From contig QHCE01000080.1 in the NCBI GenBank assembly GCA_003243955.1, positions 1 to 57,861 on the forward strand: 57,861 nucleotides of DNA, written 5' to 3'. Below the pieces are notes generated by a model. That model was not told the DNA's origin and made no database searches. It saw only the letters and a list, made by a program, of their open reading frames with translations. The position numbers were made by a program, and so were the translations under genes. Position 1 is the stretch's first letter. Every line of letters starts with the position of its first letter. This document shows, piece after piece, positions 1 to 57,861 of this stretch. This DNA comes from Acidimicrobiales bacterium. Lineage in GTDB: Bacteria; Actinomycetota; Actinomycetes; Mycobacteriales; QHCE01.

Positions 1-125
1 CGCACTGACCACCTGAAACCGCCATGCGTCACCCACCTCGCTCACCTTCCACTGCGCCAATGTGGAGAAAGGTAGCGCCTTCCTAGGACACTCTTCTACG
101 CATCAGCTCCGTATCAACAGCTGAT

Positions 126-884
126 TTACGGCCAGCGGGCGACGATGTCGGCGAGCTCACGGCGGCGGCCGGTGTAAAACGGCACCTCGACCCGGACGTG
201 CCGGCGGGCGCTTGAGGCCCGCAGCTCCCGCATCAAGTCCACGATCCGATGCAGCTCGTCTGCTTCGAATGCCAGCATCCACTCGTAATCTCCCAAACCA
301 AACGACGCGACAGTGTTGGCGCGCACGTCAGGAAAGCCCCGCGCCATGGCGCCATGCTCGGCGAGCATGGCGCGGCGCTGCGCATCGGGCAGCAAGTACC
401 ACTCGTAGGAGCGAACAAACGGATACACGCACACGTAGTCGCGGGCGGGTTCTCCAGCCACAAACGCCGGCAGATGGCTTTTGTTGAACTCCGCGGAGCG
501 ATGCAGCGCGGCCTGCGACCAAACCGGCCGTAAAGCCGCACCGATCCGGGTTTGCCGCAGCTGGGAGTACGCATCCTGCAGTAGCTCTATCGAGCCCGCG
601 TGCCACCACACCATCAAGTCCGCGTCAGCCCGCAGCCCGGCAAGGTCATAACTGCCCCGAATAGCCACCCCAGCGTCGATCAGCTTGGTCCACAGCTGCT
701 CCAGCTCGGCCAACTGAGCCGTCTGATCAGCATGGTCACCGCGCTGCGCGGGCGCGGCGAACACCGACCACATCGTGTACTGGATAGCGGAGTTGAGCTC
801 AGTAACGCGTCGTGCATGCGCGTTACTGGGCCGTGTCGGGGTCTCGCTGGTGTCCTCTTGAGTCATGGCTGCCACCGTACTCAC
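126..884 (-). CDS. hemQ: Coproheme decarboxylase HemQ (chlorite dismutase-like family)
   Basis: 252-aa ORF with HemQ-like N-terminus (LNSAIQYTMWSVFA) and FVRSYEWYLLPDAQRRAMLAEHG; sits next to hemY/hemE. Confidence 0.95.
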   Translation of the reverse strand: MSTVAAMTQEDTSETPTRPSNAHARRVTELNSAIQYTMWSVFAAPAQRGDHADQTAQLAELEQLWTKLIDAGVAIRGSYDLAGLRADADLMVWWHAGSIELLQDAYSQLRQTRIGAALRPVWSQAALHRSAEFNKSHLPAFVAGEPARDYVCVYPFVRSYEWYLLPDAQRRAMLAEHGAMARGFPDVRANTVASFGLGDYEWMLAFEADELHRIVDLMRELRASSARRHVRVEVPFYTGRRRELADIVARWP

Positions 885-914
885 CTACTCAAACGGAATA
901 AGAGCGACCGACAA

Positions 915-1005
915 TAGGGCATCTGCCAAGGCCGCAGGAGCCGCCGCCTACGACGAAAGTGGAGCAAGTCGGCTCACAACCATGTGGAACACAGGCAGGG
1001 ACCTA
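915..1005. repeat. Short dispersed repeat family 2, copy 1 (TIR-like ends, flanking TA dinucleotides)
   Basis: 27-nt exact match tagggcatctgccaaggccgcaggagc to 56141-56167; both copies end in ggcagggaccta. Confidence 0.6.
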
Positions 1006-1017
1006 TCGGCGGACGCT

Positions 1018-2427
1018 CTAAGCCAGCAGCGCGTCGGCGGCGCGTTGTGCGGAGCTGATGCAGCCCGTAATTCCCACCCCGTCGTATCCGGCGCCAGCCA
1101 GCGCGATGCTTCGATCCTCGCCCAGTAGGTCCCGCGCTTGCGCCACACGCGCGTTGTGCCCCACGGTGTACTGCGGCATCGCGCCATCCCAACGCTGCAC
1201 CTTGCTAGCCAAGGGCGCGGGTAGCGGGCCGAGCACGAGCTGCAACTGCGCCAGCGCGGTTGCTACCAGCTCCGTATCATTGCGCCGCAGTGCCTGTACG
1301 TCCCCGTGTCGCCCCAACGAAACACGGACCAGGCTTACATCCGGCGCCGCCTGACCCCACTTGTGGTCAACAAAAGTTGCCGCCTTGATGATCAGGCCGC
1401 TGCTGCTAGGAATCAGCATTCCGCTTCCGTCCGGTAATACCAGCTCAGGGAACGCAAAACTGATCACGGCAACACTGGCGTAGTCGATGGCGGCCAGTTC
1501 AGCGGCGACCTCGGGAGCGACCTGGCGCAACAGCCGCGCCGAAGTGGGTGCCGGCGTTGCCAGTAGCACCGCGTCGGCGGAAACCAGCTGCCGATCGTGC
1601 CCGGAACCTACTGTGAGCTCCCAACCTTGCTCTCCGCGATCCAGCCGGCGAACCGGAGCATCGCAACGCACTTGCGCAACCGGCTCTCCACGGTGCTTGG
1701 CTGCGCTCAGCGTCTGCTTAGCTGCATCGACGAGCCGTCGCATGCCACCGCGCAGTGCACCGAATGTGGGGCCCCCCTTAGCCACAGCCCGCACAGCCTG
1801 GGCCGCACGCAGTAACGAGGAGTCACTGCGTAGCGCGGCCGCTAGAGCCGGAATGGTCGCCTGCAACGACAACGCGTCCACATTTCCCGCGTATACCCCG
1901 CCGAGCAGCGGATCGATGATGTTGTCTACCACCACGTCACCGAATCGCCGTCTGACCAGCTCCCCCACGCTGACGTCGGCGACCAACGGCTCCCCCGGTA
2001 GATCGGGTTCGGCGGAGATCTGACGACCGGCCGCGGCCGGCAGCAGTCCCGCATCAACCAGCGACGCCGGATCGGCCGGTACGCCCATCACCGTGGTGGT
2101 CGGCAGCACGTGTAGTGCACCGTTCAGGAAAATGTGCGCCTGACCGGTGTGTGGATGTATCACCTCGTCGCTAAGCCCCAGCCGCGAGACGAGCTCCAGC
2201 GCGGCAGGTGTGCGTACAAGAAACGCGTCGGCTCCTAGCTCAATGGCCTGTGTGTGACCATCCCAACGCAGCGTGCCACTGAGAAGTTTTCCGCCCAGGT
2301 TCGACGACTGTTCCAGCACCGTGACTCCGATAGCGCCAACATCGGGGCCCGCGCGGTCGCAGATAGCAAGTGCCGCGGCCAGGCCGGTGATACCGCCGCC
2401 GACCACCGCGATGTGCCGCGGAGCCAC
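1018..2427 (-). CDS. hemY: Protoporphyrinogen/coproporphyrinogen oxidase (HemY/HemG type)
   Basis: 469 aa with FAD-binding N-terminus IAVVGGGITGLAAALAI and C-terminal LAGAGYDGVGITGCISS; in hem cluster. Confidence 0.93.
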   Translation of the reverse strand: MAPRHIAVVGGGITGLAAALAICDRAGPDVGAIGVTVLEQSSNLGGKLLSGTLRWDGHTQAIELGADAFLVRTPAALELVSRLGLSDEVIHPHTGQAHIFLNGALHVLPTTTVMGVPADPASLVDAGLLPAAAGRQISAEPDLPGEPLVADVSVGELVRRRFGDVVVDNIIDPLLGGVYAGNVDALSLQATIPALAAALRSDSSLLRAAQAVRAVAKGGPTFGALRGGMRRLVDAAKQTLSAAKHRGEPVAQVRCDAPVRRLDRGEQGWELTVGSGHDRQLVSADAVLLATPAPTSARLLRQVAPEVAAELAAIDYASVAVISFAFPELVLPDGSGMLIPSSSGLIIKAATFVDHKWGQAAPDVSLVRVSLGRHGDVQALRRNDTELVATALAQLQLVLGPLPAPLASKVQRWDGAMPQYTVGHNARVAQARDLLGEDRSIALAGAGYDGVGITGCISSAQRAADALLA

Positions 2428-3503
2428 TAGGCACCCCCGCGCTGGTGTTGCACCAACTCAGCAGCGCTCTCGGTGCTGTAGCTGTGCACCAACTCCACTA
2501 CTCGCGTCAACACCCCTGGATCAGTCTGCGGAAGCACACCGTGGCCCAGATTGAAAATATGCCCTGGCGCGACGCGTCCCTGTCGAAGTACCCGCGCAAC
2601 TTCACTAGCCACCACAGTTTCACTTGCCAGCAACACGGCCGGGTCTAAATTGCCCTGCACGGCATAATCTGGCCCAATCCGCGCTGAGGCCTCGTCGAGT
2701 GGGACCCGCCAGTCCACGCCGACAACGTCAGCGCCCGCCGAAGCCATCGGCTCCAGCAGTTCGCCCGTGCCAACACCAAAATGGATCCGCGGCACCCCGA
2801 GTTCGCCACAGGCCCGCAGCACTCGGGCCGAATGCGGTTGCACGTATGCGCGATATTCAGCTTCACTCAGCACCCCAGCCCACGAGTCGAACAACTGCAC
2901 TACGCGAGCACCGGCGGCAATCTGCACTCGCAGAAACTCCGCGGCGATGTCAGCTAGCCGCCCGCACAGTGCATGCCACGTGCCGGGCTCGCTGTGCATC
3001 AGGGCCTTGGTTCTAGCGTAATCACGAGACGGGCCGCCCTCGATGAGATAACTCGCCAGCGTGAACGGGGCACCGGCAAAACCAATCAGCGGGATGTCAC
3101 CAAGCTGTTTGGTCAGCTCAGTGACCGCCTCAGTGATGTATGGCACGTCCTCGGAAGTCAGCGCACGCAGCTTGTCCACATCGGCCGACCGCCGGATAGG
3201 CGAACCGATCACCGGCCCAACGCCAGGTTTAATCTCCACATCGATACCGATAGTTTTTAGCGGCAGGACAATATCGGAGAAAAGAATCGCCGCGTCTACG
3301 TGATGGCGGCGGACTGGCTGCAGCGTGATCTCGGTAATCAGATCCGGAGTCTGGCAGACCTGCAACATGGGCAGGCCGGCCCGCAACGCATGGTATTCGG
3401 GCAGGGATCGACCAGCCTGCCGCATGAACCACACCGGCGTCACGGATACCGCTTCGCGACGGCTTGCGGCAATCAGTACGCTCACAACTATTGATGCTGC
3501 CAC
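2427..3503 (-). CDS. hemE: Uroporphyrinogen decarboxylase
   Basis: 358 aa with [19 protein letters not shown] and [19 protein letters not shown] motifs. Confidence 0.96.
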
Positions 3504-3588
3504 GCGCTTAACGCGGAGCTAGCAGTGGAGTCCGCATTCGGCGCGTCATATCCAGCTTTGTGGGCTTCGCGCGCTTACTGTAGATGGC

Positions 3589-4167
3589 ATGGGTCTAGGA
3601 GATGTCGCGGAGCTTCCCACCGCGGCACAACTACCAGCCCGCTTCTGCCGGGCAGTGGCAAGTGCTAGAACAGTAGACACCCGCCCAGAGATCTCCTTGG
3701 AAGAGATCGAGGCTCCCCGTCGGATTGCCCCATACTCATTTGCGCTGGGCGCGAGCGTGCTTGCCGGCGATGAAGAGCCAGTGACCGGAAGGCTCATCCT
3801 GCTACACGATCCTGCCGGGCATCCAGCATGGCAGGGGGAAACGCGCATCGTCAGCTACGTCACCGCGGAGCTGGAACCCGATATTGGGCATGATGCCCTA
3901 TTCGCACCGGTGGGCTGGGCGTGGCTGACGGAAGCCCTGCACATGCAGCAAGCCGGCTACCGCGCGATCGCCGGGACGATTACCCAAATCAGCTCCACCC
4001 GCTTTGGTGAGATGGCTGGCCCAGAGCAGACTACGGATGTGGAAATGCGGGCATCCTGGACACCCGAAGCCGATGACATCGCACCGCACGTGCGGGCGTG
4101 GTGCGCGCTACTGGCCTCGACCGCCGGCTTACCGCCGCCAGGAGTTCACTCGCTGCCCACCCGATGA
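3589..4167 (+). CDS. DUF3000 family protein
   Basis: 192 aa; position between hemE and rnd and sequence LEEIEAPRRIAPYSFALGASV typical of DUF3000. Confidence 0.8.
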   Translation: MGLGDVAELPTAAQLPARFCRAVASARTVDTRPEISLEEIEAPRRIAPYSFALGASVLAGDEEPVTGRLILLHDPAGHPAWQGETRIVSYVTAELEPDIGHDALFAPVGWAWLTEALHMQQAGYRAIAGTITQISSTRFGEMAGPEQTTDVEMRASWTPEADDIAPHVRAWCALLASTAGLPPPGVHSLPTR

Positions 4168-4226
4168 CGTTTTCAGGGAAAACGTCGCTCCAGCACCCGT
4201 TTCTTCGACGTTTTCGGGGAAAACGT
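4166..4226. terminator. Pair of near-identical short hairpins, probable bidirectional terminators
   Basis: gacgttttc-agg-gaaaacgtc (4166-4186) and acgttttc-ggg-gaaaacgt (4208-4226), between a + gene and a - gene. Confidence 0.7.
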
Positions 4227-4250
4227 TGAAGAATTAGGTTGAAGAATTAG
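4225..4250. repeat. Tandem 13-bp direct repeat (gttgaagaattag x2)
   Basis: Read directly; overlaps the stop codon of the minus-strand CDS ending at 4247. Confidence 0.85.
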
Positions 4251-5167
4251 CTGGTTTTAATACCCGCGAGCTCAAAGCTACGCGCACACGCTTGCTGGCT
4301 TCGTTGAGTGAGCTCGGCTCGCTTGGTCGGGTCGGTTTCATTGCTGGCTTCGGTCAGCGCTTTCAGGCAGCCGGTCAAACTTTGTTTGTCCTTATTGGCG
4401 GTTTCGAGATCTTTATTCGCCTTTGTCGCGTCACTAGTCAGCTTCTGCAACTGGGTCTGCGAGCTGTTCAGTTCATCAGTACCGCTGCCAATTTTTTGCT
4501 TTGCCTCCGCCAGCGACTGGTTAATCTCCTGAATCTTGGCGTCGCGTTGCTTCACGTTAGCCTGCGAATCGCTCAGTTGATTGGTGGCATCGCTGGCTTT
4601 TCCCATCTGGCTCACGTACATCGCTAGCAGGGTGGCGGAGGCGAGCAACAACGCCACGCAAACAGCAGCTAGCACAGGGTTTCTGGGCAGCCTCGTGAAG
4701 CGGTCACGGCGCGATCCACCCTCGGAATCCGCAGGCGCGAATTCCGGTGCCGGTCCAGCCTGAGCGGCATATTGCTCGTCATAGCTGTATGCCGGGTTAG
4801 CCTGCGCGGAGTCGTACTGCGCCGCGGAATACGGGTCCAGATCGCCAGGACCGCCGGGCGCATATCCGGAAGGGCCGTACGGCTGGGACTGCGATCCGTA
4901 CGGTGCTGGTTCCTCACTGTAGGGGCCGTAACCCTCAAATGGGACCGACCGATAGGCCGGATCGGGTTGGTACTCCGGCCCTGGTTGGTACTCCGGCTCT
5001 GGCTGATAAGCGGGCGGTGGCTGCGGTGCGGCGGAGGTCGGCATGTGGGCCGACACATAGGCACTGCTGTAGACCTGCCCGGCGCTGACCGGGCTAATCG
5101 GAGGCGGCGCCGCTGCGGCCGCCTCCGGTGACGCCCATGCGGGCGAACTCGACACCGGATATGTCAT
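4247..5167 (-). CDS. Hypothetical membrane protein: Pro/Tyr/Gln-rich N-terminus, one TM segment, C-terminal coiled coil
   Basis: Start placed at MTYPVSSSPAW (the longer ORF runs into rnd); YQPEPEYQPGPEYQPDPAY repeats, TM NPVLAAVCVALLLASATLLAMYV, then a Lys/Gln/Ser-rich helical tail. Confidence 0.7.
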   Translation of the reverse strand: MTYPVSSSPAWASPEAAAAAPPPISPVSAGQVYSSAYVSAHMPTSAAPQPPPAYQPEPEYQPGPEYQPDPAYRSVPFEGYGPYSEEPAPYGSQSQPYGPSGYAPGGPGDLDPYSAAQYDSAQANPAYSYDEQYAAQAGPAPEFAPADSEGGSRRDRFTRLPRNPVLAAVCVALLLASATLLAMYVSQMGKASDATNQLSDSQANVKQRDAKIQEINQSLAEAKQKIGSGTDELNSSQTQLQKLTSDATKANKDLETANKDKQSLTGCLKALTEASNETDPTKRAELTQRSQQACARSFELAGIKTS

Positions 5168-5390
5168 AGTTTTAGCGTAAGCCCACCCGAGCTTGCCTGC
5201 CCAGTACGCAGAATACGCTATCCGAAGAGTCCACCGAAACAACCTATATGGCCGAGGTGTCTCGCCCAGGTAGGTAGCGGCGTAGCCGGCGCTAGTCGGT
5301 TGAGCGGCGTAGCTAGCGATACTGGGCGAAGCCCTAACTGACTCCGACCACGTTACCCAACGCGGTCCCAATATCGATACGGTTAACCAC

Positions 5391-6623
5391 GTGACACAAG
5401 CCTCCACCGCGCCGATTTCCGATCTGCTTGAGCCTCGGGAGGGCACACCAGTTCCAGTAGACACGATTGCCGCACTGACGGACGCCGCCCGGAGACTGGC
5501 TGCTGGTACCGGCCCCGTGGCTATTGATGCCGAGCGGGCATCTGGGTACCGCTACACCGGTCGGGCTTATCTCGTGCAGCTCCGCCGCGCCGGCAGTGGA
5601 ACAGTGCTCATTGACCCGCTGCCGTTTGAAGACCTCTCCCCCATCGCTCGGGTAATAGCCGGGCAAGAATGGGTCGTCCACGCAGCCAGTCAAGACCTGT
5701 CCTGCCTGGCTCAGCTTGGCCTGCGACCCGCTCACTTATTTGACACGGAATTAGGTGGCAGGCTCGCTGGATATGAACGCGTCAGCCTGGGGCTCATGGT
5801 TGAGCGGTTATTGGGCTTTCGGCTCGAAAAGGGCTATTCAGCTGCCGATTGGAGTACCCGGCCGCTGCCGACTGAATGGTTGACCTACGCCGCACTCGAC
5901 GTAGAGCTGCTGCTGGAGCTGCGCGAAGTCTTGCGCGCCGAGCTAGATCGCCAAGGCAAGCTGGAATGGGCCGAGCAAGAGTTTGCCGCCGTAGTGGCCG
6001 CGAAACCTCCCACCGTTCGCGCCGAACCATGGCGCAAGACGTCAGGTATCCACCAGGTCCGCAGCGGCACCGGTTTAGCTCGGGTACGGGCGCTCTGGGA
6101 GACGCGGGACTCCGTAGCTCGCCGTCGAGACAGCGCCCCCGGCCGGGTACTCTCTGACGCGGCAATCATCGCCGCGGCCCAGGCTGATCCCAGTACCGAA
6201 CGAGAACTGTTCGCGTTGCCAGTATTCGGCGGTCGTCCGCATCGTCGTCTTTCGGCAACGTGGCTCGCCGCACTCAGCGGCGCCAGAAGCCTCAGCGAGG
6301 ATGAGCACCCTGGTCCCGCACCAGTTCCGGACGGTCCCCCGCCGGGCTACCGTTGGGCCGAGAAAGACCCGCAAGCCGCTGCTCGACTTACCCGCGCGCG
6401 AGAGGCTCTTGGAGGATTGAGCACGCAGCATCGCATACCAACGGAGAACTTGCTGGCCCCGGACGCGCTGCGTCGACTGGCGTGGCGGCCCGTAGAGCCA
6501 GTGAACGAACACTCAGTGGCTGCGACACTCGCCGGGCTGGGTGCACGACAGTGGCAGATTCAGTTAGTAGCCGGACCACTTGCCGAGGCAATCGCCGAGC
6601 CGACCGAGGTTACCAGCGAGTAG
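5391..6623 (+). CDS. rnd: Ribonuclease D family protein (HRDC domain)
   Basis: 410 aa with GPVAIDAERASGYRY...LVQLRRAGSGTVLIDPL exonuclease motif and TYAALDVELLLELREVL. Confidence 0.9.
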   Translation: MTQASTAPISDLLEPREGTPVPVDTIAALTDAARRLAAGTGPVAIDAERASGYRYTGRAYLVQLRRAGSGTVLIDPLPFEDLSPIARVIAGQEWVVHAASQDLSCLAQLGLRPAHLFDTELGGRLAGYERVSLGLMVERLLGFRLEKGYSAADWSTRPLPTEWLTYAALDVELLLELREVLRAELDRQGKLEWAEQEFAAVVAAKPPTVRAEPWRKTSGIHQVRSGTGLARVRALWETRDSVARRRDSAPGRVLSDAAIIAAAQADPSTERELFALPVFGGRPHRRLSATWLAALSGARSLSEDEHPGPAPVPDGPPPGYRWAEKDPQAAARLTRAREALGGLSTQHRIPTENLLAPDALRRLAWRPVEPVNEHSVAATLAGLGARQWQIQLVAGPLAEAIAEPTEVTSE

Positions 6624-6674
6624 CATGAGATAGGTCGGTTGGTTAGCTGTCACCTCTTCACTCAAGGAGAGCCC

Positions 6675-7907
6675 GTGTCTAAGGCCGAGCGTGAGATAGT
6701 TTTCGTCGACGGAGTGCGCACACCCTTCGGCAAGGCTGGCCCGCGCGGCCTCTATACCCATACCCGCGCCGATGACCTAGTGGTTCGCTGTATCCGCGAG
6801 TTACTGCGGCGCAATCCCAGCCTGCCGCCAGAACGCGTTGCTGAGGTTGCTATCGCGGCCACCACTCAGACTGGAGACCAAGGGCTCACCATCGGGCGTT
6901 CGGCTGCGCTGCTAGCCGGCCTGCCCCGCAGCACGCCGGGCTATGCCATCGATCGAATGTGCGCCGGTAGCCTCACCGCGGTAACGACCATCGCCGGGGC
7001 TATCGCGCTGCGTGCCGTTGATGTCGGGATCGCTGGCGGGGTGGAGCATATGAGCCATCACCCCATGGGTGATGGGGTCGACCCCAACCCCCGGTTCGTG
7101 GCGGAACAACTGGTGGATGAATCCGCTCTGGTCATGGGTGCCACCGCCGAAAATCTGCACGACCACGACTCTTCGCTGACCCGAGAACGTGCTGACGCCT
7201 ACGCATACGCCAGCCAGCGCAAGTATGCGGCGGCGGTCGCGACCGGGCGCATCCAGCCAGACTTGGTTAGCATCGCTACCCGCGACCCTGAGCTCGGCTG
7301 GGGTTTGGCCACAGCCGACGAACAGCCACGGCCGGATACGACTGTCATCGCGTTGGCAGGGCTACGCACGCCGTTTCGTCCTCACGGCCGGGTGAGCGCG
7401 GGTAACTCCGCCGGCCTCAACGACGGCGCGACCGCCTGCTTGATCGCCGCCGCCGAGGCCGCCGCGGAGCTGGAGCTGCCAGCGGCAATGCGGCTGGTCT
7501 CCCATTCGTTCGCCGGGGTGGACCCCGAGGTGATGGGCATCGGCCCTATCCCCAGCACCGAAAAGGCTTTACACCTGGCCGGGCTGAGCATAAACGACAT
7601 CGGTTTGTTCGAACTCAATGAAGCATTTGCCGTGCAAGTGTTGATGTTCCTGCAACACTTCGGTATCGCCGACGACGACCCTCGGGTCAATCCGTGGGGC
7701 GGCGCACTAGCGATCGGCCATCCGCTGGCGGCTTCCGGCGTCCGGCTGATGACCCAGCTAGCACGGCAGTTCGAGCAACGCCCCAATGTTCGATACGGCC
7801 TGACCGCACTATGTGTGGGTTTGGGGATGGGCGCCGCCGTGATTTGGGAAAACCCACACTACGCCGACGATATGCGGCCAGATGCGACAAAGGTAGGTGC
7901 GCGATGA
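6675..7907 (+). CDS. fadA: Acetyl-CoA acyltransferase (thiolase)
   Basis: GTG start with upstream aaggag; FVDGVRTPFGKAGPRGLY, DRMCAGSLTAV, NPWGGALAIGHPLAASGVR, LCVGLGMGAAVI. Confidence 0.92.
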   Translation: MSKAEREIVFVDGVRTPFGKAGPRGLYTHTRADDLVVRCIRELLRRNPSLPPERVAEVAIAATTQTGDQGLTIGRSAALLAGLPRSTPGYAIDRMCAGSLTAVTTIAGAIALRAVDVGIAGGVEHMSHHPMGDGVDPNPRFVAEQLVDESALVMGATAENLHDHDSSLTRERADAYAYASQRKYAAAVATGRIQPDLVSIATRDPELGWGLATADEQPRPDTTVIALAGLRTPFRPHGRVSAGNSAGLNDGATACLIAAAEAAAELELPAAMRLVSHSFAGVDPEVMGIGPIPSTEKALHLAGLSINDIGLFELNEAFAVQVLMFLQHFGIADDDPRVNPWGGALAIGHPLAASGVRLMTQLARQFEQRPNVRYGLTALCVGLGMGAAVIWENPHYADDMRPDATKVGAR

Positions 7908-9988
7908 GCGTCGAGTTCCCAGACGAGCTGATAGCTCACGCGCTCACTCGCTACGTTCAGCCTTTTGGTCTAGAGGGAGAGATCGCGCTGGTGACGCTGG
8001 ATAATCAGCGTGACCACACCAAGCCCACCAGTTTCGGCCCCGCTGGGTTGCGCGGCCTGGGTGCGGCACTCGACGCAATCGCAACGCGCACGCCGAGTGT
8101 GCGTGCTATTGCTATTACCGGAAAGCCATACATTTTCGGTGCCGGAGCGGATGTCACTGGCATGCCGACCCTGCGCAGTCAGGAGCAGGTCCGTGAGGTC
8201 GGTCGACTTGGGCACGAAGTCTTCAGCAAGCTACGTGACTCTGCGATACCCACCTTCGCGTTCATTAATGGCCTGGCACTCGGTGGGGCGCTAGAGCTGG
8301 CGTTGCATTGTCACTACCGAACGCTCTCGGGTGGAGCACGCGCCATTGCACTACCTGAATGCTCCATCGGTCTGGTGCCTGGCTGGGGCGGTTCGTGGTT
8401 ACTGCCACACCTGATCGGCCCAGAGCAGGCAATCCGGGTAATTATTGAGCACCCATTGAGCCAAAACCGCATGCTCACATCGCAGCAGGCACATCGGCTC
8501 GGAATCGGCGATGCGCTGTTCGAACCGGCCGACTTTCTGGAACGCTCGTTGGAATGGGCAGTAAGCGTGCTCAATGGCGAGACCGTGATAACGCGCGCCC
8601 CAATCACCGGTGGTCCGGAATGGAACCTTGCCGTGACGGTGGGCCGCAAGATCGTCGACGAGCGGCTGCACGGCGCGGTCCGGGCGCCACTGAAAGCTTT
8701 GGAGCTGCTACAACTGGCGAGCACCGCCGGTTATGCCGAGAGCGCGGAAGCCGAGACGCAGGCACTTGCCGAGCTGCTCATGGGTGACGAGTGCCGGGCA
8801 AGCCTGTACGCGTTCAACCTGGTGCAGCACCGTGCGAAGCGTCCAGTCGGAGCACCGGCCGCTTCGCTCGCTCGTTCGGTCACCAAGGTAGGCGTGGTGG
8901 GAGCCGGGCTGATGGCAACCCAGCTGGCCGTGCTGTTTGCGCGCCGCATGTTAGTGCCAGTGGTGATGACCGACATAAACCCCGAGGCGCTGGCCGCTGG
9001 TGTGGCCCGTGCCCATGCTGACATCGACAGGCTCGTCGAGAAGAAACGGCTGAACAGCATTGCCGCATCGCGGATCAAGCGCTTAATCAGCGGCTCGGCG
9101 GACCGAAGTGACTTCGCCGATGCCGATCTGGTGATCGAGGCGGTGTTTGAGGAGCTGGATATCAAGCGGCAGGTCTTCACCGAGCTTGAAGAGATCGTGA
9201 CACCCGAATGCGTACTGGCCACGAACACCTCCTCGCTCTCGGTGAGCGCTATGGCTGAGCAGCTTCGGCATCCGCAGCGAGTCGTAGGGCTGCACTTTTT
9301 CAATCCCGTCGCCGTGCTACCGCTGGTGGAAGTGATCCGCGGCGAACACACCGATGACGCAACGCTAGCCACGGCATTCGCGGTGGCTCAACAGTTGAAG
9401 AAGTCCCCGGTTGGCGTGCGGGACGCCACCGCGTTCGTAGTGAATCGGGTGCTGTTGCGCTGCATGAATGAGGTCCTTGCCGCGATCGATTCCGGCACGG
9501 ACGTCGCAACAGCCGATTCCGCACTCAACCCGCTAGGCCTACCGATGTGCCCGCTTGCCTTACTGGATCTGGTCGGGTTGCCGGTCGCCCTACATGTATT
9601 GCAGAGCCTGCATGGTTCTTTCAGCGAGCGATTTCCTGTGTCAGCGACGCTGCGCCGTGCGGTAGATCTGGGCAAAACTTCGCTGCTGACCTGGCGAAAT
9701 GGTGTGCGGCACCTGGATCCAGATCTAGTCACTGCCGAGCGTGTCTCTGAGGCCCTTACTTCTGACCAGCTCCGTGATCGGGTGTTGGTGGCACTAGCGC
9801 AGGAAATAGGGCTGATGCTCGACGAACAGGTGGTGAGCGAAGCCGCCGATATCGACCTGTGCATGCTGCTGGGCGCGGGCTGGCCGTTTTACCTCGGCGG
9901 CATCACACCGTACCTGGACCGCACCGGTATCTCCGAGCGAGTTATCGGCCGGCGGTTCCTTCCCGCTGGTGTGGCCACCGCCCCATAG
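7904..9988 (+). CDS. fadB: 3-hydroxyacyl-CoA dehydrogenase / enoyl-CoA hydratase
   Basis: ATGA overlap with thiolase stop; crotonase N-domain and KVGVVGAGLMATQLAVLFA Rossmann motif. Confidence 0.92.
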   Translation: MSVEFPDELIAHALTRYVQPFGLEGEIALVTLDNQRDHTKPTSFGPAGLRGLGAALDAIATRTPSVRAIAITGKPYIFGAGADVTGMPTLRSQEQVREVGRLGHEVFSKLRDSAIPTFAFINGLALGGALELALHCHYRTLSGGARAIALPECSIGLVPGWGGSWLLPHLIGPEQAIRVIIEHPLSQNRMLTSQQAHRLGIGDALFEPADFLERSLEWAVSVLNGETVITRAPITGGPEWNLAVTVGRKIVDERLHGAVRAPLKALELLQLASTAGYAESAEAETQALAELLMGDECRASLYAFNLVQHRAKRPVGAPAASLARSVTKVGVVGAGLMATQLAVLFARRMLVPVVMTDINPEALAAGVARAHADIDRLVEKKRLNSIAASRIKRLISGSADRSDFADADLVIEAVFEELDIKRQVFTELEEIVTPECVLATNTSSLSVSAMAEQLRHPQRVVGLHFFNPVAVLPLVEVIRGEHTDDATLATAFAVAQQLKKSPVGVRDATAFVVNRVLLRCMNEVLAAIDSGTDVATADSALNPLGLPMCPLALLDLVGLPVALHVLQSLHGSFSERFPVSATLRRAVDLGKTSLLTWRNGVRHLDPDLVTAERVSEALTSDQLRDRVLVALAQEIGLMLDEQVVSEAADIDLCMLLGAGWPFYLGGITPYLDRTGISERVIGRRFLPAGVATAP
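9954..9975. repeat. fadB 3'-end direct repeat, copy 1
   Basis: ggttccttcccgctggtgtggc; 21/22 identical to 10896-10917. Confidence 0.85.
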
Positions 9989-9998
9989 ACGGCCTAGA

Positions 9999-10738
9999 TC
10001 ACTTTTTCCTTGCCCTTACGTTCCGTAAGACTCCTCTTCCGACAGCACTAGCACTAGCTGCCACGGCCGCCACTGCGCTTCGAGCCGAAGACTGTAATGG
10101 AGAGGAGGCTGTGCTTGTGGTGGATGCGTTAAAGGGATTGTCTGCTCCATAGGCCTCCACCACCCTTCGTAGCTGACGTAAGGAGATTTGCGCTGGTGTG
10201 GAATCGGCACCCGTATGGTGGGGTGCAGGGAAAACTGGGGGTCGTACTTGCTCTTTAAGACGGGTGTTCAATGGCCTTTGTGTCAAAAAAGAATTCATGA
10301 TAAGAGCATCTACGTCTCTAATACGCTCCGAAAGTGGATATTCCGCGGAAGGCCTATCTGGGATTTTTGCTGCTGGTTCCGGAGCAGGAGGGCCATATGC
10401 GACCGCATAATTTTGGCGCATTTCTCCAACGAATCCTTCATAACGATCAAAAAAATCTTGCGCTGCGGTTGTATACCCTTTCCGGAAAGGCCGGAAACTT
10501 CTTGGCCCCCGATTTGGCCCGGCTCATATATTCCCCCGGTTTGACTGGGAGCAGATATAGGCCACCCGAGATCCTTTATGGGGGCACCACCGTAATCAGC
10601 TGCATATCTTTCTACAACAAAATCAAGGTCGCCGAGCAAAAGCGTTCGCAGATCCTCGGTCGAAGGGAGGGCCCTAATACCTGCTGCCAGGTTTCTTTGG
10701 GGAGGGAGGCTCTCGCGAGGACGCGTCGGTTGGGTCAT
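9999..10738 (-). pseudogene. Frameshifted hypothetical gene
   Basis: Two overlapping minus-strand ORFs: MTQPTRPRESL...GLSGKG (start 10738) and ...YTTAAQDFFDRYEGFVGEMRQNYAVAYG... (to 9999); one extra G in the run ggaaaggg near 10478 would fuse them. Confidence 0.6.
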
Positions 10739-10895
10739 GCTAGATCCTAACGCTAGTGCAGTAAACACGATTTTTGTGATGTTACATGACGGGTGAATAA
10801 TCTTACGGGAAAACGCGGCATCAATCGCTTTCGTCCCGCCTTTCAGGCTGTATCGCACCCCATTTCGCTACATCCGTGGCAGAATCACCTCTAAA

Positions 10896-10917
10896 GGTTC
10901 CTCCCCGCTGGTGTGGC
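10896..10917. repeat. fadB 3'-end direct repeat, copy 2 (reads RFLPAGVASC*)
   Basis: ggttcctccccgctggtgtggc; fadB reading frame kept to a stop. Confidence 0.85.
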
Positions 10918-10923
10918 GAGCTG

Positions 10924-11268
10924 TTAGATATCGATCATTGTGCGTAACACGGCCCGTGTCTGCACCACCTGCTCTGACGTGAGTTCGTAGATAGGGGCGC
11001 TACCGGTGAGTCGATTGGCGGAGACGGTGCGTTGCTGTTCCGTGATTGCATACGCCGGTCGCTTATCGGGTATGTCGATGCGAATCCGGTGCAGCAGGTG
11101 CGGCCTTTCCCGGGTAGTCAGCGGCATAATCGTGAGAACTGTAGAGCGGGTCAACCGCAAGTGGAAATGTGAGGAAACTACAAGCACAGGACGAGCACCG
11201 GCCTGCTCGTGACCGACAACAGGGTCGAGCTTTGCCCACCATATCTGCCAGGGAGCAAACGCTCTCAC
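10924..11268 (-). CDS. Type II toxin, MazF/PemK family
   Basis: WQIWWAKLDPVVGHEQAGARPVLVVSS and TVLTIMPLTTRERP motifs. Confidence 0.9.
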   Translation of the reverse strand: MRAFAPWQIWWAKLDPVVGHEQAGARPVLVVSSHFHLRLTRSTVLTIMPLTTRERPHLLHRIRIDIPDKRPAYAITEQQRTVSANRLTGSAPIYELTSEQVVQTRAVLRTMIDI

Positions 11269-11531
11269 GCTGCGGCCTCACTTTCCCAAGGATCCAAGGG
11301 CGCTGCGTCGAGGGCTTCTACTTCGCCCAGCTCTGCCATGTAGTCCGCGTAACCGGCGGGGTCTTCTCGGCGAAACCGTTCCATGGCGGCGAGAGCCTGT
11401 CGTTCCCAGTGCTCATCGGCGAGTAGCTGGAGGGCTTCATCCGCGGTTACCCCGCCGTAGTCCTCAGCCGCAATTTTCATCACACGCTCACGGGTAGCTG
11501 GGCTTACTCGCATCATGGTAGTGGCCGTCAT
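11265..11531 (-). CDS. Antitoxin partner of the MazF-type toxin
   Basis: Overlaps toxin start by 4 nt; MTATTMMRVSPATRERVMKIAAEDYGGVTADEALQLLADEHWERQALAAMERF. Confidence 0.8.
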   Translation of the reverse strand: MTATTMMRVSPATRERVMKIAAEDYGGVTADEALQLLADEHWERQALAAMERFRREDPAGYADYMAELGEVEALDAAPLDPWESEAAA

Positions 11532-11606
11532 GCTTAAAGTATACGGTGTGTTATACGAACCGTCTAGCGCAGCGAGCACTCAACAAGATGGACGCCGATC
11601 CTCATA

Positions 11607-12266
11607 TCATTTTGGTGAGTGCGGCTGGATCGCCAACAACACTCCGGACCGCAGCCGCACCTGGGCCTGCGGCTCGGCAAACTCGTTGCTCACGCCGCGG
11701 CTACTGCCTGGCTCGAGCGCCTCGCCCCGGAGCTGATACCGCAGTCCCGCTGTCTCTACTCCCATGGCAGGACCATGCACTGGAAGCAACGAGACCAGCT
11801 CGCCCACCGCGCCATGTAGCTCTGCCGAGCGGTGAATCACCGTGCATGTCGCTCCGGCGTGGCGCGCCTGGATGTTCAGCCGCGCATAGCGCGGAGCGGC
11901 TACCAGCAGCAGGTTCGCCAGCTCATGGTCGGGGCGACCACCGTACGCCCCAAGCAGCACGACACGCCGCGGCTGAAACTCCAGCGCGGCGTCCAGCGCA
12001 AGTTCAAGGTCGGTGGCATCTTTCTCCGCCGGATATCGCCGGATACTTGCACCAGCGGCAGCGGCGGCATCGAGTGCATCAGCCGGAATCGAGTCAAAGT
12101 CCCCAACGGCGACAGCTACTTTGAGGCCCAGCTCACGGGCGTAGGCAACACCACGATCGGCACCGACCACGATTGCGTTAGCCGGCACGTCGTTCAGGTC
12201 AGCAAGTGAGGGTGGATCGCCGCCGGCGACCACAACAACCGTGATCACCGGCGGCTTCGGATCCAC
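11607..12266 (-). CDS. Thiamine pyrophosphokinase-like protein
   Basis: VVVVAGGDPPSL...VVGADRGVAYARELGLKVAVAVGDFDS...YPAEKDATDLELAL. Confidence 0.8.
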   Translation of the reverse strand: MDPKPPVITVVVVAGGDPPSLADLNDVPANAIVVGADRGVAYARELGLKVAVAVGDFDSIPADALDAAAAAGASIRRYPAEKDATDLELALDAALEFQPRRVVLLGAYGGRPDHELANLLLVAAPRYARLNIQARHAGATCTVIHRSAELHGAVGELVSLLPVHGPAMGVETAGLRYQLRGEALEPGSSRGVSNEFAEPQAQVRLRSGVLLAIQPHSPK

Positions 12267-12268
12267 AA

Positions 12269-13081
12269 CTACACCAGAACTGTGTGTTCGCTGAACCTGC
12301 AGATTGCGACGAACTCCTCTGCCTGCAAGCTCGCCCCACCCACCAGTGCGCCATCCACGTCGGGTTTAACCATGATGCTGGCGATGTTGCTGGCTTTCAC
12401 TGAACCCCCGTACAGCACTCGGACCGCTTCGCTCACCTGGGTACCGAAGCGCTCATCGATCCGCCTCCGAATGGCGGCGCAGACTTCCTGTGCGTCGTCT
12501 GGCGTCGCGGTTTTCCCGGTGCCAATCGCCCACACCGGCTCATAGGCGATCACCAGCCCGGCGATCTGTTCACCCTTAAGGTGAGCAAGCGATCCGTCTA
12601 GCTGCGCCAGCACATAAGGCACATGCTCACCAGACTCACGTACTTCCAGACCTTCACCCACACATACGATAGGTGTGATCTGCTGCTCGAGCGCGGCCTT
12701 AGCTTTCGCGTTTACCAGCGCATCGTCCTCGGCGTGGTACTGCCGACGTTCAGAGTGCCCCACCACCACATAGCGGCAGTCGAGCTTGGCGAGCATCGCC
12801 GCGCTCACCTCACCGGTGTAGGCGCCAGCGGCATGCGCGGAGACATCCTGCGCACCGTAGCCAAGTAGCAGCCGCTCCCCCGCGATCAGCGTTTGAACAC
12901 TGCGCAAATGCGGGAACGGTGGCAACACAACGACCTCGACATCGGTGAGCTGCCGCTCGTCCAGGCTCAACGCTATCTTCTGCGTCAGCGAGATGGCCTC
13001 GAGGTGGTTGAGGTTCATCTTCCAGTTTCCAGCGATCAGCGGCCGCCGCTCAGTACTAGCTTCTGTGGCTTTAGCCACCAT
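12269..13081 (-). CDS. tpiA: Triosephosphate isomerase
   Basis: [43 protein letters not shown]. Confidence 0.97.
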
Positions 13082-13128
13082 CGACTCCCATCCTCAGCAC
13101 ACCCGGTCAATAAGTACCGGCCCTATTT

Positions 13129-13176
13129 TGCCAAGTTAGGAGAAGTTGTGCGGGCACAACTTCTCCTAACTTGGCA
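13129..13176. repeat. Perfect 23-bp inverted repeat (2-nt centre) between pgk and tpiA
   Basis: tgccaagttaggagaagttgtgc-gg-gcacaacttctcctaacttggca, followed on + strand by ctttttt. Confidence 0.9.
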
Positions 13177-13189
13177 CTTTTTTGACGCT

Positions 13190-15453
<2,264 letters not shown>

Positions 15454-15595
15454 CTATCGGGCGGGGCTACTCCTGCGTTGCCCTGCTTACCGATGCACAC
15501 GGAAGAGTCAGGTGTAGTAGGCGTGGGCACGGTGTTCAACGCGGGTACTGAGCCGTTCGTTACTAAGTCAGCCCGAAAGTAGCTGAATTTGCAGG

Positions 15596-15868
15596 TCAAA
15601 AGGCTGCACCAGTCCAGCTACTTTCGATCTGATTAGTAATCAGGATGGTGTGGGCGTCGTGGTCAAGGCTGTAGATGATGCGCCAGTCGCCTCGTCGAGC
15701 GGCGTAGTGTCCGTGGAGTTCCCAGCGCAGTGGTTTCCCGACTATGGTGGGGCGGTGACGTAGCGAGCTGAGAGTAAATTCGATGACGGCAACGGCGATT
15801 TTTTCCGGAGTGCGGTCTAGGTGCCGCCGGGCCGAGGAGGAGAAACGAATCTGCCACGATTCATCCAT
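15596..15868 (-). CDS. RelE/ParE-superfamily toxin
   Basis: WQIRFSSSARRHLDRTPEKIAVAVIEF...KPLRWELHGHYAARRGDWRIIYSLD. Confidence 0.9.
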   Translation of the reverse strand: MDESWQIRFSSSARRHLDRTPEKIAVAVIEFTLSSLRHRPTIVGKPLRWELHGHYAARRGDWRIIYSLDHDAHTILITNQIESSWTGAAF

Positions 15869-16166
15869 GAGGGTTGATTACTCGTCCGCTGCGTGCGGTG
15901 AAATCGTTGAGCACCTCACCGAGGCTGGCTGATTCACCTCGCCGGTACTCGACGACGCCGGCGTTGATGTCAGCCAATGCACCTTCTTGGCGAAGGGTGA
16001 CGAGGGTTTCCTCGATGGACTCCCACTCATCGACGCTGACCAACATCGCGGCGGGGTGACCGTTGCGGGTGACCATTACGCGTTGGTGGGTGCGCTCAAC
16101 TTCATCTACGAGCTCACTGAGGTGTGCGCGCGCTTCTTTTATCGGAACCACTACATTCATGTACAC
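15861..16166 (-). CDS. Phd/YefM (RelB)-type antitoxin
   Basis: VVVPIKEARAHLSELVDEVERTHQRVMVTRNGHPAAMLVSVDEWESIEETL; overlaps the toxin start. Confidence 0.9.
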   Translation of the reverse strand: MYMNVVVPIKEARAHLSELVDEVERTHQRVMVTRNGHPAAMLVSVDEWESIEETLVTLRQEGALADINAGVVEYRRGESASLGEVLNDFTARSGRVINPHG

Positions 16167-16271
16167 AATAGTAGCCCTATTGAGGATCGATTACCTAGTA
16201 GGGCTTGTTGTAAGGGCGGCCGGCGAGACGGGGCCTGGCGCCTCTGCCGGGTAGCGCAAAGCCCAGCGGCG

Positions 16272-17252
16272 CTATTGCGCCAACATCTCCGGTGTCACAG
16301 CCGACTCAGTGTCGGCCATGCCAAGATCCCGCGCCCGCCTATCCGCCATGGCCAGCAGCCGCCGGATTCTTCCAGCGATAGCGTCCTTGGTCAGTGGCGG
16401 ATCAGCTAGCACGCCAAGCTCCTCCAACGAGGCTTGGCGATGCTCCAATCGGAGCCGACCAGCGATGAGTAGATGCTCCGGAGCATCGTCTGGTAGTAAC
16501 TCCATGGCCCGCTCCACCCGAGCGGCGGCGGCCACTGCGGCTCGTACTGAACGTCGCAAGTTGGCATCGTCGAAGTTAGCCAATCTATTGGCCGTAGCCC
16601 GCACCTCGCGGCGCATCCGACGTTCTTCCCACGCTAGTACGGCCGAATGCGCACCGATCTGGGTGAGCAGCGCACCGATGGTCTCCCCGTCGCGGATGAC
16701 TACGCGATCAACACCCCGCACCTCACGCGCCTTAGTGGCCACGCCCATCCGGCGTGCGGAGCCCACCAGCGCAAGTGCGGCTTCAGGCCCTGGACAGGTC
16801 ACCTCCAACGCCGACGACCGGCCGGGCTCAGTAAGCGAGCCATGCGCCAGGAAAGCGCCACGCCAAGCTGCGGTAGCGCAACACACTCCGGCTGAAATAA
16901 TCTGCGGTGGCAGCCCCCGCACTGGCCGGCCATGTGCGTCAATGAGACCAGTCTGACGGGCTAAATCGTCGCCGCCTTTAGCGACCCGCACGATGTAACG
17001 CGTATTTTTGCGTAACCCCCCCGGAGCGAGTACCGAAACCTCGCTGGGTCGCCCAAACACTTCAGCGATCTCATTACGCAGCCGCCGGGCCACATTTCCG
17101 GCATCCAGCTCAGCCTCTACCACCACGTGCCCAGCCACAATGTGCAAACCGCCGGAGAAGCGCAGCGCCGCGGCCACTTCAGCCCGGCGACAACACGACT
17201 TGGTGACGCTCACCCGACTCAGCTCGTCCTTGACTGCTTCGGTCATTGCCAC
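16272..17252 (-). CDS. whiA: DNA-binding protein WhiA
   Basis: [36 protein letters not shown] and [34 protein letters not shown]. Confidence 0.96.
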
Positions 17253-17331
17253 AGCTAATCACCCACGCCAGCTTAAGAGTCTCCGCTGAGCCTATTGTTG
17301 CTCAGCAGACCGAAATTAAACCTATTTTTAG

Positions 17332-17356
17332 GCCTCAACGCTTTGGCCCTTGAGGC
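17332..17356. terminator. Hairpin between yvcK and whiA
   Basis: gcctcaa (17332-17338) / ttgaggc (17350-17356). Confidence 0.4.
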
Positions 17357-17403
17357 TTTGCTACCCGGCTGCTTGTGTTCTTTTTCCCCAGCCCCGGGAA
17401 AGG

Positions 17404-18480
17404 TTACTCGCCATCGAAGACAGCTCGGAGTGCGGCCGCGAGCGCAGCGGGGGCATGACGTGCGGTTCCGTCGTTGCGCGCGAGCGGAACCACCATGAGG
17501 TCCGCACCTAGCGCGGCAGTGGCTTCGCGCAGCGCAGGGTCGATCGTCATGGCATTGGCTTCATGACCACCTGCCTGGACAGCGTTATGGCAAGCATCCT
17601 GCCCAGTCAACGGCGTCACCACGGCCGGGTCGGCCAGCACCACGTCCGCTCGGAACTCCGGAGCGTGCTGGCTCAGCGTGTGCAGCAAATCTGCCGTCGA
17701 TAATCCCACGGTTTCTTCATCACCGATCAGGTTTAGTGTCAACAACCGCCGAGCCGAACTCGCCGCAATAGCTGAGCGCAACTCCGGCACCAAGAAATGT
17801 GGCAGCACGCTGGTGAACCATGAACCCGGACCGAAAATCAGCCAATCAGCCTCAGCGATAGCCGCAAGCACTTCTGAGGATGCCGGTGGCTCCAGCGGCA
17901 ATAGCCGAACCTGCTCCACGGTGCCCTTCGTGGTGGCCACGGCAACCTGTCCACGAACCACGCTGACCACGCTAGGCTGACCCGGCTGCGCACCCCGAAC
18001 ATCGGCCTCGATGCGCAGAGGGAGTGACGACATAGGCAGCACCCGACCGCAGGTGTGCAGCATTCGCCCCGCTTGCGCTAACGCCGCAACCGTGGAACCC
18101 ACCACCTCGGTCAAACCAGCCAGTAACAGATTTCCTACCGCGTGACCGCCCAGCTCGCCGTGACCGACGAATCGATGCTGAAACAGCGCCGCTGTCTTGG
18201 CAGATGTCCGGTCCTCACCCGCGAGAGCTACCAAAGCTTGCCGCAAATCTCCGGGCGGCAACATGTCGAACTCGCGGCGAATTCGACCACTGGAACCGCC
18301 ATCGTCGGCGACTGTGACCACGGCAGTGATCTCCATCAGCGGATCCGGAGAGTCATCCAGCTTGAGCCGACGCAGCGCTCGCAGCGACGCGAACAGGCCA
18401 TGTCCGCCGCCAAATGCCACTACACGCCGAACCTCAGACCCCTCGCTGAACTGCTGCTGCGGATTGCTCGGCGAGCTCAC
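17404..18480 (-). CDS. yvcK: YvcK/CofD-like gluconeogenesis factor
   Basis: VVAFGGGHGLFASLRALRRL, DDGGSSGRIRREFDMLPPGDLRQALVALA, GPGSWFTSVLPHFLV. Confidence 0.94.
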   Translation of the reverse strand: MSSPSNPQQQFSEGSEVRRVVAFGGGHGLFASLRALRRLKLDDSPDPLMEITAVVTVADDGGSSGRIRREFDMLPPGDLRQALVALAGEDRTSAKTAALFQHRFVGHGELGGHAVGNLLLAGLTEVVGSTVAALAQAGRMLHTCGRVLPMSSLPLRIEADVRGAQPGQPSVVSVVRGQVAVATTKGTVEQVRLLPLEPPASSEVLAAIAEADWLIFGPGSWFTSVLPHFLVPELRSAIAASSARRLLTLNLIGDEETVGLSTADLLHTLSQHAPEFRADVVLADPAVVTPLTGQDACHNAVQAGGHEANAMTIDPALREATAALGADLMVVPLARNDGTARHAPAALAAALRAVFDGE

Positions 18481-18878
18481 TCCAGCCCCAAGTCCCGGTG
18501 CGCCGCCGAAGCCTGAAGGCCGCGTTCAACCAGCAACATGACAAGAAACTCCGACGCCACAACGCTACGATGTTTTCCTCCAGTACAGCCAACAGCAACC
18601 ATCAGCTCATCTTTGCCCTTTCGTCGGTATCGCTCGGTCATGTCGCAGATCATCTCGGCATAGCATGTGAGGAATTCCACCGCTCTGGCTTGACCAAGTA
18701 CGTAGTCCCGAACCCGCGCATCGCGTCCGTTGAATGGCTTCAGCTCGGGAACCCAGAACGGATTGGGCAGAAACCGCATGTCAACAACAAAGTGCGCGTC
18801 AGTCGGAGCACCGTACTTGAACCCGAATGAGCGTAGCGCGACCCGGGGCGCATCCAGGCGGGGTTGAGAATTCATCAT
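18477..18878 (-). CDS. RapZ C-terminal domain protein (no N-terminal P-loop domain)
   Basis: 133 aa only; RSFGFKYGAPTDAHFVVDMRFLPNPFWVPELKPFNGRDARVRDYVL...VGCTGGKHRSV; uvrC stop lies 5 nt upstream of its start. Confidence 0.9.
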   Translation of the reverse strand: MMNSQPRLDAPRVALRSFGFKYGAPTDAHFVVDMRFLPNPFWVPELKPFNGRDARVRDYVLGQARAVEFLTCYAEMICDMTERYRRKGKDELMVAVGCTGGKHRSVVASEFLVMLLVERGLQASAAHRDLGLE

Positions 18879-18883
18879 GTTGC

Positions 18884-20992
18884 TTAAGCCCCCGTCGCGC
18901 CAGCGTGGTCAATGTCAACCGGATCGGCATCGGAGGAATTTCCGACAGATGATGGGGAACTCTCCGCCAGCGCCCTCACAATACTGCCGGCCAAGCCAGC
19001 ACCAACACCAGCAACCTCGGCGAGCTGCTGCTCGGTTGCGTCACGGAGTCGGCGCAGCGACCCGAAATGACGCAGCAAGGCTGTCCTACGCGCTTGTCCG
19101 AGGCCGGGAATGTCATCGAGTTCAGAACGTTGCAAACGCCGCGACCGTTTGGAGCGATGAAAAGAGATGGCGAAACGGTGCGCCTCGTCGCGTACTCGCT
19201 GCAGTAAATACAACCCCTCGCTGTTACGCGGCAAGATCACCGGAAATGGTTCGGCAGGTAGCCAAACTTCTTCCAATCGCTTCGCAAGCCCGCACAAGGC
19301 AACATCGTTAATTCCAAGATCTTTCAACACTCGCTCAGCCGCGGCAACCTGCGGCGCGCCCCCATCTACCACCACCAGCTGCGGGGGATACGCGAAAGAT
19401 TTTGGTGTATAAGATTCTGGTGTCGGAGAATTTGGTGTCGGAGTAGTGGAATCCAGCCCAGTTTTCCCGTCATCGTCTGCCTGACCCTGCACCGCAAGAT
19501 AACGGTTGAACCGTCGCCGTAACACCTGGGCGATAGCCGCGGTATCGTCGTGCCCGCGTTCGGCCAGCCTAGGATCGTCCCCGCTCCCGCGGATCGCACC
19601 ATACCCCTCGTCGCGCCCGCTCCCGCGGATCGCGAACTTGCGATACTGGGACTTACGAGGAATGCCGTCTTCGAAGACGACCATACTGCCGACGGGATCG
19701 CTGCCTGAGATGTGGGAGATGTCGTAGCACTCAATACGCAAAGGCGCCTCGGAAAGTCCCAAAAACTCCTGTAGCTGGGACAGGGCTAGCGAGCGAGCGG
19801 TTAGATCGGTCGCTCGTTTGAGTTTGTGTTGAGCCAACGCATGCTCGGCATTGCGATGCACGGTTTCCAGCAACGAACGCTTATCGCCACGTTGTGGAAC
19901 GCGTAACCGCACCTCGCAACCGCGTTCAGCGCTGAGCAGCTCAGCAAGCGCGTTCACGTCCTCTGGCAACTCTTCCAGCAAAACTTCACGAGGAATCGCC
20001 TCATTGGAACCAGTTGCCGAAGTAGAACCATTTCCCGTGGACCCGTCCGCCTCGTAAACACCACCGTAAATTTGGAGACAGAACTGCTCCGCCAATTCAC
20101 CGACACTGGCGTTATCAATCCGCTCCACCACCCAGCCCCTCTGACCGCGCACCCGGCCGCCCCGCACATGAAATACCTGCACTGCGGCCTCGAATGGGTC
20201 GGTAGCAAACGCCACCACATCCGCATCTGTGCCATCGGGAAGCACCACCGCTTGCTTCTCCATCGCCTTGCGTAGCGCCGCGACATCGTCGCGCAGCCTA
20301 GCGGACTGTTCGAAGTCGAGCCGCTTCGCCGCTTCCCGCATCGCCCGGTCGAACCGCCGCATCATCCGGTCGGTCTTACCCGCCATGAAGTCGCAGAAGT
20401 CGTTGACGATGTCACGATGCTCGGCCGCGCTAACCCGGCCCACACACGGTGCCGAACACTTGCCGATGTCGCCCAGCAGGCAGGGCCGGCCGATCTGGCG
20501 GGCTCGCCGGAAAACGCCGGAACTACACGTGCGCGAGGGAAACACCCGCAGCAGCAAATCCAACGTCTCTCGGATCGCCCAGGCATGTGCGTAGGGACCG
20601 AAATACCGCACGCCTTTCTTCTTCGGGCCGCGCATCACCTGTAACCGCGGATACTCCTCACCCACCGTCACAGCCAGACTGGGATAGCTTTTATCGTCGC
20701 GGTAGCGAACATTGAACCTTGGGTCGTACTCCTTGATCCACGAATACTCCAGCTGCAAGGCTTCTACCTCGGTGCTCACCACCACCCAATCCACGCTGCT
20801 CGCGGTGGTCACCATGCGTGCGGTTCGTGGATGCAACGCTGTCAGATCAGCGAAATAGGAGCTCAGCCGAGAACGTAAACTCTTGGCCTTGCCGACATAA
20901 ATCACCTGCTGCCCGGAGTCCCAAAACCGATACACCCCTGGCGACTCGGGAATGCTGCCCGACGCTGGACGATAGGTGGAAGGATCGGACAC
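18884..20992 (-). CDS. uvrC: Excinuclease ABC subunit C
   Basis: [81 protein letters not shown]. Confidence 0.97.
19400..19446. repeat. Short degenerate repeat in uvrC encoding a (S/Y)TPxS-like linker
   Basis: tttggtgtat aagattctggtgtcggag aatttggtgtcggag; protein [19 protein letters not shown]. Confidence 0.55.
19580..19633. repeat. 18-bp direct repeat in uvrC (cccgctcccgcggatcgc x2)
   Basis: Exact copies at 19580-19597 and 19616-19633; protein [20 protein letters not shown]. Confidence 0.8.
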
Positions 20993-21143
20993 ACTCCAAG
21001 CCTATCGGGGCAACCGGCAGCTAATTCGGTGCAGTGACGGGCAGACCACGCTCGCTTCGCTGAACTGGATTCCTTGGCCCTGCTGAGAGGTTGACGAGTG
21101 ATCGCCGAAGTGAACTCTTTGAAAGAGTCAGCAGGAAAGATCC

Positions 21144-21686
21144 TTAGCCAATGTCGATCTTGAAGGTCGAGATTGTTCCGTCCTGCGAGGTCAGGGTGAC
21201 CGCTCCGAAGGTGATGATCGGGATCGATGCACTTCCGGTACCTCGGTAGAAGCCTGTTGCCTGAGTGATTCTCAGAGCGAGAGCGACAAGGGTAGCGGCC
21301 ATCTCGTCGTCGGCGTCGATCTTCGGTGCGGTAAGTGCGACTTGACCGTGAGCCTCTGCCCAATCGCGAATGGTGCGGGAGTCACGACTCATCTCGGGGA
21401 GGATGCTTTCGTTGGCCCATGCCCAGAGCCAGGAGCCTGCCGAAGGGTTATGACTACCGATGATCTGTGCCGGGGCGGTGGCGGTCTTGTCCGGGAATGC
21501 CCAGGTGATCATGCCGGTGCGTTGGTCGAGATCCCAGCGGTCCGCCGAGCCCAGCCCCCAGGACATGTGGGCCTGAGCCAGCTGGTCGATCATGTCGGTA
21601 CCCTGCAGGAGCATCAAGCCGAGACCGACGTGTTCGGGTTGCGCCGCAATGCTGTCTGGCCTGCTGTTTCGCTTGAACAATCCCAT
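21144..21686 (-). CDS. DUF6882-like protein
   Basis: Start placed at MGLFKRNSRPDS; Trp-rich AGSWLWAWANESILPEMS motif. Confidence 0.6.
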   Translation of the reverse strand: MGLFKRNSRPDSIAAQPEHVGLGLMLLQGTDMIDQLAQAHMSWGLGSADRWDLDQRTGMITWAFPDKTATAPAQIIGSHNPSAGSWLWAWANESILPEMSRDSRTIRDWAEAHGQVALTAPKIDADDEMAATLVALALRITQATGFYRGTGSASIPIITFGAVTLTSQDGTISTFKIDIG

Positions 21687-22000
21687 GCGGCGAAGTCTCC
21701 CAGAAAGGTTAGGAGAGACGTTCACCCGCCTCGGCATCCGACCGGCAGTTCGTGGCCCCGGCCGAACCGCAGGGCCTGCGCTCTGCATCAGGGTTCGAGG
21801 ACCCCGGCCCGGCGCCCACCCTGCCGGGCGCCACTCGGGTGACGGCACAGCCTGGCACTCCTCCAGCCTGCAGAAAGGGCTCAACCAATCCCAAGTCTTG
21901 ACCAGACGTTCGCGACCGAGATCAGACCGTACGGATGTCATTAGGTCTTGACAATTGCTCCGGCCGCCGGCACCGGCCGGCTACCCGGGTGGGAAAACAA

Positions 22001-23053
22001 GTGGATGTTCAATATACGCTGCCTGTCGTGCAGGAAACGCGCCTCGACACTGCTCGGATCCAGGCGGCTCGCCGGGTAATCGACCCGATCTTTCTCGACA
22101 CTCCGCTGTACCGCTGCGAGGCGCTGGAACCCGACCTCGGGTGCACGGTGAGCATCAAGCTCGAAACGGCGAACCCGGTCCGCAGCTTCAAGGCCCGCGG
22201 CACTGAGGTCGTCGCGAGCCTCCTGGCCGACAGCGACTCGCGAGCTGTGGTGTGCGCCAGCGCGGGCAACCTTGGCCAAGCCCTCGCCTGGTCCGGTCGC
22301 GGCCGGGGACTCGACGTCACCGTCGTGGCATCCCGCTTTGCGCCTGCGGCCAAGCTTGATCGCATCCGCGCATTGGACGCCAGCTTGGAGCTGGTGGACG
22401 GCGACTTCGACACAGCTCGCGAGCGGGCAGCGGCGCTCGCGCGGTACCACGGCATCCGTCTGGTCGAAGACAGTCTGGACATCGAAACCTGCGAGGGCGC
22501 GGCGACCATCGGCCTGGAATTGGCGGACACCGTGCCCCCGTTTGACACCATCCTGATTGCCCTCGGCGGCGGGGCGCTCGCCACCGGTGTAGGTCATGTG
22601 ATAAAGGCCCAGGCACCCGAAGTCGAGGTGATCTGCATCCAGCCGTTGGGCGCACCGGCGATGACGCTCTCCTGGCGCGAACGGCGCGTCGTCACCACCA
22701 ACTCGACCAATACCATCGCCGACGGCGTCGCCGGCCGGCGTCCCATCCCGGCCGTCCTGGACGACCTCCTCCTGGTCGCTGACGACGCCGTCCTGGTCCA
22801 GGAAACGTCGATCATCGCCGGTATGCGGATGCTCCTCGACCACGCTGGCCTCGTCGTCGAACCGTCGGCCGCGCTCGGCATCGCGGCGATCCTCGAAGAC
22901 CGTGAGCGCTTCGCTGGCCGGCACGTGGTCACCGTCGTGTGCGGCAGCAACATCGACGTGGACGCCTATCACGGGTGGATTGGTGCGGCTCCCCACCGTA
23001 CGAAGATGACCGGCGCGCAGAACCAGACCACCGAGACCCGCACCACAGCATAG
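22001..23053 (+). CDS. PLP-dependent threonine/serine dehydratase family protein
   Basis: KLETANPVRSFKARGTEVV, CASAGNLGQALAWSGRG, ALGGGALATGVGHVIK, VVCGSNIDVDAY. Confidence 0.88.
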   Translation: MDVQYTLPVVQETRLDTARIQAARRVIDPIFLDTPLYRCEALEPDLGCTVSIKLETANPVRSFKARGTEVVASLLADSDSRAVVCASAGNLGQALAWSGRGRGLDVTVVASRFAPAAKLDRIRALDASLELVDGDFDTARERAAALARYHGIRLVEDSLDIETCEGAATIGLELADTVPPFDTILIALGGGALATGVGHVIKAQAPEVEVICIQPLGAPAMTLSWRERRVVTTNSTNTIADGVAGRRPIPAVLDDLLLVADDAVLVQETSIIAGMRMLLDHAGLVVEPSAALGIAAILEDRERFAGRHVVTVVCGSNIDVDAYHGWIGAAPHRTKMTGAQNQTTETRTTA

Positions 23054-23081
23054 TCAAGATCTCTCATCCACGATTTCTCGC

Positions 23082-23262
23082 CTAGAAGGGTCCTCCCACT
23101 GTCTCTAGCTGATCCAGTATTGACTCTAGTTCCGCCGCCGGAATTAGATAGGCGGCAAGCTGCCGCGCTCGGTAACCGCCACGCGCTGCCCGCCTTGCCT
23201 TAGGAACATACTTCGAGGCGTTTTGCCGTAGCTCTCGTATACCATCGATTCTATACCTATCA
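23082..23262 (-). pseudogene. Decayed Phd/YefM-type antitoxin relic
   Basis: Minus-strand translation IDGIRELRQNASKYVPKARR...LAAYLIPAAELESILDQLETVGGPF*; the adjacent frame supplies QRVAVTERG in the gap; no plausible start codon. Confidence 0.7.
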
Positions 23263-23285
23263 GGGTGAAGTGCTACAGAGCTTGG

Positions 23286-23780
23286 CTATGCGGTGACAAC
23301 ATTTCCCCCGCTGATCTGCACCGAAATTGGATTCAGTGGCGAGCGGGCCGGGCCACGTAGCACTGCACCATCCGCCGCGTTAAATCGTGAGCCATGGTTC
23401 GGGCAGGTCATCGCGCCACTGTTCGGCTCGTCCACGATAGTGTTCTGGTGCGTGCACCGAGCGTCAAACGCTTTGATTACACCCTCCGATGGCTGGGTCA
23501 GCATGATGCGAAGCCCGCTCTGGTCAGTGACAAGTTTACCGCCGCCGACGGGCACATCAGAAACCTTCGCCAATGATGTGCTGCTATGTGGCGCATCGGC
23601 TGTCGGCTCGCCCGCTCCGGTATCTTTCGACGCGGTGGGAGTGCCGCATGCCGCCAGCGCGCCGACTCCGACGCACGCGGCAGCCGCCAGGCATAGTGCT
23701 TGACGTCGAGGAAGCCCTGCGACTTCGACCGCCCCCGCTGGTTGCATACCGCTAGTCAGCTTCTCGGTCGATTCAGTCAT
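23286..23780 (-). CDS. Rieske [2Fe-2S] protein, Tat-type lipoprotein
   Basis: CTHQNTIVDEPNSGAMTCPNHGSRF cluster motif; N-terminal RRQ...LAACG signal/lipobox. Confidence 0.9.
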   Translation of the reverse strand: MTESTEKLTSGMQPAGAVEVAGLPRRQALCLAAAACVGVGALAACGTPTASKDTGAGEPTADAPHSSTSLAKVSDVPVGGGKLVTDQSGLRIMLTQPSEGVIKAFDARCTHQNTIVDEPNSGAMTCPNHGSRFNAADGAVLRGPARSPLNPISVQISGGNVVTA

Positions 23781-23906
23781 CTCTCACTCCTGGTCGCCAT
23801 TGGCGGGATAGGAACGCGTACCACTCACCGGGTATATCTCGTGGCGCGCCACAATGTTGTGGACAACCGCAACGCTATCGCTACCCGGACAGGAAAGCGA
23901 CGTAAT

Positions 23907-26777
23907 TCAGCCAACTGCGGCCGCGAGTGCGGTGCGCAGAAACTTGCCGGTGTGGCTTTCAGCCACACTTGCCACGTGCTCTGGTGTGCCTTCGGCAACA
24001 ATGGTGCCGCCCCGGTTCCCACCTTCGGGCCCCATGTCAATGACCCAATCCACTGTCTTAATCACATCGAGGTTGTGCTCAACCACAACGATGGTGTTTC
24101 CTGCCGCGACTAGGCGGTCCAGCACACCAAGCAGCTTGCGGATGTCTTCGAAATGTAGCCCCGTTGTGGGCTCGTCGAGCACATAAATGGTTCGGCCGGT
24201 GGAACGTTTCTGTAGCTCAGTCGCCAGCTTTACCCGCTGCGCCTCACCACCGGAGAGCGTGGGTGCACTCTGCCCTAGCCGGACGTACCCGAGTCCCACG
24301 TCTACCAACGTCTTCAAGTATCGATGGATCGTAGTGACGGGTTCGAAAAATTCCGCCGCCTGCTCAATCGGCATTTCGAGTACTTCGGCAATCGTCTTGC
24401 CCTTGTAATGCACCTCCAGCGTTTCGCGGTTGTACCGCGAGCCTTTGCACACCTCGCACGGTACGTACACGTCCGGCAAGAAATTCATCTCAATCTTGAT
24501 CGTGCCGTCGCCAGCACATGCCTCACAGCGGCCACCTTTGATATTGAAGGAAAAACGCCCCTGTGTGTAACCGCGAACCTTTGCCTCTATGGTCTCGGCG
24601 AACAGCTTGCGGATCCGATCAAATACTCCGGTGTAGGTAGCGGGATTGGAGCGCGGGGTGCGCCCAATAGGCGACTGATCAACGCCTACTACTTTATCCA
24701 GCTGCTCGAGCCCGGTAATGCGCTGATGCCGTCCCGGGACCAAACGGGCTTTGTTAATCGTGTTGGCAAGCACCGCATACAGAATGTCATTGACCAAGGT
24801 CGATTTTCCGGAACCGGACACGCCAGTGACCGCAACGAAACAGCCCAGCGGAACCGCTACATCGATTCCGTGCAGGTTGTGCTCCCGCGCTCCTTTAATC
24901 ACGAGCTGCCGCTTCGGATCACGTGGTCGGCGCGTGGTCGGCACCTCGATCCGTGCTCGGCCAGACAAGTAAGCCCCAGTCAGCGACTCCTTTGACTCCA
25001 GCAGCTCCGACACCGGGCCAGAAACCACGACTTTGCCACCGTGCTCGCCGGCGCCTGGACCAATGTCAACTACCCAATCGGCGGTGCGAATAGTGTCCTC
25101 GTCGTGCTCGACCACGATGAGCGTGTTTCCCAGCTCTTTGAGCCGGAGCAGCGTTTGGATCAGCCGCCGATTGTCACGCTGGTGCAGCCCGATGGATGGC
25201 TCATCCAGCACGTACAGCACTCCGACCAGGCCAGATCCGATTTGAGTCGCCAGCCGAATGCGCTGCGCCTCGCCGCCAGAAAGGGTGCCCGCGGGCCGAT
25301 CGAGCGACAGGTAGTCCAGGCCGACGTTGAGCAGGAACGCCAACCGCTCCCCGATCTCTTTAAGTACCCGCTCGGCGATCAAACGCTGACGTTCGTCGAG
25401 AGAAACACTGCTCAGATACTCTGCGAACTCGCCGATGGACAACGCACAAACCTCGGCAATGTTGCGGCCATCAATGGTCACCGCCAGCACCTCAGGTTTG
25501 AGTCGAGCACCATGGCAGCTGGGGCACGCAATGTCGCGCATGTACCCCTCGTAGCGTTCCCGACTGTATTCGCTCTCGGTATCGGCGTGACGGCGTTCCA
25601 GGAACGGGATCACGCCCTCAAACTCGGCATAATAGGAACGTTCCCGACCGTACCGATTCTCATAGCGGACATGCACCTGGGTCTCGTGTCCATGCAGAAT
25701 TGCTTTCTGCGCGCGCCCCGGCAACGCGCGCCACGGCGTATTCACATCGAATGCCAACGCGTCTCCTAGGCCACCGAGTAGCCGCAGAAAGTATTCGCCG
25801 TTGTGCCCGGTAGCCCATGGGGCGATAGCGCCCTGCTCCAACGTGCGTTCCTCATCGGGTATGACAAGCTCGGGGTCGACTTCCTTCTTAGTCCCGATAC
25901 CGCTGCATTCTGTACAGGCCCCAAACGGCGAGTTGAACGAAAATGACCGCGGCTCTAGCGCTTCGAAGGACAAGCCATCATCCAAGCATGCTAAGTGCTC
26001 GGAGAATGTGCGTTCCCGATCAGGATCATCCTCGGCGAGGTCCACAAACTCCAGGATGAGTAGGCCATCTGCCAGTAGCAGCGCGGTCTCCACGGAGTCC
26101 GTGAGCCGGCGTTTAGCGCTCTCCTTAACACTGAGCCGGTCTACCACCACCTCAATGGTGTGCTTTTCCTGCTTTTTGGGCTTAGGTGGATCGGTGAGCG
26201 AGTGCAATACGCCATCGACCCGCACTCGGGCATAGCCTTTGGCCTGTAGCTCGGCAAACAAGTCCGCGTACTCGCCTTTGCGGCCGCGTACCACTGGAGC
26301 GAGCACTTGAAACCGGGTTCCTTCATCCATCGCGAGTACGCGGTCCACGATCTGCTGTGGAGTCTGCCGACTGATGCGTTTGCCGCATTGTGGGCAGTGC
26401 GGCACTCCGGCCCGGGCGTATAGCAGACGCAGATAGTCATACACCTCAGTAATGGTGCCGACGGTGGAGCGGGGATTGCGATTGGTGGACTTTTGGTCGA
26501 TAGAGACCGCCGGGGACAGCCCTTCGATGAAGTCCACATCGGGCTTATCCATCTGGCCCAGGAACTGGCGGGCGTATGCCGACAACGACTCCACATAGCG
26601 ACGTTGACCTTCGGCGAAGATCGTGTCGAATGCCAGGCTGGATTTACCTGAGCCGGATAGTCCGGTGAACACGATCATGCTGTCGCGCGGAAGCTCCACG
26701 CTAATGTCGCGCAGATTGTGTTCCCGCGCGCCGTGGATTACCAGTTTCCCCGGCGAAGCAGTGGATTGATCGACCAT
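23907..26777 (-). CDS. uvrA: Excinuclease ABC subunit A
   Basis: 956 aa; [41 protein letters not shown] and [15 protein letters not shown]. Confidence 0.98.
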
Positions 26778-26904
26778 GGGCTGCGTTGCTCCAGATGCTC
26801 AAGATGGCGGTGGGGTCCGTTATCAAATCTAGCGACTGCTTGTGACAGTTCGACGGCGCGGAGGCGACACAAACACACAGCATATGTCCTCAACTTTCAA
26901 GAAC

Positions 26905-26929
26905 CTAGGTGCTAGGTGCTAGGTGCTAG
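26905..26929. repeat. Tandem 7-bp repeat (ctaggtg x3.6) upstream of vapB-like gene
   Basis: cctaggtgctaggtgctaggtgctag read directly. Confidence 0.9.
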
Positions 26930-26938
26930 AATCACAAT

Positions 26939-27184
26939 ATGGCTAAAACAACGGTAAATATCTCCAATGAGCTTAAGCGCGAGCTCAAGTCGGCCGCGCT
27001 ACGCCGCAATCAAACTGAGGCTGAGATCGTTCGCGACGCCCTTTCGGAATTTATCGAAAACCAGCCCCCTCTACCTGAAGGGCGTTGGGGAATGTTCGCC
27101 AGCGGCGACACCCAACCCATGACATCCGAGCGCTTCGACGCAATACTCGCGGATGGTTTCGGCGCTGAGGGATTTGGTAAATGA
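26939..27184 (+). CDS. Ribbon-helix-helix antitoxin (VapB-type)
   Basis: MAKTTVNISNELKRELKSAALRRNQTEAEIVRDALSEFIENQ. Confidence 0.88.
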   Translation: MAKTTVNISNELKRELKSAALRRNQTEAEIVRDALSEFIENQPPLPEGRWGMFASGDTQPMTSERFDAILADGFGAEGFGK

Positions 27185-27194
27185 GGACTCAGAA

Positions 27195-27623
27195 ATGCTG
27201 ATTTGTGATGCAAATGCCCTTTATGCGGCATACGATAAGGATGAGCCGCGGCATAAGGCAGTTGTAGCAGAACTGAAAGCGGCATCGCGAGAGCCAAAGC
27301 TTCTTTCACCTTTTGTCCTCGCCGAAGTTGACTACTTCATGCTGACTCGGTTGGGAACGAGAGCAGAGAACGCGCTGCTGCAAGACGTGGAAGATGGCGT
27401 GTACGAGCTCTGCCCCATGACCGGCAGTGACGTTGCTCAAGCTCGTGCTCTTATCAACCAGTACGAGGCCCTGGAGATAGGGCTCGCAGATGCCTCTATC
27501 GCCGTACTGGCAGCCCGGCATGAAACAACTCGGCTACTGACCTTTGACGAGAGGCACTCCCGCGCAATCACGCCGCTGTGGGGCGCCGCATTCACACTGC
27601 TTCCCACCGACAGCCGAGGCTAG
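27195..27623 (+). CDS. PIN-domain toxin (VapC-type)
   Basis: MLICDANALYAAYDKDEPRHKAVV...LSPFVLAEVDYFM...LADASIAVLAARHETTRLLTFDERH, with conserved acidic residues. Confidence 0.92.
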   Translation: MLICDANALYAAYDKDEPRHKAVVAELKAASREPKLLSPFVLAEVDYFMLTRLGTRAENALLQDVEDGVYELCPMTGSDVAQARALINQYEALEIGLADASIAVLAARHETTRLLTFDERHSRAITPLWGAAFTLLPTDSRG

Positions 27624-27740
27624 GTCGCTTGACTCCCGCTCGATTCCGTTTTGTCCCATGACGACAGGTGGTGGCGCTGCCAGACTCAGCCGATCGCCGG
27701 CCACAGGTATAGCACTTACAGTTAAAGCACACGCCCCGCT

Positions 27741-28562
27741 TTAATCCGCATAATCAGATGGATCGCCCAGCGAGCTCACCAGCTCGACCAACTCGTCGCA
27801 CACCCCCGGCGCAGCGCAGACCACCGATGGCTCTCGTAGCGTGAAAACTCGCCCATCCAACGTCCGGCTACTCGCACCCACCGCGCTGGTCATACAGATC
27901 CCTGGAGCAAGATCCCAGGGATGCACTGAGAATTGCACACTTGCCCCGAACTGGCCGCTGGCCACCCAGGCCAAGTCCAAGGCGCATGACCCCAACAAGC
28001 GGACCCGAAACGCGCGGTCTAGCAGCTTGGCCAACAACGCGTGCCGAAACCGTTCCGGAAAAAAATCGCTCTCAGTCCGTAAATTTCCCACCCCGACAAT
28101 GACCTGCTCCAGTTTCGCCGGTTCCCGTTGCCGCAGCACTGTGTCATTGCAGCGCGCTGAGCCACCGGCAACAGCCAGGTAACGCTGGTTGAGCACGGGC
28201 AGCCACGTCGCGCCGATCACCGGTATGCCACCTACCACCAGCGCGCAATTCATCCCGCTCAACGGGGAGTGGTGCATAAAATTAGCCGTACCATCGATGG
28301 GATCGATGAGCCAAACTGGTTCACTCGCATGTATATCGGCGCCCCCGAGCTCCTCGCCCGATACTCCGAACCCGGTGGTTCGAGCGAGCGTGTCACCAAT
28401 GAATCGCTCAAGTTCCAAATCGATAGCGGTCGCGTAATCTCTTGGGCCTTTGGTCACTGCGGCTACCGCGCCCATGCCATGGATAAAAGTGGGTTCAGCG
28501 CTGCTCAACACCGCGCCCACCTGCCGAGCAAGCTCTTCAAGCTCGGCGACCGGCAACGTCAT
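27741..28562 (-). CDS. Inositol monophosphatase family protein (SuhB-like)
   Basis: SGEELGG...VWLIDPIDGTANFMHHSPLSGMNCALV and HPWDLAPGICM. Confidence 0.88.
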   Translation of the reverse strand: MTLPVAELEELARQVGAVLSSAEPTFIHGMGAVAAVTKGPRDYATAIDLELERFIGDTLARTTGFGVSGEELGGADIHASEPVWLIDPIDGTANFMHHSPLSGMNCALVVGGIPVIGATWLPVLNQRYLAVAGGSARCNDTVLRQREPAKLEQVIVGVGNLRTESDFFPERFRHALLAKLLDRAFRVRLLGSCALDLAWVASGQFGASVQFSVHPWDLAPGICMTSAVGASSRTLDGRVFTLREPSVVCAAPGVCDELVELVSSLGDPSDYAD

Positions 28563-28572
28563 AGTGAACCCC

Positions 28573-29601
28573 TTAACAGCCTGCACCCATCAACAGACAC
28601 TCCCCTTTGGCAACGATGACCGCGGCGCCAGTGAGTAACGCGGTAGATTCGGTGAGTTCTACGCGCAGCTGACCACCTGGCAGCTCGACTGAGACGATTC
28701 CGCTAGGCAGCCTCCGCGGATCGATATGGGATGCGGTCTCGACCTGTGCCGTACGTAGCGCGACGGCGGCCGCCGCGACCGCCCCGCTACCGCAGGAGTA
28801 AGTCTCACCCGACCCACGTTCGTGAACCCGCATGCGCACGGTCCAAGCTGTTTCGCATGCAGAGGCTGGCGCGGAATCGGCAGCACGCGGCGGCGTGATC
28901 AGCTCGATATTGACTCCTTCCGGGAAAATAGCGGCGTCATACCGGGGCGGGATGCTCAGATCGAATTGGTTCAGAGGCGTAGTGACCACGCAAACGGCGT
29001 GCGGATTACCCACGTTTACGGCGGTGGCGGGCAGTGTTACCCCGCCGATCTGAACCTCGGTGGCTGCACCTAGCTGTGGCATCGAAAGTTCCGTGGTTGC
29101 CGACCCAACAGCTCCCGTCTCACGCGACGAAAGCGGATGGACCCACACTCGTTTGACACCCCCGCGTGTCGCGATGGGAATCAAGCCAGGCTCGACAAGC
29201 CCCTCAGTGACCAGATAGTGCGCAAACACCCGTGTACCATTGCCGCACATCTGTGCCAGCGAGCCGTCTGAGTTGCGGTAGTCCATGAACCATTCGGCCG
29301 CATCCGCGTACTGCACACTATCGGCGTCTTTGGCCGCGGGCACTACTCGCAGCACGCCGTCGCCACCGATCCCAGCCCGGCGATCACAGATCGCCTGGAC
29401 TTGCTCAGGACTCAGCTCTAGCGTCGCGTCGAAATCGGGAAAGATGACGAAATCATTCCGAGTTCCGTGGCCTTTAGCGAACGGAACCCACATTGGCTGT
29501 GTCACGATACGCAGAGGTGGCGCAGATAGGTGCTGTTCTGCTGCGGCGCTCCCTGGCGCTTCGCCTGGCTGTGTTGTCGTCGTCGCCCATGCATCCAGCA
29601 T
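28573..29601 (-). CDS. dapF: Diaminopimelate epimerase
   Basis: FAKGHGTRNDFVIFPD, SLAQMCGNGTRVFAHYL, RGSGETYSCGSGAVAAA. Confidence 0.95.
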   Translation of the reverse strand: MLDAWATTTTQPGEAPGSAAAEQHLSAPPLRIVTQPMWVPFAKGHGTRNDFVIFPDFDATLELSPEQVQAICDRRAGIGGDGVLRVVPAAKDADSVQYADAAEWFMDYRNSDGSLAQMCGNGTRVFAHYLVTEGLVEPGLIPIATRGGVKRVWVHPLSSRETGAVGSATTELSMPQLGAATEVQIGGVTLPATAVNVGNPHAVCVVTTPLNQFDLSIPPRYDAAIFPEGVNIELITPPRAADSAPASACETAWTVRMRVHERGSGETYSCGSGAVAAAAVALRTAQVETASHIDPRRLPSGIVSVELPGGQLRVELTESTALLTGAAVIVAKGECLLMGAGC

Positions 29602-29686
29602 GAACTCCTCCTCCGCCTTGCCATACTCGACCAGATAGCACTAGCTAACTCCGTCGCCTCGCAACGAACGACCTATCCGCACGACC

Positions 29687-30661
29687 TCAGTCTACTACGC
29701 GCAACTGGGTCACCGAGCCGCCTTGCCCCGGCTGCGTCGGGATGGGCCCGAGAGCAACCAGCTGCACTGCCGGCTCCAACAAATCCTCACGCGCACCGTC
29801 TAACCAGTTAATCCGCGTGTCTCGGCGAAACCACGAACGCTGTCGGCGAACAAACTGTCGAGTGCGCAGCGCGGTAGCCGCGATCGCTTCAGCTTCGCTA
29901 AGCTCACCATCGATCAGCTGCAGTACCTGCCGGTATCCCAGCGCGCGACCCGCTGTCGGACCCTCGCGCAACCCCTGCTGGATCAAACTTTGCACCTCAT
30001 CTACCAAGCCCGTGCGCCACATGCGCCTCACACGGGCATCAATTCGTTCATCCAGCACTGCCGACACTGCATCTACCCCGAGATACACCGTGTCATACAC
30101 CGGCTCCGGAGTACGCAACTTCGCTGGAAACGGTTTGCCGGTGAGCTCAATGACTTCCAAGGCTCGGACAATTCGGCGTCCATTGCTGGGAAGAATGACC
30201 AAAGCAGCCGCGGGATCGATCTGTGCCAGCCGCCGGTGCAGAACATATGGGCCGTGCGCGGTGAGTTCGCGCTCGTATGTGCGCCGAATCGCCGGATCGG
30301 TACCCGGAAATTCCATCGCGTCCAGCGCGGCCCGCACATACAGCCCGGAGCCGCCTACCACAATGGGGGTGACGCCTGCAGCCAGCAGCGCATCTATGGC
30401 GGCGCGGGTCCGTTGCTGGTACTCGGCAACGTTTGCGCTCTGCGTCACCGGCCAGATGTCAAGTAGATGATGTACTACTCCAGCACGTTCATGCATCGAG
30501 AGCTTGGCGGTGCCAATGTCCATGCCGCGGTATAGCTGCATTGCATCGGCGTTGATCACCTCGCCGCCCACTCGTTGGGCTAACTGCACAGCAAGCGCGG
30601 ACTTCCCTGCCGCTGTGGGCCCGACCACCGCCACTACCCACGGCCCGGAAGGTGTTCGCAC
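29687..30661 (-). CDS. miaA: tRNA dimethylallyltransferase
   Basis: Likely GTG start VRTPSGPWVVAVVGPTAAGKSALAVQLAQRVGGEVINADAMQLYRGMDIGTAK. Confidence 0.95.
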   Translation of the reverse strand: MRTPSGPWVVAVVGPTAAGKSALAVQLAQRVGGEVINADAMQLYRGMDIGTAKLSMHERAGVVHHLLDIWPVTQSANVAEYQQRTRAAIDALLAAGVTPIVVGGSGLYVRAALDAMEFPGTDPAIRRTYERELTAHGPYVLHRRLAQIDPAAALVILPSNGRRIVRALEVIELTGKPFPAKLRTPEPVYDTVYLGVDAVSAVLDERIDARVRRMWRTGLVDEVQSLIQQGLREGPTAGRALGYRQVLQLIDGELSEAEAIAATALRTRQFVRRQRSWFRRDTRINWLDGAREDLLEPAVQLVALGPIPTQPGQGGSVTQLRVVD

Positions 30662-30666
30662 GCGCG

Positions 30667-31632
30667 CTAAACCAGCACGTCTACGGCAATGGCCGCAAAC
30701 AATAAGGTGAGATAGGTAATGGAAGCATGAAACAGCAACATCGGACGCGGAGCAAGCTCCTGTCGACGGATGCAGGCATGTAAACGATAGGCACAAAAAA
30801 CGAACCAGCCGCCCAGCATGGTCGCGCTGACACCGTAAATCCAGCCCATCGCCAGCGGCCACAAAGCCAATGAACAGGCCACCATAGCCAGGGAGTGCGC
30901 CATAATCTGCCGTGTGACCACTTGCGGCGCGGCCACCACCGGCAGCATGGGAACTCCAGCGCGAGCGTAATCATCGGCGTAACGCATAGCCAGCGGCCAA
31001 TAATGCGGAGGCGTCCAGAAAAAAATCACCCCAAATAGCGCCAGCGCCGGCCATTCAAGGCTGCCGGTCACCGCGGACCAGCCGATTAACACCGGCATGC
31101 ACCCGGCTGCCCCACCCCACACAATGTTTTGCCGGGTACGGCGTTTGAGCAGCATGGTATACACCACGACGTAGAACACGATGGCGGTCAGCGCCAACCC
31201 GGCGGCGAGTAGGTTTGCCGCTACCGCGAGCAGCGCCATTGAAAGCGCGCCCAGGCCGAGGCCAAAGATCGTTGCGGCTCGCGGCGTGACTGTGTGGCGC
31301 GGCAGCGGTCTACGTGCGGTGCGGCGCATGAGCTGATCGATATCACGATCAACGACGCAGTTGAGAGCGTTAGCGCTACCCGCCGCTAGCGCTCCACCTA
31401 GCAACGTGGTCAGCACCAAACCTAGCGAGGGGATACCGCGGGCGGCCAGAAACATGGTCGGCAGCGTGCTTACCAGCAACAGCTCAATGATGCGCGGTTT
31501 AGTCAGCGCAAGGTAACCACCCAAGACGACTTTGATGCGTTGGCGGCGTAGCTGCACGTTGTGGGACTGCCCTATGCGGGCCTCAGATACGGCAGGCTGA
31601 GCGGCGACCGCAGCATCGAGCAATGTCGTCAC
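30667..31632 (-). CDS. ctaB: Protoheme IX farnesyltransferase
   Basis: [48 protein letters not shown]; the longer ORF start lies inside the MITE so an internal GTG is preferred. Confidence 0.94.
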
Positions 31633-31781
31633 GGGACCAGGGGACCTCTCCAAGCAACTTCCAGCCGGCACAACCCGGCGCCCAACCATGGTAACCAGGC
31701 GGTTGGAGTAGGTCAGGATCGGCTGCCTATCGACGACGGCGAACCGCGACTCCCCAGCAATCTCGGCTGACCGCGGCCTTA

Positions 31782-31901
31782 CAACATGGTGCACGATTGC
31801 AAGCTACTGCCATCATCGTCGATGAAACGACCAGGTCAGTGGCAGCGCATTTTTGCCAAGTTCTCCTAACTTGGCAAAAATTTTTATCGTGCACCACCTC
31901 G
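31782..31901 (-). mobile_element. MITE-like element family 1, copy A (reverse orientation)
   Basis: ~120 bp; TIRs caacatggtgcacgat / atcgtgcaccacctcg; flanked by TTA (31779-31781 and 31902-31904); internal hairpin gccaagttctcctaacttggc. Confidence 0.9.
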
Positions 31902-32305
31902 TTACAAGAGACTCCTACCATCAGCAGCGCTGGCTAGAGCTTAATACTCAGCACGTTACAACCGCCGCTGAAATACCTGCCACAGCTACGAGGCGACCGA
32001 TGTCATCGGGGTCACTGTTAATAATCCGATCTCCACCGTGAGCGGCCAGCACCAGTGTGGTGTGAAATCGAATCACTTATATCGGTCATACTACTGATTT
32101 TACACTAAAAGTTACATACCGCAGTGGGACTAGCGATCCAGGGCCTGTTTCAAAGCCTTCCCACCGTCTTGCACCATGACAAGCACATCCGCCTCTTTAA
32201 CTAATCTTCCAAAGCCAGGAGGGCATAAAGTGTCACGATGTGGGTAAGCCGATAGAGTCAAAGGTGGCAACATAGCCAGCCAAAGGCCAGTCAGATGGGG
32301 AACTT

Positions 32306-34474
32306 GTGAACAGCCCTGCTAAGAGCCAAAGATCCACTCGCAATACCCGCTCAAAGCCCGAGCCGCAACTAGATTGGTCGGCTACCGATGAGCGAGCCGT
32401 GAACTGGATTCGCGTGCTCGCCATGGACGCGGTGGAAAGAGCCGGTAGCGGACATCCTGGTACAGCGATGAGCTTGGCGCCTGCCGCCTACCTATTGTTC
32501 CAGCGTTTCTTGCGGCACGACCCTGCCGACCCGAACTGGGTGGGACGCGACCGGTTCGTACTCTCGTGTGGCCACAGCAGCCTTACGCTCTACATCCAGC
32601 TCTACCTGTCTGGTTACGGGTTGACTATGGAAGATCTGGGGCAGCTGCGGCAATGGGGTAGCCAAACCCCTGGACACCCCGAGTACCGGCACACTCCAGG
32701 AGTTGAGGTCACCACCGGTCCGCTCGGTCAAGGTGTTGGCAACGCCGTCGGGATGGCTATGGCAGCACGTCGCGAGCGAGGCCTATTCGATCCCGACGCC
32801 GTGGCCGGCAGTAGTCCTTTCGACCATATGATCTGGGGCTTTGCCTCCGATGGTGACATGCAAGAAGGTGTGGCCAGCGAAGCGTCCTCCCTTGCCGGAA
32901 ACCAGCAGTTGGGCAACCTCTGCCTACTGTGGGACGACAACCAGATCTCCATCGAAGACGACACGCGCATTGCCTTCACCGAAGACGTTGCCGCACGTTA
33001 CGCCGCGTATGACTGGCACGTGCAAGAGGTCGACTGGCGGCAGGGCGAGCACTATCACGAAGACGTTGCCGCGCTGGCCGCCGCGTTCGAAGCGGCACGT
33101 GCCGAAACGGATCGACCGTCCTTCATTAAACTGCGTACCATAATCGGTTGGCCAGCACCTACTAAGCAGAACACTGGAAAGGCCCACGGCACGGCACTTG
33201 GCAGTGACGAAGTGGCGGCAACTAAGCAGTTACTGGGCTTCGACCCGCAGCGAAGCTTCCCCGTCGAGAGCGACGCGCTCGAGCATGCCCGTGCCGTAGC
33301 ACGACGAGGCTCAGCCGCCCACCAACACTGGAACTCCCAGTTCGAAGACTGGAAACACCACAACTCCGAACGCTACGAGCTGTGGCAGCGCCTGGCCGCT
33401 GGGCAGCTACCCTCCGACTGGAAGCAGCAGCTACCAGAGTTTGATCCTGCAAAGACCAACTCCATGGCTACCCGAACAGCGTCGGGCAAGGTTCTGGCGG
33501 CACTAGCCGATGCGCTACCCGAGCTGTGGGGTGGCTCAGCTGACCTCGCCGGCTCTAACGACACCAGCATGGCCGGTGAGCCGTCGTTCATCCCGGCGCA
33601 GCACCAAACGAAGGAATTTGCCGGCGGCCCCTACGGCCGCACACTGCACTTCGGGGTGCGGGAACATGCGATGGGCGCCATCATGAACGGCATGGTGCTG
33701 CATGGCCCTACCCGCCCCTACGGCGGAACGTTCCTCGTCTTCTCCGACTACATGCGCCCATCAGTGCGACTTGCCGCATTGATGGGCATCCCCGTGACCT
33801 ACGTCTGGACCCATGACTCGATCGGGCTCGGCGAAGACGGACCTACGCATCAACCGGTGGAGCAGCTCACCGCGCTGCGCGCAATCCCTGGGCTCGACGT
33901 GGTCCGCCCTGGCGACGCCAACGAAACTACAGTGGCCTGGCAGGCGGCCATCGAGCGTACCGACGGGCCGACAGCGCTCTGTCTCACCCGGCAAAAGCTA
34001 CCCGTGCTCGACCGCACGCAGTATGCACCAGCTAGCGGGGCGCTCCGCGGTGGATACATTCTGGCCGAAGCCAGCACGTCCGACTCGCTACCCACCGTCA
34101 TTCTGCTCGCCAGTGGAAGCGAGGTGAGCCTTGTGCTTGCTGCCCGGGATCGGCTGGAGGCAGACGGCACGCCGACTCGCGTGGTCTCCATGCCATGTAT
34201 GGAATGGTTCAGCGCCCAAGACACCGCGTACCGGGAGCACGTGCTGCCTCGAGCGGTGCACGCACGGGTAGCGGTGGAAGCCGGGATTGCCGCACCGTGG
34301 CGCCAGTTTGTCGGTGATGATGGTGAGGTCGTGAGCTTGGAACATTTCGGCGCCAGCGCGCCTTATGAAGTGTTGTACGAGCAGTTTGGCTTCACACCGG
34401 ATGCGGTGGTGGCTGCGGCGCACGCAAGTCTGAGCCGCAACGCGGTGATCACTGGATCCACTACCGGAAACTAA
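32306..34474 (+). CDS. tkt: Transketolase
   Basis: VLAMDAVERAGSGHPGTAMSLAPAAYLLFQRFLRHDP, TGPLGQGVGNAVGMA, THDSIGLGEDGPTHQPVEQL. Confidence 0.97.
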   Translation: MNSPAKSQRSTRNTRSKPEPQLDWSATDERAVNWIRVLAMDAVERAGSGHPGTAMSLAPAAYLLFQRFLRHDPADPNWVGRDRFVLSCGHSSLTLYIQLYLSGYGLTMEDLGQLRQWGSQTPGHPEYRHTPGVEVTTGPLGQGVGNAVGMAMAARRERGLFDPDAVAGSSPFDHMIWGFASDGDMQEGVASEASSLAGNQQLGNLCLLWDDNQISIEDDTRIAFTEDVAARYAAYDWHVQEVDWRQGEHYHEDVAALAAAFEAARAETDRPSFIKLRTIIGWPAPTKQNTGKAHGTALGSDEVAATKQLLGFDPQRSFPVESDALEHARAVARRGSAAHQHWNSQFEDWKHHNSERYELWQRLAAGQLPSDWKQQLPEFDPAKTNSMATRTASGKVLAALADALPELWGGSADLAGSNDTSMAGEPSFIPAQHQTKEFAGGPYGRTLHFGVREHAMGAIMNGMVLHGPTRPYGGTFLVFSDYMRPSVRLAALMGIPVTYVWTHDSIGLGEDGPTHQPVEQLTALRAIPGLDVVRPGDANETTVAWQAAIERTDGPTALCLTRQKLPVLDRTQYAPASGALRGGYILAEASTSDSLPTVILLASGSEVSLVLAARDRLEADGTPTRVVSMPCMEWFSAQDTAYREHVLPRAVHARVAVEAGIAAPWRQFVGDDGEVVSLEHFGASAPYEVLYEQFGFTPDAVVAAAHASLSRNAVITGSTTGN

Positions 34475-34525
34475 AAAGACATTGCGACTACTGCTCAACA
34501 GCGTCTATTCGAAGAGGTGCAGCTC

Positions 34526-35710
34526 ATGACGGACCCACTTGCCCGACTCTCCGCCGCCGGTGTAGCGATATGGCTGGATGACCTATCCCGCGAACGGCTG
34601 GACTCCGACGACACCCCAAAAAGCATCGCCACACTGAGCCGGACCCGGCATGTTGTGGGAATCACCAGTAACCCGACGATCTTCGCCGCGGCACTAGCGC
34701 CTGACTCGCCAGGAGCACATTCCTACACCGACACCCTGACGCAACTGCGCCGTAGCGGTGCTAGCGTCGAGGAAGCTGTTCGTGAACTTACAACCTCGGA
34801 CGTCCGACTGGCGTGTGACAAGTTACGGCGCATTTACGACCAGACCGAGCGACTGGACGGGCGAGTTTCCATTGAGGTCGATCCGCGGCTAGCCCACGAC
34901 ACTGACGCCACGGTGGCAGAAGCGGCCACGCTCTGGAAGACAGTGGACCGTCCAAATCTATTCATCAAGATTCCTGCAACTTCCGCTGGGCTGCCAGCGA
35001 TCACGCGCACGCTAGCCGCCGGCATCAGCGTGAATGTGACGCTGATCTTCAGTTTGCGGCGCTACGACGAGGTGATGGATGCGTTCCTAGACGGCATCGA
35101 GCAGGCACGCGACCACGGTCACGATGTGAGCAGCCTCGCTTCGGTAGCATCGTTCTTCGTCTCTCGGGTCGATACCGAAGTCGACCGACGCCTTGATGCG
35201 CTGGTAGATGCCGCCGAACACCCACGAAACATGAGCGAGAACTTGATCGCTGGAGAGATGAACACCTCGGCCGCACAACAACTTCGTGGGACGGCGGCCA
35301 TCGCTAATGCGCGACTGGCCTACCAGCGCTACCAGCATGTGTTCACCAGTTCGCGCTGGCTAGAGCTTGCCGCGGCGGGTGCCCGGCCGCAACGTCCGCT
35401 GTGGGCATCCACGGGGGTGAAGGATCCGGCGTACAGCGACACCCGCTACATCACCGAGCTGGTGGCTCCGGGCACAGTCAATACCATGCCCGAAGCCACG
35501 TTGCTGGCATTCGCCGATCACGGCGAACTGCGCGACGATGTCGTGACCAGCGGTTACACCGAGGCTGCCGAGACCCTTGCGGAGCTGGCTACGCTAGGCA
35601 TTGACTATGACGACGTCGTGACGACGCTGGAACGTGAAGGTGTGGATAAGTTCGCTGCTTCATGGCAGCAGCTATCAGAGTCAGTCGCACAGCAGCTGGG
35701 AGAGCAATGA
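34526..35710 (+). CDS. tal: Transaldolase
   Basis: [42 protein letters not shown]. Confidence 0.95.
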
Positions 35711-37437
35711 GCAGCACCGTCAGACATGCCACATCTGCACGTGGAGCCCGAATCGAGTCCGATCAGTACAGCGGCCCCACAACTCTTGACGACAATTTCA
35801 TGTTTGGCGGTGGGATCGCGGTAAGTGGTACCCGCGCAATAGCCAACCTTAATGAACGCATCGCCGAGTTGCTCATAAAAGACGTGCCGCACCGCCTCGC
35901 CGAGGGCGACCCAAACTTGTGGGGTGCGGCAGCGGCGGATGAGGCGCGCGATCGGCTGGGTTGGTTGACACTGCCGGCCACTTCGCGTCATCTCATCAGC
36001 GATCTTGCTTCCGTGCGTGAAGAACTGCGTGCAGAAGGGCTCGATCACGTGGTGTTGGCAGGGATGGGCGGCTCATCACTCGCTCCAGAGGTTATGGCGC
36101 GCACGCTGGGTGTCGACCTCACCGTGCTCGACACCACCGATCCCGCCCAGGTTCGCTCGGCGCTGAGTCAGCGGCTCGAGCACACCGTAGTCGTGGTATC
36201 GAGCAAGTCAGGTGGCACGGTAGAGACTGATAGCCACCGCCGGGCTTATTGGCAGGCGCTGCGAGATACGGGACTCTCCGACGATGAGGTGGCACGACGG
36301 TTCATCGTCGTTACCGATCCTGGCTCACCACTGGATTTGATCGGAAAACAGCTCGGCGTCCGGGAAATCTTTTTGGCTGATCCACGTGTGGGCGGCCGCT
36401 ACAGCGCGTTGTCGGCGTTCGGTCTGGTGCCGGCCGCGTTAGCTGGTGCCAGCGTGACCGAGCTGCTGGAAGACGCGGCGCGGCTGGGCACCACGTTGGG
36501 CTCAGACGGCCCAGCGCTGCGACTCGGTGTAGCGCTGGCGGTCGCGGCCCAAGCGGGCCGAGACAAGCTCGTCATCGCCGAGGACGGCACCGGGATGGTT
36601 GGTCTTGGTGACTGGGTGGAACAACTGATCGCTGAATCCACTGGTAAAGACGGTAAGGGGATTCTTCCGGTCGTGGTAGAGCGACCCGATCACGTTGCGG
36701 ATCCAGGAGAACGCGGTAGCGATGTGCTACTGACCACAGTTGGTGGCGCGCTAAAACTTGGGCATACAGGTGTGATTCCGGGTGCGGCGATACAGCCAGA
36801 CCTCACTGTAAACGGTCCGCTAGGCGCACAGTTCCTCACTTGGGAATACGCCACGGCTATAGCCAGCATATTACTGGGCGTCAACCCGTTCGATCAGCCC
36901 AATGTGACAGAGTCCAAGCGCAATACCGCGACGATCCTCGAATCGGGAAAGCTCCCCGCCGATGAGCCATTCCTGCGCACTGAGCACCTAGAGCTCTACG
37001 GCGACTCGACACTGTTCAACGACGTCCGCAGCGTTAGTGGCGCCGTGGCGTCTTTGATCGGCGCGGTCCCCGAGCGTGGCTACCTAGCGCTCATGGCGTA
37101 TCTGGATCGGTTCGGCAACTCCGCCGCGGCACAGCTGCGCGCTCTGGTGGCCCGGCGCACACAGCACGTGGTCACGTTCGGGTGGGGGCCTCGGTTTCTG
37201 CACTCCACTGGGCAGTACCACAAGGGTGGGCCGGCCACTGGCGGCTTTCTACAGATCACCGGCGCGGTAACGCAAGACCTATCCGTGCCTGACAAGCCCT
37301 ACAGCTTTGGAGAGCTGCAAGCGGCACAGGCCGCGGGTGATCGCGTCGCGCTAAGTAGTCGGAACCTCCCGCTGCTTCGGGTGCACCTCACCGACCGCGC
37401 CAGCGGCCTTGATGAGCTTATGGAGGCGCTGCGGTGA
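35707..37437 (+). CDS. pgi: Glucose-6-phosphate isomerase
   Basis: [41 protein letters not shown]-like region [22 protein letters not shown]. Confidence 0.93.
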
Positions 37438-38972
37438 GCAACCTCTCCGCTAGCTTGGTGAATCCGCTCCGGGATCCGGCGGACCGTCGACTCCCCCGGG
37501 TTCCTGGGCCCTGCGCACTAGTGATGTTCGGTGTTACTGGTGACCTAGCGCAACGCAAACTGATTCCGGCCGTGTATGACTTAGCTCACCGCGGACTGCT
37601 GCCGCCTAGCTTTGTCATGGTGGGCTTTGCCCGTCGAGACTGGGGTGAGGGTGAGTTCATCGAACTCGCTCGAAAGGCTGCGCAGGCAGGTGCGCGTACT
37701 CCATGGAGCGATCAAGTATGGCAGCGGCTTGCCGACGCCACCCGATTTGTCGGTGGCTCATTTGACGATGACTCTGCGTTTGACACACTCGCCTCCACAC
37801 TCGATGCGCTGCGGCACAGCCATGGCATTCCTGGAAACGCCGCGTTTTATCTCGCGATTCCGCCCGAGGCATTTCCGACAGTGCTGCGACAGCTGGAGCG
37901 CACCAAGATCGCCAGTAATGATGAGGCCGGCGGCTGGCGTCGAGTTGTGGTGGAGAAACCGTTTGGCACAGATGCCGAAAGTGCCCATACGCTAAATGCG
38001 CTGGTAGATGATGTATTCACCCCCCAGGACGTGTTCCGGATCGACCATTACTTGGGTAAAGAGAGCGTGCAGAATCTGCTCGCACTGCGGTTTGCCAACA
38101 CGTTGTTCGAACCGGTATGGAACTCGCATTACGTTGATTCAGTACAGATAACCATGGCCGAAGACCTCGGGATCGGTAGCCGCGCGGGATTTTATGACCG
38201 CGCCGGGGCCACTCGCGATGTGTTGCAAAACCATCTTCTTCAGCTGTTGGCACTGACCGCGATGGAGGAACCGGTGAGCTTCTCCGCGGAGGCGATCCGC
38301 ATTGAGAAGCTGAAGGTGCTGCGAGCCATCAGCCTGCCAGAGGATCTAGCCAGCGGCACGGTGCGCGGCCAGTACGAGCGAGGTTGGTGCTTAGGCGAGC
38401 GGGTGCTGGGTTACCTCGACGAAAAGGGTGTACCGGCAGACTCGACCACCGAGACGTATGTGGCAGTTGAGCTGGGTATCCAGACACGACGTTGGGCCGG
38501 CGTGCCCTTTTACCTGCGAACAGGCAAGCGCCTTCCTCATCGGGTCACCGAGATCGCGGTGTCGTTTGCCAAAGCGCCGCATCTACCGTTCAGTCAGACC
38601 GACACCGAACAGTTGGGCCGCAACCAACTAGTGGTTCGGGTGCAGCCCGACGAGGGAATGACGCTGAAGTTCGGTTCCAAGGTGCCTGGCAGCCAGATGG
38701 AGGTGCGCGACGTCGCGATGGACTTCCACTACGGCGAAGTGTTCACCCAATCCTCACCGGAGGCATATGAACGGCTGGTACTGGACGTACTGCTCGGCGA
38801 TTCAACGCTGTTTCCTACCGCCGAGGAGGTCAATGCGAGTTGGTGCGTCGTAGATCCGCTGGAACAGCACTGGCAGGAAAGCTCGCCCAAAAAATATCGG
38901 GCTGGATCATGGGGGCCACAACAAGCTGATGAGTTACTGGAACGAACGGGACGGACGTGGCGGCGTCCATGA
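37434..38972 (+). CDS. zwf: Glucose-6-phosphate dehydrogenase
   Basis: LVMFGVTGDLAQRKLIPAVYDLA, RIDHYLGKESVQNLLALRFAN. Confidence 0.97.
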   Translation: MSNLSASLVNPLRDPADRRLPRVPGPCALVMFGVTGDLAQRKLIPAVYDLAHRGLLPPSFVMVGFARRDWGEGEFIELARKAAQAGARTPWSDQVWQRLADATRFVGGSFDDDSAFDTLASTLDALRHSHGIPGNAAFYLAIPPEAFPTVLRQLERTKIASNDEAGGWRRVVVEKPFGTDAESAHTLNALVDDVFTPQDVFRIDHYLGKESVQNLLALRFANTLFEPVWNSHYVDSVQITMAEDLGIGSRAGFYDRAGATRDVLQNHLLQLLALTAMEEPVSFSAEAIRIEKLKVLRAISLPEDLASGTVRGQYERGWCLGERVLGYLDEKGVPADSTTETYVAVELGIQTRRWAGVPFYLRTGKRLPHRVTEIAVSFAKAPHLPFSQTDTEQLGRNQLVVRVQPDEGMTLKFGSKVPGSQMEVRDVAMDFHYGEVFTQSSPEAYERLVLDVLLGDSTLFPTAEEVNASWCVVDPLEQHWQESSPKKYRAGSWGPQQADELLERTGRTWRRP

Positions 38973-39003
38973 CGAATCAGATGATCTTCAGAGTCCGATA
39001 TCC

Positions 39004-39993
39004 ATGACCGTACTCACTGACACTTCCGGTAAGGAAGTATTGGCCGCACTTAGCGCGGCACGCACGAGTAGAGGCGGCGGCGCGTCTGGACTTGCGTTAA
39101 CGCTGGTTGTCGTCGCCGAAACCGATGCGGTTGACAGCGCCACGAGCTCGGCTTGTGTGGCCGCACAGGCACATCCGTGCAGGCTCATTATGGTCACTCG
39201 CGAATCTCCGACTGATGCCAACTATCGATTAGACGCTGAGATCTGTGTCGACGGTCGGCTCGGCACCGGAGAAACAGTGATTCTGCGAATGCACGGTCGA
39301 CTTGCCTTACACGCCGAGTCGATCACGCTGCCGCTGCTCGCGCCGGATGTTCCCGTGGTGGCTTGGTGGCAAGGGGTACCACCGGAGAAGATCGCCCGTG
39401 ACCCGCTTGGGGTATTCGCCGACCGACGTGTCACCGACTGCTCGCAGCACCCCGATCCGCTGACAGCTCTGCACCAACGCGCGCAGGATTATCGTCCCGG
39501 CGACACCGATATAACGTGGACACGAACCACGTCATGGCGGTCGCTACTGGCCGATGCCTTCGACACGATCGACGCGCAACCCGCCTCGATCGAGGTTCAC
39601 GCGCCGGTCGGTAACGCTAGCGCCGCATTGCTAGCGGGATGGCTGCAAAGCCGGCTGGGGGTCGTGGTGCGGTGTGGTCTGCCAGCCGATGATGAACCGG
39701 AGATCAGCGGAGTCACCGTGACGCTCCACGACGGCTCAACACTGACCCTCAAGCGCGAATCACCAAACTCGGTTGTCGTCCAGCAGACAGGTGGCGCGGC
39801 ACAGCAGCTACCGCTGGACCAACCCAGCGTCTGCGACGCTCTCGCCGAGGAACTGCGCCACCTTGACCCAGACCAGCCGTACGCGGCCGCGCTGCAAACA
39901 GCTACCGGCGTAGCGGTGGCCGGCGCTGACTACAGCGCCGCGGCCCGGATACATGAGTGGCACGATCCCGAGTTATCGGCGCCGGCTTCATGA
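39004..39993 (+). CDS. opcA: Glucose-6-phosphate dehydrogenase assembly protein OpcA
   Basis: LTDTSGKEVLAALSAAR...PDVPVVAWWQGVPPEKIARDPLGVFADRRVTDCS; between zwf and pgl. Confidence 0.92.
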   Translation: MTVLTDTSGKEVLAALSAARTSRGGGASGLALTLVVVAETDAVDSATSSACVAAQAHPCRLIMVTRESPTDANYRLDAEICVDGRLGTGETVILRMHGRLALHAESITLPLLAPDVPVVAWWQGVPPEKIARDPLGVFADRRVTDCSQHPDPLTALHQRAQDYRPGDTDITWTRTTSWRSLLADAFDTIDAQPASIEVHAPVGNASAALLAGWLQSRLGVVVRCGLPADDEPEISGVTVTLHDGSTLTLKRESPNSVVVQQTGGAAQQLPLDQPSVCDALAEELRHLDPDQPYAAALQTATGVAVAGADYSAAARIHEWHDPELSAPAS

Positions 39994-40006
39994 GTGCGGT
40001 GTCGTC

Positions 40007-40810
40007 ATGAGCGGCACCCACGTCGTAGTCCATCCGAGCGGGCAGCTGTTGGCCGAAGCCGCGGCCGCACGGCTGCTGGCACGTCTAGCTGACGTACAAG
40101 CCGCACGCGGCGTAGCTAGCCTGGTATTAGCCGGGGGCGGCGTCGTAATACAAAGCTTGGCGGCGATGAAAGCTAGCCCCGCTCGGGATGCGGTGGACTG
40201 GAGCCGCGTTGACGTGTGGTGGAGTGACGAACGTTTTCTCGTCTCCGGTGATCCGCAGCGGAACGAGACCCAAGCTCGACGCGCACTGCTAGACGCAGTC
40301 GCACTCAACCCCGACCGAATACATCCGATGCCAGCTGCCGTGTCCAGCATGCCCGACGCTGAGGGCACGCTCGGCACAGCACCCCACAACAGCTCGGCCG
40401 ACGACGGTGCAGCCGCCTACCGCGACGAGCTGGCTCGGCAAGCAACACCTGGTAAACAGCTGCCGCAGTTCGATGTCTTACTTCTGGGGGTCGGTCCCGA
40501 GGGACACACCGCTTCGATCTTCCCCGAATCACCGGCGGTGCACGAACAGCGGCCAGTCGTCGCGGTACACCGCTGCCCCAAGCCGCCGCCAACCCGGATC
40601 ACCATGACGCTGCCGACGATTTGCAGTGCGGAAGAAGTGTGGTTGCTCGCCGTCGGAGAGCCCAAGGCTGCCGCCATCGGGATGGCGTTGAGCGGGGCGG
40701 GTGAAGCACAGATACCGGCGGCAGGGGCACGCGGCCAGCTGCGGACGCTATGGCTACTGGATCGAGCCGCGGCCGCTGAAGTTCCAGCGCAGCTGCGCAC
40801 CCCGTGGTAA
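40007..40810 (+). CDS. pgl: 6-phosphogluconolactonase
   Basis: VASLVLAGGGVVIQSL, VDVWWSDERFLVSGDPQRNE, LLGVGPEGHTASIFPESPAV. Confidence 0.93.
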   Translation: MSGTHVVVHPSGQLLAEAAAARLLARLADVQAARGVASLVLAGGGVVIQSLAAMKASPARDAVDWSRVDVWWSDERFLVSGDPQRNETQARRALLDAVALNPDRIHPMPAAVSSMPDAEGTLGTAPHNSSADDGAAAYRDELARQATPGKQLPQFDVLLLGVGPEGHTASIFPESPAVHEQRPVVAVHRCPKPPPTRITMTLPTICSAEEVWLLAVGEPKAAAIGMALSGAGEAQIPAAGARGQLRTLWLLDRAAAAEVPAQLRTPW

Positions 40811-40827
40811 CACTGGCCGTGGCAGCA
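40774..40827. repeat. pgl 3'-end direct repeat, copy 1
   Basis: Hand alignment to 42649-42704: about 50 of 54 aligned positions plus one 2-nt indel. Confidence 0.85.
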
Positions 40828-41123
40828 CGGCTAACGCCTTGCGGGGCGCTCACAATTCCACAGTCGGATCGTCCATGCCACACTACGATTCACTCCTGGC
40901 AAAGAAGGTGCTCTTGTCCGCCGAGAAAATGCACGCCGACGAGGTGGCCGTACTACCAGAACACCAACCCTGCGAGCGCGATGAGTGCCAGGCACGTAAT
41001 TGATGAAGTCCTCGCCGAGCACCAGCACACCGCATGAAACGGATCCACCGCTTGGTAAGGGTTGGCTGGCCACGTTCGCAGGTGTTTGACTTGTTCTACT
41101 GCAAAATCAGGCTTTCTTGGTTA

Positions 41124-41244
41124 CGAGGTGGTGCACGATAAAAATTTTTGCACAAGTTCTCTTAACTTGGCAAAAACACGCTGCCGCTGAACTCGTCGTT
41201 TCATCGACGATGATGGCAGTAGCTTGCAATCGTGCACCATGTCG
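41124..41244 (+). mobile_element. MITE-like element family 1, copy B
   Basis: 121 bp; TIRs cgaggtggtgcacgat / atcgtgcaccatgtcg; flanked by TTA (41121-41123, 41245-41247). Confidence 0.92.
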
Positions 41245-41311
41245 TTAGGCAATCCGGGTTGATGTCCCTGACAAGGTGAATCATCGGCGTTCAATGAGAT
41301 CGGAGATGAGC

Positions 41312-41878
41312 ATGGGTAGAGTCATTGTGACGGAGTTTGTTTCCCTCGACGGGGTCATGGAGGCTCCCGGTGGCGAGCCGGGATACGCACATTCGGGATG
41401 GACGATCCCCTACCACGATCCCGAGCAAATGAAGTACAAGCTAGACGAGACCCAGGCAGCACAAGTGCTGCTGCTAGGGCGAAAGACCTATCAGGGGTTC
41501 GCCGAGGCATGGCCCGAACACGACGACGAGGCTGGATTCGCCCAGAAGATGAACACAATGCCGAAGTTCGTCGTCACCACTACCTTGACCGACCTCGAGT
41601 GGCAGAACTCGACTGTGCTCCCGGGTCCGATCCAGACTTCGATACCTCGGCTGCGGGAGGAGATCGACGGGGAAATCCTGGTCCACGGTAGCCGGACACT
41701 GGTGCACTCATTGCTCCGGAACGGACTCATCGACGAGTTGCGGCTGATGATCTTTCCCGTAATCCTCGGCTCAGGTGCCCGGATCTTCCCGGACTCACCG
41801 GATGCGATCGCCCTCGAACTGGTCGATCACCGTCGATACGCCTCAGGCGTCGCGGTGCTCACCTATCACCCGCGATGA
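41312..41878 (+). CDS. Dihydrofolate reductase-like / RibD C-terminal domain protein
   Basis: MGRVIVTEFVSLDGVMEAPGGEP, LLLGRKTYQGFAEAWP, GSRTLVHSLLRNGLIDELRLMIFPVILGSG. Confidence 0.93.
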   Translation: MGRVIVTEFVSLDGVMEAPGGEPGYAHSGWTIPYHDPEQMKYKLDETQAAQVLLLGRKTYQGFAEAWPEHDDEAGFAQKMNTMPKFVVTTTLTDLEWQNSTVLPGPIQTSIPRLREEIDGEILVHGSRTLVHSLLRNGLIDELRLMIFPVILGSGARIFPDSPDAIALELVDHRRYASGVAVLTYHPR

Positions 41879-41962
41879 CCTGTCGCTCGCCCCGCGGAGT
41901 GCTAGCGTGGTTGAAATCTTAACTGTAGATACCGAGCCGGAAGGCTCCGTAAGGAAAATGCT

Positions 41963-42595
41963 ATGCCGGACGGACCAGACGACAAAGAGTGGGTCCGTAA
42001 GTTTGTTTGTGACCTTTGGGGGCCAGAGGTCACAAACAGTTTCACCAACAATCAGCTCCCGCTCCTAAGATTCTATGACAGCGTTCGTGACGGTGACATA
42101 CTTCGCGGCGACCGCGTGGGAGTTTGGCATGTCATCTATAACCGTTATAACGAGGATAAGGATAGGGCTCCGAATCCAATATGGGATGCGGCTGTATGCG
42201 TGAGCGGACGACGCAGCTGCGCCGTAGTATTTCCAGACCTTGTAGGTTCCACCCTTACTGTGGATGATGTCGGCTGCCAGGTTTACGTCCTAGGAAGGGT
42301 CCATAACAGCGAGATAAAGGCGACGGGCCGTGACTCGCAGGTCCATCTATTAGGACCGGTGAGCGGCACTTCTAGGATTCGGGTCGACCGTTACACCACC
42401 CTCCATGACAAGGAACCGGGCGTGATCTTCCGAGGCGAGCGAGAGCCAACGCCTGGCCATCTGCGGGAGCTTGTGCTGCCGCCCCTACGACCGCTTTTTT
42501 CAGCTGCCGATCTGCCCCCAAAACGGCCACGTTCGCCGTTACCCTCCGCGGCGTGGCGGCTGTTATCTGGAGGAAACCATGGGCGGCGCCGCTAA
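41963..42595 (+). CDS. Hypothetical protein
   Basis: 210-aa ORF with upstream aaggaa; no family recognised. Confidence 0.6.
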   Translation: MPDGPDDKEWVRKFVCDLWGPEVTNSFTNNQLPLLRFYDSVRDGDILRGDRVGVWHVIYNRYNEDKDRAPNPIWDAAVCVSGRRSCAVVFPDLVGSTLTVDDVGCQVYVLGRVHNSEIKATGRDSQVHLLGPVSGTSRIRVDRYTTLHDKEPGVIFRGEREPTPGHLRELVLPPLRPLFSAADLPPKRPRSPLPSAAWRLLSGGNHGRRR

Positions 42596-42648
42596 GGAAC
42601 GTGGCTTGTCCATTTCACGGGTTGAGCTGTGATGTCAGGTCGTTGCAG

Positions 42649-42704
42649 CGCTGGAGTTCCAACGCGCAGCTGCGCACTCCGTGGTAGCGCTGGCCGTGGC
42701 AGCA
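42649..42704. repeat. pgl 3'-end direct repeat, copy 2 (reads ...AQLRTPW*)
   Basis: cgctggagttccaacgcgcagctgcgcactccgtggtagcgctggccgtggcagca. Confidence 0.85.
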
Positions 42705-42917
42705 AACCCCGAACTAAGCCTCCTCAGGCTTTAGAAGCTGTCGGGAAATCTCGCGTACCTGCTGCACAGCGGCAGGTACTGGCATGGCGGCGTTTTCTGG
42801 TGGCGCCGATGGTGGTGTTGTGCCAGATGGCGACAGCCATGCTAGGAGTCGCTGGCCGATGCGGGCAATAGACTGGCGACCAGCGCTGTATACCTCTGTT
42901 TGTGGACGTTGCCCTTA

Positions 42918-43038
42918 CGAGGTGGGGCACGATAAAAATTTTTGCACAAGTTCTCTTAACTTGGCAAAAACACGCTGCCGCTGAACTCGTCGTTTCATCG
43001 ATGATGATGGCAGTAGCTTGCAATCGTGCACCATGTCG
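42918..43038 (+). mobile_element. MITE-like element family 1, copy C
   Basis: 121 bp, 2 differences from copy B by eye; flanked by TTA (42915-42917, 43039-43041). Confidence 0.92.
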
Positions 43039-43965
43039 TTAGATCGAAAGTGCTGACCAACAGCGGCTTGTGGGATTCCAGGTTCCCGGATCAGCATGGC
43101 TCAATAGTGGAGTGACGAACGCATCGGCTGCTACGGTTGCATCATGAAGCGTTTGACAACCCCGTAATCCGACTACATCTGCAGCCGCAGCGGGATAGTT
43201 CTGTCTCCAAGAAGAAAGGGCGGGAATCTCAAACCGCCTTGGCATTCGCAAATCGGTGCCGATACCGATTCGTCGTCTCTGCTCACTATTCAGGGCAACT
43301 TGTACAGCGCGACCAATGATAGGTTCCTGTTGCGAGATCAGCAGTAGATCGGCCAGATCTCGGTATCGAGTAGACGGGCTGGCGCCGTAAGAACGCCAGT
43401 GCCACTCATACATTGCACAGATCTTGTCAGCAAGGTGGTCCGGGAGCGGATATAGCAGTATCTTGGGCCAATCATTCGGCCAAGGCAGCGGTACAGTCGG
43501 TTCAAGCTGCACGGCCATGGGTTCCGCAGTCGGCATACGACGAACAACCAGGTCCACGTTGGCTGTGTCCATCTTCCGGTTCCCGAGTAGGACATCAAAC
43601 GTCATCTGAGCGCAGTCGGCTTCATCTGCGTGACGCGCCGGCCGCGTTTCGACGAACGCAAAGTAGTCGCCCAGATCTCTATGTGCTGCGCACCGAAGCG
43701 TGTTAACTGCCTCGTTCAGGTCGTCAAGTCCAGGCCTAATTAGGTCAATATCTCGGCTATAGCGCGCCTCACCCGGATAACGCACTAGCAGCGCCTGGCC
43801 CCCTTTCAACATCCAGCCTGGTTCTTGAAAAACTCGGGCCAGTAAGCGTTGAAAGTAGAAGTGTCGCGTCACATCTTGGGTATTTATTCCGAGTCGGCGA
43901 GCAACGCCTTGGGCTCGAGACTTCAACGCCGCTTCTAATGCCGATGGTGTCTCGTACATATTCAC
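43039..43965 (-). CDS. AbiEii-type nucleotidyltransferase toxin
   Basis: QEPGWMLKGGQALLVRYPGEARYSRDIDLIRP nucleotidyltransferase motif; HLADKICAMYEWH. Confidence 0.92.
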   Translation of the reverse strand: MNMYETPSALEAALKSRAQGVARRLGINTQDVTRHFYFQRLLARVFQEPGWMLKGGQALLVRYPGEARYSRDIDLIRPGLDDLNEAVNTLRCAAHRDLGDYFAFVETRPARHADEADCAQMTFDVLLGNRKMDTANVDLVVRRMPTAEPMAVQLEPTVPLPWPNDWPKILLYPLPDHLADKICAMYEWHWRSYGASPSTRYRDLADLLLISQQEPIIGRAVQVALNSEQRRRIGIGTDLRMPRRFEIPALSSWRQNYPAAAADVVGLRGCQTLHDATVAADAFVTPLLSHADPGTWNPTSRCWSALSI

Positions 43966-44981
43966 TACTGACCAATATAGTCTTTGGACCTGCTCCCCTT
44001 TGGCCGTTTTCGCGACCTAACCGCAAGGGGTCCAATGCCGGGTATTGCTGAGGCTGCCATCCGCTGGATGGAAGGAACCATAAATTGAGATCCTAGATTG
44101 CGGGTTACTTCCACAAGAGCGGGGATAACGGCTAACTTCTGGATTGTCTCCATGGTGGAAGGGATAGTCACCGAAGTGCTGATTCTGCGGATTGCCTCAG
44201 TAAACGCAGGGTCGTCGCCAAGAGAATGGAGAGCTTCAAGGCCGGGGTTGCCTACTAACGCGAGCTTGTAGCCCTCAACGAGTCCCGTGAGGGCGGCCAT
44301 ACTGGTACTTTCACGGACGCTATCGCACTCAAGCCGTTGACCAGCTTGCTCGACCAGGGCGCTCAATAGCTCGTCTCCCGAGGCTTCAGCAAGCGCATAC
44401 TTGGGGGCGAATCTGGAAATCCGCTCCGCTAACGAATCTAGATCCACCAGGTTTCGTCGCTCTGCGTTAGCGATGACGCCGCCAACATGGCCAGCGTCGG
44501 CGCCATTCCGCATCAAGTCCATTACAGTCCGTGTCACCGTCGTAACCGGTAGGCCATCGACGATCGTGACATCCTCAGGGTCAAGCCGCTCAATATGTAG
44601 CCGGATCCCGAGCTCACGGGTCGTTCGCCGGCGCGGGACCGTCAGCTCAGTTTCCGGGGCTGGAATGTCTCCCAACTCGTGCACTAAGCAGGCAGACCGG
44701 TGCGAAACTACCCCATCATCGACACCCAACCCGGTCCGTCTCCACGCTGGTCGGCTCGGATCAAGACGCAGCCAGGCCACCCGGCTCTCCAGATGCGAAG
44801 GCGGTGACGCACCTGTCACCCGATACACACCTCTGCCGACGTTCTGCAGTAGCTGTGCCTGGCATAACCGCAGTTGGGTCACCCGGTCGACGCTACGAGC
44901 GGCAGCTTGCGCTGCTGTGACTAAACCGGCTTGATCCGCAGCTATTTCAGCTAAAGCTCGGAATGCTTCATCTCGCTTCAT
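43965..44981 (-). CDS. AbiEi-type antitoxin (winged-helix N-terminus)
   Basis: LAEIAADQAGLVTAAQAAARSVDRVTQLRLCQAQLLQNVGRGVYRV, GLPVTTVTRTVMDLMR; overlaps toxin start. Confidence 0.9.
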   Translation of the reverse strand: MKRDEAFRALAEIAADQAGLVTAAQAAARSVDRVTQLRLCQAQLLQNVGRGVYRVTGASPPSHLESRVAWLRLDPSRPAWRRTGLGVDDGVVSHRSACLVHELGDIPAPETELTVPRRRTTRELGIRLHIERLDPEDVTIVDGLPVTTVTRTVMDLMRNGADAGHVGGVIANAERRNLVDLDSLAERISRFAPKYALAEASGDELLSALVEQAGQRLECDSVRESTSMAALTGLVEGYKLALVGNPGLEALHSLGDDPAFTEAIRRISTSVTIPSTMETIQKLAVIPALVEVTRNLGSQFMVPSIQRMAASAIPGIGPLAVRSRKRPKGSRSKDYIGQ

Positions 44982-45040
44982 ACAGCAAATATAACACTTA
45001 TTTGCAGCAATAGTTACGGATGAATGAAACTTTTGCTGTA
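44981..45040. promoter_or_regulatory. Nested inverted repeats upstream of abiEi-like gene (candidate operator)
   Basis: tacagcaaa (44981-44989) / tttgctgta (45032-45040); gcaaata (44985-44991) / tatttgc (44999-45005). Confidence 0.55.
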
Positions 45041-45242
45041 AGCAGTTTGGTTGGCTTTCTAGTATCAAACTACCGGTGACCAGCTTGCCATCCCCGAGGT
45101 TGTGGTAGGGGTAGCCGAACCTCTGCCGAGACGCAGAATATTAGAGTTATCAAGGACACTGTATGGGTGAATCCGGAGGACACCGGCCATGCAGCTATCA
45201 GACTTACAGGAAATAGGCCGATTCGGGTCCTCAGGCTAAACG

Positions 45243-45590
45243 TTAAACCTTTCCGCTGCGGCGGGCACGCAGGTTAGCCAGTGCCTCTTCCAATAGGGCT
45301 TTACCATCGGCGTCGCTGCGACGTTCCCGTACGTAAGCCAAATGGGTTTTATACGGCTCGTTGCGTGGAATCGGTGGGGGCGCCGTAGCGTCTTTTCCGG
45401 CCGGAAGCCCACAACGCGCGCAGTCCCAGGAATCTGGCTCCGAGACATCGGCCGCGAACGACGGCCGAGTGATATGGCCGTTGGCGCAATAGAAATCGAT
45501 GCGACGCCGCGGAGCGGAGTCACCACGCTCGGACTCACCCATGGGGCCAGCGCCGACGCGCGTACCCCGAATAGCAGTACCACCTGCCAC
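45243..45590 (-). CDS. rbpA: RNA polymerase-binding protein RbpA
   Basis: GTRVGAGPMGESERGDSAPRRRIDFYCANGHITRPSFAADVSEPDSWDCARCGLPAG. Confidence 0.95.
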   Translation of the reverse strand: MAGGTAIRGTRVGAGPMGESERGDSAPRRRIDFYCANGHITRPSFAADVSEPDSWDCARCGLPAGKDATAPPPIPRNEPYKTHLAYVRERRSDADGKALLEEALANLRARRSGKV

Positions 45591-45658
45591 GATCAGGTTC
45601 TCCTTTACTCAGGTATTTCAACCGCAGAGGGCCGATTGCTGGGGATGCAAGCGCTGAT

Positions 45659-45898
45659 TTATGCGGCTTTCATCAGCAGCCCGAGACCGATCACGCTTGC
45701 GGTCCAAATTAGCGCCACGGCAACGGTAAACCGGTCAAGGTTTTTCTCCGCGATAGAGGAGCCGGAGAGGTTGGAGCCCATACCTCCACCAAACATGCTG
45801 GACAATCCGCCGCCCTTACCGCGATGCAGCAAAACAAAGAGCACAACCAGGGCGCTGGACACGATCAGTGTCACAGTGAGCACGGCAACCATGTCCAC
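45659..45898 (-). CDS. secG: Preprotein translocase subunit SecG
   Basis: 79 aa; FVLLHRGKGGGLSSMFGGGMGSNLSGSSIAEKNLDRFT. Confidence 0.95.
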   Translation of the reverse strand: MDMVAVLTVTLIVSSALVVLFVLLHRGKGGGLSSMFGGGMGSNLSGSSIAEKNLDRFTVAVALIWTASVIGLGLLMKAA

Positions 45899-46170
45899 AG
45901 AATACGTGAGGCCGCAGAAGTCGGACGTACCGCTCCCCCGACCACACTTTCCGCAGCATAAATCGACGTCCCATCCTATATCGGCCTCGAAATCAAACTT
46001 CGCCCTAACGCTCTTTCTGACAACTTGTGCCTAGCTGTCGAAAGGGCCCTGTCTAAACGTAGCGCGTTAGCCCAAAGACTCCGCTCGCGATCCCAGTCCA
46101 GGGCGCTTCATCGAGCTGTGCATTTCGAAGAAATTCGTGGGTTACGTTGCGGGGTACAGCTTCTGTGCTA

Positions 46171-48150
46171 TTACTGAGCGGACATTATGTCGTCGGTCTT
46201 TGCCAGCTGCAGCACCCATTCGGTGAGAGTCCGGGCAACCTGCTGAGGGGTGAGGCCAAGCTCGGTGAGGATCTGCGCCCGGCTTCCGTGGGGCACAAAG
46301 CGAGTCGGCACACCTAGACACCGCACAGGCGTGGTGACCTGCGCATCGGCCAGCTGCTGGGCGACCGCGGTACCGACCCCGCCACAACGCAAACCGTCTT
46401 CGGCGGTCACTACCAGTCGATACTGCCGGGCCAGCTCAATCAGTTCAGTCGGTGGTGGAATTACCCAGCACGGATCAATCACGGTAACGCCGATACCTTG
46501 CTCGCCAGCGCGCTGCGCGGCCTGTACTCCGAGCTCGCCGAATGCACCCACCGCCACGAACAACACGTCGAGCTGGCGATCATGGTGCAGCACATCTAGC
46601 TGTCCCACTCGATCTACCGCGGGCAACTCCGGCGGAGCACTACCAGTGGGAAACCGCAGCATGGTGGGCCCGTCGGTCACCGCGACCGCCTCGGCCAGCT
46701 GTTCGCGCAGCCGCACAGCATCACGCGGTGCGGCTATCCGCAGCCCCGGTACGGTCGAGCCGATCGCAAGGTCCCACACCCCGTAATGGCTAGGCCCGTC
46801 TGGGCCAGTAATCCCCGCGCGATCCAACACAAACGTAACCGGAAGCCGATGCAGCCCGACATCAAGCAGTAGCTGATCGTAGGCACGGTTCAGGAATGTG
46901 GCGTACACCGCCACCACTGGATGCATGCCGCCCATGGCCAAACCAGCCGCGGACGTCACAGCGTGCTGCTCGGCGATACCAACGTCGAATGCGCGCTCAG
47001 GATAGGCACGCATCAACTGCTCGATGCCGGTGGGTCCCGCCATCGCGGCGGTGATGCCGACCAAGCTCTCCCGCTTACTCGCGAGGTTGACTAGCTCCTT
47101 AGCAAATACCGATGTCCAGCTCACACCCAAACTGCCGTTGGAAATGGCCTTGCCAGTCTCGGGATCAAACGCCGAGGAGCTGTGCAGGCAATCTGCCTCA
47201 TCATATTCGGCGGGCTGATAGCCGTAGCCCTTGCGCGTAATGGCATGCACGATCACCGGATGGCCGTACCCAGCTGCTAGCCGAAGCGCGGTCTCCATGG
47301 CCACTACATCGTGCCCATTGACCGGGCCGACGTATTTTAGACCAAGGTCTTCAAACATCGCTGGGCCAAGTAGGGCATCTTTGAGTCCTCGCCGAATACC
47401 GCGGAGCACATCGCGCACGCTATGTCCGACCAGGGGGGTCCGCAGCAGCGTGCGGTGGATCGCGCTCAATGCCCGCTCGTAGTTGGGACTGAGCCGCAAC
47501 GAGGCTAAATGATCAGCCAAACCACCGATGGTTGGAGAGTAGGAGCGGCCGTTGTCATTCACCACGATGATCACCGGACGGTCCGGACCCGCGGCGATGT
47601 TATTCAGCGCTTCCCAGCACATTCCACCGGTAAGCGCGCCATCACCGACAACCGCAACGACCGCACGGTCGCGCTCCCCTCGTAGCGCATACGCTTTGGC
47701 AAGCCCATCGGCGTAAGACAGCGCGGTGGAGGCGTGCGAGTTCTCCACAAGGTCATGGTAAGACTCGGCTCGGCTCGGGTAGCCCGAGAGCCCGCCGCGG
47801 CGGCGCAGCTCCTCGAAGCCGGCTTGGCGCCCCGTAAGCATTTTATGCACGTACGTCTGATGCCCTGTGTCAAAAATGAGTCGATCCTTGGGTGAGGCGA
47901 AGACTCGGTGTAGGGCAAGCGTCAGCTCAACCACGCCCAGATTGGGGCCCAGGTGACCGCCAGTACGGGACAGCTTCTCAATCAAGAAGTCTCGAATCTG
48001 AGCAGCAAGGTTTCCCAGCTGCTGTGCGGGTAGCAGCTTAAGTCGCTCTGGGGTATCCACCTCTGCCAGCAACGGCCAGCTCTGCCGTTCCGCCGCCGAT
48101 TCGGAAACTAACGGCTCAGAGGCTAAAGGAGTTGGGAGCTCAGAATGCAT
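46171..48150 (-). CDS. dxs: 1-deoxy-D-xylulose-5-phosphate synthase
   Basis: [69 protein letters not shown]. Confidence 0.97.
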
Positions 48151-48174
48151 AACGGTCAGGTTACTACCGAACTC

Positions 48175-50232
48175 CTACGAGCGTAGGTCAGTCGGCTCCC
48201 GCAAACCCCGTCGAACGTCACCAGGGCGCGATCTGCGTTCCTTATTGTCCACCCGATCGGCAAGCTGCGCAGAAGAGCTCAGCTGATAGGGCACGCTCGT
48301 CACCATAACGCCGGGCTCGAACCGGAGCCGACTTTTAAGCCGAAGGGCGCTCTGGTTATGCAGCAGATTTTCCCACCAGTGACCGACCACGTACTCGGGC
48401 ACGAAAACTGTGACCACATCTCGGGGACTTTCACGACGGATATCCTTGACGTAAGAAACCACGGGGTGAGTAATTTCACGGTACGGCGAGTCGATCACTG
48501 TGAGCGGTATCGGGATCTCACGCTGCGCCCATTCACGCTGCAGTCGCGCGGTAGCGGCTTCGTCGACGCTCACCGTGACTGCGCTGAGAGTGTCGGGCCG
48601 AGTCGCACGGGCATAAGCGAGCGCGCGTAACGCTGGCTTATGCAGGGTGGAGACGAGCACGATGGTGTGGTTGCGCGACGGCAGCAAACCACGCTGCTCT
48701 GGCGGAATCAGCTCCGCGGAAACTCGATCATAGTGACGACGGATTCCCAACATGACCAGATAAACCATCGCCATCAGTACCAAGGCGATCCAGGCGCCTT
48801 GGGTGAACTTAGTAATTAGCACCACAACCAGTACGGAACCGGTCATGCTCAGGCCGACCGCGTTGATCGCCTGGCGGCGACGCATGCTGCGGCGTAGTAC
48901 CTGATCCCGCTCCATAAACAACAGACGCTGCCAGTGCCGAACCATGCCGAGCTGACTGAGGGTAAAGGAGGTGAAGACACCCACAATGTAGAGGTGAATC
49001 AGGGCGCTGGGGCTGGCGTCGAACACCACTAGCAGAACCCCGGCTGATACCGCCAGAAACAAAATGCCGTTGGAGAAAGCCAGTCGGTCCCCGCGGGTAT
49101 GCAGCTGCCGAGGCAGGTATCGGTCCTGCGCGAGAATGGACCCCAGCACCGGAAAGCCGTTGAACGCGGTGTTGGCGGCCAGCACCAGGATCAGCGCAGT
49201 CGTAATAACCACAAGGTAGTAGGCCAGCGGAAAACCGGAGAACACTGCTTCAGCGAGCTGCGCCATCACGGTCTTCTGCTGATAACCTTCGCCGGCGCCA
49301 ACGAGCTGTCTCGTGGGATCCTCCACGTACCGCAGCCCAGTCTTGCTGGCCAGTAGCAGTATCCCCCCCATCATCGTGCTGGCGACTACCCCCAGCAGCA
49401 GCAGCGTGGTTGCGGCGTTGCGGCCCTTAGGTTTACGGAAGGCGGGCACACCGTTACTAATCGCTTCGACGCCGGTAAGCGCCGCAGAGCCCGCAGAGAA
49501 CGCTCGCAACAGCAAAAACACCAGCGCAACGCCGGTGAAGGAGCCTTCGGCGGCGAGCTTGAAGCTGGCACTTTCGGTGCGCACTTGATCGCCTAGCAGG
49601 AAAATGCGCACCAGTCCGTACCCGATCATCCCCAGCACCGCGATCATGAAGCCATAGGTTGGGATAGCGAATGCGATACCGGATTCTCGCACCCCACGTA
49701 GGTTCATCGCGGCCAGTAGCACTACCACTGCTACCGCTATTACAGCTGGCCGTTCGGCAAGCCAGGGCATCAACGAGCCAAGGTTCTCCACGCCAGCAGC
49801 CACAGAGACGGCTACCGTGAGCACGTAGTCCACAAGCAGCGAACTGGCGACGACCAAGCCGTAGCGCTGCCCCAGATTGGTGGTGACAACTTCATAGTTG
49901 CCGCCACCTGATGGGTATGCCTGCACATTCTGTCGGTAAGACGTAACCACGGTGAGCAGCACCACCACGACTGCCGCGCCCACCCATGGCGAGAGGTGGT
50001 AGATGGCCAGACCGGCCACGCTCACAGTCGCCAGGATCTCCGCTGGTGCATAGGCGACGGAGGAGAGTGCGTCGGAGGCGAAGATTGGCAGCGCGAGGCG
50101 TTTGGACAGCAGGGTTTCCCGAAGCCGCTCGGTGCGAAAGGGGCGTCCTAAGAGCAGCCGCTTTATCAGCGTTGCAGATGATGGCACGTCTGACACCGTA
50201 CTGGTGAAGTATCCGGCGGCGGCTGGCGACAC
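48175..50232 (-). CDS. APC-family permease
   Basis: Multi-TM; ASDALSSVAYAPAEILATVSVAG, YPSGGGNYEVVTTNLG, STLHKPALRALAYARA. Confidence 0.88.
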   Translation of the reverse strand: MSPAAAGYFTSTVSDVPSSATLIKRLLLGRPFRTERLRETLLSKRLALPIFASDALSSVAYAPAEILATVSVAGLAIYHLSPWVGAAVVVVLLTVVTSYRQNVQAYPSGGGNYEVVTTNLGQRYGLVVASSLLVDYVLTVAVSVAAGVENLGSLMPWLAERPAVIAVAVVVLLAAMNLRGVRESGIAFAIPTYGFMIAVLGMIGYGLVRIFLLGDQVRTESASFKLAAEGSFTGVALVFLLLRAFSAGSAALTGVEAISNGVPAFRKPKGRNAATTLLLLGVVASTMMGGILLLASKTGLRYVEDPTRQLVGAGEGYQQKTVMAQLAEAVFSGFPLAYYLVVITTALILVLAANTAFNGFPVLGSILAQDRYLPRQLHTRGDRLAFSNGILFLAVSAGVLLVVFDASPSALIHLYIVGVFTSFTLSQLGMVRHWQRLLFMERDQVLRRSMRRRQAINAVGLSMTGSVLVVVLITKFTQGAWIALVLMAMVYLVMLGIRRHYDRVSAELIPPEQRGLLPSRNHTIVLVSTLHKPALRALAYARATRPDTLSAVTVSVDEAATARLQREWAQREIPIPLTVIDSPYREITHPVVSYVKDIRRESPRDVVTVFVPEYVVGHWWENLLHNQSALRLKSRLRFEPGVMVTSVPYQLSSSAQLADRVDNKERRSRPGDVRRGLREPTDLRS

Positions 50233-50296
50233 TCAGTCCCGCGTCCAATATAGGTAGTTCGCGCCACAGGTACATGGAGCCGTGTAGCCTGCGCAC

Positions 50297-50977
50297 GTGC
50301 ATGTGGTGATTCTGGGATGTGGGCGCACTGGCGCCACGCTCGCGCACGACCTACTGCAGCGAAGTCATACCGTGGCGATAATTGACCGCGATATCGCTGC
50401 GTTTCGGCGGTTGGGCAACGGGTTCGAAGGTCGGGTTGTAACCGGCAATGGCTTCGATAAAGGTGTGCTGCTGCAGGCTGGAATCGAGCAGGCTGAGGCG
50501 TTTGCCGCGGTGGCCAACGGCGACAATTCCAATATCATCGCCGTCCGAGTAGCACGGGAGACATTCGGTGTGTCGCGAGTGATTGCCCGGATATACGACG
50601 CGCGCCGCGCCGAAGTGTACGAGCGGCTAGGTATCCCGACGATCGCTACGGTTCGGTGGGCGGCGCACCGGATGCTACGGGCGCTCTGCCCCAGCGAGGA
50701 CCCGGAGATTTGGCGCGATCCGACCAGCATGGTGGCGTTGATCACCCCGGCACTCCATCCAGATTGGGTAGGCCGTCGGCTCACCGAATGGGAACTCCAG
50801 ACCGGCGCGCGAGTCGCTTACATCACCCGGTTCGGCATCGCCACCTTGCCCACCTCATCGATGGTGCTGGGCGATGGCGACCAGCTCGCAGCACTGGTTA
50901 CTGACGCTATCGCGGACCGGGTGGTCTCTATCACGAGTAGCTCACCAGTTGAATCCAGCATTTCAGGAGCTCAGTGA
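50297..50977 (+). CDS. TrkA-type potassium uptake regulatory protein (first of pair)
   Basis: HVVILGCGRTGATLAHDLLQRSHTVAIIDRD; TrkA-C tail. Confidence 0.92.
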   Translation: MHVVILGCGRTGATLAHDLLQRSHTVAIIDRDIAAFRRLGNGFEGRVVTGNGFDKGVLLQAGIEQAEAFAAVANGDNSNIIAVRVARETFGVSRVIARIYDARRAEVYERLGIPTIATVRWAAHRMLRALCPSEDPEIWRDPTSMVALITPALHPDWVGRRLTEWELQTGARVAYITRFGIATLPTSSMVLGDGDQLAALVTDAIADRVVSITSSSPVESSISGAQ

Positions 50978-51630
50978 TGCGCATAGCTATCGCGGGGGCC
51001 GGCAACGTGGGGCGTTCCATTGCCGGGGAACTGCTCGATCACGGCCACGAAGTCATGATTTTGGAACAGAATCTGGCGCAGATGCGGGCACAGCTGGTAC
51101 CAGGCGCGCGCTGGGTGCTGGCCGATGCATGCGAAATGTCCGCGCTGGAGGATGCGCGACTGGAAACCTATGACGTGATGGTCACCGCTACGGGGGACGA
51201 TAAAGCAAATCTAGTGGCGGCGTTTCTGGCCAAGACCGAATTCGCAATTACTCGAGTGGTGGCCCGAGTGAACCGCGCGGAGAACGAGTGGTTATTCACG
51301 CCTGCCTGGGGTGTTGATGTTGCGGTAAGTAAGCCACGACTGCTGGCGGCGTTAGTGGAAGAGGCGGTCAGCGTGGGCGACGTGGTGCGGCTGATGACGC
51401 TACGTCGCGGCCAGGCCAACTTGGTGGAGATCACGCTGCGGCCAGATACCAGCTTCGCCGGAACTGCGGTACGCGATGTAAGTCTGCCGCGTGACACCAC
51501 GTTGGTGGCCATTGTGCGTGGTCCGCGAGTGATCACACCGAGCCCGGATGAGCCCTTGGAGCCAAGCGATGAGCTGATGTTCCTGTGCGCACCAGAGTTC
51601 GAGGACGCGCTCCATGAAGCACTGTCCTAA
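50974..51630 (+). CDS. TrkA-type potassium uptake regulatory protein (second of pair)
   Basis: MRIAIAGAGNVGRSIAGELLDHGHEVMILEQN; GTGATG overlap with preceding gene. Confidence 0.92.
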   Translation: MMRIAIAGAGNVGRSIAGELLDHGHEVMILEQNLAQMRAQLVPGARWVLADACEMSALEDARLETYDVMVTATGDDKANLVAAFLAKTEFAITRVVARVNRAENEWLFTPAWGVDVAVSKPRLLAALVEEAVSVGDVVRLMTLRRGQANLVEITLRPDTSFAGTAVRDVSLPRDTTLVAIVRGPRVITPSPDEPLEPSDELMFLCAPEFEDALHEALS

Positions 51631-51643
51631 GGCCAAGAGTGCA

Positions 51644-53071
51644 TCAATTACCGGGCGCTCTAAGTAAATTTTGCAGCTGATGGTGAAAACCATGCAGCTG
51701 AGAGGTGCTTCTCGCCGCTGGATGCGCGGCAAGCTCGGTATCTAGTATGCGTAACTGCGCGACCGAGCGTGGGGAGCGTACCGCGGATGGGGCAAGGGTG
51801 GGCAGCGCCGTGTGTAGCGCTGTGTCAATGTCGCCCCGCCATATGTGACTGCGAGCCAGCCACACCCGATTGTATAGCGCCTCGCGCGGAAAATGCGCAT
51901 CATCAACCGCGCAGTTAGGAGCCAACAACCGAGCTGCTTCAACAAGCCGATGCTGCGGCGCCTGAGTCGCCCGCACTAGCGTCAACAAGCCATGACCCCG
52001 GTGAACTCTGCTCTGCACGGGTCCAAACCAATACAGCCAAACCGGTCGGTTCTCTAGTGCGTCCGGTTGCTCCATCAGATCTTGCGCGGTTGCCATATTG
52101 GTTTCAAAACCGTATGCGTTGCCCTCCAACGCTTCAGTGTGCGCAACCAAACCACTCACCAGCGACCGCAGCGCTAGCGGACCATCCTTGGCGGCCCGTA
52201 CTGTGACATCAACTAGCGCCCGAGCCTCCCGAGCCTTCCGACGATAAATCGCCTGATGGGTCAGCGCCGCAAGTAAGTAGGCGCCGTAGCTGCGATCACC
52301 AATGCTATGCGCAGCACGCAGCCCAGAATAGTAATACCGCTGCGCAAGGCCATGCTCCTCAGCATCGTAGGCCATCCAGCCAGCAATCTGACATAAAGAC
52401 ATCCACAACCGAAATAGTTCCCGCAACACGGCGCCGTTCGCAGCATCACCGGAACGCATTTGCTGGCCGATGCTCAGGAAATACTGATGCACGAAACGCA
52501 GGTTCTCCAGACTGCCACCCTCAGCGTCATCTAGCCGACGCATTCGCTCCACAACCACTGAAGCGATGTTGGTCATAGAAGCAGTGATGATGCGGCCATC
52601 ACGTGCCCAATTGCGAGACTGAACCAACTGCAGCGGAGTAACCGAATGCTCCAAATACGATAAGGCTGGCCCGACTAAAGCGTCGCCCCACACCGGAAAG
52701 AATGTGCGGTGGTTGAAATCAAGTACCGCCTCCCCATGCTCGTGCCAGCATTCCAGCGCCCGCACAGTGCCCGAATGGCACCACGGGCCAGCCATGCCAT
52801 CAAACGCCGAAAGCCACAGCTGCGACCGCTTCGCTCGGCCTTTCCACAACTCATCCAGCGTGACGGTGCGTTCCAGCTCCTCTGAAAGCACATGCGCCAC
52901 CACTGTGGGCACTGGATCACGCGGAACGCGCTCCTGATTCACCCACTCAGCCACAGTCGAGCGGGATACGTAACCAGCACCAAGCGCTTCGTTGAGACGG
53001 CGCGCCAGCCGCGACTGTGACCAGCCCAGCTCCTGTAATAAATTCAGCAAAACCAGGTTTTTGTCGACCAC
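51644..53071 (-). CDS. HTH (XRE-like) regulator with TPR-like C-terminal region
   Basis: LLQELGWSQSRLARRLNEALGAGYVSRSTVAEWVNQERVPRDPVPTVVAHVLSEELERTVTLDELW; paralog of the next CDS. Confidence 0.75.
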   Translation of the reverse strand: MVDKNLVLLNLLQELGWSQSRLARRLNEALGAGYVSRSTVAEWVNQERVPRDPVPTVVAHVLSEELERTVTLDELWKGRAKRSQLWLSAFDGMAGPWCHSGTVRALECWHEHGEAVLDFNHRTFFPVWGDALVGPALSYLEHSVTPLQLVQSRNWARDGRIITASMTNIASVVVERMRRLDDAEGGSLENLRFVHQYFLSIGQQMRSGDAANGAVLRELFRLWMSLCQIAGWMAYDAEEHGLAQRYYYSGLRAAHSIGDRSYGAYLLAALTHQAIYRRKAREARALVDVTVRAAKDGPLALRSLVSGLVAHTEALEGNAYGFETNMATAQDLMEQPDALENRPVWLYWFGPVQSRVHRGHGLLTLVRATQAPQHRLVEAARLLAPNCAVDDAHFPREALYNRVWLARSHIWRGDIDTALHTALPTLAPSAVRSPRSVAQLRILDTELAAHPAARSTSQLHGFHHQLQNLLRAPGN

Positions 53072-53285
53072 GAAAACCTCCAACACAGTACTCTTCCGGC
53101 CAGCGCAAAGGCCCAATTGAGAAAATGCGCGCAGCCCCGAAGGCACAGAACAGTCGCCTTTTACAGTCTGCTAGCTCATACGTTACCGCCACAGGCTGCC
53201 AACCGCCGATTCCGGCCCTAAACATCCACAAGTCGGCGATTAGCTGATTGTGGCCACTGAATTCAGTCAGTGCTGAGGCGATTCG

Positions 53286-54731
53286 TCAGGCAGCGAGCGC
53301 AGGTCGCAGTTGCTTTCGCAACTCACGTACCTCCGGCAAATTTCGATCGCTCCGCAGATTCGCTAAATCCTTATCCAGATCAAACAAGACCTTGCGGGAG
53401 CGTTGCGAGGCAACCGAAGGCGCTCTCCTCAGCGCCGTTGCCGCCAAGTCCAGGCCACGGTGCAAGTCTCCTCTCTTGGCATGTGCGCGAGCCAACCACG
53501 CTCCAAATAACATAGCGTCTCTGGGAGCAGCGGCTTGCTCAGCAATACTTCTTTCCAGCAAAGACTCAGCGCGACCTATCAAGGCGGCGTTACCTCGAGA
53601 TGCTTGAAGCGTGTACATAACCAGTGCTTGCCCTTGCACCGCGTTGGCAAGGGCTGAGTCGAACCAGTAAAGGTACTCCGGTCCACCGCCCATCTGGCGA
53701 GACTGCTCTAGTAAACCGGCAGCTTCGTCAGTTGCAGACTCGAATTCATGTAGATCGCCGCTCGCCGCGCGTGCATGAGCAACCCGTGTCGTGACAATCG
53801 TCCGCACTAAAGGATGCGTTGCGCGTGCAGCGCGGACAGCGGCGTCAGCAAGTTCGTTGCCTTCCTGTAACTGGTTGCGTTCCACAGCGTGATAGGACAT
53901 ACACGCTAAGATATGAGATCCGAGATCGGCGTCTCCTATGTTCTGCGCAGCCTGTAAACCCGCTAAGAAATAGCGCTGCGCAAGACCATGGCGCCCTGCA
54001 TCGAAAGCCATCCAACCGCCGATTTGTGCGACCTGCGCAAATACGCTCATCAGCTCTTTCGCGGCACCCTTCACGCTGAAAGTTCCAGATTTTAAGTACC
54101 CTGCAATCTGATGAAGGGCGACGCCAACTTGATTAAGGTTCTCTGGGCGTCCTCCTTCTAAGTCGTCCATGCGCCGAAACGCACCAATAAGCGTCCAAAA
54201 ATACTCGAGCAACGCCGGAGAAACCTTGGCTGCGGAGAAACGAGAGGAGCCCAAAATCTCATCGAACATCCCTGTGGGCGGTACGTTTTTGAGGTGATCC
54301 AGGTACTGCCACGCTGGGGTAGTCAACGCAACGCCGGATACAGTCATGAAGTTGCGGCGATCTGCCTCAAACATTAGTCCTCCACTTGCCAGCCAATTAT
54401 TGAGCAGTGATTTTGTGCCCTGCAGATCCCGTGACACACGCATTCCTTGATCAGCGGGCACCCAATCGGCAGAACCCACAACACCGGACCACAAGTGACC
54501 CGGCATCACGTGCCGGCCCAACGCCTGAGACAACAGATGCGTAACCACGCCGGGTAGTGGCTGCCGCGGCACTCGCGACATATGTACCCACTCCGATGCA
54601 GTCGTCCGAGATACATATCCCGCACCCACTTCGCGATTTACCTCATGAGCAAGACGCGAAACCGACCACCCAGCTTGGTCCAAAAGTCCGGACAGCTCAT
54701 CATGATGTCCACCACGACAACTGACCATCAC
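53286..54731 (-). CDS. HTH (XRE-like) regulator with TPR-like C-terminal region, paralog
   Basis: LLDQAGWSVSRLAHEVNREVGAGYVSRTTASEWVHMSRVPRQPLPGVVTHLLSQALGRHVMPGHLW; GGWMAFDAGRHGLAQRYFLAGLQAAQNIGD matches its neighbour. Confidence 0.75.
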   Translation of the reverse strand: MMVSCRGGHHDELSGLLDQAGWSVSRLAHEVNREVGAGYVSRTTASEWVHMSRVPRQPLPGVVTHLLSQALGRHVMPGHLWSGVVGSADWVPADQGMRVSRDLQGTKSLLNNWLASGGLMFEADRRNFMTVSGVALTTPAWQYLDHLKNVPPTGMFDEILGSSRFSAAKVSPALLEYFWTLIGAFRRMDDLEGGRPENLNQVGVALHQIAGYLKSGTFSVKGAAKELMSVFAQVAQIGGWMAFDAGRHGLAQRYFLAGLQAAQNIGDADLGSHILACMSYHAVERNQLQEGNELADAAVRAARATHPLVRTIVTTRVAHARAASGDLHEFESATDEAAGLLEQSRQMGGGPEYLYWFDSALANAVQGQALVMYTLQASRGNAALIGRAESLLERSIAEQAAAPRDAMLFGAWLARAHAKRGDLHRGLDLAATALRRAPSVASQRSRKVLFDLDKDLANLRSDRNLPEVRELRKQLRPALAA

Positions 54732-54805
54732 ACCACCACCCAGGCATCACCGGAATACACTGTGAGACTAGCCCCGGCACTAGGTCCACACACAGGAAAT
54801 GCCAT

Positions 54806-54832
54806 AAAATTGTATATATAACAAGCAATTTT
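54806..54832. promoter_or_regulatory. AT-rich inverted repeat upstream of the second HTH regulator
   Basis: aaaattg (54806-54812) / caatttt (54826-54832). Confidence 0.35.
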
Positions 54833-54942
54833 GGCAGGCTTCACCCAACGGCATGCGCGGCGATTACCGGCTCAGGCGCCAAGCTAGCCCACACCAGCCG
54901 AACCCGACAGCGCTAAGGCAGCAAATCTTGGCTTCAGCTAGC

Positions 54943-55704
54943 TCAGGTATGTGAGGCGGGTTCGCTTGGTAATTGGTCGGGTAGCTGAACCGCCGGTTGA
55001 TCGAGCAGTTGACCGGCGATCAGCTCCGTCTCATTGCGCTGCTCGCGTGCTACTACTTTGCCGCCGTAATAGACTGTGAACGCGAACGCGGCAGCATACG
55101 GTGCCACGCCCAAAATCCGGGCGATGCCCAGCCCTACGGTCAACTCCGACAGGTAGAGCCACAGCTGCACACCCCCTCGGAGAAAAAATACTCCACACCA
55201 CAGCACCGATAACCAGCTAAACGCCTTCCGTAAAGCTGGTCGGGATTGCCAATCGGCGAAACTGCCCGTCAACACTGACCAGGCATAGCCAATCAGCGGG
55301 CGTCGCACCCCAACCGATACCGCAAATGCCGCCCCATACACAAAATTCGTGATGATGCCGGGCAGAAAGAAATCTTGTGCGCGGCCAGTCTTGGCCGCGA
55401 TTAGCGCGGCAAGTCCTACGCCCAACAATCCAGTGAGCGCATGCCGAGGGGAATCCCGTTGTAACAGCCGGTATCCCGCGATAAGTACGGCAGCGATAAC
55501 CGCGGCCCAAATGGAGAACTTCAGCGACGTGAACACATAAGCACCGACAAATACCACGACCGGCAGGCTGCTCTCGACGGTGCCTCGCACACCACCAATC
55601 TGATCGGTGACAGCCTCGCGAAGCGAAGGCTCGGTCGCACTGGAAGGTTTCTCATCGATTGGCCGCTGTGGCGCGGAATGGGATGACTGCATAGAGTTGG
55701 TCAC
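54943..55704 (-). CDS. DUF3159 family membrane protein
   Basis: Multi-TM; RPLIGYAWSVLTGSFADWQSRPALRKAFSWLSVLWCGVFFLRGGVQLWLYL; neighbours OB-fold gene. Confidence 0.85.
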   Translation of the reverse strand: MTNSMQSSHSAPQRPIDEKPSSATEPSLREAVTDQIGGVRGTVESSLPVVVFVGAYVFTSLKFSIWAAVIAAVLIAGYRLLQRDSPRHALTGLLGVGLAALIAAKTGRAQDFFLPGIITNFVYGAAFAVSVGVRRPLIGYAWSVLTGSFADWQSRPALRKAFSWLSVLWCGVFFLRGGVQLWLYLSELTVGLGIARILGVAPYAAAFAFTVYYGGKVVAREQRNETELIAGQLLDQPAVQLPDQLPSEPASHT

Positions 55705-56090
55705 GATCCGCTGGCCTCCAGCGCGTAGTTCGGGTTGTACATCACTCTACGGCCCTCCCGCATCGCGACACGGCCGCGCACCCGCAGTTGTCTACCCGCC
55801 ATGATTCCAAGAATCACCGCTCGCCCCAGCCACACCAGCGTGACGCTGCCGCTGCCATCAAATAGCTCAGCCTCCACAGTGGGGCTGCTCAGCGAGCCCC
55901 AACTAGGTATGTGTTGCACCGAGCGGAGTCGACCGTAAAGTTCAATCAGCTGGCCACGCAGACAACTATCTATCCGGGTGGCGCCCGATTCCGCGGCTGC
56001 CTGGCACAATTGCGCCGCCTCTAGCTCATCATCGGAGGTCGTAATGCGGCGCAGTAGACCATGCTCAACGACAGAGGGCTGTTTAGTCAC
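55701..56090 (-). CDS. OB-fold nucleic acid-binding domain protein
   Basis: GSVTLVWLGRAVILGIMAGRQLRVRGRVAMREGRRVMYNPNY; start placed at VTKQPSVVEHG (longer ORF runs into a repeat). Confidence 0.85.
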   Translation of the reverse strand: MTKQPSVVEHGLLRRITTSDDELEAAQLCQAAAESGATRIDSCLRGQLIELYGRLRSVQHIPSWGSLSSPTVEAELFDGSGSVTLVWLGRAVILGIMAGRQLRVRGRVAMREGRRVMYNPNYALEASGS

Positions 56091-56140
56091 GGTTCCCAGC
56101 TTTCCAACTGTCAATACGTCCTTGGAGACTGTCCTTCCGC

Positions 56141-56275
56141 TAGGGCATCTGCCAAGGCCGCAGGAGCGCACCGCCTACGCCACACCTATGCCGGCTTGCA
56201 AGCTGCGCCGGGCATAGGCAAGGCGACTGCCCGGGTGCGGGTGCCCCGTGCGAGAACAGCGCCGGCAGGGACCTA
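56141..56275. repeat. Short dispersed repeat family 2, copy 2
   Basis: Ends match copy at 915-1005; longer, different interior. Confidence 0.6.
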
Positions 56276-56292
56276 GAGCGTCTGCATTTACT

Positions 56293-57225
56293 CTAACGGG
56301 TTAGCGCGAGCTCCTCCTCATTGAGGAAAGGCAAGCCGCGGATCTCAATGGTTTCGTCGGCCACTGGACCATATCGCTCACGATACGTGGCGTCAGCGAG
56401 ATACGACGAGCGTGCTGGAGTTTGCTCGCGCGGCGGCCTAGATTCACCAGCTAACCCCGTCTCACGAGCTACCTGCGAGGCAAGTCGCGCGCTGGGCTGC
56501 TCGGGTGCCACCGGCTTGGTAGCGGCCGGCTCCGGCATGCGCATGGGTAGTGGGTCGCGCACCGGACGCGGCTCAATGCCCCGTACCACAATCGTGTTTC
56601 GCAGCACGTCGAGAAGGATTTTGCTCGCCGCCGGATCGCTGGCAGCCGCTCCGGTGAACATCGCGCGGATAAACCAGCGCGGCCCGTCTATTCCGAGGAA
56701 GCGCACAAGTTGACGACCGTTTTGGCTCGGCAGGTTTGCTAACAGCTCTAGGTCGAACTCCCCTTCACATTCACGTGGGGCGTAGTTTTCAGCTTCCAGC
56801 TTGGCTCGTAGATCATGTCGGATGTCATCCCATGCTCCGTCCTCGCGGGGAGCAGCGAACGGTATGACCTGCATCGCGCTGTTGCCCTGCACTAAAACGA
56901 TTGCGCTGATGTGATCGTCTTCCACCTGCGGGTGGATATTGACACCGGGCAGTACTGGGACCCGAAGCGCACCAAGATCGACGCGGGTCAGGGTATCTAC
57001 GGGGAGCTCGCCTGAGTCGAATGGGCCGCTGGTTGAAACGGAAGGAGGCAGGGCCTCATCACCCGAGATCAAGCTTCGCGACGCCGAGGCTGATGTCGCA
57101 TCATCTCTAATAGGTGCATCGTGTGCTTCCAGGTAGTTCCCGGTGGGCTCATCAAGGCCATCAAAGCCGCGATCAGCTCGCTCGGCCTCGATACGGGCAT
57201 GTCTACCCCGTCCTCGACGAAACAT
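56293..57225 (-). CDS. DUF3710 family protein
   Basis: MFRRGRGRHARIEAERADRG; VQGNSAMQVIPFAAPREDGAWDDIR; next to dut. Confidence 0.88.
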   Translation of the reverse strand: MFRRGRGRHARIEAERADRGFDGLDEPTGNYLEAHDAPIRDDATSASASRSLISGDEALPPSVSTSGPFDSGELPVDTLTRVDLGALRVPVLPGVNIHPQVEDDHISAIVLVQGNSAMQVIPFAAPREDGAWDDIRHDLRAKLEAENYAPRECEGEFDLELLANLPSQNGRQLVRFLGIDGPRWFIRAMFTGAAASDPAASKILLDVLRNTIVVRGIEPRPVRDPLPMRMPEPAATKPVAPEQPSARLASQVARETGLAGESRPPREQTPARSSYLADATYRERYGPVADETIEIRGLPFLNEEELALTR

Positions 57226-57384
57226 CGCTTGCTCTTCCCCCCTCGGCTGGCAGTTCAGCCAACCATTCCGGCACCCCCATTGTGGCTGCTGGAGCTCTGG
57301 TTGGCAAACACACCAGTGCTACTCCCAGCGACTGCTAGGAAACGGCTCCGTGCAGTTCTTTACTGTATTACTGCTGGTTCCTGT

Positions 57385-57831
57385 TCAGTGAACCCCGGTA
57401 GAACCATGTCCGCCGGTACCTCGAGTTGATTCGGGTAGCTGGTCTACCGGCATAAATTCAGCGTGCGCTACCGGTTGGATCACTAGCTGCGCAATCCGGT
57501 CGCCACGCGCGATGTGCACAGCGGTCCGCGGATCAAGGTTGATGAGGTTCACCAAAATCTCGCCCCGATAACCGTGATCGATTGTACCGGGTGCGTTCAC
57601 CATGGAGATACCGCAACGAGCCGCCAACCCGGAGCGAGGGTGAACAAAGGCGGCGTAGCCCATCGGAATGGCTATCGCTATGCCAGTAGGCACTAGCGCG
57701 CGTTCACCAGGATGAAGTGTGAGGTTTCTTACAGATACTAAATCAGCACCAGCGTCGTCGACATGTGCATACGTTGGCAATGGCAGTTCTGGATCTAGCT
57801 GCTGAATCAGCACTGAAATATGTTGCGTCAT
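57385..57831 (-). CDS. dut: dUTP diphosphatase
   Basis: [68 protein letters not shown]. Confidence 0.97.
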
Positions 57832-57861
57832 GCCAGCACACTAGATGATCTATTCCAAGGG

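Follow-up and report, generated by a model that had tools for sequence, protein, structure and literature searches.

Gene content between pgl and rbpA

The window, meaning the whole stretch of 57,861 nucleotides that was analysed, is one entire contig of a draft genome that totals 2.42 Mb and comprises 91 contigs. It carries on the forward strand an intact pgl gene (39953..40810), encoding 6-phosphogluconolactonase (Pfam Glucosamine_iso, 1.9e-65), with orthologs present in 41 of 41 genomes. On the reverse strand lies a gene which we take to be rbpA from gene order and its sequence (45243..45590); a protein 50-80% identical to its product is encoded next to pgl in relatives. The two genes are separated by 4,432 nt (40811..45242), occupied in order by a MITE, a RibD_C gene, a 210-aa orphan, a relic of the pgl end, two more MITE sequences and an AbiEii/AbiEi pair.

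The RibD_C/DHFR-like reductase gene (41276..41878, forward strand; the start may be 41312) was identified by Pfam (PF01872, 1.8e-24). It belongs to a widespread family, its best relative is 55% identical, and it is the sole copy in the host genome. The orphan (41963..42595, forward strand) is an open reading frame with no assigned function: no match was found in Pfam, NCBIfam, PADLOC, PHROGs or PDB, nor among phages, plasmids, IMG/VR and 399 genomes of the order. Its codon GC pattern resembles that of the adjacent genes. On the reverse strand follow genes for an AbiEii nucleotidyltransferase toxin (43039..43965; PF08843, 5.9e-22; PADLOC AbiEii, 5e-89) and an AbiEi antitoxin/regulator (43965..45068; PF13338, 4.6e-6; PADLOC AbiEi, 2.2e-90). 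The 293 nt leading to the first MITE (40828-41120) match nothing and are possibly the remains of a gene.

Two of the MITE sequences belong to one family, with about 20 copies genome-wide; where both ends are intact, the copies are mostly flanked on both sides by TTA or TAA, the only targets seen in this family. The first copy (41121..41248, forward strand) was delimited by alignment with its flanks and lies just upstream of the RibD_C gene; the second (42915..43042, forward strand) is 98% identical to it. Each has TTA on both sides, and each is the other's closest copy. Composite transposition by the two MITEs is the less likely reading: both are bordered by TTA separately and the family is found singly elsewhere, so that independent insertions are likelier, although the close match between these two copies is noted. 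The second copy ends exactly on the TAA stop of the AbiEii gene (43039-43042), and a copy at another locus (L064) likewise sits at a stop. If a MITE entered a TAA stop and duplicated its 3 bp, the stop would be restored. The third sequence (42730..42771, forward strand) is a terminal-end remnant of a second, MITE-like family with GAGGCTGTCGGG terminal repeats, and has 93-97% matches at C70:50663 and C61:9243. Members of this family are about 170 nt long and flanked by TA (C70:50663, C61:9243; L075, L076).

Duplication of the pgl 3' end

The final 37 nt of pgl, with the 17 nt that follow the gene (40774..40827, forward strand), recur further downstream at 42649..42704 on the same strand. The alignment comprises 50 identities over 56 columns with one 2-nt gap, and its score is 42, compared with a best score of 16 among about 20,000 random window pairs. 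This agrees with the original prediction, which had counted about 50 matches in 54 positions with one 2-nt indel. The likeness stops sharply at 40827 and 42704, and the spacers past both points are unrelated. When the genome was searched with the pgl end, the second copy was recovered with E = 2.9e-14 and no other real copy was found in the genome. A chance origin of the similarity is excluded. An assembly artefact might be suspected in a draft of 91 contigs; since 6 columns differ, the copies are not one sequence read twice, and many similar loci lie on other contigs, so that chance or artefact together are barely credible as an explanation. A terminator common to both places was also rejected as the cause: the hairpin GCCGTG-GCAG-CACGGC found 3' of pgl is cut in the copy, and a terminator scan called no terminator at this hairpin.

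The second copy had been described as still reading AQLRTPW*. The letters do read so; the 2-nt insertion, however, shifts them relative to the reading frame of the pgl sequence that precedes them, and the right-hand end is thus a relic. All the elements announced between the copies, i.e. the RibD_C/DHFR-like gene, the unmatched 210-aa frame and the MITE at 41121-41248, were found there.

The pgl-rbpA interval in relatives

In G001, the only genome of the same family that was compared, pgl and rbpA are tail to tail about 55 nt apart. The same arrangement, with 19-611 nt between the genes, exists in 19 of 36 other relatives. Four of the 36 have a pgl-rbpA gap of 1.9-6 kb devoid of RibD_C and AbiE genes, and in the remaining ones rbpA was not found adjoining pgl. 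The comparison of gene orders thus suggests that the adjacency is probably ancestral and that 40811-45242 is an insertion in the host lineage, the empty site being deduced from these more distant genomes, all outside the host genus. The four relatives with a large gap belong to other families and carry insertions of their own (L097 in G011, L094, L095 and L096), which makes this gap between convergent genes a recurrent insertion site.

It had been proposed that the duplicated pgl ends bound an island, and that relatives might have pgl followed directly by the sequence after position 42704. What follows pgl in relatives is instead rbpA, whose end in the host is at 45243. The proposal holds in that lineage-specific cargo lies behind pgl and is marked by a duplicated 3' end. 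It does not hold for the boundary, as the whole insertion extends past the relic to rbpA. The relic lies inside the gap, with the MITE remnants and the AbiEii/AbiEi genes beyond it, so that only the portion with the RibD_C gene and the orphan falls between the two pgl ends. The AbiE genes probably arrived at this site in a separate event.

Search for an integrase

Integrative elements usually duplicate a gene 3' end and a few flanking bases around their cargo, leaving the gene intact. The pgl locus has this anatomy, and the original prediction had invoked a site-specific island. We found no integrase or recombinase gene in 40811-45242. The search for an integrase elsewhere that uses the pgl core was equally negative among the tyrosine recombinases, the class covered: the core shares at most 11 nt with the ten matches in the genome. 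A tRNA or RNA target was ruled out, as the window contains no tRNA and positions 39900-45700 have no Rfam match. Moreover, many different gene ends are duplicated alike across the genome (see below), as a single integrase would not do, and an integrase-made island is disfavoured.

A variant of this explanation is that the locus is what remains of an integrative element whose attachment site was the pgl 3' end and whose integrase was later lost, akin to elements that carry their own version of a gene end and rebuild the gene with it. Loss of an integrase would be invisible today, and the synonymous differences reported below between copies at other loci would fit an element bringing its own gene end. 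We nevertheless consider this origin very unlikely, in view of the insert without recombinase, the short core shared with tyrosine-recombinase loci, the tiny cargo at pgl and the number of unrelated gene ends duplicated around small cargos devoid of integrase.

Similar duplications across the genome

Sampled stretches of the host genome (1.36 of 2.42 Mb) were compared with themselves, retaining repeat pairs 0.3-6 kb apart and excluding any repeat present more than 3 times in these stretches. The 1.36 Mb contained 19 direct single-locus pairs and 1 inverted pair (p = 4e-5). The direct repeats are 39-343 nt long and 0.6-5.3 kb apart. The rate in the host, 14 direct pairs per Mb, compares with 0 per Mb in G001 (no pair in 0.35 Mb) and 5 per Mb in G004 (2 pairs in 0.40 Mb; p = 0.007, controls combined), an enrichment that is provisional because it is based on two control genomes, while 3 direct pairs occurred in 0.16 Mb drawn from a mixture of other relatives.

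Gene contexts, taken from simple open reading frame calls, indicate that ten loci including pgl duplicate a gene 3' end around a cargo, the duplicated ends measuring 56 nt at pgl and 45-254 nt at the other loci. The cargo often consists of toxin, antitoxin or defence-like genes. Besides pgl, with its RibD_C gene and orphan, the genes and cargos are as follows: nuoN, with a 222-aa gene weakly matching PD-T4-5; an MFS gene adjoining secA, with a 206-aa gene; a PF20704 gene, with a DUF5615 PIN-like gene; a 904-aa gene, with an arginase family gene and a PDC-S27-like ATPase; a DUF4037 gene, with MFS, cupin and other genes, and a PIN gene past the relic; a 488-aa gene, with a RidA/RraA fusion; a PIN gene, with an ATPase and HTH proteins; a 96-aa gene, with a Gp49-type toxin and an HTH gene; and a 199-aa gene, with a Fic gene.

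These observations bear on the possibility that the pgl end and the genes downstream were doubled head to tail within the genome and that one copy was later mostly deleted. The repeats are indeed direct, local and varied in length and identity, and one locus (L114) holds two collinear repeat pairs, as expected of a larger duplication in decay. At the ten loci, however, the relics are at gene 3' ends and not anywhere in genes. At pgl we rejected a larger duplicated unit, since the spacers are unrelated and, MITEs apart, the genome holds no second copy of any other part of the 4.4-kb stretch. Tandem duplication also leaves the absence of the cargo from relatives unexplained, and the synonymous bias described in the next section is hard to obtain from a decaying fragment. 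Taken overall, such a history is rather unlikely, although for pgl itself a duplicative rearrangement, the alternative offered by the original prediction, is a possible origin.

Divergence between the copies

Over the ten 3'-end loci, 65 of the 102 coding differences between copies fall at third codon positions. This share exceeds both the 1/3 expected from position alone (p = 3e-10) and a share of 0.45 (p = 1e-4), the latter being our rough figure allowing for synonymous drift in the living copy. At the four best loci (L120, L122, L128 and L210) we counted 32 synonymous and 9 nonsynonymous codon changes. The bias is absent at L119 and L233 and mixed at L235. On the premise that a relic which began as an exact self-copy of the gene end would decay irrespective of codon position, the synonymous excess at the best loci argues that both copies lived as genes, in separate lineages, before they were joined. 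There, to judge from codon positions, one of the gene ends was probably imported with the cargo from the functional gene of a relative. The two pgl copies have only three coding differences, and an imported end at pgl may be supposed only by analogy with the other loci.

The same counts weigh on a scheme in which the host supplied both copies: the gene end suffers a staggered break, fill-in of this break duplicates the target, and foreign DNA is captured by end joining. Ku is present, the pairs at pgl, L114 and L233 do not contradict this scheme, and the duplications are long and variable, like those reported for some restriction-modification insertions (PMC3874152). Copies that were identical at first should however differ largely by decay of the relic, whereas four loci differ mainly synonymously. 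We regard this scheme as unlikely overall, though it may hold for single loci, pgl among them.

A possible route of capture

The reading that we favour, with a probability of roughly 0.5, is that the pgl locus is the decayed scar left when foreign DNA was captured by recombining within a short gene end that it shared with the host. Besides the cargo, the incoming molecule would have contained sequence similar to the 3' end of pgl. A single homologous crossover there would place the cargo behind pgl and leave a direct, partial duplicate of the pgl end beyond the cargo; the DNA would either have been circular by then (single-crossover integration) or have had its second end joined illegitimately. 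The host has a gene for Ku, a protein able in principle to close linear DNA into a circle or to make the illegitimate joint. The intact pgl would be kept and the redundant end would decay, while MITEs and the AbiE pair would gather between pgl and rbpA. Capture of this kind would also account for about nine comparable scars at other places in the part of the genome sampled, gene 3' ends perhaps predominating because a duplication there spares the gene. Observed are the duplication, the lineage-specific insertion, its lack of an integrase, the genome-wide class and the third-codon bias, from which we infer the crossover, the donor, an intermediate that was circular or joined, and the succession of steps.

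Recombination through short gene ends is favoured as the most economical account of a partial direct duplication beside an intact gene, with imported cargo and no integrase. The 56-nt relic of pgl is short for homologous recombination; it may have been trimmed. More tentatively, and as a doubtful generalization, the lineage might repeatedly take up cassettes for toxin-antitoxin, defence and metabolic functions without an integrase, by a route in which short gene ends homologous to those of relatives serve as landing sites, with the synonymous differences in scars genome-wide pointing to the donors.

Relation to known systems

In its anatomy the locus matches the insertion with long target duplication, reportedly treated by Nobusato et al. 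in 2000 (Gene 259:99); the instances are new. Common to both are a small cargo, a direct and variable duplication of about 100 bp, and no need of a transposase. The cargo there is often selfish (restriction-modification), to which the toxin, antitoxin and AbiE-like or other defence-like genes at several loci here may be comparable, whereas the pgl ends enclose a RibD_C gene and an orphan. At pgl the direct duplication around the inserted genes is 56 nt. The host here is an actinobacterium and not Helicobacter, the copies have diverged, mostly synonymously in the best cases, no restriction-modification gene was seen among the cargos, and the scars were found within one genome instead of by comparison of two strains. 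Variable duplications of about 100 bp around mobile genes are reported to have been first seen in Helicobacter (PMC3874152, PMC1643837, PMC2749054).

Homology-facilitated illegitimate recombination or single-crossover capture has been invoked for Vibrio effector modules (PMC5361080). Such integration has been observed directly in E. coli, where a single crossover of a circular molecule was the main way in which DNA with a lacZ end became integrated, and partial duplications of 109-950 bp remained in most cases (PMC3240628); the ends in our host, of 39-254 nt, are mostly shorter. As at the present loci, a short homology at one place anchors the foreign DNA. Those systems are laboratory constructs or effector loci, in contrast to the present case, where the homologous step is inferred.

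Integrative elements are also known at gene 3' ends, for example prophage-like elements in icd. They too have the 3' end duplicated at the far end and leave a functional gene, but here there is no integrase, the cargo is one to a few genes, and many target genes are used in one genome.

Taken by itself, the pgl locus is an ordinary old insertion. What is added is a genome-wide count of such scars in an actinobacterium of uncultured type, together with codon-position evidence for imported ends. Small foreign genes without an adjoining integrase or transposon are common in bacteria, and their route of entry is usually unknown. Scars that record the landing site and, through synonymous differences, the foreign end would make this route testable by genome comparison and would extend such tests beyond the few species already studied.

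Other repeats

The scan also gave repeats of other kinds. L189 is a duplicated gene 5' end; L209 and L240 are probably internal paralogous repeats; L187 and the L119 repeat at 7114 are intergenic or unclear. The latter, a 45-nt direct repeat of intergenic sequence (L119, 7114-9719), encloses an RNA ligase and polynucleotide kinase/phosphatase pair. Three loci look tRNA-derived, with partial tRNA-like sequences 1.3-2 kb apart (L124 at 710 and 3071, L212 at 48 and 1420, L235 at 2196 and 3554), and could be ordinary tRNA attachment sites or copies of tRNA genes. A 39-nt sequence is present at both ends of the contig analysed here (915-952 and 56141-56179), the two occurrences being 95% identical and 55 kb apart.
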